Positions 1-64,000 of a stretch of 64,000 bases of DNA are shown here, in pieces. Position 1 is the first letter of the stretch; each line of letters begins with the position of its first letter. Source of the DNA: Bradyrhizobium lablabi (GTDB lineage: Bacteria; Pseudomonadota; Alphaproteobacteria; Rhizobiales; Xanthobacteraceae); the NCBI RefSeq assembly GCF_001440475.1, contig NZ_LLYB01000055.1, forward strand, positions 23,188 through 87,187, given 5' to 3'. A program made the position numbers and the translations under genes. The notes beneath the pieces were generated by a model. That model was not told the DNA's origin and did no database searches. It worked only from the letters and a program-made list of their open reading frames with translations.

Positions 1-2
1 CG

Positions 3-593
3 AAGTCACTGATGACCAGCCTGGAAACTGCTTACGCTCTCGACATCAAAATCCGGCTAGAGGACGAAAAGCTGTCGCCTGAGGGTATCGCAACGGTCGT
101 GGAGGAGTTCGAAAAGGACGGCGTCGTCTATGACAGGGACGACGTCAGGGTGATCGCTTTCACGGTCGATCACGGGGCGGCCATCAAGCCCGCCGTGGGT
201 TATCGCATTGAATACAAAGGTCGCGCGGTGGTGATTTCGGGCGACACCCGGTACGACCAAAACGTCATAAAATATAGTGCCGGCGTTGACCTGCTCATTC
301 ACGAGGTCTGTGTCGCACGAGCTGAACTGCTGTCTTCAAATCCGTACATGCGGCGCGTCATGGACCACCATACAAGTCCCCGGGAAGCCGGACAGGTGTT
401 TTCTTTGGCCAAGCCGAAGCTGGCAGTCTATTCCCATCTAGTCTTTCTCGGCAGCGACAAAATTCCTCGGGCAACCGTTGAAGATATCGTGGCAGGAACG
501 CGCGAAATCTATGACGGCCCGCTCCAGGTCGGTGCGGACTTAATGTCCTTTGAAATTGGCGATACTGTTATCGTGCGTCAACGCAATCCGTAG
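3..593 (+). CDS. MBL-fold metallo-hydrolase, RNase Z-like (5' end outside window)
   Basis: This is the C-terminal part of a metallo-beta-lactamase-fold hydrolase. The frame is open to the left edge, so the N-terminal part with the HxHxDH zinc motif is missing. Visible motifs in order are FTVDHG, ISGDTRYDQN (Asp zinc ligand region), LLIHEV, HHTSPREAG and YSHLVF (last His), the arrangement of the C-terminal half of RNase Z and related MBL enzymes. The substrate cannot be told from this half. The inner ATG at position 12 is probably not the start. Confidence 0.8.
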   Translation, partial: KSLMTSLETAYALDIKIRLEDEKLSPEGIATVVEEFEKDGVVYDRDDVRVIAFTVDHGAAIKPAVGYRIEYKGRAVVISGDTRYDQNVIKYSAGVDLLIHEVCVARAELLSSNPYMRRVMDHHTSPREAGQVFSLAKPKLAVYSHLVFLGSDKIPRATVEDIVAGTREIYDGPLQVGADLMSFEIGDTVIVRQRNP

Positions 594-651
594 AAGAAGA
601 TGCAAACCTTTGCGCGCAAATGCGCCGCGAGATCGCGAAGTCATACTCCGC

Positions 652-750
652 TGTCATCCCCCGCGAAGGCAGGGACCAGTATTCCAGAGACGTCAGCGAT
701 TGAACCGATAGGCCGCGGCGTACTGGATCCCCGCATGCGCGGGGATGACA
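652..750. repeat. Intergenic palindromic repeat
   Basis: A long imperfect inverted repeat. The left arm (652-665) reads TGTCATCCCCCGCG and the right arm (738-750) CGCGGGGATGACA. Inner complementary pieces (CCAGTA and TACTGG) allow a longer hairpin. It resembles the dispersed extragenic palindromes of Bradyrhizobium genomes. A similar element lies at 35719-35823. The short frame through it is repeat-derived, not a gene. No further gene is visible between 594 and 878. Confidence 0.7.
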
Positions 751-878
751 TTGGTATGTTGCGTCGCTATCTCGACGTCATTGTGAGCGCAGCGACTTGT
801 CCGCCGTAGCTCGAACGCGAGGGCGGAAGCGATCCATAGCGCGGCGCAGCGGATCGATAGATTGCGCCAAGCGCAGAC

Positions 879-1226
879 CTAATACCGCGGCGTATTGTAC
901 TGCGGACAGCGATGCACGTAGTCCCAGGGAATGTCATAGACGCAGGTGTAACGGAGGTCGTCCGACTGTTTGATTGGCGGCGGGGCCTCTACGATCACCG
1001 GTCGGTCGATATCGCTCGGCAGACCGTAGACGATGCCGCCGGGCCAGAAACCGCTTACGCCTCTGTGATGGTGATGGTGCCCGGCGTTGGGGAATGCCGG
1101 AAAGGCCGGACGCGTTGGCGCCGCGCCCGCACCGCGTGCCGCGGCCGGATCGGCCGATACTTCGCCCGCAGCAAGGACAAGCGCGACTGCGCTGAGAGAT
1201 GCAATAAACGTCGTTCGATAGGTCAT
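879..1226 (-). CDS. Small exported protein of unknown function
   Basis: A 115-residue protein with a clear Sec signal peptide (MTYRTT followed by a hydrophobic stretch ending near VSA, residues 1-25). The mature part is rich in Ala/Pro/Gly, has a run of five His at about 50-54 and two Cys near the C-terminus (about 95 and 107), which could form a disulfide. I chose the ATG at 1226 because it puts the signal peptide first; an upstream in-frame ATG at 1301 would add 25 residues ahead of it. I do not recognise the family. The His run could bind metal, but that is speculation. Confidence 0.65.
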   Translation of the reverse strand: MTYRTTFIASLSAVALVLAAGEVSADPAAARGAGAAPTRPAFPAFPNAGHHHHHRGVSGFWPGGIVYGLPSDIDRPVIVEAPPPIKQSDDLRYTCVYDIPWDYVHRCPQYNTPRY

Positions 1227-1395
1227 GGCATTCACCCATGGGAGGTTACTGGGCAGCATTCCCAAAACGCTAAGCCGGGCATTTCGTGCCCGCAAAGACA
1301 TAATTAATTATTGGTTAAGACGTAATCTTAATGGTGCGGCGTACGATGTGAAAGCCCGCCCGGGAGCGGCCGAGTGAAGCAGGAGTTGCCAGGGG

Positions 1396-1935
1396 ATGTC
1401 CGATTCAGTGCTCAAGCGAACGACCGAAATCTTTACGACGCGATTGCAGGTGCTTGCCGGCTTGCTCGACACCGCCGAGACGCAATGGCTCGAGAAGGCC
1501 GAGAGCCCCGAAGCCTTGCTGGCGGCCCGGCTGGCCGATGACATGTTTCCATTCCCGCACCAGATCGTCTTCACCTGCAACCAGCCCAATCAGTTCGCTG
1601 CCTGGTGCAGCGATGCGGCGGCGCCCGAGACCGATCCGGCGACGCTGGATTTTGCCGGCCTGAAGCGGCATGTGCAGGACACGATCGCTTACGTCGCGGA
1701 ACGGACCGCCGGGATCGATGACCGCGTGCTCGACCGCGACAAGCGGATCGATCTGCCGGGCGGCAGGTTCATTTCATTCACCGGCCATCTCTATGTCGAC
1801 GAGTGGCTGCTGCCCAATTTCTACTTCCATCTCGTCACCGCCTACGACATCCTGAGGCAACAAGGCGTGCGGATCGGCAAGGCCAATTACATGGCGCATC
1901 TTGCCGGACGGGTGCGCACCGCGGAGGCGGAGTAG
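1396..1935 (+). CDS. DUF1993 family protein
   Basis: A 179-residue soluble protein starting MSDSVLKRTTEIFTTRL. Its organisation matches DUF1993: an N-terminal helix, a middle MFPFPHQIVFTCNQ segment, and a C-terminal YVDEWLLPNFYFHLVTAYDILR helix with conserved aromatic and His residues. The family looks like DinB-type four-helix bundles and has no assigned reaction. A methyltransferase gene follows 29 bp downstream on the same strand, so the two may be cotranscribed. Confidence 0.8.
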   Translation: MSDSVLKRTTEIFTTRLQVLAGLLDTAETQWLEKAESPEALLAARLADDMFPFPHQIVFTCNQPNQFAAWCSDAAAPETDPATLDFAGLKRHVQDTIAYVAERTAGIDDRVLDRDKRIDLPGGRFISFTGHLYVDEWLLPNFYFHLVTAYDILRQQGVRIGKANYMAHLAGRVRTAEAE

Positions 1936-1964
1936 AGGTGAGAGCAGGGGTATGAGCAACTGCA

Positions 1965-2699
1965 ATGGGTGACATCTACGATCCCCAGTTCGTGAAGGCC
2001 GTCTTCGATCGCTGCTCGGACCGCTACATCACCTTCAGCCTGCTCTGTTCGTTCGGCTTCACCGAGCGCTGGCGCAAGCAATGCGTGGCGGCGATGCCGG
2101 CGCTTCCCGGTGGCGGTGCGCGCGGCTACGATCTGATGGCGGGGACCGGCGAGGTCTGGCCGCATCTGTTGCAGCGCTTTGACGATGTCGGCGCGATCAC
2201 CGCGGTCGACATCTCCTCCGGCATGCATCGCCGCGCCATGGAGCGGCTGCACGCCCACCGCGCCCACCGGATCGAGTTCATCGAGGATGACGTGCTGGCG
2301 AGCGATCTGCCGCCGGAGAGCGCGGACTTCGTCATCTCCACCTTCGGCCTGAAGACATTCAACCCCGAACAGCATGCCCGCCTGGCCGCCCTGCTCGCGC
2401 GCGTGCTGAAGCCCGGCGGCGTCTTCTCCATGATCGAGGCGTCCGATCCCAAGGGATGGTGGCTGAGGCCGCTCTATCTGTTTCACCTCAAGGTCGTCTT
2501 GCCGCTCGTCGAACGCACGCTGCTGCGCGGCGCGCAGGATTTTGCGATGATCGGCACTTACAGCACCAATTTCGGCAATGCGGCCGAGATCGCGGCCATG
2601 CTGCGCGGCCACGGCCTTGAGGTAAAATTCACAAAATACTTTTTCGGCTGCGCCACCGGCGTCGCCGGCCGCAAGGTCGCGCCGGTGGTCGAACCATAG
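1965..2699 (+). CDS. Class I SAM-dependent methyltransferase, UbiE-like
   Basis: A 244-residue Rossmann-fold methyltransferase. Motif I is YDLMAGTGEVW (about 49-59), followed by an acidic motif after strand 2 (ITAVDISSGM), then FIEDDVLASDLP and FVISTFGLKTF. The overall order resembles UbiE/COQ5 enzymes, which methylate quinone rings, but the substrate here is unknown. It lies between DUF1993 and GNAT genes on the same strand with short gaps (29 and 17 bp), suggesting one transcript. Confidence 0.8.
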   Translation: MGDIYDPQFVKAVFDRCSDRYITFSLLCSFGFTERWRKQCVAAMPALPGGGARGYDLMAGTGEVWPHLLQRFDDVGAITAVDISSGMHRRAMERLHAHRAHRIEFIEDDVLASDLPPESADFVISTFGLKTFNPEQHARLAALLARVLKPGGVFSMIEASDPKGWWLRPLYLFHLKVVLPLVERTLLRGAQDFAMIGTYSTNFGNAAEIAAMLRGHGLEVKFTKYFFGCATGVAGRKVAPVVEP

Positions 2700-2716
2700 G
2701 CCAATGAAGGTGAACG

Positions 2717-3214
2717 ATGGCGGATGATGCTGCGATGACGGCGCGGCCGGCTGAACCGTCCGAGACCGCTGTGCTTGCGCGCCTGTGGTATGACGGCTGG
2801 CAGGATGCCCACGCCGCGATCCTGCCGCCGAAATTAGCGCAGGCGCGCACGCTCGATAGCTTTGCCGAGCGGATGTCCGCCGCGCTCGCCGATGTGCGGG
2901 TAATCGGGCCGCGAGGCGCGCCGTCAGGCTTCGCGATGCTGAAGGGCGATGAGCTCTATCAATTCTATGTCGCGTCGGAAGCGCGCGGCACCGGGATTGC
3001 CGCCGCGCTGATGATGGACGCGGAAGCACGGTTGTCGGAGCGCGGTGTCGAAACGACGTGGCTCGCCTGCGCCATCGGCAACACGCGCGCCGCCAAATTC
3101 TATGAGAAGTGCGGATGGCATCTAGCCAGAACGATGGTCAACCGCCTCGACACGGCCGATGGTCCGTTCGATCTGGAAGTCTGGCGCTACGAGAAGCTCC
3201 TGATACGGCGGTGA
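2717..3214 (+). CDS. GNAT family N-acetyltransferase
   Basis: A 165-residue acetyltransferase. The acetyl-CoA binding motif A is at YVASEARGTGIAAALMMDAE, and the C-terminal CAIGNTRAAKFYEKCGWH segment is motif B. The ATG at 2717 follows a purine-rich AAGGTGAACG. The acceptor substrate is unknown. It is probably the last gene of the 1396-3214 cluster. Confidence 0.85.
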   Translation: MADDAAMTARPAEPSETAVLARLWYDGWQDAHAAILPPKLAQARTLDSFAERMSAALADVRVIGPRGAPSGFAMLKGDELYQFYVASEARGTGIAAALMMDAEARLSERGVETTWLACAIGNTRAAKFYEKCGWHLARTMVNRLDTADGPFDLEVWRYEKLLIRR

Positions 3215-3271
3215 AGGCGCGTTAGCGGGGCCGTACGCGTCCATCGGCTTGTGCGCAAGCAGCCCGAACGC

Positions 3272-3664
3272 TCAGGGATTCCAGCCGCCGGTGCCGTACT
3301 CGCGGGTGATAATTTCAAGAAGATGTCCATTGCTCTCCTTGAAGTAGATCCCGCGCCCGCCGTCGTGGTGGTTGATCTTGCCTGGTTGAGTCTGTCCGGG
3401 GTCGGCCCAATACGGAAGCTGCCGCTCCCGTATCCGGCTGAAGATTTCGTCGAACTCGGCCTCGCTGGTCAGAAATGCATAGTGCTGCGGAGCAATGTCG
3501 CCGTCGACATCCATGTAGTCGAGGTTGGCGCCGTTTTCGGTGGTGACCATGTAAAACGGTCCCCATCGTCGCGGAGCCGGCAGACCAAGCAGCTCGGCCA
3601 GGAATGTTGCCGAGGCCTTGCGGTCGTGGGTCGGCAGGATCGTATGGTTGAAATGGATGGCCAT
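3272..3664 (-). CDS. VOC family protein (glyoxalase/dioxygenase superfamily)
   Basis: A 130-residue single VOC protein. The N-terminal MAIHFNHTILPTHDRKASATF places a His on the first strand. The second half contains HHDGGRGIYFKESNGHLLEIIT, which carries the second-repeat metal ligands (H and the E of LLEI). This fits a dimeric metal-dependent lyase, isomerase or dioxygenase-type enzyme, though the substrate is unknown. It converges on the GNAT gene. Confidence 0.8.
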   Translation of the reverse strand: MAIHFNHTILPTHDRKASATFLAELLGLPAPRRWGPFYMVTTENGANLDYMDVDGDIAPQHYAFLTSEAEFDEIFSRIRERQLPYWADPGQTQPGKINHHDGGRGIYFKESNGHLLEIITREYGTGGWNP

Positions 3665-3867
3665 TGGCGCTCTCCCGGGCTGGAATCGCTCTGCGGCGTG
3701 GGCGGGTTAACTCGAACGCAGGTTGTATCGTTCCCCTCATGAAAGTAGGCGTCTTGCTGCGCCGCTTCCTGCTCGCAAAAAAGTGAGGCGGCGTGCTCGC
3801 CGGCCTGTAGCTTTCGGCCCATCCCATTCGTCTTGCACCCAGAGAACGTCAAACTGGAGGTCAGGGA

Positions 3868-5079
3868 ATGGAAAACTCTAGATATCGCTGGGCGATCGTC
3901 GTGGCCGGGGGCCTGCTCGGCTGTGTCGCGATCGGCGGCATGTTTTCGCTGCCGGTGTTTTTGCAGCCGATCGCGCGGGACACCGGCTGGTCGGTGACCG
4001 GCATATCCAGCGCCATGACCATCGGTTTCCTCGCCATGGCCTTCACCAGCATGGCATGGGGCACCTTGTCCGACCGGCTGGGGCCGCGGCCGGTGGTTCT
4101 GACCGGCTCGGTTGTGCTGGCAGCGAGCCTCGGGCTTGCCAGCGTCGCGACATCGCTGGTGGTATTTCAGTTCGTGTTCGGACTGATGGTCGGCGGCGCG
4201 GCGGCTGCGATCTTCGCGCCGATGATGGCGACCGTCACCGGCTGGTTCGATACCCATCGCAGCCTTGCGGTATCGCTGGTCTCGGCCGGCATGGGCATGG
4301 CACCGATGACCATGTCGCCGCTCGCCGCCTGGCTGGTCTCGAACCACGACTGGCGGACCTCGATGCAGATCGTGGCGCTTGTCGTCGCCGCGATCATGAT
4401 CCCGGTCTCGCTGCTGGTGCGCCGCGCGCCTGCGCTCGAAAGCAACGCGGCCGCGCCGTCCACGGTGCAGGCCGAACCGGAAATGTCGCTCGCGCAGGCG
4501 CTGCGCTCGCCGCAATTCATCATCCTGCTGCTGACGAATTTCTTCTGCTGCGCCACCCACTCGGGCCCGATCATCCACACCGTGAGCTACGCCATCAGTT
4601 GCGGCATACCGATGATCGCCGCCGTCACCATCTACAGCATCGAGGGCCTGGCGGGGATGGGCGGCCGCATCGCCTTCGGCCTGCTCGGCGACCGCTTTGG
4701 GGCCAAGCGCGTGCTCGTGTTCGGCCTGCTGGCGCAGGCGTTCGGCGCGCTCGGTTACGTCTTCGTGCGCGAGCTCGCCGCGTTCTATGCCGTCGCCGCA
4801 TTGTTCGGATTCCTCTATGCCGGGACCATGCCGCTCTATGCCGTCCTGGTGCGCGAAAACTTTCCGCTGCGGATGATGGGCACCGTGATCGGCGGCACGG
4901 CAATGGCGGGCAGCCTCGGCATGGCGACGGGGCCGCTGGCCGGCGGTCTGATCTACGACACCTTTGCGAGCTACGCTTGGCTCTATATCGGCTCGTGGAT
5001 CATGGGGCTCGGCGCGTTCCTGATCATGATGACGTTCCGCCCGGCGATGGCAGTGCGGCCTGCGCCGGTGCCGGCGTAG
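3868..5079 (+). CDS. MFS transporter (oxalate/formate antiporter-like)
   Basis: A 403-residue protein with about 12 hydrophobic segments and the MFS loop 2-3 signature in the form WGTLSDRLGPRP (about 67-78). The halves are separated by a polar stretch near 190-210 (LESNAAAPSTVQAEPEMSLAQ). It resembles monocarboxylate or oxalate/formate-type MFS members, but the cargo is not predictable. The ATG at 3868 follows GGAGGTCAGGGA, a strong ribosome-binding site. Confidence 0.85.
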   Translation: MENSRYRWAIVVAGGLLGCVAIGGMFSLPVFLQPIARDTGWSVTGISSAMTIGFLAMAFTSMAWGTLSDRLGPRPVVLTGSVVLAASLGLASVATSLVVFQFVFGLMVGGAAAAIFAPMMATVTGWFDTHRSLAVSLVSAGMGMAPMTMSPLAAWLVSNHDWRTSMQIVALVVAAIMIPVSLLVRRAPALESNAAAPSTVQAEPEMSLAQALRSPQFIILLLTNFFCCATHSGPIIHTVSYAISCGIPMIAAVTIYSIEGLAGMGGRIAFGLLGDRFGAKRVLVFGLLAQAFGALGYVFVRELAAFYAVAALFGFLYAGTMPLYAVLVRENFPLRMMGTVIGGTAMAGSLGMATGPLAGGLIYDTFASYAWLYIGSWIMGLGAFLIMMTFRPAMAVRPAPVPA

Positions 5080-5091
5080 AAAGGCAGGGCA

Positions 5092-5119
5092 GGGCGGAAT
5101 AGCAGAGCGTATTCCGCCC
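5092..5119. terminator. Bidirectional terminator-like hairpin
   Basis: A perfect inverted repeat with 10-bp arms, GGGCGGAATA (5092-5101) and TATTCCGCCC (5110-5119), and an 8-nt loop. It sits in the 49-bp gap between the convergent MFS gene and the deformylase-like gene, so it can serve both. There is no long U-run on either side. Confidence 0.6.
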
Positions 5120-5128
5120 GATCTGTCC

Positions 5129-5626
5129 TTAGCTCCGCGAGATCTTCTCGAAACGCTTGATCAACCGCCCGCGCCTCAGGCGGGATAGTCGCTGAATCCA
5201 GAACAGGCCATTGAGTTGATCGATCTCGTGCTGGTGGCAAACGGCGCGCAATCCCTCGGATTCTTCGGTGTGCGAATTGCCGCCGATGTCTTGATAGCTG
5301 ATCCGGACGCGTGCATGACGCCGAACTTCGTCATTAACTCCCGGCATCGACACGCTGCCTTCCTGATGCGCGATCAATTCGCTCGATGCCCAGATGATCT
5401 CGGGGTTGACGTAGGTCCGTGCGCCGTCGATGGGGTCGAGGTCGAGCACCACCACCCGCAGGGAGACGCCGATATGCGGTGCGGTGATCCCGATGCCGGG
5501 CGCGGCGTGCATCGTATCGAGCAGGTCTCCCGCGAGGTCGCGCAGCGCGTCGTCAAAGACCGTCACCGGCTGCGCCGGGAGCGCAAGGCGAGGGTCGGGA
5601 TAACGGACAATCGGACGGATGCTCAT
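5129..5626 (-). CDS. Peptide deformylase-like protein with degenerate active site
   Basis: A 165-residue protein of peptide deformylase size and order (E. coli enzyme about 169), starting MSIRPIVRYPDPRL. All three catalytic motifs are altered. Motif 1 reads GIGITAPHIG with the catalytic Gln replaced by His51. Motif 2 reads EGSVS with the metal Cys replaced by Ser91. Motif 3 reads HEIDQ with the second metal His replaced by Gln137. It is unlikely to be a normal iron deformylase; a true def gene should exist elsewhere. It may be a regulatory or altered-substrate paralogue. The start at 5626 fits the family N-terminus better than the in-frame codon 48 bp upstream. Confidence 0.8.
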   Translation of the reverse strand: MSIRPIVRYPDPRLALPAQPVTVFDDALRDLAGDLLDTMHAAPGIGITAPHIGVSLRVVVLDLDPIDGARTYVNPEIIWASSELIAHQEGSVSMPGVNDEVRRHARVRISYQDIGGNSHTEESEGLRAVCHQHEIDQLNGLFWIQRLSRLRRGRLIKRFEKISRS

Positions 5627-5670
5627 GGTCTGTTGTTGGACGGCTGAATCGGGATACAGGCTACCACGCC

Positions 5671-6372
5671 TCACGCATACGCAACCCAGCCGCGCCAGGT
5701 AAAGGCGGCGTAGAACAATTCGACATCCCGGAATCCCGCCTCACGCAGAATTTGCGCGTCCTGTTCCGGGCTGAGCAGGGGCAAGCGCGCCTCGATCGCC
5801 GTGCGCGCGGTGTTGGCGTGAGCCGGATCGACGCCGGAGGCGATGGCATACGCGGCATAGCGCGACAGCCATCGCGGCCGCTGGCTGTCCTGCTGTGGAA
5901 AACTGGAATGGGCGGCCACGAACGGCGCTCCGGGTCTCAGGCGGCGGTGAATTTCCCTGGCCGTGCGCCGCCGTTCGTCGGCGCTCAGGAAATGCAGCGT
6001 GAGCAGACAGGCGGCGGCATCGAACGGCCCGTGGGGCGCATCGTCGATATAGCCTTGCTGCAACTGCACGCGCGCATTGAAGGGTCCCAGCGTCTGCTCG
6101 GCCAGCTTCAGCATCTCGGAGGCAGGATCGACACCTACGAATTGCCAGCGCGGCTCTGCTTCCGCCAATGCCTTCAACTCCAGGCCGCCACCCGCGCCGA
6201 GCACCAGCACCCGCGCGTCCGGCACAGCCTGCTCCGCCAGCAGGATGCCGGTCATGCGGTGAAGATCCGCAAAGCCGGGTACGAAGCGCAGTGGCCCATC
6301 CGCATATCGCTTGACCGCCTCGGGATCGGAGAAGTGGGCCAAATTCGCCTTGGCGGCTGCATCATGATCCAT
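5671..6372 (-). CDS. Class I SAM-dependent methyltransferase
   Basis: A 233-residue methyltransferase with motif [16 protein letters not shown], an acidic residue after strand 2 ([10 protein letters not shown]) and a [12 protein letters not shown] segment. Substrate is unknown. Its start overlaps the end of the Rrf2 regulator gene by 11 bp, so the two are translationally coupled and the regulator probably controls it. Confidence 0.82.
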
Positions 6373-6826
6373 GCGCGGTCTCCAGACGATGACGGTTGCG
6401 CCGGTCGCCCAGGCGTCTCTGAAAATCGGCGCTCAACCTTGCAAGCGTCACGTCCTCAAGACGCGAGAGCAACAGCGCCTCCGCCTCGTCGAACGCGCGG
6501 TCGAGCGTGGCATTCACAGCCTGCTCGACGAGACAGCCGGGTGCTTCCGTCCGGTTTCCAACAGCGAACAGCGAAGGCTGGCCGAGTGCCTGATAGACAT
6601 CCCGCAGCGTTATCGCCGCGAGGTCGCGGGCAAGGCTCCATCCGCCGCCATGGCCCTTCTCCGACCGCACATAGCCCTGATCGCGCAGTCCGGACATGAT
6701 CCGCCGGATCACCACGGGATTGGTGTCCATGGCCCGTGCGAGCACGTCGGAAGTCACCGGCTCGTTCCGCTCGGCCATGTGCAGCAGAACGTGGAGGACG
6801 CCTGAAAGTCTGCTGTCTCGTTTCAT
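6362..6826 (-). CDS. Rrf2 family transcriptional regulator
   Basis: A 154-residue Rrf2 protein. The N-terminal winged helix-turn-helix has the recognition helix around [19 protein letters not shown] and the wing [11 protein letters not shown]. Only one Cys is present, in APGCLVEQ (about 98), so an IscR-type three-Cys iron-sulfur cluster is not supported; a YwnA-like one-Cys sensor is possible. An inverted repeat covers its start codon and likely -10 element (6824-6846), which points to autoregulation. Confidence 0.85.
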
Positions 6827-6863
6827 GTAACTATCGATATTACATGAAGGACCCGCCGGTCAA
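6824..6863 (-). promoter_or_regulatory. Promoter and palindromic operator overlapping the Rrf2 gene start
   Basis: The arms CATGTAA (6824-6830) and TTACATG (6840-6846) form a 7-bp inverted repeat around a near-symmetric 9-bp centre. The left arm includes the start codon. On the minus strand TTGACC (6858-6863) and TAATAT (6837-6842) form a possible promoter with a short 15-bp spacer, which would put the mRNA start within a few bases of the ATG. Binding here by the encoded regulator would block its own transcription. Confidence 0.55.
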
Positions 6864-6923
6864 GTCCGCACCAACGGCGGTCGCACTTGGCACGTGAAGC
6901 CAAGTGCAATCACGCCGCAGCCA

Positions 6924-7334
6924 TCACTTCACCAGCGTGACGAGGGGTTTGCCCTTCTCGACGATGTAAGTGGCGAGTTCGCTGCCTTTGACGCTCCCGG
7001 GATTCCTGGCCGAATGCACGGTTCCGGCCGGGATGAAGAGGACGTCGCCGGCCTTCAGGGTGACGGGCGGTTGGTCCCCGACCTGATACTCGAGCTGACC
7101 CTCGACGACATAGATGATCTCTTCGCCGGGATGCGTGTGCTTGCCGAATGCGACGCCGGGAGCGAGATCGACGCGGACCTGGATGGCTTCACGTCCGGAG
7201 GCGCTGAGATCATGACGCTGCAGGTCGGTCCGCGTGACGCCGTTCTGCTGCGCCTGCGCGCCAAGCGGCGCAAGAATGGCTCCGGCGACGAGCGCCGCCA
7301 TTGCCGAGATTTGTAACTTCTTCATGCTGGTCAT
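6924..7334 (-). CDS. Exported cupin-domain protein
   Basis: A 136-residue protein with a signal peptide (KKLQISAMAALVAGAILAPL, cleavage near GAQA) and one cupin barrel. Cupin motif 1 is GVAFGKHTHPGEEIIYVVEG, giving two His and one Glu metal ligands. Motif 2 is GDVLFIPAGTVHSARN with the last His. The full metal site suggests a periplasmic metal-binding cupin; function is unknown. AGGGAG lies 8 nt before the ATG at 7334. Confidence 0.8.
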   Translation of the reverse strand: MTSMKKLQISAMAALVAGAILAPLGAQAQQNGVTRTDLQRHDLSASGREAIQVRVDLAPGVAFGKHTHPGEEIIYVVEGQLEYQVGDQPPVTLKAGDVLFIPAGTVHSARNPGSVKGSELATYIVEKGKPLVTLVK

Positions 7335-7402
7335 GTTGAGCTCCCTGGTCTGAGATCCGTCACCGGCGGCTCGCCGCCGATGACGAGGATCGCTTCAGTG
7401 TT

Positions 7403-8077
7403 TTACGCGGCCTGCTGCTGGCCGGCCTGCTCGCGGATGATGTAGTCGGCGTACCAGTCCGGCCAGTTGGTGTCGTACTGACCGCCGTTCTGCTTCTCGT
7501 ATTCGCCATGGGCGGCGGAGGCGCGGCGCAGCGCAGCCGCGAGATCGGCTTGCGAGGTGAAGGCCGTGCCATTGCCATCGATGCGTCCGGGCAACCGCGC
7601 GGTGACTTCCTGCAGCAGCCAGCCGTTGCCATCGGGATCGTTGAACGAGGCGTAGGAGCGATAGCTGCCGTGCTCGGGATGCGGACCGCTCAGGCGATTG
7701 CGTCCGAACAGATAGGGCTCGTCCGTGCCGACGTGCACATCGCCATTGGCGTGAAACACGTCGCTGATCGCGGCACCGCGGTCGAGCAGCTCTTTGCGAG
7801 CGGCCTCGATGTCGGAGACGACCAGATAGAGGCCCTGCGCGGAGCCGGGTGCGGCCGGGGTCACGTTCTTGCCGAAGATGACCGAGGCGCTGGAGCCGGG
7901 CGGGGTGAACTGGATGACACGGTAGTCGTCGGGGCCGGCGAAGTCGGCATCGAGCCGCCAGCCAAGGTTCGTGTAGAACTGCTTGGAACGTTCAACGTCG
8001 GAAACCGGGATGACGACGACTTCGAGCTTCAGGTCGACGGCCGGCGTGGCGGGGGTGCGGGGGGCTGTAGCGCTCAT
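7403..8077 (-). CDS. VOC family protein with C-terminal extension
   Basis: A 224-residue protein. Residues about 15-140 form a glyoxalase/bleomycin-resistance-type VOC domain (KLEVVVIPVSDVERSKQFYTNLGW at the start; GWLLQEVT at the end). The last 60 residues are a separate helical tail ending in YDTNWPDWYADYIIREQAGQ. AGGAGA precedes the ATG. It is divergent from a MarR regulator, with paired palindromes in the shared control region, so its expression is probably repressed by that regulator. Confidence 0.82.
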   Translation of the reverse strand: MSATAPRTPATPAVDLKLEVVVIPVSDVERSKQFYTNLGWRLDADFAGPDDYRVIQFTPPGSSASVIFGKNVTPAAPGSAQGLYLVVSDIEAARKELLDRGAAISDVFHANGDVHVGTDEPYLFGRNRLSGPHPEHGSYRSYASFNDPDGNGWLLQEVTARLPGRIDGNGTAFTSQADLAAALRRASAAHGEYEKQNGGQYDTNWPDWYADYIIREQAGQQQAA

Positions 8078-8109
8078 GGTTTATCTCCTGTTGTTGGATT
8101 TGCTATTAG

Positions 8110-8191
8110 ATCGTATGCGATACATTCGTATGCGTGCTATAAAGCGCCATGAATGCCTGATGTCAAGGCTTCCGATTTAATCGGATACGAT
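8110..8191. promoter_or_regulatory. Two copies of an ATCG-N4-CGAT operator between the VOC and MarR genes
   Basis: The divergent control region holds two 12-bp palindromes with arms ATCG and CGAT: ATCGTATGCGAT (8110-8121) and ATCGGATACGAT (8180-8191), plus a half copy TCGTATGCG (8126-8134). They flank the 5' leaders of both genes and are good candidates for the MarR binding sites. Confidence 0.55.
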
Positions 8192-8239
8192 ATATATGGA
8201 TGCGAGACTTCACATGTTCGTGTCGGAAAGGACGAACCC

Positions 8240-8767
8240 ATGAGACCGAATGACGGTTCCAGGCCCGGCTCAACTGCCGGGGCCAGGGACAATTCCAAAG
8301 ACAGTTCAAAGGCTAACCAGAAGACCAAGCCGTCGCCGGGCGAGCGGCGCCTCGGCGACTTCCTGTGCTTCGCGGTCTATTCGGCCAATCTGGCCTTCGG
8401 GCGGGCCTACAAGAAGGGCCTGGACGAACTCGGCCTGACTTACCCGCAATGGATCGCGATCGTGGCGCTGTGGGAGCAGGATGGTCAGACGGTCAGCGAA
8501 CTCGGCGAGAAGATGTTTCTGGAATCCAACACGCTGACGCCGATCCTGAAAAAGCTCGAGGCGGCGGGCTATCTGCGCCGCCAGCGCGATCCCGCGGACG
8601 AACGGCAGGTGCGCATCAGCCTGACCGAGGGCGGCCGGCGGTTGCGCGAAAAGGGCATGCACATGAACCTGGTGACCGCGACCGGATTGAAGCCCGACGA
8701 GTTCGCGCGGTTGCAGGAAAACGTCGTCACGCTTCGTGACAATCTGATCAAGGCGACGGCAGAGTAG
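8240..8767 (+). CDS. MarR family transcriptional regulator
   Basis: A 175-residue winged-helix regulator. After a polar N-terminal tail of about 35 residues come helix 1 (GDFLCFAVYSANLAF), LTYPQWIAIVALW, the recognition region LGEKMFLESNTLTPILKKLEAAGYL, and the wing RDPADERQVRISLTEGG. The family senses phenolics or oxidants. I chose the ATG at 8240 because GGAAAGGA lies 7 nt upstream; an in-frame ATG at 8153 would place the operator copies inside the gene. It is divergent from the VOC gene. Confidence 0.85.
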   Translation: MRPNDGSRPGSTAGARDNSKDSSKANQKTKPSPGERRLGDFLCFAVYSANLAFGRAYKKGLDELGLTYPQWIAIVALWEQDGQTVSELGEKMFLESNTLTPILKKLEAAGYLRRQRDPADERQVRISLTEGGRRLREKGMHMNLVTATGLKPDEFARLQENVVTLRDNLIKATAE

Positions 8768-8836
8768 GCATGACAATGCGCTCGAGCGGCGCTTTGATGC
8801 GATCTTATTGCGGCGGCGCGTGACGGAGAAGGTGCG

Positions 8837-9814
8837 ATGAATGTTGCGTCACAGGGGGCTTCGCTTCGCGGACGGATCGCCGTCGTGGCAGGTGCGACGC
8901 GGGGCGCCGGCCGCGGCATTGCGGCTGCGCTCGGCGAGGCCGGCGCGACGGTGATCTGCACCGGACGCAGCAGTGCTCGCGCCGATGCTCGAACGCGATC
9001 TGATTACGACCGGCCGGAGACGATCGAGGAGACCGCCGAACTCGTGACCAGCCTTGGCGGCAAAGGCGTTGCTATTGCGGTCGACCATCTCGAATCTTTG
9101 CAGGTCGCGGCGCTGGCCGAACGTATCCGCGCCGAGCATGGCCGCATCGACGTGCTCGTCAACGACATCTGGGGCGCCGAAGTGCTGAAGGGCGGACCGC
9201 CGCAGTGGAACACGCCGATCTGGAAGCTCGACCTGCAGAAGGGCCTGCGGATTCTGCGGCTCGGCATCGAGACGCATCTGGTGACCTCGCATTACCTGCT
9301 GCCGCTGCTGGTCGCGCAACCCGGCGGCCTGTTGGTGGAAGTCACTGACGGCACGGCCGATTACAACGCAACGCATTATCGCATCTCGGTGTTTTACGAT
9401 CTCGTCAAGCAGAGCGTGAATCGCCTCGCGTATTCGCAAGGTCACGAACTCGCGCCCCACGGCGCGACGGCGATAGCGATCACACCGGGTTGGCTGCGCT
9501 CAGAAATGATGCTGCAAAATTTCGGCGTCACCGAAACAAACTGGCGCGAGGCGCTGACGGAGCGGGGAGGCGGCAAGCACCAGGCGCCGCCGGATTTTGC
9601 GCTGTCGGAATCGCCGCGCTATGTCGGACGCGCCGTGGCGGCGCTGGCCGGCGATCCCGATCGGTCGAAGTGGAATCAGAAGTCTGTCAGCTCCGGCGAA
9701 CTCGCGCGCCACTATGGCTTTACGGATATCGACGGCACGCGGCCCGACATCTGGCGTTACACCGCCGAGGTGAGGGAAGGCGGCAAGGTGGCGGACCCAG
9801 GTGATTATCGCTAG
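8837..9814 (+). CDS. SDR family oxidoreductase
   Basis: A 325-residue short-chain dehydrogenase. The nucleotide-binding motif is VVAGATRGAGRGIAAAL (near 17-33) and the catalytic pair is in FYDLVKQSVNRL (YxxxK). Arg after strand 2 (TGRSS) suggests NADP(H). It is longer than the classic 250-residue SDR, with an extended substrate loop and a C-terminal tail. The substrate is unknown. GGAGAAGGTGCG precedes the ATG. Confidence 0.85.
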   Translation: MNVASQGASLRGRIAVVAGATRGAGRGIAAALGEAGATVICTGRSSARADARTRSDYDRPETIEETAELVTSLGGKGVAIAVDHLESLQVAALAERIRAEHGRIDVLVNDIWGAEVLKGGPPQWNTPIWKLDLQKGLRILRLGIETHLVTSHYLLPLLVAQPGGLLVEVTDGTADYNATHYRISVFYDLVKQSVNRLAYSQGHELAPHGATAIAITPGWLRSEMMLQNFGVTETNWREALTERGGGKHQAPPDFALSESPRYVGRAVAALAGDPDRSKWNQKSVSSGELARHYGFTDIDGTRPDIWRYTAEVREGGKVADPGDYR

Positions 9815-9847
9815 TTCTGACGTGCATGTGAGAATGAAAGTAGCCCG

Positions 9848-10549
9848 ATGTCCGTTCACAACAACTCCACCCACCCACTCGACCACCCGATCTGGACTGC
9901 GCTGACCACGACGCAACAGGCGCTGGCGGAAGGCGATGCTCGCGCGCGGCGTTATCCGACAGCGATCACGCCATTCGCCGATATGCCCGATATGTCCGCT
10001 GAAAGCTTTGCTGCGCTTGGCGCGTTGATGTCGCCGGAGGATATCGCCGTGCTGTTCACCCCGGATCCGGTGACGCCGCCTGCCGATTTCAAGGTCGCTC
10101 TCGCAGATACCGGCGAGCAGATGATCGGGACGATCCTTGAAACGCCGGCCAATGGCGTCGACATCGTCACCCTCGGTGTCGAGGACGTTCCCGCGATGAT
10201 CGAATTGACCGCGCTTACCAAGCCGGGCCCGTTCAGCACGCGGACCCATGAACTAGGCACCTTCCTCGGCATCCGCGTCGACGGGCAACTCGTGGCGATG
10301 ATCGGCGAGCGGATGAAGCCCGCGCAATATACCGAGATCACCGCGGTCTGCGTGCATCCATCCCACCGCGGCCGCGGTTACGGGCAGATGCTGCTATCGG
10401 CCATCTCCCGCCACATTGTATCGCACGGCAAGATTCCCTTCCTGCACGTGTTCACCCACAATCGCTCCGCCATCGCGCTCTACCGGCGGCAGGGGATGGA
10501 AATCCGCCGTCGCCTGCACGTGACGGTGTTGAAGAAAGCGGATGGATAA
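9848..10549 (+). CDS. GNAT family N-acetyltransferase (FR47-like)
   Basis: A 233-residue protein. The first 100 residues are poorly conserved. The C-terminal GNAT fold has motif A at VCVHPSHRGRGYGQMLLSAI and motif B at VFTHNRSAIALYRRQGMEIRR. The acceptor is unknown. It follows the SDR gene by 33 bp and may be cotranscribed. Confidence 0.85.
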   Translation: MSVHNNSTHPLDHPIWTALTTTQQALAEGDARARRYPTAITPFADMPDMSAESFAALGALMSPEDIAVLFTPDPVTPPADFKVALADTGEQMIGTILETPANGVDIVTLGVEDVPAMIELTALTKPGPFSTRTHELGTFLGIRVDGQLVAMIGERMKPAQYTEITAVCVHPSHRGRGYGQMLLSAISRHIVSHGKIPFLHVFTHNRSAIALYRRQGMEIRRRLHVTVLKKADG

Positions 10550-10581
10550 TCCGGCGATGACGGCCTCGACCGCTGCCATCC

Positions 10582-11037
10582 TCACGCGTTGCGGGTGCCG
10601 TTCGGGCCTCGATCGGGGCCGGGATCCTGGCCAGCGGCAGCCAGCGTCAACCTGCCGATATAGTGCGCCCATCCCTTGGCGTGGCTTGCCTGGTGCGTCG
10701 CGCTGGGAAGACCGCTATGGGTCATGCGCAGCAACGTGCCGCCATCGTGCTCGATCAGGTCGATCTCGATCAGGCCTGATCCCGGTGGCACCTCGTCATT
10801 GCCTTCCCAGCCAAAACTGTAGGCGAGGCGATGTACTGGCACCACCTCGCGGAACGTGCCGCGCGCCGTTGAACTGCCCACGCCCTTCAGGAGGTACAGG
10901 CCGCCGGGATGCATCTCTGTGGTGGCCTCGCTGCCCATCCATTGCACGATCTTCTCGGGGTCGGTCAGGAAGGCGAACACGCTGGCACGCGGCGCGGCGA
11001 TCTGGGTCTCGCGCTGGACCACAAACGATTCTGGCAT
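10582..11037 (-). CDS. SRPBCC (AHSA1-like) domain protein
   Basis: A 151-residue START-like protein: VQRETQIAAPRASVFAFLTDPEKIVQWMG at the N-terminus and HDGGTLLRMTHSGLP ... HAKGWAHYIGRL at the C-terminus, typical of AHSA1/SRPBCC ligand-binding proteins of arsR-linked type. The start at 11037 gives the domain without the 31-residue upstream extension. It is transcribed away from a cyclase gene. Its closest functional analogue in the window is the AHSA1 protein at 12664. Confidence 0.8.
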   Translation of the reverse strand: MPESFVVQRETQIAAPRASVFAFLTDPEKIVQWMGSEATTEMHPGGLYLLKGVGSSTARGTFREVVPVHRLAYSFGWEGNDEVPPGSGLIEIDLIEHDGGTLLRMTHSGLPSATHQASHAKGWAHYIGRLTLAAAGQDPGPDRGPNGTRNA

Positions 11038-11158
11038 CGAAAACCTCGCTGCTCTCTGGCATGACGGATCGTGCAACCCGCACGAGAACATATGCCGGCG
11101 CGACGATTTACCAAGTGCCGACGATGACAATCAATTGTTCCTGCCGGATGGTCGACCC

Positions 11159-12244
11159 ATGCAGCTGAGCCCGACGCTGACATGGCTGGTCGATGCGGCC
11201 AGCGCTTCGCCGGGCGCCGACCGGTTCCTCGCCGAACTCGGCACGCGCCTGATCGCGGACGGCGTACCGCTTGCCGGCGGGGCGCTGACGCTCGCCGTGC
11301 CGCATCCGATCATCGCCCGCCGCACCTGGCTGTGGCGGGCCGGAAACGGAGAGGTGATCGAGGCGGTGGGATTCGCGCCGGCGGGATTTGCAAGCGCGGG
11401 GCATTCATCCGGCGATGCGGGGCGGAGCTGGTTGGCGGGCCTCGCGGGCGGTGCGGTGCATGAAGACAGCGTTGGCGCAGGCGAGGGCGGGCCGCTGCTT
11501 GGCTGGATCGGACCGCGCCGGTTCACCGAAGCGGAAGCGGGTCGGTTACGCGAGGCGGCCCGCTTTGCCGCGGCGCCGCTTGCCACGCTCTCCGCGCGCG
11601 CGACGCTGTCGGCGGCGCTCGAGGCCTATCTCGGCCGGCGCAGCGCCGCGCGCGTGTTGGCGGGACCGCTGCGGCGCGAAGTCGGCGAAACCATTCGGGC
11701 GGTGTTGCTCTATGCCGATCTGCGTAGCTTCACCGCGTTGTCTGAGGCGCAGCCTGCGGCTGCCGTCATCGAAGCGCTGGGTGGCTGGTTCGACTGCATC
11801 GGCGGCGCGGTCCATGCCTTCGGCGGCGAGGTGCTGAAATTTATCGGCGACGGTGTGCTCGCGATCTTCCCCGTCGGTGAGAAACCACGCGACGCCTGCG
11901 ATGCGGCCGTACGCGCCGTTGCTTCCGCGAAGGCCGGCATGGCGCATCTCGACGTCGAGCGGAGAGGGCAAGGGTTGCCCTCGCTGTCGTTCGGCGTCGC
12001 GCTGCATCTTGGCGAAATTCTGTGGGGCAATGTCGGCGCGGCGGACCGGCTGGATTTCACCGCGATCGGGCCCGCGGTGAATCTGGTCAGCCGGCTCGAA
12101 GGGCTTTGCCGCCCGCTCGGCCGGACAGTTCTGATCTCGGCTGCAGTTGCGGCTGAAACAACGGCGACCCTGGTTCCGATGGGAACACATGCGCTGCGCG
12201 GCATTGAAGCGCCCTGCGTTGTTTACACCGTGCCGGACAACTAG
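11159..12244 (+). CDS. Class III adenylate/guanylate cyclase
   Basis: A 361-residue cytosolic protein. Residues about 1-170 form an unrecognised N-terminal region starting MQLSPTLTWLVDAASA. The C-terminal catalytic domain has LLYADLRSFTAL (first metal Asp), FGGEVLKFIGDGVLAIFP (second metal Asp) and RLDFTAIGPAVNLVSRLE (purine- and ribose-binding region). This supports cyclic nucleotide synthesis from ATP, or less likely GTP. The start codon is a choice: no strong ribosome-binding site is seen, and longer versions would run over the divergent SRPBCC gene. Confidence 0.82.
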   Translation: MQLSPTLTWLVDAASASPGADRFLAELGTRLIADGVPLAGGALTLAVPHPIIARRTWLWRAGNGEVIEAVGFAPAGFASAGHSSGDAGRSWLAGLAGGAVHEDSVGAGEGGPLLGWIGPRRFTEAEAGRLREAARFAAAPLATLSARATLSAALEAYLGRRSAARVLAGPLRREVGETIRAVLLYADLRSFTALSEAQPAAAVIEALGGWFDCIGGAVHAFGGEVLKFIGDGVLAIFPVGEKPRDACDAAVRAVASAKAGMAHLDVERRGQGLPSLSFGVALHLGEILWGNVGAADRLDFTAIGPAVNLVSRLEGLCRPLGRTVLISAAVAAETTATLVPMGTHALRGIEAPCVVYTVPDN

Positions 12245-12262
12245 AGGCAGATCACGAAAACG

Positions 12263-12318
12263 TTAAACCAAATGGTTGACTGTTCGCTTCGCACGACTAT
12301 ATTAAACCACATGGTTGA
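12263..12318 (+). promoter_or_regulatory. Paired ArsR operators over a leaderless promoter
   Basis: Two near-identical 17-bp palindromes, TTAAACCAAATGGTTGA (12263-12279) and TTAAACCACATGGTTGA (12302-12318), share the core AACCA-N2-TGGTT and lie 39 bp apart. A sigma-70 type promoter TTGACT (12276-12281), 16 bp, TATATT (12298-12303) lies between and partly within them. The expected transcription start is at about 12310-12311, on the ATG at 12311. One operator overlaps the -35 box and the other covers the start site and start codon. Confidence 0.75.
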
Positions 12319-12649
12319 ACAAAATCTCGACGCTGTCTTTCATGCCCTCGCGGATCCAACGCGCCGGGCGATGCTTGGACAACTGGCCGAACGCGAACGC
12401 ACGATCGGGGAACTGGCGACGCCGTTCCACATGAGCTTCGCCGGCGCCTCGAAACATGTGCGGGTGCTGGAAAATGCTGGCCTCATGAAACGCACAATTC
12501 GCGGCCGCACCCATCTGTGCCGCCTCGAAGCGGCGCGGCTCGCGGAAGCCGATGCGTGGCTCAGGCGTTACGAGCGTTTTTGGAGCGACAATCTCGACCG
12601 GTTGGAAGCGCTGTTGCGCGCGGAAGACGAGGCGAAGGCCAGGAAGTGA
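12311..12649 (+). CDS. ArsR family transcriptional regulator
   Basis: A 112-residue ArsR/SmtB winged-helix protein beginning MVEQNLDAVFHALADPTRRAMLGQL, with recognition segment FHMSFAGASKHVRVLENAGL. It has a single Cys, in THLCRLE, and no CxC metal motif, so it is of the non-metal type usually paired with SRPBCC/AHSA1 genes. The start at 12311 fits family alignments; an in-frame ATG at 12272 lies inside the upstream operator. No Shine-Dalgarno is present, which agrees with a leaderless mRNA. AHSA1 and DUF899 genes follow. Confidence 0.88.
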   Translation: MVEQNLDAVFHALADPTRRAMLGQLAERERTIGELATPFHMSFAGASKHVRVLENAGLMKRTIRGRTHLCRLEAARLAEADAWLRRYERFWSDNLDRLEALLRAEDEAKARK

Positions 12650-12663
12650 AGGAGAGTGGAGCA

Positions 12664-13197
12664 ATGAATTCAACGACGAAGCCCGAAGCGTATGGCGAAT
12701 TGCCCGAGCCCAGGACGTTGAAAATCCAGCGGCTGTTGCCGGGCCCGATCGAGCGCATCTGGGCCTATCTCACCGACAGCGAATTGCGCCGCAAATGGCT
12801 GGCCGCAGGCGATATGGGAACGGAGGCTGGCGTGCCTTTCGAACTCGTCTGGCGCAACGACGAGTTGACGGACCCGCCCGGCAAGAGCCCGGCCGGCTTC
12901 GGTGGCGAGCATCGCATGCAGAGCCTGATTACCGAATTCGATCCGCCGCGAAAATTGTCGATCACCTGGAACAGCACCGGCGATGTCACGTTCGAACTGG
13001 AGCCGAAAGGCAAGGGCGTGCTGCTCACGATCGTGCATCGGTGCTTCCCCGACCGCGCCACGCTGCTCAAACACATGGCCGGCTGGCACATGCATCTCGA
13101 TGTCCTGGTCGCCCGTGCGAGCGGCGAAGAACCGACGCCGTTTTGGGACGGCTGGAGCGGCCTCATGAAGGAATACGACGCCCGTCTGCCGGCCTGA
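12664..13197 (+). CDS. SRPBCC/AHSA1 family protein
   Basis: A 177-residue START-like protein: LKIQRLLPGPIERIWAYLTDSELRRKWL at the N-terminus and GVLLTIVHRCFPDR ... GWHMHLDVLVAR near the end. The family binds hydrophobic ligands. GGAGAGTGGAG precedes the ATG, 14 bp after the ArsR stop. The ArsR-AHSA1-DUF899 order is common in proteobacteria, and the ArsR protein probably represses all of it. The physiological ligand is unknown. Confidence 0.85.
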   Translation: MNSTTKPEAYGELPEPRTLKIQRLLPGPIERIWAYLTDSELRRKWLAAGDMGTEAGVPFELVWRNDELTDPPGKSPAGFGGEHRMQSLITEFDPPRKLSITWNSTGDVTFELEPKGKGVLLTIVHRCFPDRATLLKHMAGWHMHLDVLVARASGEEPTPFWDGWSGLMKEYDARLPA

Positions 13198-13245
13198 CGC
13201 TGCAAATTCACTCAAATAGGATCACAACAAAACAGGAGGTTAGCC

Positions 13246-13995
13246 ATGCAAATTCACACCGTTTCGGCACAGGAGTGGGAGGCGGCACGCCAGCAACTGC
13301 TTGCGAAGGAAAAAGAAGTGACCCACGCCCGTGACGCGCTCGCCGCTGAGCGGAGGCGGATGCCGTGGCTGGCGGTGGAGAAGGAGTACAAGTTCGACGG
13401 ACCTAACGGCAAGGCGAGCCTGCGCGACCTGTTCGAAGGCCGTCATCAACTGATCGTCTATCGTGCATTCTACGAGCCCGGCGTGTTCGGCTGGCCCGAA
13501 CATGCCTGCCGCGGCTGCTCGATGGTGGCCGATCAGGTCGCGCACCTCGCCCATCTCAACGCCCGCGATACGACGCTGGTGTTTGCCTCGCGCGCGCCGC
13601 AGGCGGACATCGCGCGCCTGAAGAAGCAAATGGGATGGGAGATGATCCCCTGGGTCACCGTCACCGACAGCTTCGATACCGATTTCGGTGTGAACGAGTG
13701 GCACGGCACCAACGTGTTCTTCCGCAACGGCGACAAGATCTACCGCACCTACTTCATCAACAACCGTGGCGACGAGCAGATGGGAGGCACCTGGAACTAC
13801 CTCGACATCACGCCGCTCGGCCGTCAGGAGGTGTGGGAGGACTCGCCCGAGGGATATCCCCAGACGCCTACCTACAAATGGTGGAATTGGCACGACAGCT
13901 ACGTCGAGGGCGCCGCGCCCGACAAGAGGTGGGTCGAGGTGTCGGACGCCGGCGAGGCCGCGTTCCGGAAGCAGAGCGCGAGCACGAAGACATGA
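13246..13995 (+). CDS. DUF899 family thioredoxin-like protein
   Basis: A 249-residue protein of the DUF899 family. Family hallmarks include VTHARDALAAERRRMPWLAVEKEY near the N-terminus, the ACRGCSMVADQVAHLAHLN segment (CxxC within a thioredoxin-like fold, about 89-92), and FFRNGDKIYRTYF and YKWWNWHDSY at the C-terminal end. AGGAGG lies 6 nt before the ATG. The family has no proven substrate. It belongs to the ArsR operon starting at 12311. Confidence 0.87.
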   Translation: MQIHTVSAQEWEAARQQLLAKEKEVTHARDALAAERRRMPWLAVEKEYKFDGPNGKASLRDLFEGRHQLIVYRAFYEPGVFGWPEHACRGCSMVADQVAHLAHLNARDTTLVFASRAPQADIARLKKQMGWEMIPWVTVTDSFDTDFGVNEWHGTNVFFRNGDKIYRTYFINNRGDEQMGGTWNYLDITPLGRQEVWEDSPEGYPQTPTYKWWNWHDSYVEGAAPDKRWVEVSDAGEAAFRKQSASTKT

Positions 13996-14258
13996 GCAAG
14001 TCCTGCTCCGGCGGGTCTGACGGCACTGTCGCTGGCTGGCTATCGCTGGCGGCAGCGCCGACATTTGCGATCATGGCGCTGCTTTCGGCCATGATCGGCA
14101 GCGGCGCGCCCGACTATCTATGTTCGGCCGCGCACGCATCCTTCATCGGCGGCATGGTGCCAATGTACATGCTGATGAGCGCCTTCCATTTGGCGCCCTG
14201 GCTGAAGCTGATCTCGAACCGCAGCCGACCATCTCGGCTCGGCAAAAGCCGGGCGTGA
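13992..14258 (+). CDS. Small two-helix membrane protein
   Basis: An 88-residue protein starting MSKSCSGGSDGTVAGWLSL. It has two hydrophobic segments (about 14-38 and 51-70) and a basic C-terminus (RSRPSRLGKSRA). Its ATG overlaps the stop codon of DUF899 (ATGA), indicating translational coupling and a common function with the ArsR operon. I do not know the family. Confidence 0.75.
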   Translation: MSKSCSGGSDGTVAGWLSLAAAPTFAIMALLSAMIGSGAPDYLCSAAHASFIGGMVPMYMLMSAFHLAPWLKLISNRSRPSRLGKSRA

Positions 14259-14414
14259 GACGCAGAGTTCGACGCTTTCGAACAATCCATTGACCAACTT
14301 TCGCCACTCAGTCGCCAAGCGACTGAGTGATATGTCGTTTCAGTGTCTTGCTATTTGTGGTTGTTGTTGATGTGATCCCAATTCACATCAAGGGCGATAT
14401 TTCGGGAGAGTTCG

Positions 14415-15341
14415 GTGCATAAGGTGATTTCCGCCGTCGTAGCGTTGTTTGTCGTGTTTGGGGCACCGGCGGCATTTGCGCAGGCGTCGCCACCGAGCGA
14501 AGCGTCGCGAAAGGCGGAATTGGCTGCTGCCTGGAAAGCCGCCAGCACGGTAGCCGTCGGCGGGCCCAAGGATGTTTCCCTGATCGATCAGGCCGCGCTG
14601 AAGCTTCCGTCCGGGCGCTTCTTCGTGCCGAAGGCCGAAGCCGCCCGCATCTTGCGGGCGCTCGGCAACGTCGTCAACGATGCAAGCCTGGTCGGCCTTG
14701 TCGTCGGCAACGGGGCGAACGACGGATGGATCGTGGTGATCCGCTACATCAAGGAAGGCTATATCAAGGATGACGACGCCAAGAACTGGAATGCCGACGA
14801 CCTCCTGAAGAATCTGAAGGACGGGGTGGAGGAGTCGAACAAGGACCGCATCGCCCGCGGATTTCCCGAGATGCAGGTGATCGGGTGGGTGCAGGCGCCG
14901 AGTTACGATGCCGCCACCCATCGTCTGGTCTGGTCGCTGCTCGCCAAGGACAAGGGTGAGCCTGATAACGCGACGAAGAGCATCAATTACAATACCTACG
15001 CGCTGGGGCGGGATGGCTACTTCAGCCTCAATCTGCTGTCGACATCGGAAGGCATCGCCGGCGACAAGTCGGTGGCCCATGAACTGCTCGGCAATCTCGC
15101 CTACAACACCGGCAAGCGCTACGAGGACTTCAGCGCCTCTACCGATCGTATCGCGGAGTATGGTCTGATGGCGCTGGTCGGTGGCGCTGCAGCCAAGAAG
15201 CTCGGTCTGTTTGCGCTCGTGAGCGCATTTGTGCTCAAATTCGCAAAGGTCATTCTTGTCGGCCTGGCGGTGGCGGGTGCGGGCGTGATGAATTTCTTCC
15301 GTCGCAAGCCGCGCAGCGATGCGGCCGACGGCCCGGCATGA
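14415..15341 (+). CDS. DUF2167 family membrane-anchored protein
   Basis: A 308-residue exported protein. It has a signal peptide ending near FAQA, a long extracytoplasmic domain with family motifs (SGRFFVPKAEAARILRALGN; GWIVVIRYIKEGYIKDDDAKNW; LSTSEGIAGDKSVAHELLGN), and a C-terminal transmembrane segment (about 263-292) followed by RRKPRSD. The family is predicted membrane protein without assigned function. The likely start is the first codon of the signal peptide; it has no strong ribosome-binding site. Confidence 0.85.
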   Translation: MHKVISAVVALFVVFGAPAAFAQASPPSEASRKAELAAAWKAASTVAVGGPKDVSLIDQAALKLPSGRFFVPKAEAARILRALGNVVNDASLVGLVVGNGANDGWIVVIRYIKEGYIKDDDAKNWNADDLLKNLKDGVEESNKDRIARGFPEMQVIGWVQAPSYDAATHRLVWSLLAKDKGEPDNATKSINYNTYALGRDGYFSLNLLSTSEGIAGDKSVAHELLGNLAYNTGKRYEDFSASTDRIAEYGLMALVGGAAAKKLGLFALVSAFVLKFAKVILVGLAVAGAGVMNFFRRKPRSDAADGPA

Positions 15342-15365
15342 AGAACAGGTCAGGCTTGCCGTATA

Positions 15366-15391
15366 CCCGGGCGCGTGTTGGCGCGCCCGGG
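15366..15391. terminator. Bidirectional terminator-like hairpin between DUF2167 and rsr
   Basis: A perfect 10-bp inverted repeat, CCCGGGCGCG (15366-15375) and CGCGCCCGGG (15382-15391), with a 6-nt loop, lies in the 73-bp gap between the convergent genes. On the plus strand it is followed by a moderately T-rich stretch (CACTTGTTGTT). Confidence 0.6.
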
Positions 15392-15414
15392 GCACTTGTT
15401 GTTACAGATGCAGA

Positions 15415-16740
15415 TCAATGCATCGTCTGCTCCGATGCCGCGATCCACGCGATGACGGCTTCCGAGAAGCCGTGCACGCGCGTCCACGCATCGTACCCGA
15501 CACCGTGCTGGTACGAGGCCACATTCACCATGTAGCCGCGCCCCTTCGGGTCGGGGACCGAGTCGTGGCTCTGCTCGTCGGTGAAGACGATCAGGCGATC
15601 GCCCCTGCGGTCGATCTCGCTGATGGCCTTGCCGAGATAGGTCCCGCTATGCGGCTGCGAGCCGACGATCTTGTCGCGCAGCGCAAAGCCGCGGCGCGGC
15701 GGGATCTTCACGACCTCATTGCTGAACGTGAAGATCTCCACCTCGTCGCAGACCTCGCGGGCGAGGACCGCCAGACCGCAGGCCGCCTCGGCGCGGGTCA
15801 TCTCGGACTGCGCCGAGAGCGGATAGAACATCGACCCTGATACGTCGATCAGGAGCCGCGTGCGGCCCGGAAGCCGCGCATAGCCCTTGATCGACTTCAG
15901 CATCGCGGATTCGAGCTCGGCCTCGAAATCCGGCGCATAGCGCGCCGCCGTGATGAAGCGGTAGGGAAGGATACGGTCCGTCCGCATCGCCTCGATCGCA
16001 TCCGCAATGGTGCTGCGTGGCACCTCCACCTTCTGCATCAGGCGCAGATTGCGGAGCAGCGCCAGGGCACCCAGCCGGTTCTCGCCGATCAGCCGCTCGA
16101 AGGTCGCGCGCTTGTCCTTGCCGGACGAGAGCGAAACCTCCCAGGTATCGGGCGAAGCCAGCTCGCCGTCGACGAGCTGCTTCCACACCTTGGCCTGGTC
16201 CGCGTCCTTTGGCTTGGCGTGAACCAGGAACAGCACGTCCCTGATGCGCACCGCGCCGTCGCGGTCGTACTTCGCGAGCTGATAGGCGTCGAACTTGGTC
16301 ACCGCGCGCGCAAGGCCCTTCTTGACCTGCGCCGAGACGGGCTGACGCTTGCGCTGCTGCATCGGTCCGAGCGCATCCGCCCAGTAGATCGCAAGCAGCT
16401 CCGTCATCTCGTCGGGCCGCTGGATGATGCGGGCGAGCGTATCGGCGACCAGCACGCGATGCTTCTCGTGCCGCGCCATCTCGCGCACCACCACTAGCGG
16501 CGCATGCCGAAGCTTCATCGCCTCGCGCGCCTCGATGGCGAGCGCCGCGACGCGCGCGGGCTCGACCTGCGGCACCAGAAGCATGATGCGCTCGGCGATC
16601 GCAACGCCGTCCTCGTAGAACTGGTTCTCCCACAGGAGGCAGTTCATCAGCGCGCGCTTCAGCGCCATTTCGGGCGTGAAGCGCTTGCCGCGCGCACCCT
16701 CGAACGTGAAGGCGCGAACGATCTTGTTCAGATGGACCAT
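15415..16740 (-). CDS. rsr: TROVE domain protein, bacterial Ro60 orthologue (Rsr)
   Basis: A 441-residue Ro60/Rsr protein. Residues about 1-270 form the helical-repeat TROVE domain, starting MVHLNKIVRAFTFEGARGKRF. The C-terminal part is a vWFA-like domain with a MIDAS site: DVSGSM (299-304), Thr367 in SGTYLG and Asp388 in FTDEQ. Ro60 proteins bind Y RNAs and misfolded or fragmented RNAs and in bacteria assist exonuclease-mediated RNA maturation and decay. At 441 residues it is shorter than the Deinococcus protein (about 530). AGAGGAGG precedes the ATG. Four Y-RNA-like elements lie just upstream on the same strand, probably in the same transcript. No rtcB or RtcR gene is next to it. Confidence 0.93.
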   Translation of the reverse strand: MVHLNKIVRAFTFEGARGKRFTPEMALKRALMNCLLWENQFYEDGVAIAERIMLLVPQVEPARVAALAIEAREAMKLRHAPLVVVREMARHEKHRVLVADTLARIIQRPDEMTELLAIYWADALGPMQQRKRQPVSAQVKKGLARAVTKFDAYQLAKYDRDGAVRIRDVLFLVHAKPKDADQAKVWKQLVDGELASPDTWEVSLSSGKDKRATFERLIGENRLGALALLRNLRLMQKVEVPRSTIADAIEAMRTDRILPYRFITAARYAPDFEAELESAMLKSIKGYARLPGRTRLLIDVSGSMFYPLSAQSEMTRAEAACGLAVLAREVCDEVEIFTFSNEVVKIPPRRGFALRDKIVGSQPHSGTYLGKAISEIDRRGDRLIVFTDEQSHDSVPDPKGRGYMVNVASYQHGVGYDAWTRVHGFSEAVIAWIAASEQTMH

Positions 16741-16780
16741 GATGGCCTCCTCTTGGGGTTGATTAGTGATCGGAAAGGGG

Positions 16781-16920
16781 CGCCGGGGAACAGGCGAGTC
16801 TGGACTGCCCTTGCGGGCGTTGTCACACGCTCTATCCTCTGAGCTACGGACTTTGGGTCCGGAAGGAATCGAACCTTCGACCTTGTGAGTGCGAAGTAAC
16901 AGATCTCTTCACCACCGGCG
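16781..16920 (-). ncRNA. Y RNA 4 (tRNA-mimic Y RNA, proximal to rsr)
   Basis: A 140-nt element whose ends pair as CGCCGG (16915-16920) with CCGGCG (16781-16786). Inside the stem are the conserved GGTGAAGA and CGCCTGTTCC strands and a GAG/CTC plus TCTG/CAGA helix. The enclosed module has a T-arm (16862-16878, loop TTCGATT), then an acceptor-like stem CGGAC/GTCCG capped by CCAAA (16847-16861), then a canonical D-arm GCTCAGAGGATAGAGC (16829-16844) and a GCCC-GCAA-GGGC hairpin. The T-arm before D-arm order is that of a permuted tRNA, as in YrlA-type bacterial Y RNAs. It ends 40 nt before the rsr ATG. Confidence 0.87.
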
Positions 16921-16929
16921 TTTTGGAAA

Positions 16930-17097
16930 CCACGATCCGGGAACAGGCGATGCTGAGACCCCAGCCTGCAGTTTACCTGCAGGCCAGGAAGCGCTCTACC
17001 AGCTGAGCTACCGGCGCATGGAACGCCGGGCGGGACTCGAACCCGCGACCGCTCGATTAACAGTCGAAGTAACAGCGATCTTCACCACGGATCGTGG
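16930..17097 (-). ncRNA. Y RNA 3 (tRNA-mimic Y RNA)
   Basis: A 168-nt element closed by a perfect 10-bp helix, CCACGATCCG (17088-17097) with CGGATCGTGG (16930-16939). The Ro-stem strands GTGGTGAAGATCGCTG and CAGCATCGCCTGTTCC follow. It is the most complete tRNA mimic of the four: T-arm (17030-17046, loop TTCGAGT), acceptor-like stem CCGGCG/CGCCGG capped by a 7-nt loop (17011-17029), a canonical D-arm GCTCAGCTGGTAGAGC (16993-17008), and a long CTGCAG-containing hairpin in the remaining part. A tRNA-finding program may report part of it as a tRNA or pseudo-tRNA. Confidence 0.88.
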
Positions 17098-17105
17098 AGG
17101 GGGTT

Positions 17106-17248
17106 GGCGGGGAACGGACGATGCTGTTGCCGCTCCGAAGAGCACACTCAGCCACGGCATTGCTGCCGGCGGGATTCGAACCCGCGACTCCGGACCGCGA
17201 TAGCGGCACGGCGCTTCTACCGAAGTAACAGACATCTTCACCACCGCC
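17106..17248 (-). ncRNA. Y RNA 2 (tRNA-mimic Y RNA with reduced D-arm)
   Basis: A 143-nt element closed by GGCGG (17244-17248) and CCGCC (17106-17110). The stem continues as GATG(T)CTGTT paired with AACAGCATC (9 bp, one bulge). The module has a T-arm (17169-17185, loop TTCGAAT) and an acceptor-like stem CGGCA/TGCCG closed by a GCAA tetraloop (17155-17168). In place of a normal D-arm it has a short GCTC-TTCG-GAGC hairpin, so D-loop/T-loop contacts are probably weaker than in Y3 and Y4. Confidence 0.85.
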
Positions 17249-17250
17249 CT

Positions 17251-17270
17251 GCCGATGCTTGCGCATCGGC
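17251..17270 (-). other. Hairpin between Y RNA 1 and Y RNA 2
   Basis: A perfect 8-bp stem GCCGATGC/GCATCGGC with a GCAA tetraloop separates Y1 from Y2. It has no U-run and so is not an intrinsic terminator. It could be a processing site or a stabilising structure between tandem RNAs. Confidence 0.6.
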
Positions 17271-17281
17271 AGTTGAAGGGT

Positions 17282-17466
17282 ACGCTGGGGAACAGGCGAT
17301 ATCGGTGTCAGTGACAGCAACGCAGTTTCGCCTCTTGTGGAAGCAAAGCTGCGCCGGGCCGCGTGCAAGCCCTCGCGAGGCCGCATCCCGGTGCGTGTGT
17401 CAAAGGCGGGAGTCGAACCCGCTTTTCCAATGGGTGCGAAGTATCCGAAATCTTCACCACCAGCGT
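17282..17466 (-). ncRNA. Y RNA 1 (divergent, distal member)
   Basis: A 185-nt element closed by ACGCTGG (17460-17466) and CCAGCGT (17282-17288). The Ro-stem has GTGGTGAAGATTTCGG opposite CCGATATCGCCTGTTCC, forming GAT/ATC and TCGG/CCGA helices around a T-T mismatch. A T-arm is present (17406-17422, loop TTCGACT), but no capped acceptor stem or D-arm is recognisable. Its place is taken by a longer GC-rich region with a CGCAG/CTGCG hairpin. It is the first unit of the array and the least tRNA-like. Confidence 0.8.
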
Positions 17467-17467
17467 C

Positions 17468-17493
17468 GGTTTAGCCGCGATACGCGGCAAACC
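17468..17493 (-). other. Hairpin just upstream of Y RNA 1
   Basis: On the minus strand GGTTTGCCGCG and CGCGGCTAAACC form an 11-bp stem with one bulged T and a TAT loop. It ends next to the 5' strand of Y1. Like the Y1-Y2 hairpin it may mark a processing site or the leader of the array transcript. Confidence 0.5.
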
Positions 17494-17704
17494 AGATTGA
17501 AAAGAAATTTCATGCGCGGCGCTCAGCGGCGCCGCTACCGCGAACCCCTCAGGGTTCGCTCTGCCATCGGTATCCGGCTTACGCCTCGTTCCCTCCGGCA
17601 GGCCCCGCGCTTTCGGGCACACGCCTGCCGGCGCGAGCCCCGGGATCCGGGTCTCCCGTTCCGGCTTGCGCCGGGATGTTTCGAATGAGCCTGCTTCGGA
17701 CAAT
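17494..17704. other. GC-rich noncoding block upstream of the Y RNA array
   Basis: No convincing gene is seen. On the minus strand it contains several short hairpins, including a perfect 8-bp GCGAACCC/GGGTTCGC stem. The array promoter must lie here or just downstream, since a terminator closes the block on the far side. I find no clear sigma-70 promoter and no convincing GG-N10-GC sigma-54 element. The block could be a dispersed Bradyrhizobium repeat. Confidence 0.4.
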
Positions 17705-17738
17705 AAAAAACCCTCCGGAGCAGTTGGCTCGGGAGGGT
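17705..17738 (-). terminator. Intrinsic terminator of the candidate small RNA
   Basis: On the minus strand ACCCTCC pairs with GGAGGGT, with inner CGAGC/GCTC pairing, followed by six T (17705-17710 as A on the plus strand). It is the clearest rho-independent terminator in the window. It separates transcripts from the right from the Y RNA array. Confidence 0.85.
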
Positions 17739-17900
17739 CCGTATGGAGCGGACTGTCGATCTCGTTTACGCGAGATCGCTCCCATGAGCCGGGCGTGCGT
17801 CATCGATTGACCTGAGGCCATTCGATCCTCTGACGAGCTTTTCGCAACCTTGGTTCATCACTCGGCTCATGTTTGATCGCGGGCCCAATGCTCGCGAAGG
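17705..17900 (-). ncRNA. Candidate structured small RNA
   Basis: A likely transcript of about 200 nt on the minus strand. Upstream is TTGACA (17930-17935), 17 bp, then TATTCC (17907-17912), a promoter with a perfect -35 and a weak -10. At the end is an intrinsic terminator at 17705-17738. Between them the RNA can form a 9-bp long-range helix CATGAGCCG/CGGCTCATG (17863-17871 with 17783-17791) and a GATCTCG/CGAGATC hairpin (17758-17777). I do not recognise the family. A 34-codon frame (17766-17870) exists in it but has no convincing ribosome-binding site. Confidence 0.6.
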
Positions 17901-18071
17901 GCGCGGGGAATACGCCTGTAATTTTGGATTGTCAACCCAATGAACGCGATAATTTGGCGCAGTCCGCGCCATGGCCGGAAGTGCGTCCCAAATATTCAGC
18001 AGGGACGGACTTGCTGTTCGAGTGCTCCACGCCAATGTTAGCCGACAGTATTCGTCACCGATGAACGTGTG

Positions 18072-18788
18072 ATGCCGGAGCCCCGACTGATTCAATCCAT
18101 CGAACGCGCTGCGGCGATCCTCGAGATCATCGCCGAGGAGGGCGGCGCCGCGCGTCTGCAGGACATTGCCGAGCAGGCGAAGCTCGGCAAGACCACCGCG
18201 CACAATCTGCTGAGGACACTGGACGAACTTGGTTACGTGCGTCGCCGCGCCGGAGATACGCGTTACCATCTCGGCGGCCGCATTCTCAATCTGGCGCGGA
18301 TTGCCGGAGACGATGGTGCGCTTCGCACCCGGCTGCGGCCGGTGCTCGAATCCGTCGCAAAGCGGACCGGAGAGATGGTCACGCTCGCGGTGCCGAGCGG
18401 CGATGAAGTCTACTATCTCGATGCGATCGACTCGTCGCACGCGTTGAAGGCAGGCGCGTGCCCGGTCGGCGTACGCCTGCCCCTGGAGGGCTCGGCGGTC
18501 GGTCTGGTGTTTCTCGCCTTCATGCCGAGGCTCGGCAAGCGTGTCCTCGCCAGCCGTGCCGACGCACTCGGTCCGCATATCCTGTCCGAGATCAAGGCGG
18601 TGGCGACGCGCGGCTTTGCGGTCGATATCGAGAGCTTTCAGCCGGGTCTGCACTGCGTTGCCATTCCCTGGCGTGAGGGCGGCGAGGTTCGTGCGAGCAT
18701 CGGCTTGAGCGGGCCATCGACGCGCTTGTCGCCGCAGGCGTTGACGGACATGGCCTGGATGATGATGAGAGAAGTCGAGCGCGCCTGA
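18072..18788 (+). CDS. IclR family transcriptional regulator
   Basis: A 238-residue IclR protein. The N-terminal winged helix is SIERAAAILEIIAEEGGAARLQDIAEQAKLGKTTAHNLLRTLDELGYV. The effector domain follows, with LDAIDSSHALKAGA and the typical VAIPWREGGEVRASIGLSGP. IclR proteins sense small metabolites and control adjacent catabolic operons. The candidates here are the quinone reductase, Lin0512 and IlvD/Edd genes downstream. An alternative GTG start lies one codon upstream (18069). Confidence 0.87.
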   Translation: MPEPRLIQSIERAAAILEIIAEEGGAARLQDIAEQAKLGKTTAHNLLRTLDELGYVRRRAGDTRYHLGGRILNLARIAGDDGALRTRLRPVLESVAKRTGEMVTLAVPSGDEVYYLDAIDSSHALKAGACPVGVRLPLEGSAVGLVFLAFMPRLGKRVLASRADALGPHILSEIKAVATRGFAVDIESFQPGLHCVAIPWREGGEVRASIGLSGPSTRLSPQALTDMAWMMMREVERA

Positions 18789-18892
18789 GTTCAGCATTGC
18801 TGAACATTTGACGTTTGCCGGATTTGCTCGCTCGCCTTTGCGAGTTTGCCCACCATGTTGAGGCCATCGCGCAACCTCAACAGGAGCAGGTC

Positions 18893-19750
18893 TTGAGCAA
18901 CATCCTTATCGTCCATGCCCATCCGGAACCGAAATCGCTCACCAGTGCCTTGAAGGATCTGGCGGTCGAAACGCTGACCGCGCAGGGGCACACGGTGCAG
19001 GTCTCCGATCTCTATGCGGTCAATTGGAAAGCAGTAGCCGACCGCGGAGATTTTCTCGAGAAGGCGCAACCGGATCGTTTCAGCTACGTCGCGGAGTCGC
19101 GCCATGCTTTCGCCACGGGCACGCAAACGTCCGACGTTGAAGCCGAACAGCAAAAGCTTTTGTGGGCTGACGCCGTTCTGCTTAGTTTTCCGATGTGGTG
19201 GTTCGGTATGCCGGCCATCCTGAAGGGCTGGGTCGACCGTGTCTTCGCCTATGGTTTCGCATACGGCCTCGGGGTCCATGGTGGCGAAAGATGGGGCGAC
19301 CGCTACGGCGAAGGCAATCTCCTAGGACGCCGCGCGATGCTGTCAGTCACCATCGGCGGCCGCGCACCGCATTATGGCGAGCGTGGCGTGAATGGACGGC
19401 TCGATGATCTGCTGTGGCCGATCCAGCACGGCATGCTTTTCTATCCGGGTATGCAGGTCCTGTCGCCCTTTACCGTCTATCAGACTGACCGGCTGTCCGA
19501 GGCCGAGTGGCCGGCGGTCGCCGAGGCCTACAAGCGTCGCATCAGGGGACTCTTCAGCGACCAGCCGATCGCGTACCGTACCCAGAATGGCGGGCATTAT
19601 GACGGACAGCAGGTTTTGAAACCGGGCCTGGGCGCCGGCGTGAGCGGCACGCGCATCCATCTTGTTCAGCCCGGCGATCCCAAAGAGGTTCTCGAAGGGA
19701 CCACCGGGCGGGATGCCGCACGCGAAATGGAGGCGTGTTCGGACCGCTGA
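18893..19750 (+). CDS. NAD(P)H quinone oxidoreductase, flavodoxin fold
   Basis: A 285-residue NQO1/MdaB-like protein. It begins LSNILIVHAHPEPKSLTSALKD (FMN/FAD phosphate-binding N-terminus), and continues with WADAVLLSFPMWWFGMPAILKGWVDRVF, the signature of flavin-dependent quinone reductases. The proposed start is a TTG at 18893, preceded by AGGAGC; an upstream in-frame start at 18815 would add 26 residues that do not fit the family. The last 50 residues extend beyond the usual fold. It reduces quinones by two electrons. Confidence 0.82.
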   Translation: MSNILIVHAHPEPKSLTSALKDLAVETLTAQGHTVQVSDLYAVNWKAVADRGDFLEKAQPDRFSYVAESRHAFATGTQTSDVEAEQQKLLWADAVLLSFPMWWFGMPAILKGWVDRVFAYGFAYGLGVHGGERWGDRYGEGNLLGRRAMLSVTIGGRAPHYGERGVNGRLDDLLWPIQHGMLFYPGMQVLSPFTVYQTDRLSEAEWPAVAEAYKRRIRGLFSDQPIAYRTQNGGHYDGQQVLKPGLGAGVSGTRIHLVQPGDPKEVLEGTTGRDAAREMEACSDR

Positions 19751-19875
19751 TCGCGCTATTCGCATGCCTGCCGTGCCGTGTTGCGCCGTGGCTTGACGCC
19801 GCGGCCGCAAGCGGGGATTGAGAGGGAGGATTTTCGCCGGATAATATCCCGCAACAAACAACAAGAGGAAACCCG

Positions 19876-20226
19876 ATGGCACGCGTGCGCTGTATCACCG
19901 AAATGGGCATGGGCGTCGACGTTCACGGACGTGATGCCACCAAGGCCGCCAAGCGCGCCGTCTCCGACGCCATCCGCCATTCCAGCCTCGGCTTCTTCCG
20001 GATGCTGGGCAAGACCGCCAACGACATGTTCGTCGACGTCATGATCGCCGTGCCGAATCCGGAAGGAGTTGATACCGCGGCCGTGGCAAAAGAGCTGCCG
20101 TACGGCACTGTGAAAGTGACGGCGGTTGCTGGTGGGCTGGAAATTCCGTCCGAGAGCGGTAACGACCCCATCCTCATCGCCAATGCCGCCGTGATCGTCA
20201 GTTTCGACGACGGCAAGACTGGCTAG
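19876..20226 (+). CDS. Lin0512 family protein
   Basis: A 116-residue protein matching the Lin0512 family: MARVRCITEMGMGVDVHGRDATKAAKRAVSDAIRHSSLGFF, then MFVDVMIAVPNPEGVDTAAVA and a C-terminal IVSFDDGKTG. The function is unknown. An AGAGGAAA ribosome-binding site precedes the ATG. It lies 23 bp before the IlvD/Edd dehydratase gene, so the two are probably one operon. Confidence 0.85.
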   Translation: MARVRCITEMGMGVDVHGRDATKAAKRAVSDAIRHSSLGFFRMLGKTANDMFVDVMIAVPNPEGVDTAAVAKELPYGTVKVTAVAGGLEIPSESGNDPILIANAAVIVSFDDGKTG

Positions 20227-20249
20227 TCCACGCAAGGCGGGAGCGGTTC

Positions 20250-21971
20250 ATGACCACACAGGACAGCAGCACCTACTGGAAGCGGTCGCGGGTCGAACTG
20301 CGCGCCGCCGGTTTCGATCCGGACCGCGCCGCGGAGACCAGCGCGGTGGTGACCATTGCCAGCGCCTGGACCAACGCCCATCGCTGCAACAACCGCGTTC
20401 GCACCATTGCCGATTTCCTGGTGGAAATCCTCGCCGAACGCGGCGGGCAGGGGTTGGTCGTCGGGGCGCCGGCGGTGTCTGACGCGTTGACGCAGGGCAC
20501 GCCGACGGCGGGCTACAGCCTTGCGTCCCGCGACGTCGTCGCCGACTGTTTCGAGATCGGTCACTACGCGCATCACGGCGACGCCATGATCGTGATTTCC
20601 GGCTGCGACAAGACCGGCGCCGCCGCGCTGATGCCGCTGGCGCGCACCAATGCCTTCGGGCTCGTGCTCTATCCCGGCACCAGCACGCCCGGCCGCGTCT
20701 CGTTCGGGGCGTGGGCGGGCAAGGGCAACAATCTGACCATCATGGATTACGCGGAGGCCCGCGCCGCCAACGAGTCCGGCCGCCTCTCCGGAGAGGAGCT
20801 ATTGGAAGTCGAGCGCAACGTGATGCCCGGCAGCGGCACCTGCGGCGCGATGTTCACGGCCAACACCATGAGCACGATCGCGGAATCGATCGGCATGATG
20901 TTGCCGCGCGGCGCCTCGCATCCGGCCGACTACAACGCCGGCAGCGACATTCACGCCGACGTCCGCGCCCAGGCGCGCGCCTCGGTCGATGCCCTGTACC
21001 GGCTGATGGCGGCCGGCATCCGGCCGCGCGACATCATGACCGAGAGCGCGTTCGAGAACGCGATCACAACCATCTATGCGATGGGCGGTTCGACCAACAT
21101 GTATCTGCATCTGCTGGCGGTGGCGCGCGAGGCCCAGGTACCGATCACGATCGAGCGCATCCAGGCGGTCGGCGAGCGCGTCCCGTTACTGGCCAATCTG
21201 CAGCCGCACGGCCCGTTTGCGATGGGCAGCCTGCATGCGATCGGCGGCGTGCCGATCGTGATGAAGGAATTGCTCCGTGCCGGCTTGCTGCATGGCGACG
21301 TCATGACGGTGACCGGCAAGACGCTGGCGGAAAATCTCGTCGATGTTCCGACACTGGAGCAGCTTCCGCCGCAGGAGATCGTTTCCCCGGTATCGAAACC
21401 GGTCGCGCCGGCCAACAACCACATCAGCGTCCTCAAGGGCAATCTGGCGCCGGAGAGCTGCCTGCTGAAGCTCTCGGGCAAGACCCTCGAGAAGGGACAG
21501 TTTCGCGGCACCGCGCGTGTATTCGAGTCCGAAGCCGATACGATGGCCGCGATCCGCGCCGGTGAGATTGTCGCAGGCAACGTGATCGTGGTGCGCAATG
21601 TCGGCCCGGTCGGCGGACCCGGCATGCCCGAGATGGTGATGCTGACCATCCAGTTGCAGGGACGGGGCCTCGGCGAGGACGTCGCACTGATCACCGACGG
21701 CCGCTTCTCCGGCGTCTCGCACGGCATTCTGATTGGTCACATATCGCCGGAAGCCGCGCGCGGCGGTCCGATCGCGGCAGTGCGCGACGGCGACATCATT
21801 GTCATCGATCCCGGCGCCCGCACCCTTACTCTCGAAGTGCCACCGGAAGAAATCGCACGCCGCATGGCAGACTGGCGCGCGCCGGCATCGGTGGCGCAAG
21901 TGCGGCCGGGGTCGGTGCACGACAAATACATCCGCCTGGTGTCGTCGGCGCACTATGGGTGCGTGTTGTAA
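20250..21971 (+). CDS. IlvD/Edd family sugar-acid or dihydroxy-acid dehydratase
   Basis: A 573-residue iron-sulfur dehydratase. The three cluster cysteines are Cys46 (HRCNN), Cys119 (SGCDKT) and Cys198 (GSGTCGAMFTANTMS), and the catalytic C-terminal ITDGRFSG is present. The family includes dihydroxy-acid dehydratase (IlvD), phosphogluconate dehydratase (Edd) and sugar-acid (xylonate/arabonate) dehydratases. The IclR regulator and Lin0512 neighbour favour a catabolic role over the biosynthetic IlvD, but this is inference. Confidence 0.87.
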   Translation: MTTQDSSTYWKRSRVELRAAGFDPDRAAETSAVVTIASAWTNAHRCNNRVRTIADFLVEILAERGGQGLVVGAPAVSDALTQGTPTAGYSLASRDVVADCFEIGHYAHHGDAMIVISGCDKTGAAALMPLARTNAFGLVLYPGTSTPGRVSFGAWAGKGNNLTIMDYAEARAANESGRLSGEELLEVERNVMPGSGTCGAMFTANTMSTIAESIGMMLPRGASHPADYNAGSDIHADVRAQARASVDALYRLMAAGIRPRDIMTESAFENAITTIYAMGGSTNMYLHLLAVAREAQVPITIERIQAVGERVPLLANLQPHGPFAMGSLHAIGGVPIVMKELLRAGLLHGDVMTVTGKTLAENLVDVPTLEQLPPQEIVSPVSKPVAPANNHISVLKGNLAPESCLLKLSGKTLEKGQFRGTARVFESEADTMAAIRAGEIVAGNVIVVRNVGPVGGPGMPEMVMLTIQLQGRGLGEDVALITDGRFSGVSHGILIGHISPEAARGGPIAAVRDGDIIVIDPGARTLTLEVPPEEIARRMADWRAPASVAQVRPGSVHDKYIRLVSSAHYGCVL

Positions 21972-22024
21972 GATCATAGGAATTTGCCCGGCGGAAGTTG
22001 TATTCGACTCTTGATACAACTATA

Positions 22025-22056
22025 TGTTCATGATCTGTTCTGGTCAATCATGAACA
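22025..22056. promoter_or_regulatory. Perfect inverted repeat over the thpR-like start codon
   Basis: TGTTCATGAT (22025-22034) and ATCATGAACA (22047-22056) are perfectly complementary with a 12-nt spacer. The right arm contains the ATG at 22050. As DNA it could be an operator; in the mRNA it would form a hairpin that hides the start codon. Confidence 0.5.
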
Positions 22057-22592
22057 GGTTTGCAAGCTGTAGTAGCGGTCGACTTTTCCTCGCGACACTC
22101 CCGGACGCAGCCACGGCGGAGCGAATTCACCAACTCGCCAGCGTGCTCAAGCGCGCGCATCGGTTTGACGGCAAGCTCATTGCGGCGGACCGGCTGCACG
22201 TTTCGCTGTTCTCGCTTACCGGACTCTCGGATCGTCAGATTTGCGCGGCACGCGAGGCCGCGACATGTTTTCGGACCGAACCGTTTGAGGTGTCGTTCGA
22301 TCGGACGGCGAGCTTCCGGGGCGGGCCAGGCAATCGTCCCTTTGTGCTGGTCGGCGAGAAGGGACTGCGCCGGCTGCAGGCATTTCGGCAGATGCTCGCT
22401 GCCGCGCTGACGCGAAGTGGGTTGAGACGGTTGGCCAACACGAACTTCACGCCGCATGTCACGCTGTTGTATGACGTGCGAAGCGTGGACGATTACCCGG
22501 TTGAGCCGATCGCCTGGACGGTCGCCGAGTTTGTGCTCGTCCACAGTATGAAGGGCCATCACCACCTCGAACGGTGGTGCTTGCGGGCATAA
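22050..22592 (+). CDS. thpR: 2'-5' RNA ligase / cyclic phosphodiesterase-like protein
   Basis: A 180-residue 2H phosphoesterase superfamily protein of ThpR type, with two H-x-S/T motifs: HVSL (50-53) and HVTL (136-139). These His residues act on 2',3'-cyclic phosphates or 2'-5' RNA linkages in the family. The first motif has Ser instead of Thr, which is tolerated in the superfamily. The ATG at 22050 lies in an inverted repeat. It lies 5 kb from the rsr/Y RNA locus, though nothing links them in one transcript. Confidence 0.82.
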   Translation: MNRFASCSSGRLFLATLPDAATAERIHQLASVLKRAHRFDGKLIAADRLHVSLFSLTGLSDRQICAAREAATCFRTEPFEVSFDRTASFRGGPGNRPFVLVGEKGLRRLQAFRQMLAAALTRSGLRRLANTNFTPHVTLLYDVRSVDDYPVEPIAWTVAEFVLVHSMKGHHHLERWCLRA

Positions 22593-22634
22593 CAGCCATC
22601 GGCTGCAAAGTGCGGCGGGAAGCTTCGCCCACCG

Positions 22635-23270
22635 CTATTTCATTGTCGCAAGCCGTTCGATCATCTCTTCAATCGAGTTGAACAGATGCGTCGGTCCCGC
22701 GGCTTGCAGCGCAGAAGGGAGGGCATAGCCCCAAGCTACCGCGCCCGAATCCATCTCGGCGGCTTTCGCGGCCTCGATATCGCGGATTTCATCGCCGATG
22801 CAGATCGTCTCCGATGGCTTGACCCCAAGTTGCCGGGCGACGCGACGGAATTTCCAGTGCTTGCCAAAGATCGCCGCGCCGCAGTCGAAGCGGGTGACGA
22901 GAGTGGTGACGGGACCAAGCACTCGCCGAACAGAGGCCTCGCTGTCCGAACTGACGATGGCGATCTGGATGCCGAGGCGCTGAAGCTTGGTCAGCGTTTC
23001 CGGAATGCCTGAAAAGAGCGATGTTTCACCCGCCGCGGCGAGCTTGCGCTTCCGCATGTCATTGACGATGGCCGGAAGCTGCCATGTGGATACGCCAAGC
23101 CGCGCCATGATTTCCCGCGCGGACAGCCCGCGCAGATCTTCCAGCTCGTCCGCCGTGACCGGTTTGAGACCGAAACGCGCGATCACGTCGTGAAAGGAAG
23201 CGCGAAACCAGGGAAGCGTGTCGGCAAGCGTGCCGTCGAAATCGAAGATGGCGAGACGATAGCGTGTCAT
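22635..23270 (-). CDS. HAD family hydrolase, phosphoglycolate phosphatase-like
   Basis: A 211-residue HAD phosphatase. Motif I is IFDFDGTLADTLPWF (nucleophile and acid/base Asp), motif II IAIVSSDS, motif III the Lys in FGKHWKF, and motif IV IGDEIRDIEAAKAA. The helical cap lies between motifs I and II. It resembles Gph-type phosphatases, but the substrate is not certain. An SDR gene lies 21 bp upstream on the same strand. Confidence 0.85.
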   Translation of the reverse strand: MTRYRLAIFDFDGTLADTLPWFRASFHDVIARFGLKPVTADELEDLRGLSAREIMARLGVSTWQLPAIVNDMRKRKLAAAGETSLFSGIPETLTKLQRLGIQIAIVSSDSEASVRRVLGPVTTLVTRFDCGAAIFGKHWKFRRVARQLGVKPSETICIGDEIRDIEAAKAAEMDSGAVAWGYALPSALQAAGPTHLFNSIEEMIERLATMK

Positions 23271-23291
23271 GGAAATACGGCTTTCGGTGCG

Positions 23292-24164
23292 TTACTTGTC
23301 GTCGCCGCCGAAATAGGCCGGCTTTCCGGTGGTCCAGGTCTCGCCCCAGAGCTGGCCACCGCCATCGACGGTCAGCGTCTCGCCGGTGATGAATTTGGCC
23401 GAAGGGCCGGCGAGGAAGGCGGTGGCTTCGGCGACTTCCCAGGGCGAGCCGACCCGCATCATCGGGTTCGAGCGTGGGTAGGCGGCGCGGGCCTCCGGCG
23501 TATAGACGTTCCAGCCCTCGGTTTCGATCGCGCCGGGCGCCACGCAGTTGACCCGGATGTTCAGCGGCGCCCATTCGACCGCGACAGCGCGCGACAGCCC
23601 GATCACGCCGCTTCGCGCCGCAATCGTGTGCGCGATGCCGTAGAGGCCGTGCGTCGTCACCACCACGATGTTGACGATGCTGCCGGGATGCTTGTGGTTG
23701 CGCCAGTGCTGCGCGGCGGCCTGCATCATGTACCAGGTGCCGTTCAGGTTGGTGTTGATGACGGCATTCCAACCTTTTACGGAAAAGTCGATCGCGGGTT
23801 GCGGAAATTGCCCGCCGGCGCTGTTGACGAGGCTGTCGACGCGGCCTTGGGCGGCCCAGATCGCATCGAACAGGAGATTGACTGCATCAGGCTCCCTGAT
23901 GTCGGCGACATGCGCTGACGCCTTGAGGTGGCGCTCCGCCAACTGGGCCACGAGCGCATCGAGCTTGCTGCCGTCACGCCCGACCACGGCCACATGCGCG
24001 CCCAGCCGCGCGAACAGCCAGGCGATAGCGCGTCCGATGCCGCCAGCGCCGCCTGAGACGACAATGACCTGGTCCTTCAGCACGTCATTCGCAAAGACCG
24101 TCGGATGAACCGCGAGCTCCGCGTCGGTCAGGCCGAGTTTCGATGGCGATGGATGTTCGGTCAT
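23292..24164 (-). CDS. SDR family protein lacking the Ser-Tyr-Lys triad
   Basis: A 290-residue SDR similar in layout to 2,4-dienoyl-CoA reductases. The nucleotide motif VIVVSGGAGGIGRAIAWL is intact, as are VNSAGGQFP and VEWAPLNIRVNCVAPGAI. The catalytic stretch reads IAHTIAARSGVIGLS, where the usual YxxxK would be TxxxR, and the preceding strand reads NIVVVTTHG without the catalytic Ser. DECR-type enzymes also lack the standard Tyr but keep a Lys. It may therefore have altered chemistry or only bind NADP(H). Confidence 0.82.
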   Translation of the reverse strand: MTEHPSPSKLGLTDAELAVHPTVFANDVLKDQVIVVSGGAGGIGRAIAWLFARLGAHVAVVGRDGSKLDALVAQLAERHLKASAHVADIREPDAVNLLFDAIWAAQGRVDSLVNSAGGQFPQPAIDFSVKGWNAVINTNLNGTWYMMQAAAQHWRNHKHPGSIVNIVVVTTHGLYGIAHTIAARSGVIGLSRAVAVEWAPLNIRVNCVAPGAIETEGWNVYTPEARAAYPRSNPMMRVGSPWEVAEATAFLAGPSAKFITGETLTVDGGGQLWGETWTTGKPAYFGGDDK

Positions 24165-24243
24165 GGATCGGCGCGGGCCTTGTTATATGCGACATCGGCC
24201 GTACATTAGCCCGACACCGGAAACCAAGCAAAAGAACCCGTTG

Positions 24244-24951
24244 ATGCCCGATCTCTCTGCTTTCCCAATCACCAAACGCTGGCCCGCCAAATACCCCGAC
24301 CGTCTTCAGCTCTACTCGTTGCCGACGCCGAACGGCGTCAAGGTCTCGATCATGCTCGAGGAGATCGGCTTGCCCTATGAGGTCCATCTGGTCGATTTCG
24401 GCAAGGATGACCAGAAGACGCCGGAATTCCTGTCGCTGAATCCGAACGGCAAGATCCCTGCGATCCTCGATCCCGATGGGCCCGGCGGCAAGCCGCTGCC
24501 GCTGTTCGAGTCCGGGGCGATCCTGCAATATCTTGCAGACAAGACCGGCAAGCTTCTGCCTGACGATCCGGCGCGGCGATACCAGGCCATCCAGTGGCTG
24601 CACTTCCAGATGGGCGGCATCGGGCCGATGTTCGGGCAGGTCGGCTTCTTCCACAAATTCGCCGGCAAGGAATATGAGGACAAGCGGCCGCTCGAGCGCT
24701 ACGTGGCCGAATCGAGACGTCTGCTCGATGTGGTGGAGACGCGCCTTGCCGGGCGGCAATGGATCATGGACGATGAATATACCATCGCCGACATTTCTAT
24801 GCTGGGCTGGGTGCGCAACCTGATTGGCTTCTACGGGGCGCGCGATCTCGTCGCGTTCGATACGCTGAAGCTGGTGCCGGCATGGCTGGAGCGCGGGCTG
24901 GCCCGGCCGGCGGTGCAGCGCGGGCTCGACATTCCGAAGCGGCCTACTTGA
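24244..24951 (+). CDS. Glutathione S-transferase family protein
   Basis: A 235-residue GST of the YfcG/GstB type. The thioredoxin-like N-terminal domain has LYSLPTPNGVKVSIMLEEIGLPYEVHLVDF and the cis-Pro region NGKIPAI, followed by LPLFESGAILQYLADKTGKLLP. The helical C-terminal domain ends with the N-capping motif YTIADISMLGW. YfcG-like enzymes act as disulfide-bond reductases. The start is the ATG at 24244. It converges with dsbB and overlaps it by 8 bp. Confidence 0.85.
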   Translation: MPDLSAFPITKRWPAKYPDRLQLYSLPTPNGVKVSIMLEEIGLPYEVHLVDFGKDDQKTPEFLSLNPNGKIPAILDPDGPGGKPLPLFESGAILQYLADKTGKLLPDDPARRYQAIQWLHFQMGGIGPMFGQVGFFHKFAGKEYEDKRPLERYVAESRRLLDVVETRLAGRQWIMDDEYTIADISMLGWVRNLIGFYGARDLVAFDTLKLVPAWLERGLARPAVQRGLDIPKRPT

Positions 24952-25492
24952 GCATTTCGTAAACGACGGGGTTGTCGGCGCAGGCGCCGAAGCCGCATTC
25001 CAGCAGCGTCGTTACCACGTTCGCGGCCGTCAGTGCGATCACGAGCCACACTGCGATCTGGGCGAGGGGACCGCCCGTGGGCGGCAGTACGGCGCCGTCG
25101 TCCTCGAACTGACGGTCGAACAGCATGACGGTGGCGATCAGGATGATCGCGGCAATGAAGCCGATCAGTGCCCAGGTGTAGTAGTGGTAGCCCAGCAACG
25201 CCGAACCATAGCCGGCGTCGCCGGGCAGGATGTGCAGCAGCACCTGCCGGGTCGATGCAACCGCACCCGCAACCGCCGCCAGCAGTGACATCGCATAGTG
25301 GCTGGGGCGCGGGCCGAAGCGGATATTGAGGATCGGGCCGATGGCCAGCGCCGCGAACAGGATACGCTGCAGCAGGCAGAGCGGGCAGGGCAACTCGTTC
25401 AGGATGAACTGCGCCGCAAAGGCGGCCATCAGCACCAGCGCCACCGCGTAGAGGCTGAGTGCGTTCAGCGTGATGGCGCGCGCCTGGGTCAT
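24944..25492 (-). CDS. dsbB: Disulfide bond formation protein B
   Basis: A 182-residue inner-membrane protein with about four to five hydrophobic helices. The first periplasmic loop has CPLC (Cys36, Cys39) followed by LQR, the quinone-linked DsbB active site. The second periplasmic loop (HILPGDAGYGSALLGYHYYTW) has no Cys pair, unlike E. coli DsbB. Instead a CGFGAC pair (Cys166, Cys171) lies at the C-terminus. It would oxidise a DsbA partner. It is preceded by the DUF5993 gene at 7 bp. Confidence 0.83.
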   Translation of the reverse strand: MTQARAITLNALSLYAVALVLMAAFAAQFILNELPCPLCLLQRILFAALAIGPILNIRFGPRPSHYAMSLLAAVAGAVASTRQVLLHILPGDAGYGSALLGYHYYTWALIGFIAAIILIATVMLFDRQFEDDGAVLPPTGGPLAQIAVWLVIALTAANVVTTLLECGFGACADNPVVYEMLK

Positions 25493-25499
25493 GCGTCCC

Positions 25500-25658
25500 T
25501 CAGAACGACAGTTTCAGCGTATCGGTCGCGTGGTGCAGGTAGGTCGCGACGCAGGCGATCAGGACGGCCCCAAACAGGCCCAGTGCCAAGAGACGCGACC
25601 CGCGCCAGGCGACCAGCATCACGATGGCCGTGGCCAGAAACAATATGGTGAATTCCAT
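25500..25658 (-). CDS. DUF5993 family small membrane protein
   Basis: A 52-residue protein starting MEFTILFLATAIVMLVAW. It has two hydrophobic helices and the family ending HHATDTLKLSF. DUF5993 proteins are about 50 residues long and are found beside DsbB-like genes. Its stop codon is 7 nt before the dsbB ATG, and the dsbB ribosome-binding site (GAGGGA) overlaps its end, so the pair is coupled. A role as a DsbB partner is inference. Confidence 0.8.
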   Translation of the reverse strand: MEFTILFLATAIVMLVAWRGSRLLALGLFGAVLIACVATYLHHATDTLKLSF

Positions 25659-25759
25659 CGGCGGGTCCCGGCAGAGATAGGTCAGTCTATGATAGATTCG
25701 CCGATCTGCTCACCTCTAATCGGTCCGACGGACCAATAACGCCATTCCGGAATGCGAAA

Positions 25760-26131
25760 ATGCCCATCACTATCTACGGCATCAAGAACTGCGACACCAT
25801 GAAGAAGGCGCGCGCCTGGCTGGACGACCACGGCGTGGCTTACGACTTTCACGACTACAAGCTTGCCGGCATCGCCAAGGATCAGCTCAAGCAATGGTCC
25901 GACGACATCGGCTGGGAAACGCTGCTCAACCGCGCCGGCACGACGTTCAAGAAGCTGCCGGAGAGCGACAAGGAAGGCCTGAACGAGCGCAAGGCGCTGG
26001 CGCTGATGCTGGCGCAGCCTTCGATGATCAAGCGCCCGGTGCTCGATCTCGGCGGCAAATTGCTGGTCGGGTTCAAGCCGGATATCTACGCCAAGGAAGT
26101 GGCGGCGAAGTCGCGCGGACGGAAGGCCTAA
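25760..26131 (+). CDS. ArsC/Spx family reductase-like protein (YffB type)
   Basis: A 123-residue thioredoxin-fold protein: MPITIYGIKNCDTMKKARAWLDDHGVAYDFHDYK, with a single N-terminal Cys11 where arsenate reductases and Spx have their redox Cys. RPVLDLGGKLLVGFKPDIYAKE matches the YffB subgroup, in which glutathione-dependent thiol reduction has been proposed. Its stop overlaps the convergent PAS gene by 4 bp. Confidence 0.83.
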   Translation: MPITIYGIKNCDTMKKARAWLDDHGVAYDFHDYKLAGIAKDQLKQWSDDIGWETLLNRAGTTFKKLPESDKEGLNERKALALMLAQPSMIKRPVLDLGGKLLVGFKPDIYAKEVAAKSRGRKA

Positions 26132-26730
26132 CCGAATTCGAGCTCGTCGCCGGACGGAATGCGGCCGGGTGCGCGGTGAAAGAGATCGCGGTCGATGATG
26201 GTGCGCAGCGTCGGCACCGGCAGCTTGTCATTTCCGCGAATGAGGTTCTTGATTTCAAAGCCGCCGTCTTCGCTGATGGTCTTCAGCGAAGCGATGATAT
26301 GGGTGACGCTACCCTTGTCGGCGAATGGCAGCAGCAGCCGCTCATAGGCGACGACACGCCCGTAGATATCGTTCATGTCAGCGATGGTGTAGGCGGGAAG
26401 GCGGCGGGCAATGCATTCATAATAAACCGGCATCACGATCGGAGCGAGCCTGGCGCCGAGATACTCGTCGAGGTGGCGCCCCTTGCCGGTATTTCCATAA
26501 GCGGTCGACATCCGCGTGCCGTCGCTCTGGATGGTCAGACGCGGCGGCTGTGCCTGGGCATCAACGGTATAGAATACCAGGTCTGGAAGTTCGTCTTCGA
26601 TGCGTGCCGGCTGGTATTCGGCCATACACGGTAGCGACTGGTTGCGGGCGTATAGCCGCAGCCAGGTGTTGAGCAGGTCGCGCTGTTTGATCGATTTGAC
26701 GACAGACGGTTGGGCGCTCTCAAATTCCAA
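26128..26730 (-). CDS. PAS domain-containing protein (PAS_5 / DUF1346 type)
   Basis: A 200-residue protein with one PAS-like domain and no output domain. The sequence order (RDLLNTWLRLYARNQSLPCMAEYQPARIEDELPDLVFYTVD; PVYYECIARRLPAYTIADMNDIYGRVVAYERLLLPFAD) fits the PAS_5 family abundant in Rhizobiales. A ligand or signalling partner is not evident. Confidence 0.75.
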   Translation of the reverse strand: MEFESAQPSVVKSIKQRDLLNTWLRLYARNQSLPCMAEYQPARIEDELPDLVFYTVDAQAQPPRLTIQSDGTRMSTAYGNTGKGRHLDEYLGARLAPIVMPVYYECIARRLPAYTIADMNDIYGRVVAYERLLLPFADKGSVTHIIASLKTISEDGGFEIKNLIRGNDKLPVPTLRTIIDRDLFHRAPGRIPSGDELEFG

Positions 26731-27104
26731 GACGGCAATTCCTGGCGATTTAAATTGCGTGATGATGCGATTGGGGCGGAAATATTCTGTGAAAGTGGCC
26801 GATTGCAGCAGAACACCGTTAATGATGGCTTGCCGGGGCGAAGATCACGATTGAACGCCGGTGGTGCGCGGGCCGAGCTCTGCGCGGGCGGCGCATTCGA
26901 CTTATGGCGCATCGGAACCAGGCCCCCGGCTTTTCCCCGTGACAGCTTTCCACCTTGCCTAATCCATCGCGTTGACGGCATATTCCGGCCCGGAGGCGGC
27001 GGGCTCGGTACGGTTTCCAAGGACGTCCAGGAGAGCCCGCCCGAACAGGGAAAAAATGGCCGCGCGCGAGCGACTTCGCGGAGACGGCTTATGGGGGAAT
27101 TTGT
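26731..27104. other. Gene-free region upstream of the HAAT transporter
   Basis: 374 bp without a convincing gene. It must carry the promoter and 5' leader of the transporter operon starting at 27105. I see no clear hairpin, repeat or consensus promoter. Confidence 0.5.
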
Positions 27105-27852
27105 TTGGCTGATGAGTTTATTCTCGAAACCCACGGATTGACCAAGGAATTCGCGGGTTTCTTCGCCGTTCGCGATGTCGCCCTCAAGGTGCGCCGCGGC
27201 AGCATTCATGCGCTGATCGGGCCGAATGGCGCCGGCAAGACGACGTGCTTCAACCTGCTGACCAAGTTCCTGAGGCCGTCGGCAGGTCAGATCCTGTACA
27301 AGGGGCAGGACATCACCGCGATGGCGCCGGCCGACGTGGCCCGCCTCGGGCTGGTGCGCTCGTTCCAGATTTCAGCGGTGTTTCCGCACCTGACCGCGCT
27401 GGAGAACGTCCGTGTCGCGCTCCAGCGCCAGCATGGATCGTCGTTCGATTTCTGGCGCTCCAAGAGCGTGCTGGATCGCTTCAACGGCCGCGCGATCGAA
27501 CTGCTGAACGACGTCGGCTTGAGCGAGTTCGCCAATACGCCGGCGGTCGAGATGCCTTATGGACGCAAGCGTGCGCTGGAGATCGCGACGACGCTGGCGC
27601 TCGACCCGGAAATGATGCTGCTCGATGAGCCGATGGCCGGCATGGGCCACGAGGACATCGACAAGATCGCGGCGCTGATCAAGCGCATCTCGGCAAAGCA
27701 CACCATCCTGATGGTCGAACATAATCTCTCTGTGGTGGCCAACCTGTCCGACATCATCACGGTGCTGACGCGCGGACAGGTGCTGGCGCAAGGCAATTAC
27801 GCCGAGCTCTCAAAGGACGAGCGGGTCAAGGAAGCCTATCTGGGGGCCGGTC

Positions 27853-27860
<8 letters not shown>
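27105..27860 (+). CDS. HAAT (branched-chain amino acid type) ABC transporter ATP-binding protein, LivG-like
   Basis: A 251-residue ABC ATPase with Walker A GPNGAGKTT (near 40-48), Q-loop, a modified signature segment MPYGRKRALEIATTL in place of LSGGQ, Walker B MMLLDEPMAGM and His switch MVEHN. The LivG type is indicated by the order and by the variant signature. The start is a TTG preceded by GGGGGA. It overlaps the second ATPase by 8 bp. The operon order ATPase-ATPase-receptor-permease-permease imports amino acids, amides or urea-like compounds; the cargo is unknown. Confidence 0.87.
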
Positions 27861-28596
<736 letters not shown>

Positions 28597-28634
28597 TCGG
28601 TAATTTGGCTGCACTCTGGATTAATGGAGATACT

Positions 28635-29852
28635 ATGAAACATCGGATTTCAGCTCTCTTCCTCGGCACCGCGCTGGCGCTTGCCGCAGGTGGCGCCATG
28701 GCGCAGGACAAGACCGTCAAGATCGGCGTGCTGACCGATAATTCCGGACTTTACTCCGACCTCGGCGGTGCGGGCTCGACGCTCGCCGCCCAGATGGCGA
28801 TGGAGGATTCCGGGCTCGCGGCCAAGGGCTGGAAGATCGACATCATCTCCGCCGACCACCAGAACAAGCCGGACATCGCCACCACCATCGCGCGGCAATG
28901 GATCGATGTCGAGAAGGTCGACATCTTCATGGATGTGCTGAACTCCGGCGTGGCGCTGGCGGTCAACAATCTGGTGAAGGAAAAGAACTCCATCATGATC
29001 AATACCGGCGCGGCAACGTCGGATCTCACCAATGCCCAGTGCTCGCCCAACACGATTCATTGGGTTTACGACACCTACATGCTCGCCAACTCCACCGGGC
29101 AGGCGCTGGTGAAGGCCGGCGGCGACACCTGGTACTTCCTGACCGCGGACTATGCGTTCGGTCACGCGCTCGAGCGCGATACCACGGCGGTTGTAGTGAA
29201 GTCGGGCGGCAAGGTCATCGGCGGCGTCAAGCATCCGCTGAACTCGTCGGACTTCTCGTCCTTCCTGCTGCAGGCGCAGGCCTCTAAGGCCAAGATCATC
29301 GGCATGGCCAATGCCGGCGGCGACACCACGAACACGATCAAGCAGGCGGCTGAATTCGGCATCGTCGCCGGTGGCCAGAAGCTTGCCGGCCTTCTGTTGT
29401 TCATCACCGACGTGCATTCGCTCGGGTTGAAGGTGGCGCAGGGCCTGAACTTCACGGAAACCTTCTACTGGGATCTCAACGACGGCACCCGCGCGTTTTC
29501 GAAGCGCTTCTCCGAGCGCATGAAGAACAAGGCGATGCCCTCGATGGTGCAGGCGGGCGTTTATTCGGGCCTGGTCCACTATTTCAAGACGATCGATGCG
29601 ATGGGCGGCAACCCGCATGACGGCGCCAAGGTCGTTGCCAAGATGAAGGAATTGCCGACGGATGATGCGCTGTTCGGCCAGGGCACGATCCGCGCCGACG
29701 GCCGCAAGATTCATCCGGCCTACCTGTTCGAGGTCAAGAAGCCCGCGGAATCCAAGGGGCCGTGGGACTATTACAAGCTGATCGGGACCACCCCGGGCGA
29801 ACAGGCCTTCCGGCCGCTTTCGGAAAGCGCCTGTCCGCTGGTCAAGAAGTAA
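28635..29852 (+). CDS. HAAT ABC transporter substrate-binding protein
   Basis: A 405-residue periplasmic binding protein with signal peptide (MKHRISALFLGTALALAAGG, cleavage near AMAQ) and a type I fold beginning DKTVKIGVLTDNSGLYSDLGG. The start at 28635 is supported by GGAG upstream and by the signal peptide. A close paralogue is encoded at 45173-46399; both end in CPLVKK and share most internal motifs, so they probably recognise related ligands. Confidence 0.88.
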   Translation: MKHRISALFLGTALALAAGGAMAQDKTVKIGVLTDNSGLYSDLGGAGSTLAAQMAMEDSGLAAKGWKIDIISADHQNKPDIATTIARQWIDVEKVDIFMDVLNSGVALAVNNLVKEKNSIMINTGAATSDLTNAQCSPNTIHWVYDTYMLANSTGQALVKAGGDTWYFLTADYAFGHALERDTTAVVVKSGGKVIGGVKHPLNSSDFSSFLLQAQASKAKIIGMANAGGDTTNTIKQAAEFGIVAGGQKLAGLLLFITDVHSLGLKVAQGLNFTETFYWDLNDGTRAFSKRFSERMKNKAMPSMVQAGVYSGLVHYFKTIDAMGGNPHDGAKVVAKMKELPTDDALFGQGTIRADGRKIHPAYLFEVKKPAESKGPWDYYKLIGTTPGEQAFRPLSESACPLVKK

Positions 29853-29859
29853 GAACAAC

Positions 29860-29886
29860 GGCCCGCCCGCATCGCGCCGGCGGGCC
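29860..29886 (+). terminator. Intercistronic hairpin after the receptor gene
   Basis: GGCCCGCC (29860-29867) and GGCGGGCC (29879-29886) form a perfect 8-bp stem with an 11-nt loop, in the gap between the receptor and the first permease gene. Only ACGTTT follows, so full termination is unlikely. Such stems often stabilise the receptor message or reduce downstream expression. Confidence 0.55.
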
Positions 29887-29922
29887 ACGTTTCGCTTAAC
29901 AACGAGATCGAGTGCCAAACCG

Positions 29923-30810
29923 ATGCAAGCTCTCTACGCCCAGCTCCTGGTGGGACTGATCAACGGATCGTTCTACGCGCTGCTCAGTCTCGGGCTGGCC
30001 GTGATCTTCGGCATGCTCAACATCATCAACTTCGCCCATGGCGCGCTCTATATGATGGGCGCGTTTACAGCGTATTTTCTGCTGCACCTCACGGGGCTTG
30101 GATACTGGTGGGCCCTGATCATCGCGCCAATCGTCGTCGGCATCTTCGGCATGATCCTGGAACGGACCATGCTGCAATGGCTGGCGGGTCTCGACCACCT
30201 CTACGGGCTGCTGTTGACGTTCGGCATCGCGCTGATCGTGCAGGGCGTGTTTCAGAATTACTTCGGCTCCTCCGGCCTGCCGTACGCGATTCCCGATTAT
30301 CCGGAGATCGGCGGCTTCCGCGGATTGCAGGGCGGCATGAATCTCGGCTTCATGTTCCTGCCGATCTACCGCGGCTGGGTCGTCATCTTTTCGCTGGTGG
30401 TCTGTCTTGCGACCTGGTTCCTGATCGAGAAGACGCAGCTCGGCGCCTATCTGCGGGCGGCGACCGAAAACCCGACCCTGGTGCGGGCATTCGGCATCAA
30501 CGTGCCACGCATGATCACCCTGACCTACGGCCTCGGCGTCGGCCTGGCGGCGCTCGCCGGCGTGTTGTCGGCGCCGATCAACCAGGTGCGGCCGCTGATG
30601 GGTGCAGACCTGATCATCGTCGTGTTCGCGGTGGTGGTGATCGGCGGCATGGGATCGATTATGGGATCGATCATCACCGGCTTCGCGCTTGGCGTGATCG
30701 AAGGACTGACGAAGTATTTTTATCCCGAGGCTTCCAACACCGTGGTGTTCGTCCTGATGGTGCTGGTGTTGCTGGTGAAGCCAACGGGACTGACGGGACG
30801 GGCGGCCTGA
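29923..30810 (+). CDS. HAAT ABC transporter permease, LivH-like
   Basis: A 295-residue membrane protein with about eight helices. It starts MQALYAQLLVGLINGSFYALLSLGLAVIFGML, with NFAHGALYMMGAF nearby, the LivH hallmark. The EAA-type cytoplasmic loop includes RAATENPTLVRAFGINV. It pairs with the LivM-like protein, whose gene starts 2 bp downstream. Confidence 0.88.
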   Translation: MQALYAQLLVGLINGSFYALLSLGLAVIFGMLNIINFAHGALYMMGAFTAYFLLHLTGLGYWWALIIAPIVVGIFGMILERTMLQWLAGLDHLYGLLLTFGIALIVQGVFQNYFGSSGLPYAIPDYPEIGGFRGLQGGMNLGFMFLPIYRGWVVIFSLVVCLATWFLIEKTQLGAYLRAATENPTLVRAFGINVPRMITLTYGLGVGLAALAGVLSAPINQVRPLMGADLIIVVFAVVVIGGMGSIMGSIITGFALGVIEGLTKYFYPEASNTVVFVLMVLVLLVKPTGLTGRAA

Positions 30811-30812
30811 CA

Positions 30813-31781
30813 ATGAGCGCATTGACTGACGACACACTGCCGGTAACGCCGCGCGCGATGCGCGACGAGATGATCGTGTTCGCCGCGATGGCGGTGCTGC
30901 TGGGGCTCGTCCCCCTGACGGGTATCTATCCGTTCTTCGTGATGCAGGCGCTGTGTTTTGCGCTGCTTGCCTGCGCCTTCAACCTCCTGATCGGCTATGG
31001 CGGCCTGCTGTCGTTCGGCCACGCGATGTTCTTAGGGACCGCGGGCTACTGCTCGGCGCATGCGCTCAAGGTCTGGGGTGTAACGCCGGAGGTCGGAATT
31101 CTGGTCGGCGTCGCCGGCGCCGCGGCGCTCTCCGTCGTCACCGGCTTCATCTCCATTCGCCGGCAGGGCATCTATTTCTCGATGATCACGCTGGCGCTTT
31201 CGCAGCTGTTGTTCTTCATCTATCTGCAGGCGCCGTTCACCCATGGCGAAGATGGTATCCAGGGCATTCCACAGGGCCATCTGTTCGGGATCTTCAATCT
31301 CGCCAAGCCCACGGTGCTCTACTACGTCGTGCTGGCGGGCTTCCTCGGCGGCTTCCTGCTGATCTACCGCACCATCAACTCGCCGTTCGGCGAGGTCTTG
31401 AAGTCGATCCGCGAGAACGAGCAGCGGGCGATTTCGCTGGGCTACAAGACCGACCAATACAAGCTGCTCGCCTTCATCCTGTCCGGCACGCTTGCGGGCT
31501 TTGCCGGGTCGCTGAAAGTGTTCGTGGCGCAGAACGCCTCGCTCACCGACGTGCACTGGACGATGTCAGGCGAAATCGTGCTGATGACGCTGGTCGGCGG
31601 CCTCGGCACCATCTTTGGCCCGGTGGTCGGCGCCTTCGTCATCATCGCCATGCAGCAGTATCTGGCCGGGTTCGGCCAGTGGGTGACGGTGATCCAGGGT
31701 GTCATCTTCGTGGCCTGCGTGCTGACGTTCCGCCGGGGTATCATCGGCGAAATCGCGCATTTTTTCCGCCGATCCCTGTAA
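30813..31781 (+). CDS. HAAT ABC transporter permease, LivM-like
   Basis: A 322-residue permease. After a polar 20-residue N-terminus come hydrophobic helices, NLLIGYGGLLSFGHAMFLGTAGY, IRRQGIYFSMITLALSQ and the cytoplasmic loop SIRENEQRAISLGYKTDQYKLLAFILSG, all typical for LivM. The ATG at 30813 is 2 bp after the LivH-like stop. It completes the five-gene transporter. Confidence 0.88.
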   Translation: MSALTDDTLPVTPRAMRDEMIVFAAMAVLLGLVPLTGIYPFFVMQALCFALLACAFNLLIGYGGLLSFGHAMFLGTAGYCSAHALKVWGVTPEVGILVGVAGAAALSVVTGFISIRRQGIYFSMITLALSQLLFFIYLQAPFTHGEDGIQGIPQGHLFGIFNLAKPTVLYYVVLAGFLGGFLLIYRTINSPFGEVLKSIRENEQRAISLGYKTDQYKLLAFILSGTLAGFAGSLKVFVAQNASLTDVHWTMSGEIVLMTLVGGLGTIFGPVVGAFVIIAMQQYLAGFGQWVTVIQGVIFVACVLTFRRGIIGEIAHFFRRSL

Positions 31782-31933
31782 AACGGCCGGTTTTGGCGCT
31801 GTTTTCGGCTTCACAAAGCGGTGGATGACCCGGTTCCCGGGTCCCGCCGTGGCGCGTTTTTCCTGCGAATGGTCTATGACAGCTTTGTGACAGGCTGCTC
31901 CCCGCGGCCGTTTCTGAACGACGGAAAATACCC

Positions 31934-32578
31934 ATGCTGCGCTGGTTTCGTGCCTTTTTGCCCAAGGAGGAGCGGTTTTTTGACCTGTTTGCCCGGCATG
32001 CCCAGACGGTGGTGCAGGGCGCGCTGGCGTTGCAGGACATGCTGCGCGGCGGCGACGAGACGCCGGTATTCTGCCAGCGCGTCAATCAGTTCGAAAACGA
32101 CGCCGATGGCATCACCCGCGAGGTACTAACCGCGGTCCGCCGCACCTTCATCACCCCGTTCGACCGCGGCGATATCAAGAACCTGATCACGGCGATGGAC
32201 GACGCCATCGACCAGATGCAGCAGACCGCGAAGGCGGTGGTGCTGTTCGAGGTCCGGACGTTCGAACCCCCGATGCGCGAAATAGCCACGCTGCTGGTGG
32301 AATGCGCCAACCTCGTCAGCCGCGCGCTGCCGCTGATGCAGTCGATCGGCAACAACGTCGCGATGCTGACCTCCATCACCGAGGAAATCGGAAAGCTGGA
32401 GGGGCGTATCGACGACCTCCACGACATCGGGTTGAAGGAGCTGTTTCTCAAGCACCGCGACGGCAATTCGATGGATTTCGTGGTCGGCGCCGAGATCTAC
32501 AAGCATCTCGAAAAAGTGTCCGATCGTTTCGATGACGTCGCCAACGAAATCAACTCGATCGTGATCGAACAGGTATAG
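31934..32578 (+). CDS. DUF47 (PhoU-like) family protein
   Basis: A 214-residue all-helical protein of the DUF47/YkaA family related to PhoU: MLRWFRAFLPKEERFFDLFARHA, DGITREVLTAVRRTFITPFDRGDIKNLITAMDDAIDQM, and YKHLEKVSDRFDDVANEINSIV at the C-terminus with metal-binding acidic residues. It lies 15 bp before a Pit phosphate transporter gene; DUF47 proteins are accessory regulators of Pit systems. Confidence 0.9.
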   Translation: MLRWFRAFLPKEERFFDLFARHAQTVVQGALALQDMLRGGDETPVFCQRVNQFENDADGITREVLTAVRRTFITPFDRGDIKNLITAMDDAIDQMQQTAKAVVLFEVRTFEPPMREIATLLVECANLVSRALPLMQSIGNNVAMLTSITEEIGKLEGRIDDLHDIGLKELFLKHRDGNSMDFVVGAEIYKHLEKVSDRFDDVANEINSIVIEQV

Positions 32579-32593
32579 GGCAGGGCCAATTCA

Positions 32594-33589
<996 letters not shown>

Positions 33590-33598
<9 letters not shown>

Positions 33599-33913
33599 TC
33601 CGGTGACGAGCTTGAGCCCGACAATGCCGGCGACGATCAGTCCGATGCAGGCCAGGCGGGCGGCGGTCGCGGGCTCGCCGAACAGGGCAATGCCCAGGAT
33701 CGCGGTTCCGACCGCGCCGATTCCGGTCCATACCGCGTAGGCGGTTCCGATCGGCAGCGCTTTCAGGGCAAGACCGAGCAGCAGGATGCTGCCGGCCATG
33801 CAGGCGAGCGTCAGGACCGATGGAATGGGCCGGGTGAAACCTTCAGTATATTTGAGGCCGATCGCCCAGCCTATTTCCATGAGGCCGGCGACGAACAACA
33901 CGATCCAGGCCAT
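33590..33913 (-). CDS. sugE: SMR family guanidinium exporter (SugE/Gdx)
   Basis: A 107-residue small multidrug resistance protein with four transmembrane helices. Glu13 in [19 protein letters not shown] is the essential proton/substrate-coupling residue, and the GLMEIGWA context marks the SugE/Gdx subgroup rather than EmrE. Gdx proteins export guanidinium. The guanidine-II riboswitch directly upstream supports that cargo. GGAGG precedes the ATG at 33913. The protein works as an antiparallel dimer. Confidence 0.9.
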
Positions 33914-33931
33914 GACAACCCTCCTGATCAG

Positions 33932-33980
33932 GCAGGGTCGTCCCCGCGGATGAGCTGTGAGATTGGAAGGTCGTCCCTCC
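33932..33980 (-). promoter_or_regulatory. Guanidine-II (mini-ykkC) riboswitch
   Basis: On the minus strand two 6-bp hairpins with identical ACGA tetraloops lie in tandem: GGAGGG-ACGA-CCTTCC (33965-33980) and GCGGGG-ACGA-CCCTGC (33932-33947), separated by 17 nt. Two small hairpins with ACGR loops are the definition of the mini-ykkC motif, which binds guanidinium in the loops. The second hairpin ends 18 nt before the sugE ATG and close to its ribosome-binding site, so ligand binding would expose the site and switch translation on. Confidence 0.9.
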
Positions 33981-34068
33981 GCAGCCGATATGGGACTGGA
34001 GAGCCGCCCCTGCAACGACCAAATGAGGCTTGATTAGCCTCCCTTTCCCTGCCAAACGCTCGAGCCTC

Positions 34069-35688
34069 ATGTCCGACATTGCTGTTACTTCCGAATCGCC
34101 GTCCCGCTCGCCGCTTGCAGATGAAGTGGCGCGGCGGCGCACGTTTGCGATCATCTCCCACCCGGACGCCGGCAAGACGACGCTGACCGAAAAGCTGTTG
34201 CTGTTCGGCGGCGCCATCAACCTGGCGGGGCAGGTCAAGGCCAAGGGCGAGCGCCGCAACACCCGCTCGGACTGGATGAAGATCGAGCGCGAGCGCGGAA
34301 TCTCGGTCGTGACCTCGGTCATGACGTTCGAGTTCCAGGATCTCGTCTTCAACCTCCTGGACACGCCGGGCCACGAAGACTTCTCCGAGGACACCTACCG
34401 CACGCTCACGGCCGTCGATTCCGCGGTCATGGTGATCGACGCCGCCAAGGGCATCGAGGCGCGCACCCGAAAGCTGTTCGAGGTGTGCCGGCTGCGCGAC
34501 ATCCCGATCATCACCTTCATCAACAAGATGGACCGCGAGAGCCGCGATACGTTCGAGCTCCTGGACGAGATCGAAAAGACGCTGGCGCTCGATACCACGC
34601 CGATGACCTGGCCGGTCGGCCGCGGCCGCGACTTTCTCGGCACCTACGACGTCGTCAATGGCGGCGTGCGGCTGCTCGAAGGCGGCGGCGCCAAGACCGG
34701 CGCGACCGAGCAGATCGATATTGCTGATCTCGCCGGCCGCAACGCCAATCTCGACGTCACCGAGATCAAGGACGAACTCGCGCTGGTGTCGGAAGCCTGC
34801 AAGCCGTTCGAACTCGAGGCGTTTCGCGAGGGGCACCTGACGCCGGTCTATTTCGGCAGCGCGCTGCGCAATTTCGGCGTCGGCGACCTCCTGGAAGGTC
34901 TCGGCAAGTTTGCGCCCGCGCCACGCGCGCAGGATTCGAATGTTCGTAAAGTGGAGGCCGCCGAGCCGCGCATGAGCGCGTTCGTGTTCAAGATCCAGGC
35001 CAACATGGATCCGAACCACCGCGACCGCATCGCCTTTGCGCGGCTGTGCTCCGGCAAGCTCAGCCGCGGCATGAAGGCGAAACTGGTGCGCACCGGCAAG
35101 AACATGTCGCTGTCGTCGCCGCAATTCTTCTTTGCCCAGGACCGCTCGGTGGCGGACGAGGCCTTTGCCGGCGATGTCGTCGGCATTCCGAACCACGGCA
35201 CCTTGCGGATCGGCGATACGCTGACGGAAGGCGAGGACATCACCTTTGTCGGCGTCCCCAGCTTTGCGCCGGAAATCGTCCGCCGCGTGCGCCTCACGGA
35301 TGCGATGAAGGCGAAGAAGCTGAAAGAAGCGCTGCAGCAGATGTCGGAAGAGGGCGTAGTGCAGGTGTTCCGCCCGCGCGACGGCGCGCCGGCGCTGGTC
35401 GGCGTCGTCGGTCCGCTGCAGCTCGACGTGCTGAAGGCCCGGCTCGATGCGGAATACTCGCTACCGGTGGAGTTCGAGGTCTCGGAATTCCAGCTCGCGC
35501 GCTGGATTTCTTCCGACGACCGCAAGAAGCTCGACGCTTTCGTCGCCGCCAACAATTCCGGCATTGCCGATGACGTCGACGGCGATCCCGTGTTCATGGC
35601 CAAGAACGAATTCTATCTCGGCTATACCCGCGAACGCGCCGAGGGCATCAACTTCTCCAACGTCAAGGACGTGAAGAAGAAAGCTTGA
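34069..35688 (+). CDS. prfC: Peptide chain release factor 3
   Basis: A 539-residue translational GTPase. The P-loop is SHPDAGKTTLTEK (about 30-42), with switch I RERGISVVTSVM, DTPGHEDFSEDTYRTL and NKMDRE. The G domain is followed by two beta-barrel domains and the RF3-specific C-terminal domain (VGVVGPLQLDVLKARLDAEYSLPVEF). RF3 recycles RF1/RF2 from the ribosome after termination. I chose the ATG at 34069; an upstream in-frame TTG would add 13 residues. Confidence 0.93.
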   Translation: MSDIAVTSESPSRSPLADEVARRRTFAIISHPDAGKTTLTEKLLLFGGAINLAGQVKAKGERRNTRSDWMKIERERGISVVTSVMTFEFQDLVFNLLDTPGHEDFSEDTYRTLTAVDSAVMVIDAAKGIEARTRKLFEVCRLRDIPIITFINKMDRESRDTFELLDEIEKTLALDTTPMTWPVGRGRDFLGTYDVVNGGVRLLEGGGAKTGATEQIDIADLAGRNANLDVTEIKDELALVSEACKPFELEAFREGHLTPVYFGSALRNFGVGDLLEGLGKFAPAPRAQDSNVRKVEAAEPRMSAFVFKIQANMDPNHRDRIAFARLCSGKLSRGMKAKLVRTGKNMSLSSPQFFFAQDRSVADEAFAGDVVGIPNHGTLRIGDTLTEGEDITFVGVPSFAPEIVRRVRLTDAMKAKKLKEALQQMSEEGVVQVFRPRDGAPALVGVVGPLQLDVLKARLDAEYSLPVEFEVSEFQLARWISSDDRKKLDAFVAANNSGIADDVDGDPVFMAKNEFYLGYTRERAEGINFSNVKDVKKKA

Positions 35689-35718
35689 GGCGGCCCGCGC
35701 TGCCTGCACCAACCACCG

Positions 35719-35823
35719 CTGTCGTCCTCCGCGAAAGCGGGGGATCCAGTACGTCGCGGCTTATCCGTGGATCACTACCGTCTCTGGAATACTGGATCGT
35801 CCGGTCGAGCCGGACGATGACAG
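35719..35823. repeat. Intergenic palindromic repeat
   Basis: An imperfect inverted repeat with ends CTGTCGTCC and GGACGATGACAG and inner complementary parts GATCCAGTA and TACTGGATC. It shares the CCAGTA/TACTGG core and the (GT)CATCC/GGATGAC-type ends with the element at 652-750. It lies between prfC and an exported-protein gene and contains no gene. Confidence 0.65.
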
Positions 35824-35955
35824 GTGAGGCTTGGCCCGGCGAGAAGGCCCTGATTGCGGAACTGTCCGCCATGAACGCAGGGATGTGATCACCGTCCGTC
35901 TTGATAGCGCCTGCAGTGTGTATCAGCTTAGTGGGGTTGCCCGTGAGGACGCTGC

Positions 35956-36558
35956 ATGTTTCGCCCGGCCATCGTCTGCCTGATCGGCCTGCTCGTCGGG
36001 ATGGGCGCCGCCGATGCCCAGCACCGGCGCCAGATCGACGCCACGCCGTTTGCGCATGCGCCCTGTAGCGTGTTCGACCGCGAGCCGTGCACGCCGACGT
36101 TCTGCAGCGTGTTCAACCACGGCCCGTGCATTCCCGAAATTTTCTATCCGTACGGCCAGAACCTGCAGCTCACGATCCAAAGCGTGCCGCCGCAGGACCA
36201 GGCGGAAAAATACCGCAAGCCCGACCACGACCTAGACAACATCGGCGACCTGTTTGCGGCACTGCGGTCCTGCTGGGCCCCGCCGCCGGCCGACACCGCG
36301 CGCGAGGGCATGCAGATGTCGGTCCGCTTCAGTTTCAAGAAAACGGGCGAGATCATCGCCACGCCGCAGGTGACGTATGCCACGGCAGGCGTCCCGGCCG
36401 ATACCCGCGCCACCTACCTCAAGGCCATCAATGAATCGCTTACTGCCTGCATGCCCCTGAAATTCACCGGCGGGCTTGGCGGTGCGCTCGCCGGGCGGCC
36501 GATCGCGATCCGCTACGTCGACAACCGCGATCTGGGCAAGCAGGCGGAGAAGCCGTAA
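35956..36558 (+). CDS. Exported protein of unknown function
   Basis: A 200-residue protein with a signal peptide (MFRPAIVCLIGLLVGMGAADA). The next 40 residues carry four Cys in a repeated pattern (HAPCSVFDREPC and TFCSVFNHGPC), suggesting two disulfides. The C-terminal half (SVRFSFKKTGEIIATPQVTYATAG ... YLKAINESLTACMPLKF) is like a TonB-C-type alpha/beta domain, but I am not sure of this. Confidence 0.65.
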   Translation: MFRPAIVCLIGLLVGMGAADAQHRRQIDATPFAHAPCSVFDREPCTPTFCSVFNHGPCIPEIFYPYGQNLQLTIQSVPPQDQAEKYRKPDHDLDNIGDLFAALRSCWAPPPADTAREGMQMSVRFSFKKTGEIIATPQVTYATAGVPADTRATYLKAINESLTACMPLKFTGGLGGALAGRPIAIRYVDNRDLGKQAEKP

Positions 36559-36647
36559 TTGGTGACCGCGTGGCGCATTGCGCACCAAGCCACTAAAATG
36601 ATACGCGGGATATTCCGGAAAACCAGCCGCGCAACGGGAGGGACAGC

Positions 36648-37232
36648 ATGGGACTGTGGGTGATGATCCTGGGCCTGATCCTGTTCTTCGGCGTCCACAC
36701 CCTCACCATCCAGCGCAAGCTCCGCGCGCAGGTTATCGCCGCAACCGGCGAGGGCGGCTACAAGATCGGCTATACGCTGGCTTCCTTCGCAGGGCTTGCA
36801 CTGATCATCTGGGGTTTTGCCAAATATCGCGCGACTGGCTGGATTGACGTCTGGAACCCGCCAGTGGCGTTCAAGCACATCACGGTGGCGCTGATGTTGC
36901 CGGCGGTCATCCTGGTGGTGGCGTCTTACATCCGCGGCCGGATCTATACGACGCTGAAACATCCGATGCTGACCGGCATCAAGCTGTGGGCGGCGGCGCA
37001 TCTGCTCGCCAATGGCGATCTCGGCTCGATCATCCTGTTCGGCTCGTTTCTCGCCTGGGCGGTCTATGACCGCATTTCGCTGAAATCCCGGTCCGACGCC
37101 GGCGCGCCGCCGATTCCCGTCGGCGGACCCGGCAACGATCTGATCGCGATCGCGGTCGGTCTCGTCGCCTATCTGGCGCTCGCATTCGCGTTCCACCCGG
37201 TCGTGATCGGCGTCCCCGTGGTTGGAGCCTGA
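36648..37232 (+). CDS. NnrU family membrane protein
   Basis: A 194-residue integral membrane protein with about six hydrophobic helices. It matches Nnr[17 protein letters not shown] at the N-terminus, [44 protein letters not shown] in the middle, a region shared with NnrU/isoprenylcysteine methyltransferase-like proteins. NnrU was first linked to nitrite/nitric oxide respiration, but no denitrification gene is next to it here. GGAGGGACAGC precedes the ATG. panB starts 1 bp after its stop codon. Confidence 0.87.
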
Positions 37233-37233
37233 C

Positions 37234-38055
37234 ATGTCCGTTCAATCTGCCATCAAGCGCAAATCGGCGCCGGATATCCGCGCGCGAAAGAATGGCGAGC
37301 CGATCGTGATGCTGACGTCCTACCACGCGCACACCGCCGCGCTGGTGGATCGCCATTGCGACGTCATTCTGGTCGGCGATTCCCTCGGCAATGTCATGCA
37401 CGGTTTCGAGACCACCGTGCCGGTAACGCTCGACATGATGATCCTGCAGGGGCGCGCGGTGATGCGGGGCTCGAAGCACGCGCTCGTCGTGGTGGATATG
37501 CCGTTCGGCTCCTATGAGGCCTCGAAGGAGCAGGCGTTTCATTCTGCCGTGCGGATCTTGAAGGAGACCCATTGCGGCGCGGTCAAGCTCGAAGGCGGCG
37601 TGCGGATGGCGGAAACGGTCGCGTTCCTCTCCGAGCGCGGCGTGCCGGTCATGGGCCACATCGGCTTGACGCCGCAGTCGATCAACACGCTCGGCTCGTT
37701 CCGTGCGCAGGGCCGCGACCAGGGCAGTTGGGATCCGATCCTGAACGACGCCAGGGCGATTTCGGATGCCGGCGCCTTCTCCGTCGTGGTCGAGGCGGTC
37801 GCCGAGCCGCTGGCGCGAAAGATCACGGAGACCATCGCCATCCCGACCATCGGCATCGGTGCCAGCGCGGCCTGCGACGGGCAGGTGCTGGTGCTGGAGG
37901 ATATGCTGGGCCTGTCGCCGCGGACGCCGAAATTCGTGCGCCGCTACGGCGAGCTCGGTCCCGCGATCGAGGCGGCGATCAAGGGCTATGCCGACGACGT
38001 GCGCTCGCGCGCGTTCCCCGGACCCGAGCACGTCTACGAGATGAAGAAGAGCTGA
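37234..38055 (+). CDS. panB: 3-methyl-2-oxobutanoate hydroxymethyltransferase
   Basis: A 273-residue PanB, of normal family length. Conserved segments are [25 protein letters not shown] (Mg-binding Asp), [20 protein letters not shown] and [14 protein letters not shown]. It transfers a hydroxymethyl group from methylene-THF to 2-oxoisovalerate to make ketopantoate, the first committed step of pantothenate synthesis. The ATG at 37234 immediately follows nnrU. panC is not in the window. Confidence 0.93.
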
Positions 38056-38066
38056 CGAGGCGCGCC

Positions 38067-39659
38067 ATGGACTGGTCGCAGCACTCCATTCCGGCGATGC
38101 GGCTAGAGCCACGCTTCGGCGATCGGGTCGTTCCGGTCTTTTGCGAACGGCCCGGAAGTATTCCGGCGATGGTGGCTGAAGCCGTGGCGCGAAATGGCGA
38201 TGGCGAAGCGCTGGTTTGCGGCGCCACGCGAATGACATGGCGCGAAGTCGCGCAGCGATCGGCGCAAATCGCAGCGGGCTTTCAAAAGCTCGGCCTGCGG
38301 CGCGGCGATCGCGTTGCGGTGCTGCTCGGCAACCGAACGGAATTCGTGCTGACGATGCTGGGTGCGGCCCATGCCGGGCTGGTGACGGTGCTGCTTTCGA
38401 CCCGTCAGCAAAAACCTGAAATCGCCTACATGCTCACCGATTGCGGGGCAAAGCTCCTGATCCACGAGGCCGCGCTGGCCGACCGCGTGCCCGATGCGGC
38501 CGATATTCCCGACGTGACGCACCGGATCGCCGTCGACGACGATCCGCGGCTCTCGCGCTTTCCCGAACTGGCCAATCATTCGCCTGCAGCGCCGGTCGAG
38601 GTCGGTGAAGAGGACACCGCCATGATCCTCTACACCTCGGGCACCACGGGCCGGCCAAAGGGCGCGATGCTCGCCCATTGCACCATCATTCATTCGTCGA
38701 TGGTGTTCGTGTCGTGTCTGAAGCTGACCGCGGCGGACCGCTCGATCGCCGCGGTGCCGCTCGGCCATGTCACCGGTGTGGTTGCCAACATCATGACCAT
38801 GGTGCGCGCCGCCGGCGCGCTGATCATCATGCCGGAGTTCAAGGCGGCGGAATATCTGAAGATGGCGGCGCGCGAGCGCGTCACCTACACCGTAATGGTG
38901 CCGGCGATGTACAATCTCTGCCTGCTGCAGCCGGATTTCGACAGCTATGACCTGTCGAGCTGGCGGATCGGCGGCTTTGGCGGCGCGCCGATGCCGATCG
39001 CCACCATCGAGAAGCTCGCGGCGAAAATCCCCGGCCTCCAACTCGCCAATTGCTATGGCGCGACCGAGACGACCTCGCCTTCGACGATGATGCCCGGCGC
39101 ATGCGTCGTGAGCCACATCGACAGCGTCGGGCTGCCGTGCCCGGGCGCCACCATCATCGCCGTCGACGCCGAGGGCCGCGAGCTGCCGCGCGGGGCGATC
39201 GGCGAAATCTGGATTCACGGCGGCTCGGTCATCAAGGGCTACTGGAATAATGCGAAGGCGACGGCGGAGAGTTTTACCGCCGGCTTCTGGCATTCCGGCG
39301 ATCTCGGCTCGATCGACGAAGAGAACTTCGTCCGCGTGTTCGATCGGCAGAAGGACATGATCAACCGAGGGGGCTTGAAGATCTATTCTGCGGAGGTCGA
39401 GTCGGTCCTGGCCGGCCACCCCGACGTGCTCGAGAGCGCGATCGTCGCAAAACCGTGCCCGGTACTGGGAGAGCGCGTGCATGCGGTGGTTGTGACGCGC
39501 AACACGGTCGGGGCGGAGGTGCTGCGCACCTGGTGTGCCGAGCGGCTGTCCGACTACAAGGTGCCGGAAACCATGGATCTGCGGACGGATCCATTACCGC
39601 GCAACGCTAACGGCAAGGTGATGAAACGCCAGCTCCGCGACGCCTTAACAGCCGCCTGA
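38067..39659 (+). CDS. AMP-dependent acyl-CoA synthetase/ligase
   Basis: A 530-residue class I adenylate-forming enzyme. Core motifs are ILYTSGTTGRPKGAML (about 187-202, P-loop), NCYGATETTS, GFWHSGDLGSID, FDRQKDMINRGGLKIYSAEVE, and the catalytic Lys in LPRNANGKVMKRQL. It activates a carboxylic acid to an acyl-AMP and then acyl-CoA. The carboxylate is unknown. It lies 11 bp after panB, so it may be cotranscribed. Confidence 0.87.
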   Translation: MDWSQHSIPAMRLEPRFGDRVVPVFCERPGSIPAMVAEAVARNGDGEALVCGATRMTWREVAQRSAQIAAGFQKLGLRRGDRVAVLLGNRTEFVLTMLGAAHAGLVTVLLSTRQQKPEIAYMLTDCGAKLLIHEAALADRVPDAADIPDVTHRIAVDDDPRLSRFPELANHSPAAPVEVGEEDTAMILYTSGTTGRPKGAMLAHCTIIHSSMVFVSCLKLTAADRSIAAVPLGHVTGVVANIMTMVRAAGALIIMPEFKAAEYLKMAARERVTYTVMVPAMYNLCLLQPDFDSYDLSSWRIGGFGGAPMPIATIEKLAAKIPGLQLANCYGATETTSPSTMMPGACVVSHIDSVGLPCPGATIIAVDAEGRELPRGAIGEIWIHGGSVIKGYWNNAKATAESFTAGFWHSGDLGSIDEENFVRVFDRQKDMINRGGLKIYSAEVESVLAGHPDVLESAIVAKPCPVLGERVHAVVVTRNTVGAEVLRTWCAERLSDYKVPETMDLRTDPLPRNANGKVMKRQLRDALTAA

Positions 39660-39671
39660 GCGAGGAGCCGA

Positions 39672-39974
39672 TCAAGTCGAACTTCTGTCGACGAATTCCT
39701 CGAGATAGGCGGGCACCTCAAGCCCATCGATGTCGCAACGACAGCGGATTTCTCTCGCGACGTCCTTGGAAAGATTGTCGGTCCAGTGCTCCAGCGTGTT
39801 GAAGGCGACCACCTCGATCGGGTCATTGAATTGTCCCGACAGGAGATCGGTAATCACCGTCTCGATGTCAGCGCGCTCGCTTTTCCGAGCGGCGCCGAGC
39901 TGCCCTGGACCTTCCACGACCAGATAGATCGTCTGATCGGCGCCATACGGCACAATCGGCGGAAATTCGCGCAT
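39672..39974 (-). CDS. Small protein of unknown function
   Basis: A 100-residue protein starting MREFPPIVPYGADQTIYLVVEGPGQLG. It is acidic and soluble with no transmembrane segment. The ATG at 39974 is supported by GGAGGAT 7 nt upstream; an in-frame ATG 15 nt further upstream overlaps that site. I do not recognise the family, but codon use and the ribosome-binding site support a real gene. Confidence 0.65.
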   Translation of the reverse strand: MREFPPIVPYGADQTIYLVVEGPGQLGAARKSERADIETVITDLLSGQFNDPIEVVAFNTLEHWTDNLSKDVAREIRCRCDIDGLEVPAYLEEFVDRSST

Positions 39975-40118
39975 TGTCCGATCCTCCATCGAACTTGGAT
40001 TTCAATTGCAGCGCAGGGGAAAGGTTCCTATCACGCGGCGGCATTTCAAAAACGCTGCCTGACGGTGACGATGCCCAATGCCGTCCCTAATTACCGCGCG
40101 TCGGCGCGCGACAGACGA

Positions 40119-40979
40119 CTAGAGTTTCGGCGCGCTGCCCTTGGGCATCGCGCTCTCGCCTTGCCCGCCGGCAAGTGCTGCGCTGTCGATCGCGGCCGCG
40201 CTGATGAGTTGCTTGACGTCCAGCAGGGTGAATTGCGCGATGCCGACACGATCGGTCGGTGTGCCCGGAACGAGCTGCACGCTCAGCACGCCGTCGCAAT
40301 TCGCGCCCTTGGCCTCGGCCAGCATAGCGCTCGGATCCTTGGCTTTGGTCTGAGCGCGCTTGACGACCGCCACGCAACTGCCGCGGACAGTGTCACCGTT
40401 GAGCTTGACGGCGGCCCTCGGGTCGAGCGGCTTGTCGATCGCTTCCAGCGCGGTCGCTTCCTTGTACTTGCCGCCGACCGACATGATCGAGCCCTTGCGG
40501 TAGATGTAGTACAGGTGTTGATCGCCGACGATGGTGGGCACGCCGTATTTGCCCATGATCTCCTTGATCATGTCGGCCTTCGACGGCTGCTGGTCCTGCG
40601 CGAAGGTCAGATTGCGCGCGACGAAATAGGCGCGGTTGGCGCTCGCGGGCGAGGAGAAGCTGGCCGAGAGCATTTCGCCGTTCTGCTTCGGACCGGCGGG
40701 AAGGCTGAAATTCAAGGCGGCGACGTAGCCGGTGCCGTCGCCGGACTTCTGCTGCTGGATGTCGGTCTGGGTGTCGGTCCGGCCCCTGAGCAGGGAATCG
40801 AAGACGGCGCGCGCCGATTCGGCGTTTGATTCGGTCGACATGCCCAAAATGTCGGGGCGCAACTTGCCCGAGAACGCCGTCTCGGGCGTCTTGAGCTTGA
40901 CGTCATCGGCCAGTGACGCGGTGGCCACGGATGCCAGTCCCATGGCAAGCATCATCGAAACCAGCACATGGCGAGACAT
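40119..40979 (-). CDS. Exported protein of unknown function
   Basis: A 286-residue protein with a Sec signal peptide (MSRHVLVSMMLAMGLASVATASLA). The mature part begins DDVKLKTPETAFSGKLRPDILGMST and contains GKYGVPTIVGDQHLYYIYRKG and two Cys (about 201 and 227) that could pair. No known catalytic motif is visible. Confidence 0.65.
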   Translation of the reverse strand: MSRHVLVSMMLAMGLASVATASLADDVKLKTPETAFSGKLRPDILGMSTESNAESARAVFDSLLRGRTDTQTDIQQQKSGDGTGYVAALNFSLPAGPKQNGEMLSASFSSPASANRAYFVARNLTFAQDQQPSKADMIKEIMGKYGVPTIVGDQHLYYIYRKGSIMSVGGKYKEATALEAIDKPLDPRAAVKLNGDTVRGSCVAVVKRAQTKAKDPSAMLAEAKGANCDGVLSVQLVPGTPTDRVGIAQFTLLDVKQLISAAAIDSAALAGGQGESAMPKGSAPKL

Positions 40980-41222
40980 GAAACACCTGAAAAATCGGGT
41001 AGAGTCGAGCGCTGCAGCGGCCGGGATTACGCCAAGCTTTGAACCGCGAAGTCAACATTGGCAGACGGTTTCGGAGGTGCCTGGGAGGCGCTGTTAACGC
41101 TTTGATCCGCCTCGCTTTGCCTTGCCACCGCCATATCGATAGGCTACGCCCCGGCCATGCGGGGATCGGGCGCGCGATACGGCCGCCCAAGTCGCGGTTC
41201 CTCGGGGATGGGATATCATTAA

Positions 41223-41876
41223 GTGTCTGAATTATTTGATGAAGTAGACGAGGAGGTCCGTCGCGAGCAGCTCAAAAAGCTGTGGGACAAATATTCGATT
41301 CTCATCATTGCCGGCATGATTTTGATCATCGCTGCCGTGGGCGGCTGGCGCGGCTACCAGTATCTGGAGGCCAAGAAGGCGGCCGAGGCGGGGGCTGCGT
41401 TCGACAGGGCGGTCGAGCTTACGGAGGCCAACAAGCATGCCGAGGCCGAAGCGGCCTTTGCCGATCTGGCTGCGAAGGCGCCGTTCGGATACCGCGTGCT
41501 GGCACGGCTGCGGATGGCTGCGGAAGTCGCCGAACGCGATCGGCCGGCCGCGGCGAAGCTGTTCGATGAGATCGCCGCCGATCGCAGCGTCGGCGTGGCA
41601 GAGCAGGATCTGGCGCGGATTCGCGCCGCCCAGCTGCTGCTGGAAACCGCCACCTATCCCAATATGAAAGAGCGCCTCGAAGCCGCTGCTGCGCCGGGCT
41701 CTACCTTCCGTCATTCCGCACGCGAATTGCTGGCGCTGTCGGCCTGGCGTGCGAACGATACCGCGGCGACGCGGCAATGGCTGGACATGATCGCGAACGA
41801 TGGCGAGACGCCGCCGAGCCTGCGCTCGCGCGCCGAAGCGCTGCAGGCCCTGTTGCCGCCGGTCGCCAAGAGCTGA
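41223..41876 (+). CDS. YfgM-like tetratricopeptide membrane protein
   Basis: A 217-residue protein with an N-terminal cytoplasmic tail (MSELFDEVDEEVRREQLKKLWDKYS), one transmembrane helix (about 26-44) and a periplasmic TPR-like domain. This is the YfgM/DUF2133-type layout; YfgM is an ancillary factor of the SecYEG translocon. The start is a GTG. In E. coli yfgM-bamB-der form a cluster, and here the der gene is two genes downstream. Confidence 0.82.
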   Translation: MSELFDEVDEEVRREQLKKLWDKYSILIIAGMILIIAAVGGWRGYQYLEAKKAAEAGAAFDRAVELTEANKHAEAEAAFADLAAKAPFGYRVLARLRMAAEVAERDRPAAAKLFDEIAADRSVGVAEQDLARIRAAQLLLETATYPNMKERLEAAAAPGSTFRHSARELLALSAWRANDTAATRQWLDMIANDGETPPSLRSRAEALQALLPPVAKS

Positions 41877-41904
41877 CACCAGCAAAACGAGTTGGGAACT
41901 TGAT

Positions 41905-42414
41905 ATGCGCCGCCCGCAACGTTTGATCGCAACGGCCGTCCTCATCGCGCTTTCGGGTGCGCTGGCAGGCTGCGGCAGTACGGCCAATTTCGACCCAAGC
42001 GATCTGCTCGACTTCCTCGATACCAAGAAGAAGCTGCCTGGCGACCGCAAGCCGGTGTTCCCCGAAGGCGTGCCGGGCCTCGAGCAGGGCGTGCCGAAGG
42101 ATCTCTACCGGGGGGCCCGCCAACAGGACGACCCGAACGCGCAGGCTGCCGCTGCTCCTCCGCCGGTGGAAGAACCGAAATCCAAGCGTGGCGCCAAATC
42201 CAAGGGCAAGCAGGCTGCCGCCCCCGCCGCGGCTGCGGACCCCGATGCCGCGCCCGAGGAGGATAGCGCCGCTGCTGCGCCGCCGGCGCCCAAGCCGGCC
42301 AAGATCGTGCGCAAGCGCACCACCGCGCCGCCGCCCGATCAATCGGCCGCACCGGCACAATCCCAACAATCCGCATTCCCGGCCCCGATGCCGAGCGGCA
42401 GTTTCACGCGCTGA
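41905..42414 (+). CDS. Ala/Pro/Lys-rich lipoprotein
   Basis: A 169-residue lipoprotein. The signal peptide ends in the lipobox LAGC (Cys23). A short ordered part follows (DLLDFLDTKKKLPGDRKPVFPEGVPGLEQGVPKDLY), then a disordered tail of Ala, Pro, Lys and Gln. It occupies the position of bamB between yfgM and der but has no beta-propeller repeats. Function is unknown; the long tail might span periplasm or interact with peptidoglycan. Confidence 0.75.
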   Translation: MRRPQRLIATAVLIALSGALAGCGSTANFDPSDLLDFLDTKKKLPGDRKPVFPEGVPGLEQGVPKDLYRGARQQDDPNAQAAAAPPPVEEPKSKRGAKSKGKQAAAPAAAADPDAAPEEDSAAAAPPAPKPAKIVRKRTTAPPPDQSAAPAQSQQSAFPAPMPSGSFTR

Positions 42415-42437
42415 TTTCTTGTTTTCGCTCGATTGAC

Positions 42438-42461
42438 ACGCCCTTCAAAAGAGGGCGTTTG
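42438..42461 (+). terminator. Small hairpin in the der leader
   Basis: ACGCCCT (42438-42444) and AGGGCGT (42452-42458) form a 7-bp stem with a 7-nt loop, followed by TTTGG. The GAGGG that could act as the der ribosome-binding site is part of the stem. It may be a weak terminator after the lipoprotein gene or a leader hairpin that limits der translation. Confidence 0.5.
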
Positions 42462-42469
42462 GATCATTT

Positions 42470-43852
42470 ATGTCCTTCACGATCGCCATCATTGGCCGCC
42501 CCAATGTGGGTAAGTCGACGCTGTTCAACCGGCTCGTCGGGCAGAAGCTTGCGCTGGTGGATGACGAACCCGGCGTCACCCGCGACCGCCGCGAGGGCAA
42601 TGCGCGTCTCGGCGATCTCGAATTCACCGTGATCGACACCGCCGGCCTCGACGAGGGTGCCAGGGGCTCGCTGACCGCGCGGATGCAGGAGCAGACCGAA
42701 ACCGCGATCGGCCTTGCCGATGCGCTGATGTTCGTGATCGACGCCCGTGCAGGGCTGACGCCGAACGATCGCGCCTTCGCCGATTTCGCCCGCCGCGCCA
42801 ACAAGCCGGTGGTGCTGGTCGCCAACAAGAGCGAGGGCAAGCACGGCGAACTCGGCGCGATGGAATCCTATGCGCTCGGGCTCGGCGATCCCATCCAGAT
42901 TTCGGCCGAGCATGGCGAGGGCATGAGCGATCTTTACGACGCGCTCGCCGCGCTGATGCCGGAGCCGGCCGAGGAGGCCGAAGAGTTCGACGACGATGAC
43001 ATCATCTCGGACGAGGATCTCGCCCAGCGTCCGATCCGCGTCGCCATCGTCGGCCGCCCCAACGCCGGCAAATCCACGCTGATCAACCATCTGCTCGGCG
43101 AGGAGCGGCTGCTGACCAGTGCCGAGGCCGGCACCACGCGCGATTCCATTTCGGTGGAGATCCACTGGCAGGGACGCGATTTCCGCGTGTTCGACACTGC
43201 CGGCTTGCGGCGGCGCTCGCGGATCGAGGAGAAGCTGGAAAAGCTGTCGGTGGCGGACGCGCTGCGCGCGGTGCGCTTTGCCGAAGTCGTGGTCATGATG
43301 ATGGATGCGCAGAACCGGTTCGAGGAACAGGATCTGCGCATCGCCGATCTGATCGAGCGCGAGGGGCGGGCGATCGTGCTCGCGGTCAACAAATGGGACT
43401 TGATGGAGCGTAAGCCCCATCTCATCTCGGCCCTGCGTAGCGATGCCGATCACTGGCTGCCGCAGGTCAAGGGCGCTCCCATCGTCGCGGTGTCCGGCCT
43501 GATGGGCGAGGGCATCGATCGCCTGATGACCGCGATCCAGGACGCTTACGCAGTGTGGAACAAGCGCGTGCCGACGGCCGCGCTCAATCGCTGGTTCGAA
43601 CAGGCGGTCGACGCCAACCCGCCGCCGGCGGTGTCGGGCCGCCGGCTGAAGCTGAACTACATCACCCAGACCAAGGGGCGTCCGCCGAGTTTCGTGCTGT
43701 TCTGCTCGCGTGCGGATGCGGTGCCGCAATCCTATCTGCGCTACCTCACCAACAGCCTGCGCGAAGCCTTTGACCTGCCGGGCACGCCGATCCGGATCAC
43801 GCTGCGCGAAAAGGCCAATCCGTTCGCCCACAAGCGCAAGCGGCCGTCATGA
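42470..43852 (+). CDS. der: Ribosome biogenesis GTPase Der (EngA)
   Basis: A 460-residue double GTPase. The first P-loop is GRPNVGKS (9-16) with DTAGL and NKSE; the second is GRPNAGKS (about 195-202) with DTAGL and NKWD. Between them is an acidic linker ([10 protein letters not shown], about 168-177). The C-terminal KH-like domain follows. Der is essential for 50S subunit assembly. Its stop overlaps the start of the downstream MFS gene (ATGA). Confidence 0.95.
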
Positions 43853-45090
43853 GCGAGCAGGCGTCCACCGCTGTTGCCGACGAGAAACCGCCGGTACGCA
43901 GCGGCGCGGCGGCCTTCATCTTCGTCACCATCTTTCTCGACATGCTCGCGCTCGGCCTGATCCTGCCGATCCTGCCCAAGCTCGTGGAGAGTTTCGTCGA
44001 CAACGATACCGCAACCGCGGCGCGGATTTTTGGCCTGTTCGGTACAGCCTGGGCGCTGATGCAGTTCCTGTTCTCGCCGATCCTCGGCGCACTCTCGGAC
44101 CGGTTCGGTCGGCGGCCGGTGGTGCTGCTGTCGAATTTCGGCCTGGCGCTGGATTACGTGCTGATGGCGCTGGCGCCGACGCTTGTATGGCTGTTCATCG
44201 GCCGGGTGATATCGGGCATCACCTCGGCGAGTATCTCCACCGCGTTTGCCTACATCGCCGACGTGACGCCGCCGGAGCGGCGCGCCGCGGTGTTCGGCAA
44301 GATCGGCGCGGCCTTCGGCGCAGGCTTCATTCTCGGCCCCGCTGTCGGCGGTCTGCTCGGCGGCATGGACCCGCGCCTGCCGTTCTGGATCGCAGCGGGC
44401 TTGAGTTTTGCGAACGCGCTTTATGGCTGGCTGATCCTGCCGGAGTCGTTGCCGCCGGAACGGCGCGCGCCGTTTCACTGGAAGAGCGCCAGCCCGATCG
44501 GCGCGCTGCATCTGTTGCGCTCGAACCGGATTCTCGCAGGCCTGTCGCTGGCCAATTTCTTCGGGCAGGTGGCGCATGTGGTGCTGCCATCCACCTTCGT
44601 GCTGTATGCGACCTATCGCTATGGCTGGGACACGAAGACGGTGGGCCTCACGCTGGCCTTGGTCGGCATCTGTGCGATGGTGGTGCAGGGCGCGGGCGTC
44701 GGGCCGATTGTCAAATGGCTCGGCGAGCGCCGGGCGCTGCTGCTTGGGCTTGCCAGCGGCGCGCTGGGCTTCTTCATCTACGGCGCGGCGCCGACCGGGC
44801 CGTTGTTCTGGGTCGGCATTCCCGTGATGGCGCTGTGGGGCGTGGCAGGCGCGGCGATCCAGGCGCTGACCACGCAACTCGTTGCACCGGACCAGCAGGG
44901 CCAATTGCAGGGCGCGACCAACAGCGTCAACAGCATCGCCCAGATGTTGGGACCGTTTCTGTTCACGCTGACGTTTGCCTATTTCATCGGCGACCAGGCG
45001 CCGGTGAAAATGCCGGGGGCGCCGTTTCTGTTGGCGGCGGCGTTGCTGGGGCTGGCGCTGCTGATCGCGTGGCGGACGCTGAAAAAGTAG
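43849..45090 (+). CDS. MFS transporter, tetracycline-resistance (TetA/TCR) type
   Basis: A 413-residue protein with about 12 helices. It starts with a short cytoplasmic tail, then [25 protein letters not shown] and the motif A loop [13 protein letters not shown], and continues with [36 protein letters not shown], typical of TetA(class A/B)-like drug:H+ antiporters. The substrate may be a drug or metabolite. It is translationally coupled to der by a 4-bp overlap. Confidence 0.87.
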
Positions 45091-45165
45091 GGTGGGTTAG
45101 CCGAAGGCGTAACCCACCATTTGCTCGCGTGAAAAGAGGTGGGTTACGCTTCGCTAACCCACCCT
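45089..45165. repeat. Intergenic inverted repeat (GGGTGGGTTA type)
   Basis: AGGGTGGGTTA (45089-45099) and TAACCCACCCT (45155-45165) are perfectly complementary. Two internal copies in the middle (AACCCACC and GGTGGGTT) let each half fold on its own. This is a common intergenic repeat in Bradyrhizobium-like genomes. It lies between convergent genes and may also act as a terminator. Confidence 0.7.
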
Positions 45166-45172
45166 ACGATTC

Positions 45173-46399
45173 TTACTTCTTCACCAGCGGGCAATCGCTG
45201 GCTTCGAGCGGCTTGGCGGCGTCCTCCGGCGAGATCGTGGCGATCTGCTTGTAGTAATCCCACGGTCCCTTCGACTCTTCCGGCTTCTTCACTTCGAACA
45301 GATAGGCCGGGATGAGGCGGCGGCCGTCGGCGCGCAGCGGACCCTTGCCGAACAGCGGATCGTCGGTCGGCAATTCCTTCATCTTGGCGACGACCTTGGC
45401 CCCGTCATGCGGATTGCTGCCGAGTGCGTCCATCGCCTTCAGGTAATGCAGGATCCCCGCATAGAGGCCGGCGACGGTCATCGAGGGCATCGAGCCCTTC
45501 GGCGAGAGCTTCTGGAAGCGCTTCGACCATTCGCGGGTGTTGTCGTTGAGATCCCAGTAGAAGGATTCGGTGAACGTCAGGCCCTGCGCGGTCTTCAGGC
45601 CGAGCGCATGCACGTCGTTGATGAAGAGCAGCAGCGCGGCGAGTTTCTGACCGCCCTGGACGATGCCGAATTCGGCTGCCTGCTTGATCGAGTTGGTGGT
45701 GTCGCCGCCGGCATTGGCAAGGCCGATGACCTTGGCCTTCGAGGACTGCGCCTGCAGCAGGAAGGAGGAGAAGTCCGAGGTGTTGAGCGGATGCCTGACG
45801 GCGCCCAACACCTTGCCGCCGGTCTGGGTGACCACATTGCCGGTGTCGCGCTCCAGCGCATGGCCGAAGGCGTAGTCGGCGGTCAGGAAGAACCAGGTGT
45901 CGCCACCGGCCTTGGTCAGCGCCTTGCCGGTGCCGTTGGCGAGCATGTAGGTGTCGTAGGTGAAGGAGACGGTGTTCGGCGTGCAGGCCTTGCCGGTGAG
46001 GTCGGCAGTGGCGGCGCCCGAGTTGAGCAGCACCGAATTCTTTTCCTTCACGAGATTGTTCACCGCGAGCGCGACGCCGGAGTTCGGCGTATCCGCGATC
46101 ACGTCCACCTTGTCGGCGTCGATCCACTGCCGCGCGATGTTGACGCCGATGTCGGGCTTGTTCTGGTGGTCGCCGCTGACGACATCGATCTTCCAGCCCT
46201 TCTTGGTGAGACCGGAATCCTCGACCGCCATCTTGACCGCAGCCACCGAATTGGGGCCGCCGATGTCGGCATAGAGGCTCGACATGTCGTTGAGCACGCC
46301 GATCTTTACGGTCTTGTCCTGGGCCAGTGCTGGCGTTGCGAGGGTAAGGGCGGCAAGCGCCACAGAGGCGGCGAAGCGCCGCGCAATTCTAGTCGTCAT
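45173..46399 (-). CDS. Orphan HAAT ABC transporter substrate-binding protein
   Basis: A 408-residue periplasmic binding protein with signal peptide (MTTRIARRFAASVALAALTLATPALAQ) and type I fold starting DKTVKIGVLNDMSSLYADIGGP. It is a close paralogue of the receptor at 28635-29852 (shared KGWKID, DHQNKPDI, VALAVNNLVKEKNS, DYAFGHALERDT, CPLVKK). No permease or ATPase genes are near it, so it may feed the five-gene transporter at 27-32 kb. The start at 46399 is chosen by the signal peptide. Confidence 0.87.
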   Translation of the reverse strand: MTTRIARRFAASVALAALTLATPALAQDKTVKIGVLNDMSSLYADIGGPNSVAAVKMAVEDSGLTKKGWKIDVVSGDHQNKPDIGVNIARQWIDADKVDVIADTPNSGVALAVNNLVKEKNSVLLNSGAATADLTGKACTPNTVSFTYDTYMLANGTGKALTKAGGDTWFFLTADYAFGHALERDTGNVVTQTGGKVLGAVRHPLNTSDFSSFLLQAQSSKAKVIGLANAGGDTTNSIKQAAEFGIVQGGQKLAALLLFINDVHALGLKTAQGLTFTESFYWDLNDNTREWSKRFQKLSPKGSMPSMTVAGLYAGILHYLKAMDALGSNPHDGAKVVAKMKELPTDDPLFGKGPLRADGRRLIPAYLFEVKKPEESKGPWDYYKQIATISPEDAAKPLEASDCPLVKK

Positions 46400-46492
46400 G
46401 ATATTCCTCCAGAAATGATTGTTCGCCGGCTCTCTTTTCGGAACCTGCCAGCGCTTTTGCGATAGTCCTTCTCGAAAGCGCGGGCAATGCAC

Positions 46493-47629
46493 CTATCGTA
46501 GCGCGTCCGACGTCAGTTTGAACTTCTGGATCCGCTTTCCGGTATCGACCTCGGCGGTATAGACGTTGCCCTTGGCATCCACGGCCATGGCGTGAATCCA
46601 GTGGAACTGTCCGGCATTGCGGCCGCTGCGGCCAAAACTGCCGACTACGGTACCATCTTCCCGTTTCAGCACCCGGATTTCGTTGTTCTCGCCGTCGGCG
46701 CTCAGCAAATAGGTCTGCTTCGGGTCGGGCCAGATCGCGATATCCCAGACCGCGCCGTTACCGCGCGTGTTCTTTTCGTAAAACCATTCCTTAACGAAGG
46801 TTCCATCTTTCCTGAAAACCTGGATGCGGTTGTTGATGCGATCGCAGACGTAGAGCAACCCGTCGTTGGCGAGCTTCACGCAATGCACGGGGTTGGCGAA
46901 TTGCTGTGGGGCCGGTCCGTTGGGATCGTAAGGCGGCTGTTTCTCGTCGCTCGGCGGTTTGCCATAGGCGCCCCAGTGCCGCTTGTAGGCGCCTGACGTG
47001 GCGTCGAACACGATGATGCGGCGGTTGCCGTAACCGTCGGCGACGAAGATTTCGTTGGCGTCCTTGTCGACCGCGGTCTCGGCGGGCTTGCCGAGCTGCG
47101 TGGTGTCACCGGAGCCCTTGCTCGGCGCGATCTGTCCGATCTGCATCACGAACTTGCCGTCGGCCGTGAATTTCAGGATCGCATTGTCATTGTCGGCATT
47201 GCCGCCGACCCAGACAAAACCCTTCTCGTCCACTTCGATGCCGTGCTCGCGGCCGACCCATTCGTAACCCTCGCCGGGGCCGCCCCACGAGCGCAACAGG
47301 TTGCCGTCGGCATCGAACTCGAGCACCGGCGGAGCGGAGACGCAGCATTTTGAGCGGGGCGGGTTCAGCGCTGCGCCCTTTTCGTCGTCGGTCAGCGAAC
47401 GCGGACGATGAATGACCCAGATATGGCCCTGCGCATCGACGGTGATGCCGCCGACCTGGCCCAGGATCCAGTTGTTCGGCAGCGGTTTTGGCCAGGACGC
47501 ATCGACGGCGAAGGTTGGGATATCGCCGGCGTGCGACCGTGCGGGCGCTGCAATCAGCATTGCGGCGGAGAAGCAGGCAGCAATGGCTCTGGAAAGATGT
47601 TGGCGGGCGCGATTACGCGTCGGCGTCAT
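46493..47629 (-). CDS. NHL-repeat beta-propeller exported protein
   Basis: A 378-residue exported protein with a signal peptide (cleavage near SHAG, about 34). The rest has repeated blades: GGITVDAQGHIWV, HGIEVDEKGFVWVGG, AVDKDANEIFVADGYGNRRIIVFD, CVKLANDGLLYVCDRINNRIQVF and MAVDAKGNVYTAEVDTGKRIQKF. This is a six-bladed NHL propeller like the lyase domain of peptidyl-hydroxyglycine amidating enzymes, but catalytic identity is uncertain. In related genomes such proteins sit near aromatic or alcohol metabolism genes. Confidence 0.8.
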   Translation of the reverse strand: MTPTRNRARQHLSRAIAACFSAAMLIAAPARSHAGDIPTFAVDASWPKPLPNNWILGQVGGITVDAQGHIWVIHRPRSLTDDEKGAALNPPRSKCCVSAPPVLEFDADGNLLRSWGGPGEGYEWVGREHGIEVDEKGFVWVGGNADNDNAILKFTADGKFVMQIGQIAPSKGSGDTTQLGKPAETAVDKDANEIFVADGYGNRRIIVFDATSGAYKRHWGAYGKPPSDEKQPPYDPNGPAPQQFANPVHCVKLANDGLLYVCDRINNRIQVFRKDGTFVKEWFYEKNTRGNGAVWDIAIWPDPKQTYLLSADGENNEIRVLKREDGTVVGSFGRSGRNAGQFHWIHAMAVDAKGNVYTAEVDTGKRIQKFKLTSDALR

Positions 47630-47719
47630 GAGTGCCTCCCGATGATTTTTCTTGGCGGGTTATCCCGCTTGGGAGGGCAGTCAATCGTGGGGAGGCGACC
47701 AAGTCAATCGGTGTCGCCC

Positions 47720-47805
47720 CGTCATTGCGAGCGCAGCGAAGCAATCCATCCTTCGGCGCACGCGGATGCATGGATTGCTTCGTCGCTTCGCTCCTCGCAA
47801 TGACG
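47720..47805. repeat. Intergenic inverted repeat (CGTCATTGCGAG type)
   Basis: CGTCATTGCGAG at the left (47720-47731) pairs with CTCGCAATGACG at the right end (47794-47805), and inner GAAGCAATCCA and TGGATTGCTTC extend the stem. It is a well-known dispersed element in Bradyrhizobium and relatives, and has no coding content. Confidence 0.75.
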
Positions 47806-47821
47806 GAGAGAAATGACGCGG

Positions 47822-48562
47822 CTACGCCGGCGGATGAAAGCTCATCAGCGTACGGCTCTTGTAGTCATAGAGCTTGCCGGTCTCGTTCCACTCCGGCGCG
47901 CACATCGGCACGATGAATTCCGCCGCCTGTTCAGGCGTATCCAGCGTCATCGGGTCTTCGCCGGGAAAAACGCTGGCGCGCATGCGGGTGCGGATCGGGC
48001 CGGGGCTGAACAGGTTGACGCGCAGCTTGGTGCTCACGGTCTCGTTGGCCCAGGAGCGCACCAGCGTATCCAGTGCGGCCTTCGAGGCGGCGTAGGGACC
48101 CTGATAGGCGTTGGCTTTGCTGGCGGCGCCCGAGGTCACGAACACGGCACGGCCGGCGTCCGAGACCCGGAGCAGCGGATCCATGCAGCGGATCAGCTGG
48201 AAGTTCGCGGTGACGTTCACCGCGATCACGTCGTTCCAGGGTTTCAGCTCGATATGCCCGAGCGGCGAGGAGGGACCGGCGATACCGGCGTTGCCGACGA
48301 GAATGTCGAGCTTGCCGTGGCGCTCATGCAGCGCTGCGCCGAGCCGCGCGATGCCGTCGAAATCGGTGAGGTTGAGCGGCACCAGCGTGGCGCTGCCGCC
48401 CTCTTTCCGGATCTCGTCGTCGAGTTCCTCCAGACCGCCTTGCGTGCGCGCGATGGCAACGATGTGCGCGCCGGCGCGGGCGAGCGCGCGGGCCGTGGCA
48501 TAGCCGATGCCGCGTGAGGCGCCCGTGACGAGCGCGATGCGGGAGGCGAGGGGTTTGGTCAT
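47822..48562 (-). CDS. SDR family NAD(P)-dependent oxidoreductase
   Basis: A 246-residue classic SDR. Nucleotide motif VTGASRGIGYATARAL (about 13-28), NAG in VGNAGIAGPSS, and the catalytic Ser and YxxxK in VTSGAASKANAYQGPYAASKAAL. All catalytic residues are present, in contrast to the SDR at 23292. It is downstream of purF, separated by an intergenic repeat, and probably has its own promoter. Confidence 0.87.
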   Translation of the reverse strand: MTKPLASRIALVTGASRGIGYATARALARAGAHIVAIARTQGGLEELDDEIRKEGGSATLVPLNLTDFDGIARLGAALHERHGKLDILVGNAGIAGPSSPLGHIELKPWNDVIAVNVTANFQLIRCMDPLLRVSDAGRAVFVTSGAASKANAYQGPYAASKAALDTLVRSWANETVSTKLRVNLFSPGPIRTRMRASVFPGEDPMTLDTPEQAAEFIVPMCAPEWNETGKLYDYKSRTLMSFHPPA

Positions 48563-48575
48563 GATGTGCCACTTT

Positions 48576-48661
48576 CGTCATGCCGGGACTTGTTCCCGGC
48601 ATCCACGTCTTTGCGGCGGGTATTACAGACGTAGATGGCCGGGACAAGCCCGGCCATGACG
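48576..48661. repeat. Intergenic inverted repeat (CGTCATGCCGGG type)
   Basis: The left end CGTCATGCCGGGAC pairs with GGCCGGCCATGACG-like sequence at the right (about 48646-48661) with some mismatches, and TTGTCCCGGC-type inner parts extend it. It belongs to the short dispersed palindromes of these genomes. Confidence 0.65.
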
Positions 48662-48695
48662 GAAAATAACTCGATTATTGGCCGCAAACGCGCCG

Positions 48696-50210
48696 TCAGC
48701 TCGCCTCCGCCAGCAGCGACAATTGACGGGGCTGCGGCTCGACCTGGGTCTGGTCGGTGAGGTGGGTCGGGTAGGTGCCCGTGAAGCAGTGATCCGAGAA
48801 TTTCGGATTGGCGGGGTCACGGCCGGGTTCGCCCATGGCGCGGTACATGCCGTCGATCGACAGGAACGCCAGCGAATCCGCGCCGATGATCTCGCGCATT
48901 TCCTCCAGCGAGTGGGTCGCGGCGAGCAGGCCGCCACGATCCGGCAGGTCGATGCCGTAATAATCGGGATAGAGGATCGGGGGCGAAGCGAGACGGAAAT
49001 GCACCTCGCGCGCGCCGGCGTCGCGCATCATGCGCACGATCTTTTTCGAGGTCGTGCCGCGCACCAGCGAATCGTCGATCAGGATGATGCGCTTGCCTTC
49101 GATTGCGGCGCGGTTGGCGGAATGCTTCATGCGCACGCCGAGCTCGCGAACGCTCTGGGTCGGCTGGATGAAGGTGCGGCCGACATAGTGGTTGCGGATG
49201 ATGCCGAGTTCGAACGGCACGCCGGAAAACTGGCTGTAGCCCACGGCTGCGGGCACGCCGGAATCCGGCACCGGTACCACGACGTCGACGTCGGGATGGC
49301 TCTCGCGCGCGAGCTGCGCACCGAAGGCTTTTCGGACGTCGTAGACCGAGCGGCCGCCGACGATCGAATCCGGCCGCGCGAAGTAGATGTATTCGAAGAT
49401 GCAGGGCCGCGGCGGCTTCGGCGGGAACGGCTTGTGGCTGTGCGCGCCGGTCTCGTCGAACACGATGATCTCGCCGGGCTCGACGTCGCGGACATATTTG
49501 GCGCCGATCATGTCGAGCGCGCAGGTTTCCGAGGTCAGGATCGGACGGCCGTCGAGATCGCCGAGCACCAGCGGCCGGATGCCGAGCGGATCGCGCGCCC
49601 CGATCAGCTTCTTGTTGGTCAGCGCGACCAGCGCATAAGCGCCTTCGATTGCGCGGAGCGACTCGATGAAGCGGTCGATGAAGCGGCTGCGCTTGGATTG
49701 CGCGACCAGATGCAGGATGACCTCGGTGTCCGTGGTCGACTGCATCATCGCGCCGCCCTTCACCAGCTCGCGGCGCAGCGTCAGTCCGTTGGTGAGGTTA
49801 CCGTTGTGGCCGACCGCGAAGCCGCCGGCGCTGAGCTCGGCAAACAGCGGCTGGACGTTGCGCAGGATGGTGCCGCCGGTCGTGGAATAGCGGACATGGC
49901 CGACGGCCATAATGCCGGGCAGGCGCTCGATCACCTCGCGGCGGGAGAAGGTGTCGCCGACGAGACCGAGCCGGCGTTCGGAGTGGAAGCGGCTGCCGTC
50001 GAAGGAGACGATGCCGGCGGCTTCCTGGCCGCGATGCTGGAGAGCGTGTAGTCCGAGCGCCGTGATTGCGGCGGCCTCGGGGTGGCCGAAAATGCCGAAC
50101 ACGCCGCATTCCTCGCGTAGCGTGTCGCCTTCGAGATCGTCCTGCAACTCGATCCCAAGGTTTAGATCGAGTTGGTCGGCGGGATCGGAAGGGTTTTGCA
50201 TCGCGTCCAT
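48696..50210 (-). CDS. purF: Amidophosphoribosyltransferase
   Basis: A 504-residue PurF. A 34-residue propeptide precedes the catalytic Cys35 (REECGVFGIFG), the propeptide-bearing type that also binds an iron-sulfur cluster. The glutaminase domain continues with LQHRGQEAAGI. The phosphoribosyltransferase domain has the PRPP motif ILIDDSLVRGTTSKKIV, and a conserved DHCFTGTYPT lies near the C-terminus. It makes phosphoribosylamine, the first committed step of purine synthesis. cvpA lies 22 bp upstream. Confidence 0.95.
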   Translation of the reverse strand: MDAMQNPSDPADQLDLNLGIELQDDLEGDTLREECGVFGIFGHPEAAAITALGLHALQHRGQEAAGIVSFDGSRFHSERRLGLVGDTFSRREVIERLPGIMAVGHVRYSTTGGTILRNVQPLFAELSAGGFAVGHNGNLTNGLTLRRELVKGGAMMQSTTDTEVILHLVAQSKRSRFIDRFIESLRAIEGAYALVALTNKKLIGARDPLGIRPLVLGDLDGRPILTSETCALDMIGAKYVRDVEPGEIIVFDETGAHSHKPFPPKPPRPCIFEYIYFARPDSIVGGRSVYDVRKAFGAQLARESHPDVDVVVPVPDSGVPAAVGYSQFSGVPFELGIIRNHYVGRTFIQPTQSVRELGVRMKHSANRAAIEGKRIILIDDSLVRGTTSKKIVRMMRDAGAREVHFRLASPPILYPDYYGIDLPDRGGLLAATHSLEEMREIIGADSLAFLSIDGMYRAMGEPGRDPANPKFSDHCFTGTYPTHLTDQTQVEPQPRQLSLLAEAS

Positions 50211-50232
50211 CGCCTCTCTATCTTGGCCAGAA

Positions 50233-50862
50233 TTATCGGCCCGCGGGTTTCTCGATCAGCTTTTTAAGGCTGTCGCGGGCAGGTTTACTGTAGCCATCGC
50301 CAGACGCAGGGGCTGCCTGGTCGGCGTCAGTTTGGTCGTCTTCCGGTTTATTCTTCTTGAATCGTTTTAAGATGGTGTTCTCGGGGTCGTCAGGCAAGAG
50401 CGACATTAACCAATCCCCGGTTCCCTGCAGGACGACCCGGGATTTCGCACCGGTGATCCAGTCCGGCCGCTGCTTGTCCGGGACCAGCCAGCTGAAGAAC
50501 AGGAAGGCGACCACCACGATCAGGAGGCCGCGGCCGAGGCCGAACAGGAAGCCGAGCGTGCGGTCCAGCGCGCCGATCCGGGAATCCAGGATCATGTCGG
50601 AGATTCGCACCGTGATGACGGAGACCACGATCAGGGTGCCGATGAAGGTGCCGGCTACCACCACCACGGTCGCGATCGTATCGCTACCGAAATAGGCCTT
50701 GGCCGATGGCATCAGCTTCGAGAAGGCATACAGCGTCACCAGCGCCGCCGCGCCCCAGGCCGCGATCGACAGGATTTCGCGCATGAAGCCGCGCACCATG
50801 GCGAGCAGGCCCGAAATCAGCATCACTCCGAGCAGGACGAGATCGAGTATCGTTACGGGCAT
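50233..50862 (-). CDS. cvpA: CvpA family membrane protein
   Basis: A 209-residue protein with four to five N-terminal helices: MPVTILDLVLLGVMLISGLLAMVRGFMREILSIAAWGAAALVTLYAF, RIGALDRTLGFLFGLGRGLLIVVVAFLFFSW. The C-terminal 80 residues are polar and Lys/Asp-rich. CvpA is needed for colicin V production and envelope stress resistance in E. coli, and cvpA-purF linkage is widely conserved. Confidence 0.9.
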   Translation of the reverse strand: MPVTILDLVLLGVMLISGLLAMVRGFMREILSIAAWGAAALVTLYAFSKLMPSAKAYFGSDTIATVVVVAGTFIGTLIVVSVITVRISDMILDSRIGALDRTLGFLFGLGRGLLIVVVAFLFFSWLVPDKQRPDWITGAKSRVVLQGTGDWLMSLLPDDPENTILKRFKKNKPEDDQTDADQAAPASGDGYSKPARDSLKKLIEKPAGR

Positions 50863-51028
50863 CGGCTGGTCAGGTCCGCTCGTCAGTTCTCAAAGCAGCG
50901 AATCGGCGGGTCAGAACTCCCCCAAGAGAGGGGCAGACGGCGCATCCCGCAAGGCCGGATATCGTGCCATCCCGGTCCGCCTTTCGCGCGCGTTGTATAG
51001 CGGCGAGGGCGGGGCGCGTCACGCCGCT

Positions 51029-52486
51029 TTAGCTGTTTTCACGACGGAATCGCGTTGGTGTGGCATTTTTCTCCGTCACACCCTCGCGAGCGGTGTCCCG
51101 GTTGCCTCTCGGCGTGCCGCGCGCCGCGATTTCGGCAACCAGGCTGGTCAGTCCGCCGACGCTGTTCAGCGTCAGGCCCCCGTCGCTACCGATCTCGCCA
51201 CGGGCCGATTCGGGCAGGACGGCGCGTCCAAAGCCGAGTTTGGCGGCTTCTTTCAGCCGCGCCGAGGTCTGCGCCACCGGCCGAACCGCGCCGGAGAGCG
51301 AAATCTCGCCGAAATAGACCGCATCCGTCGGTAACGGCGCGTTTACCAACGACGAAACCAGGGCGGCGGCCGCCGCGAGGTCCGCCGCGGGCTCCTGGAT
51401 CCGCAGGCCGCCCGCCACGTTCAGGTAGACGTCATAGCCGGACAGTTTGACCCCGCAATGGGCCTCCAGTACCGCCAGCACCATCGACAGCCGGCTCGGG
51501 TCCCAGCCCACCACGGCCCGCCGGGGGGTGCCCAGCGTGGTCGGCGCCACCAGGGCCTGTAATTCCACCAGAACGGGGCGGGTGCCTTCGATCCCGGCAA
51601 AGACCGCAGTGCCCGGGCTGCCCAGATCGCGTTCAGAAAGGAACAATTCGGAGGGGTTGGAAACCTCGCGCAGACCCAGCCCCGTCATCTCGAACACCCC
51701 GATCTCGTCGGTCGGCCCAAAACGATTCTTCATCGCGCGCAAGATGCGGAAATGTTGCGAGCCTTCGCCCTCGAACGACAGCACTGCGTCGACCATGTGC
51801 TCGACCACGCGGGGGCCCGCGATCTGGCCGTCCTTGGTGACGTGCCCGACCAGGATGATCGCCGCACCGGATTTCTTGGCGAATCGAATCAGCGCCTGCG
51901 CCGAGGCGCGGACCTGCGTCACCGTTCCCGGCGCCGATTCCACCGTGTCGGTCCACATGGTCTGGATCGAATCGATCACGATCAGGCGCGGCACCGCGCC
52001 CTCCGACAGCGTCGAGACGATGTCCTCGACCGAGGTTTCGGAGGCAAGCTGCACCGGCGCATCCGCCAGCCCGAGCCTTTCGGCGCGCAGACGCACCTGC
52101 GCCACCGCCTCTTCGCCCGATATGTAGACCGCACGATGCCCGGCGCGGGCCAGCATGCTGGTGGCCTGCGTCAGCAGCGTCGACTTGCCGATGCCGGGAT
52201 CGCCGCCGACCAACAATACCGAGCCGCGCACAAAGCCGCCGCCGGTGACGCGATCGAGCTCCGTCATCCCCGAAGACAGGCGCGGGGCGTCGTTGCTTTT
52301 GCCGGTCAGCGATTCCAGCGCAAACGTCCGGCCCCTGCGCTTCGAGCGGATCGACACCGGCACGCTACCGGACGTGTCCTCTTCGGCCAGCGTGTTCCAC
52401 TCACCGCAGGACTCGCACTTGCCCTGCCAGCGGTTATACGCCGCGCCGCAGTTCTGGCAGACGAAGGAGAGGGTGGATTTGGCCAT
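51029..52486 (-). CDS. radA: DNA repair protein RadA (Sms)
   Basis: A 485-residue RadA. The N-terminal zinc finger has Cys10, Cys13, Cys24 and Cys27. The RecA-like ATPase follows with Walker A GGDPGIGKSTLL, the RadA-specific KNRFG motif (AMKNRFGPTDEIGVFEM), and a Lon-like C-terminal domain (GYDVYLNVAGGLRIQEPAADLAAAAALVSS). It processes recombination intermediates. The ATG at 52486 places the zinc finger at the usual position. radA, cvpA and purF read in this order on the minus strand. Confidence 0.94.
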   Translation of the reverse strand: MAKSTLSFVCQNCGAAYNRWQGKCESCGEWNTLAEEDTSGSVPVSIRSKRRGRTFALESLTGKSNDAPRLSSGMTELDRVTGGGFVRGSVLLVGGDPGIGKSTLLTQATSMLARAGHRAVYISGEEAVAQVRLRAERLGLADAPVQLASETSVEDIVSTLSEGAVPRLIVIDSIQTMWTDTVESAPGTVTQVRASAQALIRFAKKSGAAIILVGHVTKDGQIAGPRVVEHMVDAVLSFEGEGSQHFRILRAMKNRFGPTDEIGVFEMTGLGLREVSNPSELFLSERDLGSPGTAVFAGIEGTRPVLVELQALVAPTTLGTPRRAVVGWDPSRLSMVLAVLEAHCGVKLSGYDVYLNVAGGLRIQEPAADLAAAAALVSSLVNAPLPTDAVYFGEISLSGAVRPVAQTSARLKEAAKLGFGRAVLPESARGEIGSDGGLTLNSVGGLTSLVAEIAARGTPRGNRDTAREGVTEKNATPTRFRRENS

Positions 52487-52589
52487 GATGGGAAATAGCA
52501 GACTCGGTGGAACGGGCGGCACTACTTAGCACGGAAAGACGCCGTGTGGCGCGATGAGTGCCGATGCATTCATGGCACGCGTCGGAACA

Positions 52590-53984
52590 TCACGAAGCAA
52601 CGCTGGAGCACGTCCAGATGCCCACCGGCTGTTCGAGCCCGCGAATGCTCTGCGCCGGCTGCTCGACCAGCAACGCGAAGTCGGCGCTCGACTGGTTCGT
52701 TTCGGTGCGGGCCTGCTGCACCAGCGCGTCGCTGACGACGATGGCGCATCCGAATTCGCGGGTCAGTGCCTCGAGGCGGCTCGCCGCGTTTACGGTGGTG
52801 CCGATCACGGCGAATTCGAGCCGGTTGAGGCCGATATCGCCCAGCACGACCTGGCCGTAGTGCAGTCCGACGCTGACCTGGATCGGCGGCTGGTTGCGAT
52901 CCTTCCGTTCTCTGTTCAATTCGGCAATCGAGGCGATCATGCCTCTCGCGCAACGCAAGGCGTTCAGCGCGTCGGAATCGCCGGCGAACGGCGTGCCGAA
53001 CGTCGCCATCAGGCCGTCGCCGAGATATTTGTCGAGCGTTCCGCCGTGCTGGAATACTTCTCTTTCCATCCGCTCGTGGAATTGTCGCAACGTCTCGATG
53101 ACCTCGTTCGGGTCGCGTCCATCGGCGTAGGCGGTGAATCCCACAATGTCGGCAAACAAGACCGCGACGTCCTGCGTGCGCACCCGCGTGAGCGGCTCGT
53201 CATTGCCCGACAGTTCGTTGACGACGTTGGGCGAGAAATAACGCGCGAGGTTGGCGCGCTCGCGTTCGAGCCCGGCGTGGCTGATCAGCAGGGCGTTGGA
53301 ACGGCGCACGGCCAGCGCCAACGTCATCGCGACGATCAGGAACACCGTGATTTCCTGGAATCGCAACCGAATGTCGATCGCTGTGGGGTTGATGATGTGG
53401 AACATTCTGAGGTCGGAGCCGAGGGCGGCTCGCACGCGTTCCGACAATTCGGCGTGAGTATCGGGCTGCAGGTACGCCCAGCCCACCCCGATCGCCCACA
53501 CGGCCGAGGTCCAGAACCCCATCGCGACCACTGTTCGCCACGAATAGGCAAGGGTAGCGGTTGCCAGAAAGACAAAGAAATAGATGAAAGTGTCGAACCG
53601 GAATTGCATGCCGATCGGCCAGCTCTCGGCACTGAACGGATTTGGCACGACGGTGAGGAGGGTGATTAGCGCCAGATCGCAAAAGATCAGGAAAAGCTCC
53701 GGCTGCGAGCGCCCGACTTCGCCGACTTTGAGTTGGGCCCAGCCGATCAAGGCAAATAAGCTGAGCATCACGACGTAGTAGATCACGTCCCAGTTCGGGT
53801 TGATGATCGGCAAGGTAACGGCAATCACTGCCAGCGCGACCCAGCGGGCCCGGACAGCGAGAAGGAGACCCTGGCGCTTGCTTTCCGCAATCGCCGCTTC
53901 AGCGAACTTCTGGGTCTCTTGCCGGGCTTCGTTTCGTCCAGTTCGCTGGTCGCCCGGATTGGGCACATCAGCCGCTTCCGCCAT
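52590..53984 (-). CDS. Membrane-bound class III adenylate/guanylate cyclase
   Basis: A 464-residue protein. After a charged N-terminal tail come about six hydrophobic segments in the first 230 residues, then the catalytic domain: VAVLFADIVGFTAYADGRDPNEVIETLRQFH (first metal Asp), GGTLDKYLGDGLMATFG (second Asp), and RLEFAVIGTTVNAASRLEALT (base and ribose contacts). This supports cAMP synthesis at the membrane. The start is uncertain: TTG 53993 has GGAGAA at 6 nt, whereas ATG 53984 is the nearest ATG. Confidence 0.85.
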   Translation of the reverse strand: MAEAADVPNPGDQRTGRNEARQETQKFAEAAIAESKRQGLLLAVRARWVALAVIAVTLPIINPNWDVIYYVVMLSLFALIGWAQLKVGEVGRSQPELFLIFCDLALITLLTVVPNPFSAESWPIGMQFRFDTFIYFFVFLATATLAYSWRTVVAMGFWTSAVWAIGVGWAYLQPDTHAELSERVRAALGSDLRMFHIINPTAIDIRLRFQEITVFLIVAMTLALAVRRSNALLISHAGLERERANLARYFSPNVVNELSGNDEPLTRVRTQDVAVLFADIVGFTAYADGRDPNEVIETLRQFHERMEREVFQHGGTLDKYLGDGLMATFGTPFAGDSDALNALRCARGMIASIAELNRERKDRNQPPIQVSVGLHYGQVVLGDIGLNRLEFAVIGTTVNAASRLEALTREFGCAIVVSDALVQQARTETNQSSADFALLVEQPAQSIRGLEQPVGIWTCSSVAS

Positions 53985-54183
53985 CACGCTCAAGACGCAT
54001 TCTCCCCAGTCGAGATCAGGCCGTGCAACCTGCACGATCTCGTCGATCAAGATGGCACGCCTGAGACGAGGCAGCCACCGGTCGATGCGTCATATCGGAA
54101 AAACGCTGCGGCGGTGAGGCCGTCGAGCAAATTTGAACAGTTGCCGCCGGTCCGGAGACAGGGAGCATGCCGAACCCTGATGA

Positions 54184-54599
54184 TTACCGGTTCTTGGGGA
54201 GATCGCCCTTGCGCTTGCAAAGCAGGTAGGGCTTGCCGTCGATCCTGAGCGTGTGCTTTGGCCCCGGCGAAAGCTGATCGTCACTTTCCGCCCGTTCGCG
54301 CCCTTGTTGTAGTCGTCCCAGAATTCGAAACAGGTCGTCGACAGGACCATTCCGTCGTCGGCTGGCGCCTTGCGGTCGACCCGGCAATGATTTTCATATT
54401 GATCGACGAGCGGCGCCGGCTTGTCCTTGATGACGTTGTCGAGGTCGATGAAGGTCTTGCTGTCAGGCCCATCCTTGTCGCGGCAATCTTTCCGGCTCGT
54501 TGCCCAGAGCCCATCAAACGTCGGTGCGGCGCGCGAGGCCGTTTGCGCGGCGAGAACGGCGAAGACGGTCGCGAGCGTGATGATAACGACTTTCCGCAT
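54184..54599 (-). pseudogene. Frameshifted small exported-protein gene
   Basis: The frame from the ATG at 54599 encodes a signal peptide (MRKVVIITLATVFAVLAAQTASRA) followed by FDGLWATSRKDCRDKDGPDS, VDRKAPADDGMVLSTTCFEF and GRKVTISF. It then runs into unrelated sequence. A second frame from about 54260 to the stop at 54184 reads PKHTLRIDGKPYLLCKRKGD, a natural continuation. One missing G in the run of four G (54262-54265 as C on the plus strand) restores a single frame of about 139 residues. It may be a real loss-of-function or a sequencing error. The family is unknown. Confidence 0.65.
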
Positions 54600-54676
54600 G
54601 ACCGGTCTCGCATGTCGGTGCGTCATGGGCGGCATCCGAGATCATCCCGGGCGCCGCCACACGACAAGCCAAGGCT

Positions 54677-55561
54677 CTATTTCACCGACACGAACGGCAC
54701 GGCCGAGCCCGGCACCATCGTCGTCGGCAGCACGCCGTTCCAGCGTTCGGCCTGCACCAGCGTAACCAGGTTGGGGTTGGTGCCGAGCGCCTTGGCGCGG
54801 GCTTCGATGGCGGCGGCTTCGGCCTCGCCAGTGATCCTGATATTGGTCGCCCGCGCTTCGCCGTTCAGCCGGAGCGCATCGGCCGCGGCCTGCGCCTCGG
54901 CGCGGACGGCATTGGCCTTGGCGGTCGCCTGCGTCACGGTGATCTGCGCCTGCACCTTTTCGCGCTCGGCGTTCTGCTGCAGCTTCTGCACCTCGACCTC
55001 GGCCAGCATGCGCTGCTCGATCGAGTGCAGATAGTTTGCACTGAATTCGATATTTTCGAGCTGGACGCTCTCGATCATGATCATCGGGTCGTCTTTCAGC
55101 GACGCTGTGATGGCGTCCTTGATCGCCGAGTTCAGCGCGCCGCGCTCCTGGATCGCCTTCACGGCCGTGTAGCGGCCGAACACGATCTTGACCTGCTGGT
55201 TCACGGCCGGGCTGACGACCTGTTTGACCGCGGTGTCGAGGCCGCCGAACTTGGCATAGAGATCGGCCACCTTGTCCGGCGAGGCGCGCAGGGTGACGCT
55301 GATTTTGAGGTCGGCGGGCTGCTGGTCGTAGGAGTAGGAGTTCATCTTGTCCCAGGCATAGGTGAAGGTCTTGACGCTGACCTTCTCGACGCTGTCCATC
55401 AGGGGGACCTTGAAGCCGAGGCCCGGCTGCGCGGTGCCGATGACCGCGCCGTAGCGCAACCTCACGCCGCGCTCGGTCTGATCGACGGTGTACCAGCTCC
55501 CCGCGGCGATGATGGCAATGATGACGACGGCGACGATGGCGCCGATGATTCCCCTGGGCAT
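54677..55561 (-). CDS. SPFH/prohibitin family membrane protein
   Basis: A 294-residue protein with one N-terminal transmembrane segment (MPRGIIGAIVAVVIIAIIAAGSWYTV) and a band-7/SPFH domain (TERGVRLRYGAVIGTAQPGLGFKVPLMDSVEKVSVKTFTYAWD). A coiled coil rich in Ala, Glu and Lys follows (about 200-260). It resembles prohibitins, which form membrane rings and act on protease or quality-control complexes. No FtsH partner lies next to it. Confidence 0.87.
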   Translation of the reverse strand: MPRGIIGAIVAVVIIAIIAAGSWYTVDQTERGVRLRYGAVIGTAQPGLGFKVPLMDSVEKVSVKTFTYAWDKMNSYSYDQQPADLKISVTLRASPDKVADLYAKFGGLDTAVKQVVSPAVNQQVKIVFGRYTAVKAIQERGALNSAIKDAITASLKDDPMIMIESVQLENIEFSANYLHSIEQRMLAEVEVQKLQQNAEREKVQAQITVTQATAKANAVRAEAQAAADALRLNGEARATNIRITGEAEAAAIEARAKALGTNPNLVTLVQAERWNGVLPTTMVPGSAVPFVSVK

Positions 55562-55695
55562 TTCGGTCTCTCCAGACGTGGGTGATGCGAATCCATGCCC
55601 GGCATTGATCGAGGCTCACTTGCCGAATGGATGTGACAGGCGTCACTTGGTCGGCCGCTGCTGGCGAATGGTTCAGGCTGTCAGCGCCGAATTCC

Positions 55696-56433
55696 TTACG
55701 AAAATGCGGTCCACAGCAGGGTGAGGCCGGCGGCGAGCATGATGCCATCCATCAAAAGCCGGAAGACGTCGGGCTGAAGGTGCAGCACGAAGCGTTTGGC
55801 GATGAAAGCGCCGAACATGAGCGAGGAGCCGGCGATCAGGCCCTTCAGCGCGACATCAGGCGTCAACGCGCCGAAGCGTTCGAACGTGACTGACTTGCTC
55901 AAGTAGAGGCCGAGCGAGCTTGCGGCTTCGGTGGCGAGGAAGGCGCCCTTGGTCAGCCCGTAAAACAGAAACAACGGCACGCTGAGCGGGCCGGTCGATG
56001 CCACGATGCCGGTGAGATAGCCGATGACAGCGCCACCGACCGCAAGGTGCCAGATGCGTGCTTTAAGCTGATGGCGGGCGAGCCAGTGCCGCACCGGCAC
56101 CATCGCGATGAGAAACACCCCGATCGTGATATCGACGGCGTGCGAGGGCAGCAGGAGCAAGGTTCGCGCACCAAGCGCGGCGGCCGGAATCCCCGTAACC
56201 GAATAGGCAAGACAGGCGCGCCAGTCGACCTCGCGCCACCAGGCGAGGATGCGCGACAGGTTCGCCATCACGGCGGCTACCGCCATGATCGGAACCGCTT
56301 CCTTCGGCCCGTATTGAAAGACCAATACCGGCATCAGCATGATCGACGAGCCGGTGCCGACGATCCCCGAAATGGTGCCGGCGAGCAGGCCGACAATAAG
56401 GACAAAAAGGAAGCCCAAGTCGCTGTCTTTCAC
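55696..56433 (-). CDS. TauE/SafE family sulfite exporter-like permease (TSUP)
   Basis: A 245-residue membrane protein with seven or eight helices. The first TSUP repeat starts LVGLLAGTISGIVGTGSSIMLMPVLVFQYG and the second IGYLTGIVASTGPLSVPLFLFYGLTKGAFLATEAA. The family moves sulfite, sulfoacetate or related organosulfur anions. The substrate here is unknown. Confidence 0.87.
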   Translation of the reverse strand: MKDSDLGFLFVLIVGLLAGTISGIVGTGSSIMLMPVLVFQYGPKEAVPIMAVAAVMANLSRILAWWREVDWRACLAYSVTGIPAAALGARTLLLLPSHAVDITIGVFLIAMVPVRHWLARHQLKARIWHLAVGGAVIGYLTGIVASTGPLSVPLFLFYGLTKGAFLATEAASSLGLYLSKSVTFERFGALTPDVALKGLIAGSSLMFGAFIAKRFVLHLQPDVFRLLMDGIMLAAGLTLLWTAFS

Positions 56434-56510
56434 GTTTCTCTGCTGCTGACATCATGGTGGCAGCAGGCTCAGGTTACGACGTCCAGACGCTTTAGGGAAA
56501 GGACCCGATC

Positions 56511-56879
56511 GTGCCAATCAAGGGAAGCTGCCATTGCGGCCAGACGCAATTCGAGGTGAGCGAGCCGCCGGCGGAAGTGACGCGCTGCACCTGTTCGCTG
56601 TGTTCCAAGCGCGGCGCGTTGTGGGCCTACTACACCCCGGCTCAGTTCCGCCTGACTTCGCCGCCAGAAAATGTCGCGACCTATCTTTGGGGCAGCCGCA
56701 CCGTCAAACATCATTTCTGCGCCGGTTGCGGCTGCGGCACCTATTCGGAATCACCTGACTGGTCGACCGGCAAGCCGGACTTCGACAACCCCAAGGTCGG
56801 CGTCAATTCGCGCCTGTTCGACGATTTCGATCTGGACGCTGTAACGGTGACGGTGATCGACGGCAAAAATCTCTGGTGA
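56511..56879 (+). CDS. GFA (glutathione-dependent formaldehyde-activating) family protein
   Basis: A 122-residue zinc protein. Cys ligands are visible as GSCHCG (Cys7, Cys9), RCTCSLC (Cys26, Cys28, Cys31) and FCAGCGCGTYS (two more). The Mss4-like fold of Gfa binds two zinc ions; Gfa catalyses or assists addition of glutathione to formaldehyde. The start is a GTG with AAAGGA upstream. The rest of the formaldehyde pathway is not in the window. Confidence 0.85.
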   Translation: MPIKGSCHCGQTQFEVSEPPAEVTRCTCSLCSKRGALWAYYTPAQFRLTSPPENVATYLWGSRTVKHHFCAGCGCGTYSESPDWSTGKPDFDNPKVGVNSRLFDDFDLDAVTVTVIDGKNLW

Positions 56880-56900
56880 AAGCGGCAGCAGCCGGTTGTG

Positions 56901-57638
56901 CTAGGCGGCGTAGAGCTCAACCGGTGCGTCGAACCCCTTGAGCTGGAAGGCCTTCGAAGAACAGTCCTTCAAATCCGGTTGGGCGCGGTCAAACACGGCC
57001 TTCGTCACCAGGATCTGGTCGGCTTCGGCGACCGACTGGGCCCGGGAGGCGGTGTTGACGACGGTGCCGATCGCCGTCAGGTCGCGATGCGAGCGACCGA
57101 ATTCGCCAAAACTGAGTTCGCCCGTGTGGATGCCGATGCCGATTCCGAGATCGCTGGAGGAGAGACCGTGCGCCTGGACAAGGCTCTCGCGCCGATCGCG
57201 CCAGTTGGCCTGGATTTCGCGCGCGGCAAGCACGGCGTTCCTGGCATGCTGCTCGCGCTTCAAGGGAAAGTTGAAGACCGCCATCACGGCGTCGCCGATG
57301 GTTTTGTTGAGGAGTCCCTCGTGCTGCCAGATCGCGTTGGCGCATTCATCGTAGAATGCGTCGAGCAGCCCGGAAACCGCGTCGGCCGATTGCGACTGCG
57401 ACAGGCTGGTGTAGCCGCGCAGGTCGGCAAACATGATGGTCGCGTCGATGGTGATCTTGCGGGCCCGCATCACCTTCGTGAACATAAGCTCGCAGATGGT
57501 GCAGGTATTGGGATTCATCCGGCTCGGACGAATGCCGAACGCACGAAAAGGCGCCGAGGCCACGCCGCGAAGCGGCACCGGCACATGCATCTGCTCCCAG
57601 CATCCCTTGCAGATGAGCGATTGTTGCAGCGCTGCCAT
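56901..57638 (-). CDS. Class III cyclase with N-terminal double CxxC motif
   Basis: A 245-residue cytosolic protein. The N-terminal 50 residues contain two CxxC pairs (Cys10/Cys13 in CKGCW, Cys46/Cys49 in CTICEL), like a small zinc ribbon or redox clamp. The cyclase domain follows: TIMFADLRGYTSLS (first Asp), EGLLNKTIGDAVMAVFN (second Asp) and HRDLTAIGTVVNTASRAQ. This would place nucleotide synthesis under control of metal or redox state, which is inference. The ATG at 57638 has GAGGTTGAAA upstream. Confidence 0.8.
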   Translation of the reverse strand: MAALQQSLICKGCWEQMHVPVPLRGVASAPFRAFGIRPSRMNPNTCTICELMFTKVMRARKITIDATIMFADLRGYTSLSQSQSADAVSGLLDAFYDECANAIWQHEGLLNKTIGDAVMAVFNFPLKREQHARNAVLAAREIQANWRDRRESLVQAHGLSSSDLGIGIGIHTGELSFGEFGRSHRDLTAIGTVVNTASRAQSVAEADQILVTKAVFDRAQPDLKDCSSKAFQLKGFDAPVELYAA

Positions 57639-57794
57639 TTTCAACCTCGATCCACGAGCGCGGCAGAGTATGGCGATCCTATAACCGGCGGCAGGTGCGA
57701 GCAAGACAGCATCGCCGCAGCGCACACCTGCCGGCTGGCGGCGAAAGGCAAAGCTGCTAGGATCGCGTCAAAACAAGCAGAACGGAGGATCGCT

Positions 57795-58241
57795 ATGGAC
57801 GCCGTGATGAAGGGCGCGCAGACCGCAGATACGCATTCCCATCTGGTCCGCCCCGACAGCATGGAATGGCAGAAGACCCGTTTCCCCGGTTGCGAGGCCA
57901 AGACGCTGCTGTTCGATCGCAAGACCGGCCTGATGACGGCGCTGATGCGGTTCGCGCCGGGTGCGGTGCTGCCCGACCACGAGCACGTCAACATCGAGCA
58001 GACCTACGTGCTCGAGGGTTCGCTCGTCGACAAGGAGGGGCCGGCGCAGGGCATCGAATGCAAGGCCGGCGAATTCATCTGGCGCGAGGAGGGCAGCCGT
58101 CACGTCGCCTGGTGCCCGCAAGGCGGGTTGATGCTCGCGATCTTCCAGGTGCCGAACAAATTCTTCGAAGCCGACGGCCGCGTCATCGATGCCGCGGGCG
58201 AAGACTGGGATGCCGCGTGGGGTCACACGCGCAAGGGCTGA
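57795..58241 (+). CDS. Cupin-domain protein
   Basis: A 148-residue single cupin. Motif 1 is MRFAPGAVLPDHEHVNIEQTYVLEGSL, giving two His and a Gln/Glu position; motif 2 is CKAGEFIWREEGSRHVAWCP with the last His. It resembles ChrR-type and acetylacetone-cleaving-type cupins. Function is unknown. GGAGGAT precedes the ATG at 57795. Confidence 0.8.
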   Translation: MDAVMKGAQTADTHSHLVRPDSMEWQKTRFPGCEAKTLLFDRKTGLMTALMRFAPGAVLPDHEHVNIEQTYVLEGSLVDKEGPAQGIECKAGEFIWREEGSRHVAWCPQGGLMLAIFQVPNKFFEADGRVIDAAGEDWDAAWGHTRKG

Positions 58242-58256
58242 TCCGCCGGGCGTGGA

Positions 58257-59228
58257 TCATTGTCTCGGAATCGCCGCGGTATCGATAACCCGCTTCCAGC
58301 GGGATATCTCTGATGCGACCATGCTGCGCATATCCTCCGGCGACCCGCTGCGCATCTCGTTGCCCATCGCCTGGAGCTTGTCCTTGATGTCAGGCATCTC
58401 GAGCACGGCGCGTAATTCGCGATTGAGTTTCTCGACGACGGGTTGAGGCACGTTCTTGGCTGTAGCGATACCGAGCCAGGACTGAACCGCGTAACCGGGG
58501 ACCGTTGCGGCGATCGGCGGCACGGCGGGAATGGAAAACCATGGCTTTTCGTTGGTCACGCCGAGGCCTCGTATCGTTCCGGCGGCAAGCTGCGGGGCCG
58601 TGATCGTCAGCGTGTCGATCAGGATGTCGATCTGACCGCCGAGAAGATCGTTGATGGGACCGCCGCCGCCCTTGTAGGGCACGTGGATCATCTTGATGCC
58701 GGCCATCGACGACAGCAATTCGCCGACCAGATGTTGCGTCGACCCGACGCCGACCGAACTGTAGGTCAGCGTGTCCGGTTTCGCCTTCGCCTCCGTAATC
58801 AGATCCGCAAGCGTCTGAAACCGGTGGCTTGATTTGACGGCGACGACGAAGGGAAAGAACACCACCGTCGAGATCATCTGGAAATCCTCGACCGGCTCGA
58901 ACGGCAGCGTCTTGTACATCGCCGCCGAGACCGCGTGGCCGCCCGTCAGCATGATGAGCGTATAGCCGTCCGGTGCGGCTTTGGCGGTGCGGTCGGATGC
59001 AATGTTGCCGCCGGCGCCCGGGCGGGCTTCAACGATGACGGGTTTGCCGAGCCGCCGGGACAGGCCGTCGGCGACAATACGGGCGATCGCATCCGCGTTG
59101 CCGCCGGCGCCGAAGCCATGGGTCAGCGTGATCGGCCGGGACGGGTAATCGTCATCGGCGGCTGCGCTAAAGTTAACGAGCACACAGAAGAGTGCAGTTA
59201 TTGCTGCGATCGCTCTCGGAATTCCCAC
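58257..59228 (-). CDS. Bug family (TTT-type) substrate-binding protein
   Basis: A 323-residue exported protein of the Bordetella uptake gene family. The signal peptide (VGIPRAIAAITALFCVLVNFSAAA) is followed by DDYPSRPITLTHGFGAGGNADAIARIVADGLSRRLGKPVIVEARPGAGGNIA and VPYKGGGGPINDLLGGQID, the Bug hallmarks. Bug receptors bind carboxylates for TctAB-type transporters, which are absent here, so it is an orphan receptor. I propose the GTG at 59228 because GGGGGAA lies 6 nt upstream. Confidence 0.85.
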   Translation of the reverse strand: MGIPRAIAAITALFCVLVNFSAAADDDYPSRPITLTHGFGAGGNADAIARIVADGLSRRLGKPVIVEARPGAGGNIASDRTAKAAPDGYTLIMLTGGHAVSAAMYKTLPFEPVEDFQMISTVVFFPFVVAVKSSHRFQTLADLITEAKAKPDTLTYSSVGVGSTQHLVGELLSSMAGIKMIHVPYKGGGGPINDLLGGQIDILIDTLTITAPQLAAGTIRGLGVTNEKPWFSIPAVPPIAATVPGYAVQSWLGIATAKNVPQPVVEKLNRELRAVLEMPDIKDKLQAMGNEMRSGSPEDMRSMVASEISRWKRVIDTAAIPRQ

Positions 59229-59342
59229 GCGCGTTCCCCCGTCTCTTTTTTTGATTCTTTTCGAAGCTTGCGGAAAGCATAACAAGTCCGGCCTGCTTGT
59301 GCGAACAAACGGCCCGTCGCGCCTTGCGCGGATGCCGCAGCT

Positions 59343-60113
59343 CTATCCGAGCACGATCCACGCCGGCGCATGGTCGCTGGCGCCTTCCTCGCCGCGCATC
59401 TTGCGGTCGACGCCTGCCTTGATCAGTCGCGGTGCAATGGCGGGGCTGAGCAGGAGGTGATCGAGCCGCAATCCGGCGTCGCGCGGCCAGCGGTTGCGCT
59501 TGTAGTCCCAGAACGTGAACATCGGCTTGGACGGGTGCAGCGTCCGGATCGCGTCCGTCCAGCCCTGGTCCACCAGCGCCTTGAACGCCGCGCGGCTCTT
59601 GGGCTGGATCAGCGCGTCCTTGTCCCAGGACTTCGTCGGATAGATATCTGATGCGGTCGGCGCCACGTTGTAGTCGCCGGCCAGCACCGCGGGGATATCC
59701 TGCTTGAGCAGTTTTGCGGCATGCGACCGCAGCCGCTTGAACCAGTCGAGCTTGTAGTCGAATTTCGGCCCCGGCTGCGGATTGCCGTTCGGCAGGTAGA
59801 TGCTGGTGACAAGGATGCCGTTGACTGCGGCCTCGATGTAGCGCGCCTCGTCATCATTGCGATCGCCGGGCAGGGCGGTGCGCGTCAGTACAGGCTCAGC
59901 ATTCCGCGCCAGAATGGCAACGCCGTTCCAGGTCTTCTGTCCACGCCACACCGCGCCATAGCCGGCCTTCTCGATCGCTTGAATAGGGAACTCGGCATCG
60001 GTCGATTTCAGTTCCTGCAAGGCGACGACGTCGGGTTTTGCTGCGCGCAGCCAGCGCAACAGGTTCGGCAAGCGGCGGTTGACATTATTGATGTTGAAGG
60101 TCGCGATCTTCAT
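59343..60113 (-). CDS. xthA: Exodeoxyribonuclease III
   Basis: A 256-residue ExoIII/APE1-type nuclease. Catalytic segments are MKIATFNINNVNRRL (Asn), VALQELKSTDAEFP (metal Glu), LAGDYNVAPTASDIYP (Asp and Asn), LRLDHLLLSP (Asp) and SDHAPAWIVL (Asp-His). It cuts abasic sites and removes 3' blocks in base excision repair. Confidence 0.92.
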   Translation of the reverse strand: MKIATFNINNVNRRLPNLLRWLRAAKPDVVALQELKSTDAEFPIQAIEKAGYGAVWRGQKTWNGVAILARNAEPVLTRTALPGDRNDDEARYIEAAVNGILVTSIYLPNGNPQPGPKFDYKLDWFKRLRSHAAKLLKQDIPAVLAGDYNVAPTASDIYPTKSWDKDALIQPKSRAAFKALVDQGWTDAIRTLHPSKPMFTFWDYKRNRWPRDAGLRLDHLLLSPAIAPRLIKAGVDRKMRGEEGASDHAPAWIVLG

Positions 60114-60172
60114 GTAGAGCTAGCTGGCATCACCGTGCTTCGCCTGACGCTTCGCTGATATTTGGAGATTCC

Positions 60173-60394
60173 ATGTCGAAACTACGCTTCGCCATTCTCG
60201 CGCTCGCCATCGGATGCTCCGGGTCCGCAGTTGCTCAAACAGGCGACGGGCGTGGTGCGTGCAAGGCGGACTATGACAAATATTGCGCCGGTACGCAGCC
60301 CGGCGGCGGCCGTGTCGTTGCATGCCTGAACAAGCAGCTTCCCCAACTCAGCGACGCCTGCAAGAAAGTGCTGGCTAGCCGGAGGAAACAGTAG
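60173..60394 (+). CDS. Small exported Cys-rich repeat protein
   Basis: A 73-residue protein with a signal peptide (MSKLRFAILALAIGCSGSAVA) and one copy of the Cys-rich Golgi/FGFR-type repeat: Cys30, Cys38, Cys51 and Cys63 in the pattern ACKADYDKYCAG ... VVACLNKQLPQLSDACKKVL. Such single-repeat exported proteins are common in Rhizobiales, without known function. It is divergent from xthA. Confidence 0.75.
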   Translation: MSKLRFAILALAIGCSGSAVAQTGDGRGACKADYDKYCAGTQPGGGRVVACLNKQLPQLSDACKKVLASRRKQ

Positions 60395-60444
60395 GACAGG
60401 GCACCACGCCGCGAAGCAACACGAAGCAACACAGAGAACAATAA

Positions 60445-61683
60445 CTACGCGGAAGCGGCCGGCGGCTCCGCGGGAGGCGGAGCAGGGGACTCTGCAGTGG
60501 CATTGCCGCCCTTGTAGATCCGCGCGTAGCGCTTGCCGAGGCTGGTCAGCACTTCGTAACCGATGGTGCCGAAATGGTGGGCGAGTTCGTCGACCGTGAT
60601 GCCTTCGCCGATCAGTGTCACCATATGGCCGCGTCGCACCGCGTTCTTGTCGAGATCGGTGATGTCGACCGCCGTCAGGTCCATCGAAATCCGCCCCGCG
60701 ATCGGGCAGCGCCTGCCGGCGACCACCACCTCGGCGCCGCGGGTGCCATCATTGGAGCTGGCCGCGCGGAAGTAACCGTCGGCATAGCCCGCGGCGACGA
60801 TCGCTATCCGGGTCGGACGCCGCGCCGTCCAGGTGCCGCCATAGCCGACGGTATCGCCGCGCTCGATGTTGCGGATCTGCACGATGCGGGCCTTCAACTC
60901 GACGACCGGCTGCATCGGGTTGTCGGCCTCGGGCGTCGGATTGATGCCATAGAGCGCACAGCCCGGCCGCACGATGTCGAACTGGAACTGGGCGCCGAGA
61001 AAGATGCCGGACGAATTCGCCAGCGACGCCGGGACGCCCGAGAACAGGCTCGCGATCTCGCGGAAGGCCGTGAGCTGCCTGGCATTGGCGGGATTGTTGA
61101 GCAGTTCCGCCGAGGCGAGGTGGCTCATCACGAGCGTGATGCCGTGATCCCCGGCATTGATGCGCGGGATGATGCCCTGCGCCTCGGTCACGGTCATGCC
61201 GAGCCGGTTCATGCCGGTATCGATATGGATGGCGGCGCCGCCCGACCAGCCGGAGCGGCGGCAGAACACGTCCCATTCGGCGAGCTCGTTGAGGTCGCCG
61301 ATCACAGGTTTGCAGTCGATCCTGGCGTAAGCATCGCCGGTGTTCTGGAAGAAGCCGCCGAGCACGTAGATCGCAGCCGTGGTCGGCACCGCGGCGCGGA
61401 CCGCGCGGGCCTCATCGAGCGTGGCGACGAAAAACGTCTTGCAGCCGGCGTTGGAGAGGGCGCGCGCGACCTGCTCGGCGCCGCAGCCATAGCCGTCCGC
61501 CTTGACGACACCGGCGCATTCGGCCGGTACCGCGGTCTTCTCGAGCTTGCGCCAATTGGCGACGATGGCGTCGAGGTCGACCGTCAGCACGCCGGTTGCG
61601 GTGGCAAGCACGGCAGCCTGGTTCGCCTCGGGCGAGAGCAGGGTGCCCTGCGGAATGGATTTGGGATCAGGAGCGACGTTCAT
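60445..61683 (-). CDS. alr: Alanine racemase
   Basis: A 412-residue fold-type III PLP enzyme. The PLP-Lys is in GVVKADGYGCGAEQVARAL, and the second catalytic base Tyr is in RGDTVGYGGTW. The barrel has NSSGIFL and MNRLGMT, and the C-terminal beta domain includes GRRCPIAGRISMDLTAVDITD. It makes D-alanine for peptidoglycan. dnaB lies 44 bp upstream on the same strand, a conserved linkage. Confidence 0.93.
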   Translation of the reverse strand: MNVAPDPKSIPQGTLLSPEANQAAVLATATGVLTVDLDAIVANWRKLEKTAVPAECAGVVKADGYGCGAEQVARALSNAGCKTFFVATLDEARAVRAAVPTTAAIYVLGGFFQNTGDAYARIDCKPVIGDLNELAEWDVFCRRSGWSGGAAIHIDTGMNRLGMTVTEAQGIIPRINAGDHGITLVMSHLASAELLNNPANARQLTAFREIASLFSGVPASLANSSGIFLGAQFQFDIVRPGCALYGINPTPEADNPMQPVVELKARIVQIRNIERGDTVGYGGTWTARRPTRIAIVAAGYADGYFRAASSNDGTRGAEVVVAGRRCPIAGRISMDLTAVDITDLDKNAVRRGHMVTLIGEGITVDELAHHFGTIGYEVLTSLGKRYARIYKGGNATAESPAPPPAEPPAASA

Positions 61684-61727
61684 GCCACGATTTTACGCGG
61701 CGGAACGCTGCGGTTCAACTGCGGCGC

Positions 61728-63233
61728 TCAGTGCTCATAGCTGCGGTCGGGCAGATTGCCGTCATGCGCAAGGTCACTGAACCGGGTGAACTGGCCTTCG
61801 AATTGCACGTCCACCGTTCCGGTCGGGCCGTGACGCTGCTTGGCGATGATGATTTCGGCCTTGCCGTGCACCAGGGACATGTCGAGCTGCCACTTCTCGT
61901 ATTCGGGGGTACCGATGCGCGGCTCCTTGTTCTGGAGGTAATATTCCTCGCGATACACAAAGATCACGACGTCGGCGTCCTGTTCGATCGAACCGGATTC
62001 ACGCAGGTCGGACAGTTGCGGGCGCTTGTCGTCACGGTTTTCGACCTGACGCGAAAGCTGCGACAGTGCGATGATGGGAACGTTGAGCTCCTTGGCGAGT
62101 GCCTTCAGGCCGGTGGTGATTTCCGTCACTTCCTGCACGCGATTGTCGGACTTCTTGCCCGAGCCCTGCAGCAGCTGGATGTAGTCGATCACGATCAGGT
62201 CGAGGCCCTTCTGCCGCTTCAGCCGCCGCGCCCGTGCGGTAAGCGCAGAGATCGAAAGGCCGCCGGTTTCGTCGACATAGAGCGGCAGCGACTGCAATTC
62301 GATCGAGTAATCGCGGATCTTCTCGAAGTCGGCCTCGCTGATGCCGCCGCGGCGGATCATGCTGGAGGAAATGCTGGTCTGTTCGGCCAGAATACGGGTG
62401 GCGAGCTGCTCGCCGGACATTTCGCAGGAGAAGAAGCCGACGATACCGCCATTGACGGTCTTCATCGTGCCGTCGGCCTGCACCTCGGCGCGATGCGCGC
62501 TGGCGATGTTGTAGGCGATATTGGTGGCGAGCGACGTCTTGCCCATGCCGGGGCGGCCGGCGAGGATGATCAAGTCGGACGCCTGCAGGCCGCCCATCTT
62601 GGTGTCGAGGTCGCGCAGGCCGGTGGCAACGCCCGACAGGCTTCCGTCGCGCTGGAAGGCCTTGGCCGCCATGTCGACGGCGGTGGTCAGCGCCTGCGCA
62701 AAGCGCTGGAAGCCGCCGTCATAGCGGCCGGACTCGGCGAGTTCGTAAAGCTGGCGCTCGGCGTCCTCGATCTGCGCGCGCGGGGCAAAATCCACCGGCG
62801 CGTCGAAGGCTACATTGACCATGTCCTCGCCGATCCGGATCAGGTCGCGGCGCAGCGACATGTCGTAAACCGTTCGGCCGTAATCCTGCGCGTTGATGAT
62901 CGTGGTGGCTTCCGCCGCCAGCCGCGCGAGGTATTGGCCAACCGTCATGCCGCCGATATCGGTGTCGGCCGGAAGGAAGGTTTTCAACGTCACGGGCGTT
63001 GCGACCTTGCCCATCCGGATCAGGCTGCCGGCGGTCTCGAAAATGGTCTGGTGGATCGGCTCGAAGAAGTGCTTCGGCTCGAGAAAGTCGGAAACCCGGT
63101 AGAACGCGTCGTTGTTGACCAGGATCGCGCCCAGGAGGCTCTGCTCCGCCTCGATGTTGTGCGGCGCGCTCCGGAAGGCGGGAGTTCCCGCGTCGGGAGC
63201 AAGCTTGAGAACGTTCGAATCAGTCAGAGCCAT
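61728..63233 (-). CDS. dnaB: Replicative DNA helicase
   Basis: A 501-residue DnaB. The N-terminal collar domain begins after a short tail (PHNIEAEQSLLGAILVNNDAFYRV). The RecA-like motor has Walker A LAGRPGMGKTSLATNIAYN, Walker B LIVIDYIQLLQGSG and an arginine-finger region ALSQLSRQVENRDDKRPQLSDLRESG. There is no intein. It unwinds DNA at the replication fork as a hexamer. Confidence 0.95.
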   Translation of the reverse strand: MALTDSNVLKLAPDAGTPAFRSAPHNIEAEQSLLGAILVNNDAFYRVSDFLEPKHFFEPIHQTIFETAGSLIRMGKVATPVTLKTFLPADTDIGGMTVGQYLARLAAEATTIINAQDYGRTVYDMSLRRDLIRIGEDMVNVAFDAPVDFAPRAQIEDAERQLYELAESGRYDGGFQRFAQALTTAVDMAAKAFQRDGSLSGVATGLRDLDTKMGGLQASDLIILAGRPGMGKTSLATNIAYNIASAHRAEVQADGTMKTVNGGIVGFFSCEMSGEQLATRILAEQTSISSSMIRRGGISEADFEKIRDYSIELQSLPLYVDETGGLSISALTARARRLKRQKGLDLIVIDYIQLLQGSGKKSDNRVQEVTEITTGLKALAKELNVPIIALSQLSRQVENRDDKRPQLSDLRESGSIEQDADVVIFVYREEYYLQNKEPRIGTPEYEKWQLDMSLVHGKAEIIIAKQRHGPTGTVDVQFEGQFTRFSDLAHDGNLPDRSYEH

Positions 63234-63539
63234 GGCGTCAGGTTATGCAGTTGGTTTCTGGCGTTGCCAGCATTTCCGTAAGGGGGGCGGCGATAAAGCG
63301 CCTGTCCCGGGCAAAGCGGAAGCAAAAGCTCGACGCTATGCACCGTTCTTCAAAAATGTGGATGAATCCGACGCGTGGTCGGCGCGAAGCTTGACGGGCT
63401 TTCGGCCAAAACCGGGCGGTGCGGCCGCGCTTCCGCGAAAATGCCAGGTAAAATCTTAGGAGAGCCTGAACCTTACCGTCACTTGGACAGACCTATTCCA
63501 ACGCGGCGGCCGCTTTCGGGCCGCGACCTTAAGCGTTGA
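63234..63539. other. Gene-free region upstream of dnaB
   Basis: 306 bp with no convincing gene. It carries the dnaB promoter and, at about 63500-63530, a GC-rich imperfect inverted repeat (GCGGC and GCCGC) beyond the end of the small gene at 63540 that may terminate it. Confidence 0.4.
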
Positions 63540-63656
63540 TCAAACCAGCATCAGGTAGAGGAACGCGAACAGGGCGGCGACCACGCCGATTGCGATCAAG
63601 GCGTAGTCGATCCGGATGTCGGACTCGAACGGAGCTGGGTAAGTCGGCTGGCTCAT
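63540..63656 (-). CDS. Small single-helix membrane protein
   Basis: A 38-residue protein: a short polar N-terminus (MSQPTYPAPFESDIRIDY) and one transmembrane helix (ALIAIGVVAALFAFLYLMLV). The composition and Asp/Arg-rich juxtamembrane part argue for a real small protein rather than a chance frame. No family is recognised. Confidence 0.55.
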   Translation of the reverse strand: MSQPTYPAPFESDIRIDYALIAIGVVAALFAFLYLMLV

Positions 63657-63808
63657 GGCGCGAGATGTACGACGGACCGCCAAGCGACTCTGTGAAGTAG
63701 ATCACATCGGATGTGATTTTCTTCGCGGCAGAATGGATTGGTTACGAAAATCGGGAACGGGCTGGCGGTGTTCGAGTTGCCAGTTGTATCGAACCAAAGG
63801 GACAGGCG

Positions 63809-64000
63809 ATGGGTCAGCAACTCCAGGGATGGCGATCGGCAAGCAGCCAGCGTTTGTGGCTGTCGATGCTGATTGACACCATGGAAGAGATTTCGCGCCC
63901 GGAACGCCGTGCCGAGCCCTGCGATGCTGAGTTGCTGGCTGCGCTACGAGCCCAACTCGCCCGTCCGGCCCTTCCTTCCACGCCCTTCGTTTCGGCTTAC
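63809..64000 (+). CDS. Unidentified protein, 3' end outside window
   Basis: A frame from the ATG at 63809 runs open to the window edge (64 codons), beginning MGQQLQGWRSASSQRLWL and containing SMLIDTMEEISRPERRAEP. GGGACAGG lies upstream. The part seen is helical and charged with no signal peptide. The family cannot be told from this fragment. Confidence 0.45.
   Translation, partial: MGQQLQGWRSASSQRLWLSMLIDTMEEISRPERRAEPCDAELLAALRAQLARPALPSTPFVSAY

Follow-up and report, generated by a model that had tools for sequence, protein, structure and literature searches.

The DNA analysed here (the window, i.e., the whole stretch of 64,000 nucleotides from Bradyrhizobium lablabi) harbors on its minus strand rsr, the gene for a bacterial Ro60 orthologue. 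Upstream of rsr are four units that resemble Y RNAs, and farther upstream a structured noncoding element, referred to as RNA-B, as well as a leader with a promoter-like site, a short open reading frame (ORF) and an intrinsic terminator (Table 1). The four minus-strand units were already part of a preliminary description of this DNA and were recovered with the coordinates given there, except for Y3, which is placed at 16931-17096 instead of 16930-17097. Also as described, the last unit, Y4, ends 40 nt upstream of the rsr ATG (16740).

Table 1. Features of the rsr locus, in the order in which they would be transcribed (window positions)
Feature	Position	Strand	Basis
Putative sigma-70-like promoter, TTGACA-17-TATTCC, GC-rich discriminator	17908..17936	-	conserved promoter-like match
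Leader ORF, 34 codons, MSRVMNQGCEKLVRGSNGLRSIDDARPAHGSDLA; second in-frame ATG at 17858	17766..17870	-	conserved position
Predicted antiterminator strand (region 2, CGGCTCATGGGAG), close to where the leader ORF ends	17779..17791	-	complementary to terminator 5' arm
Hairpin Pa, leader stop codon within the loop	17758..17777	-	covariation
Intrinsic terminator of the leader, CCCTCCCGAGC..GCTCCGGAGGG, then T6	17705..17737	-	pattern and invariant outer pairs
RNA-B, structured noncoding element in the terminator-to-Y1 interval	17517..17681	-	covariation, own covariance model
Y1, longest unit; T-arm-like hairpin, no D arm, large multi-hairpin module	17282..17466	-	common core
Y2, T arm and degenerate D region	17106..17248	-	Rfam YrlA 21.2 bits, common core helices
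Y3, full permuted tRNA mimic	16931..17096	-	Rfam YrlA 47.8 bits, ARAGORN, covariation
Y4, permuted tRNA mimic (T arm, acceptor, D arm)	16781..16920	-	Rfam YrlA 39.7 bits
rsr, bacterial Ro60 orthologue, 441 aa; TROVE ring and vWA-like domain	15415..16740	-	Pfam, AlphaFold, Foldseek

That the gene downstream of the units encodes Ro60, as had been proposed, is supported by the family assignment and the predicted fold of its product. The protein scores 60.1 bits against the Pfam TROVE family (PF05731, cut-off 23) and 20.9 bits, under the cut-off of 27.7, against the vWA family PF25045; its DVSGSM motif is invariant across 15 aligned sequences. A phmmer search matched two solved TROVE proteins. The AlphaFold model (15 sequences) has a mean pLDDT of 83, and the best 13 Foldseek matches of this model are all Ro60/TROVE structures (E 1e-21 to 1e-9). 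These include 9kop, 9l5y, 2nvo and 1yvp, and the matched structures comprise the Thermus phage phiLo Ro60, Deinococcus Rsr, human Ro60 and others.

The window rsr and its counterpart in Bradyrhizobium jicamae PAC68 share 95% identity. A sample of 296 genomes from the family yielded rsr of near full length in the genus of the window only, and within the genus it is a patchy gene, found near full length in 39 of 146 genomes drawn (the copy in G019 matched in two pieces). The comparative set used below consists of 81 rsr loci, i.e., the window and the best 80 of 241 relatives; because one genus supplies most of them, the locus counts are not independent. In 34 of the 81 loci, rsr is followed within 1.2 kb by a codirectional rtcB gene, for which Pfam RtcB was confirmed in L104, L130, L134 and L161. 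In the window itself rtcB is not adjacent to rsr: the next gene is a convergent one for a DUF2167 protein, and rtcB-like genes are found on other contigs of this genome.

Y RNA units with a common core

The four units are closed by complementary ends: ACGCTGG/CCAGCGT in Y1, GGCGG/CCGCC in Y2, CACGATCC/GGATCGTG in Y3 and CGCCGG/CCGGCG in Y4. Common to all unit types are this closing helix, a UGAA internal loop opposite UCGnnnGUUCC, and a second helix; the tip varies. The two helices and the internal loop are probably the Rsr-binding core and, because the core is common and the tips differ, the array can be described as one probable binding core equipped with position-specific modules. The diverging modules of the preliminary description are thus found again as tips on a common core.

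A 5' motif, GGTGGTGAAGA with CTTCG 4-12 nt further on, occurs three times in the window, where shuffled sequences give an expectation of 0.00. These occurrences are in Y1, Y2 and Y4; the motif had been attributed to all four units, and Y3 deviates from it at base 1. Exact matches to the 3' motif in the window are the four Y units. When one mismatch is allowed, five matches are obtained compared with 2.0 expected, five of 100 shuffles reach this number, and the 3' motif on its own is weak evidence for Y units.

The Rfam YrlA model (RF02553) matches Y3, Y4 and Y2 with scores (Table 1) that are all below the gathering score of 69, and it does not match Y1. In a search of the 8.8-Mb genome with this model, the top two matches are Y3 and Y4. 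Judged by their sequences, Y1-Y4 are bacterial Y RNAs as a broad kind rather than members of the Rfam YrlA family. ARAGORN calls a tRNA-Asn within Y3, which we read as a by-product of tRNA mimicry. All four units had been regarded as tRNA mimics. This view holds for Y3 and Y4, which have a T arm and a clear D arm, but not for Y1, which has no D arm: in 39 four-unit loci of the Bradyrhizobium type, the T-loop and D-arm motifs are both present in Y3 in 39, in Y4 in 33, in Y2 in two and in Y1 in none, and the D-arm motif was found in Y1 in none of the 39. Loci without exactly four units were left out of this count, as were those judged by number to lie outside Bradyrhizobium, and a Hyphomicrobiales MAG (L131) was kept.

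Conservation of the secondary structure was assessed for the Y3 type in an alignment of 25 units from Bradyrhizobium and distant Alphaproteobacteria. Here, 90.9% of the cells are paired, compared with 33-50% when the partner strand is slid, and the covariation score is 0.345 as opposed to 0.127 in shuffles, none of 500 being as high. The paired strands in homologous loci therefore covary, a point on which the preliminary description had made its proposal depend. The number of Y3-type pairs changed on both sides, 13, is not unusual (11.1 in shuffles, 54 of 500 as high); in the closing helix both sides have changed in 6 of 11 pairs. For the other units, pairs changed on both sides were counted without a shuffle control in Y4 (13 of 34 predicted pairs, 23 sequences) and Y1 (15 of 56 predicted pairs, 33 distinct sequences). 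Y2 was aligned as two types with few compensatory changes (2 of 37 pairs in one and 3 of 45 in the other), and its module differs from species to species. When single sequences are folded, Y3 (trimmed, z -3.9) and Y4 (z -2.1) are more stable than their shuffles, and Y2 is no more stable than its own (z -0.9, 37 of 200 shuffles fold equally well).

Arrays of this kind are common next to rsr. Based on motif patterns, which give rough counts, at least two Y units are found in 70 of the 81 loci, at least three in 61 and at least four in 46; at least one unit lies upstream of rsr in 78 loci, and a unit with both T-loop and D-arm motifs is present in 68. The suggestion that a multi-member array is exceptional is accordingly not supported, and the idea that it is unique to the window was rejected. 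More than one Y RNA per species was reportedly described in a 2014 paper on bacterial Y RNAs. With a looser pattern, 80 control stretches taken downstream, each at most 2 kb long, yielded no complete unit. The same pattern identified five complete units in Terricaulis (L157) and three each in two Hyphomonas loci (L146, L152), as well as three units in an Acidobacteriaceae MAG (L172), two in Granulicella (L174), two in a Clostridiales MAG (L167) and one in Pelotomaculum (L171). The stricter and looser patterns give 0 and 2 units in L167, 0 and 1 in L171, 1 and 3 in L146, and 0 with either in L143, where 383 nt upstream are available. In B. neotropicale (L107), an IS481-type transposase gene is located directly upstream of a Y3 remnant that consists of the 3' part.

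Leader, terminator and RNA-B

The more novel part of the locus is found upstream of the array, i.e., the leader, its terminator and RNA-B. The terminator pattern is present in 69 of the 81 loci, and its outer six pairs are intact in all of 63 aligned sequences; in the window the stem contains a mismatch. A promoter-like match is located upstream in 67 of these 69 loci (that in L170 is probably spurious). An ATG-started ORF, expected in 1.4% of shuffled sequences, is likewise found in 67 of the 69; it spans about 30-35 codons, starts 118-137 nt before the terminator and ends 23-32 nt before it. Hairpin Pa has changed on both sides in six of six pairs (63 sequences), and together with the next hairpin, Pb, covariation is seen in nine of nine pairs. 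The leader is also carried by the Hyphomonadaceae loci.

A conserved small protein was considered as the product of the leader ORF and rejected, as there is no signal of purifying selection on the peptide (pN/pS 0.77 in frame, compared with 0.87 and 0.73 in the other frames). The leader ORF is therefore regarded as having a sensor role. In L164, a MatE transporter gene is preceded by a similar leader-terminator, which would fit a sensor that responds to translation trouble in general.

When loci were scanned with a defined pattern, a promoter-like site was seen upstream of the leader in 53 of 67 loci and in none of the 67 in the interval from the terminator to rsr, which is 687 to 2354 nt long and for which shuffling gives an expectation of 4.7. 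Co-transcription of the Y units with rsr appears likely because this interval shows no such site in any of these loci. A stricter, general consensus scan of the window listed neither the leader promoter nor the terminator, and the argument is therefore based on conservation of the TTGAC-N-TA pattern and of the stem.

RNA-B was aligned from 35 sequences, in which 28 pairs, 13 of them compensatory, are 98.3% paired; none of 500 shuffles is as good by any measure. Its own covariance model gives the window 148 bits, the window being one of the 35 sequences of the model. Compared with Rfam, RNA-B yields nothing at the gathering threshold and, at E values up to 5, a single 16-bit match to CC3513 (E 4) in the window, which was not repeated in L162. 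An assignment to a known family was therefore rejected. By motif, RNA-B is found in 59 of the 81 loci. In the 20 loci searched out of the 22 that are motif-negative, the covariance model gives nothing convincing (E 0.57 or more), and the same result was obtained for L070, L085-L087, L093, L094 and L089 (in L089 the element lies outside the stretch searched). In L155, RNA-B is cut by a contig end. In the Hyphomonadaceae loci it was found with neither the motif nor the covariance model.

The distribution of RNA-B closely follows that of the rsr clade found in the window. An initial search of 60 relatives matched 10 genomes, each with rsr. In the genus, 41 of 146 genomes carry RNA-B: all 39 with near full-length rsr of this clade and two (G121 and G093) of the 107 without it. 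In G121 the leader and RNA-B remain and the genome has no rsr match; G093 retains the leader, together with a portion of RNA-B and the 3' tail of its rsr. RNA-B was not found in the other rsr-matching genomes, i.e., those with two distant copies (G036), a truncated gene (G118), a fragment (G053) or a weak match (G090). At the level of the class, it was found in 3 of 385 genomes, exactly those with this Rsr clade, and three class genomes with a distant TROVE protein gave no match. RNA-B may belong to the particle as an additional RNA, serve as a processing signal or assist RNA polymerase on its way through a long untranslated stretch.

Modelled switch in the leader

Region 2, near the end of the leader ORF, can pair with the 5' arm of the terminator to form an antiterminator: 92.9% of the aligned cells are paired, compared with 31-59% when one strand is slid. 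This pairing hardly covaries (1 of 10 pairs changed on both sides, a value reached by 319 of 500 shuffles) because the terminator arm is nearly invariant. The energy of the antiterminator is unremarkable relative to shuffled region 2, with a median of 18 of 200 shuffles as good. When codons in region 2 were exchanged for synonymous ones, a median of 4% of the random variants paired equally well, and the fraction was at most 5% in 42 of 67 loci; it was 5.5% in the window and, among the loci listed from outside Bradyrhizobium, 34% in L148, 32% in L152 and 27% in L158. The median indicates that codon choice favors the antiterminator; in these listed loci the test is weak.

The competition between antiterminator and terminator was modelled both in the nascent RNA and in the full-length leader. 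The nascent RNA, in which the second arm of the terminator is not yet made, is the fair test of a switch. A locus was counted as switching when the antiterminator probability was >0.4 with an early ribosome and <0.1 with a ribosome at the stop codon. With transcription starts estimated from the promoter, 59 of 67 loci switch and 4 of 134 shuffled leaders do so; a fixed start gives 57 of 67 and 9 of 201, respectively. Outside Bradyrhizobium, 16 of 17 loci switch with either scheme. In the 67 loci, an early ribosome gives a median antiterminator probability of 0.81, and a ribosome at the stop codon gives 0.00. Without a ribosome the median is 0.76, i.e., the antiterminator is likely to form also in that case, and translation may therefore be needed for termination. 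For the window, five starts from 17904 to 17894 were used, and a model beginning at 17916, upstream of the likely start, was set aside. The nascent antiterminator has a probability of 0.77-0.90 with the ribosome at codons 1-8, 0.29-0.87 at codons 12-24 and 0.00 at codons 28-35.

At full-length equilibrium, estimated starts give 19 of 67 switching loci (0 of 134 shuffles), and a fixed start gives 12 of 67 (0 of 201); in most loci the terminator wins even with an early ribosome. In the window with an early ribosome, the outcome depends on the start: the antiterminator prevails for 17904 and 17902, the two are about even for 17900, and the terminator prevails for 17898 and 17894. For start 17904 the terminator is poorly formed even with the ribosome at the stop codon. 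This dependence is explained in part by the extreme 5' end, which can pair with the second arm of the terminator. Because the full-length result is weak and start-dependent, the order of events during transcription would be decisive. Taken together, an ORF that precedes the terminator in 67 of 69 loci and a modelled antiterminator are consistent with a leader that acts as a translation-coupled intrinsic attenuator.

Proposed operon and known systems

In the reading that we favor, and to which we assign a probability of about two in three, the locus is a Ro60-Y RNA operon, extended by rtcB in 34 of the 81 loci, that is switched on when translation of the leader stalls. One promoter would drive the leader ORF with its terminator, RNA-B, the four Y RNAs and rsr, with rtcB added in many relatives, and the Y RNAs would be cut out of this single precursor. 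A ribosome at the leader stop codon would cover the antiterminator strand such that the terminator forms and transcription ends. Upon an early stall, or when ribosomes fail, the antiterminator would pair with the 5' arm of the terminator and the polymerase would continue into the Y RNAs and rsr; the trigger could be, e.g., damaged or uncharged tRNAs or antibiotics. Each Y RNA would bind Rsr via the common stem and internal loop, and its module, tRNA-shaped in some units and an unrelated hairpin structure in others, would gate Rsr or recruit a partner or substrate. The purpose of the operon would be RNA repair.

A more specific and more tentative version, to which we give about half that weight, is that of a repair operon of Ro60, Y RNAs and RtcB, where cleavage or loss of tRNA stalls the leader ribosome, the terminator opens and a varied set of Y RNAs is made with Rsr and, where present, RtcB. 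RNA-B, seen to date with this Rsr clade or as a remnant after loss of rsr, would then represent a new class of noncoding RNA, with a role either in the Ro60 particle or in keeping the polymerase going through about 1 kb of untranslated RNA.

A simpler explanation is that the locus is an ordinary Ro60-Y RNA locus, in which the upstream promoter, leader and terminator yield a short RNA or small protein of their own, and another promoter, of a type that escapes the scan, drives the Y RNAs. The terminator is indeed strong and, at full-length equilibrium, prevails in most loci, the leader-terminator in front of the MatE gene in L164 indicates that the element is not exclusive to rsr, and G121 retains the leader and RNA-B without rsr. 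We nevertheless consider an independent small RNA gene rather unlikely, since none of 67 loci has a promoter-like site, as defined by the scan pattern, between the terminator and rsr, the nascent antiterminator forms in distant taxa (16 of 17 loci), and the leader and the array stay together across Bradyrhizobium and Hyphomonadaceae.

The leader could also depend on translation without an antiterminator, by acting through Rho. A leader of this type, upstream of DUF1127, has been described in a rhizobium, although that leader lacks a functional intrinsic terminator according to the part of the source available (PMC12218461); here, the terminator pattern with its T-run is found in 69 of the 81 loci and the outer pairs do not vary among the 63 sequences aligned, which makes action through Rho improbable. 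That the units are decayed, functionless tRNA-derived repeats is scarcely credible: the covariation score of the Y3 type is well above both controls, the units occupy fixed positions and all types have the common core. What speaks for decay is the resemblance to tRNA, including the tRNA-Asn call by ARAGORN in one unit.

The favored reading, i.e., an operon opened by stalled leader translation, bears on the question of what switches bacterial Ro60 particles on and why tRNA-shaped RNAs accompany them. If the leader is a translation sensor, Alphaproteobacteria would have a second, independent means of linking trouble with tRNAs or ribosomes to Ro60 and an RNA ligase. In the array, one probable protein-binding core is naturally combined with varied modules, which separates binding of Rsr from the role of the module, and RNA-B is a structured RNA closely tied to this rsr clade with no Rfam family above threshold. 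In a literature search, no paper was found on attenuation of an rsr operon, nor on Ro60 in combination with RtcB and attenuation.

The closest known system is the Salmonella rsr-yrlBA-rtcBA operon, which, in the sections of the source at hand, is expressed through RtcR upon cutting of tRNA (PMC7790460), where RtcR and sigma-54 sense tRNA ends that carry a cyclic phosphate (PMC7790460, PMC9879122, each available in part). As far as these excerpts go, the two systems have in common that Ro60, Y RNAs and often RtcB form a unit, for which a response to tRNA damage is proposed. With respect to promoter and leader features, which are the ones compared, RtcR and sigma-54 in the available text contrast with a sigma-70-like promoter, leader ORF and terminator at the present locus. 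Like YrlA and the Salmonella Y RNAs, the units are adjacent to rsr, the permuted T arm-acceptor-D arm module is found in Y3 and Y4 of the window, and Y RNAs and rtcB occur in one stretch in many relatives. Unlike them, the units of the window number four and precede rsr, where the known ones are two and follow it, and Y1 has no D arm.

In the Deinococcus complex of Rsr, Y RNA and PNPase, Rsr binds the lower stem of the Y RNA and the remainder is free to tether the partner, as stated in the part of the source available (PMC4726728). The Y RNAs discussed here would likewise offer a lower stem to Rsr (a prediction in our case) and leave the rest free; four different modules in the window contrast with the one scaffold in that excerpt. 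Finally, the Sinorhizobium-type precedent for control by a leader is that of S. meliloti DUF1127, where, in the portion of the source at hand, a leader with an upstream ORF is proposed to be a Rho-dependent sensor of translation inhibition, ribosome shortage and tRNA shortage (PMC12218461). In both cases translation of a short upstream ORF decides on read-through, which is modelled here. In contrast to the Rho dependence proposed in that portion, the present leader combines an intrinsic terminator with a complementary strand close to where the ORF ends, and its downstream genes differ from those described there.

Rearranged and remnant rsr loci

In B. neotropicale, an IS481-type transposase gene adjoins the third Y unit (Y3), which is reduced to its 3' part. 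RNA-B, the structured noncoding element upstream of the Y RNA array, is found in this genome on a different contig. At another locus (L161), the array is split by an ammonium transporter gene, with the leader, RNA-B and the first Y units on one side and the last Y unit and rsr on the other. Two further loci are remnants: L189 harbors the leader and RNA-B alone, without rsr, and L190 retains the leader, part of RNA-B and the 3' tail of an otherwise lost rsr.

Distant Rsr copies

One genome of the genus (G036, locus L070) harbors two distant Rsr copies (~50% identity). Upstream of the one copy examined, Y-like units of another motif type were read by eye, and RNA-B was not found. By the same kind of reading, Y-like units are located upstream of an Rsr with 52% identity at L093, where they appear interleaved with what seem to be ordinary tRNA genes.

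Leaders and other regulatory elements

The leader RNA's 5' end and the second arm of the terminator are complementary. If transcription starts at 17904 or 17902, pairing between the two competes with terminator formation.

Leaders built like that of rsr are also found upstream of MatE transporter genes at two loci (identity checked by Pfam only for L164 of the two), where a short ORF ending, as read by eye, in AREG..M is followed by a terminator. Elsewhere in the window, a Guanidine-II riboswitch precedes a small multidrug resistance gene.

Coordinates of the features discussed (window, or own coordinates of each locus)
Feature	Location	Position	Strand	Remark
Leader RNA 5' end	window	17904-17890	-	
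Terminator second arm	window	17721-17711	-	
Guanidine-II riboswitch	window	33933-33982	-	37 bits
Small multidrug resistance gene	window	33590-34015	-	ORF as listed
Release factor RF3 gene	window	34030-35688		divergent from small multidrug resistance gene
IS481-type transposase gene	L107	305-1516	-	B. neotropicale
Ammonium transporter gene within array	L161	2472-3719		
Leader	L164	7400-7560		
MatE transporter gene	L164	7704-9023		
Leader	L155	8200-8420
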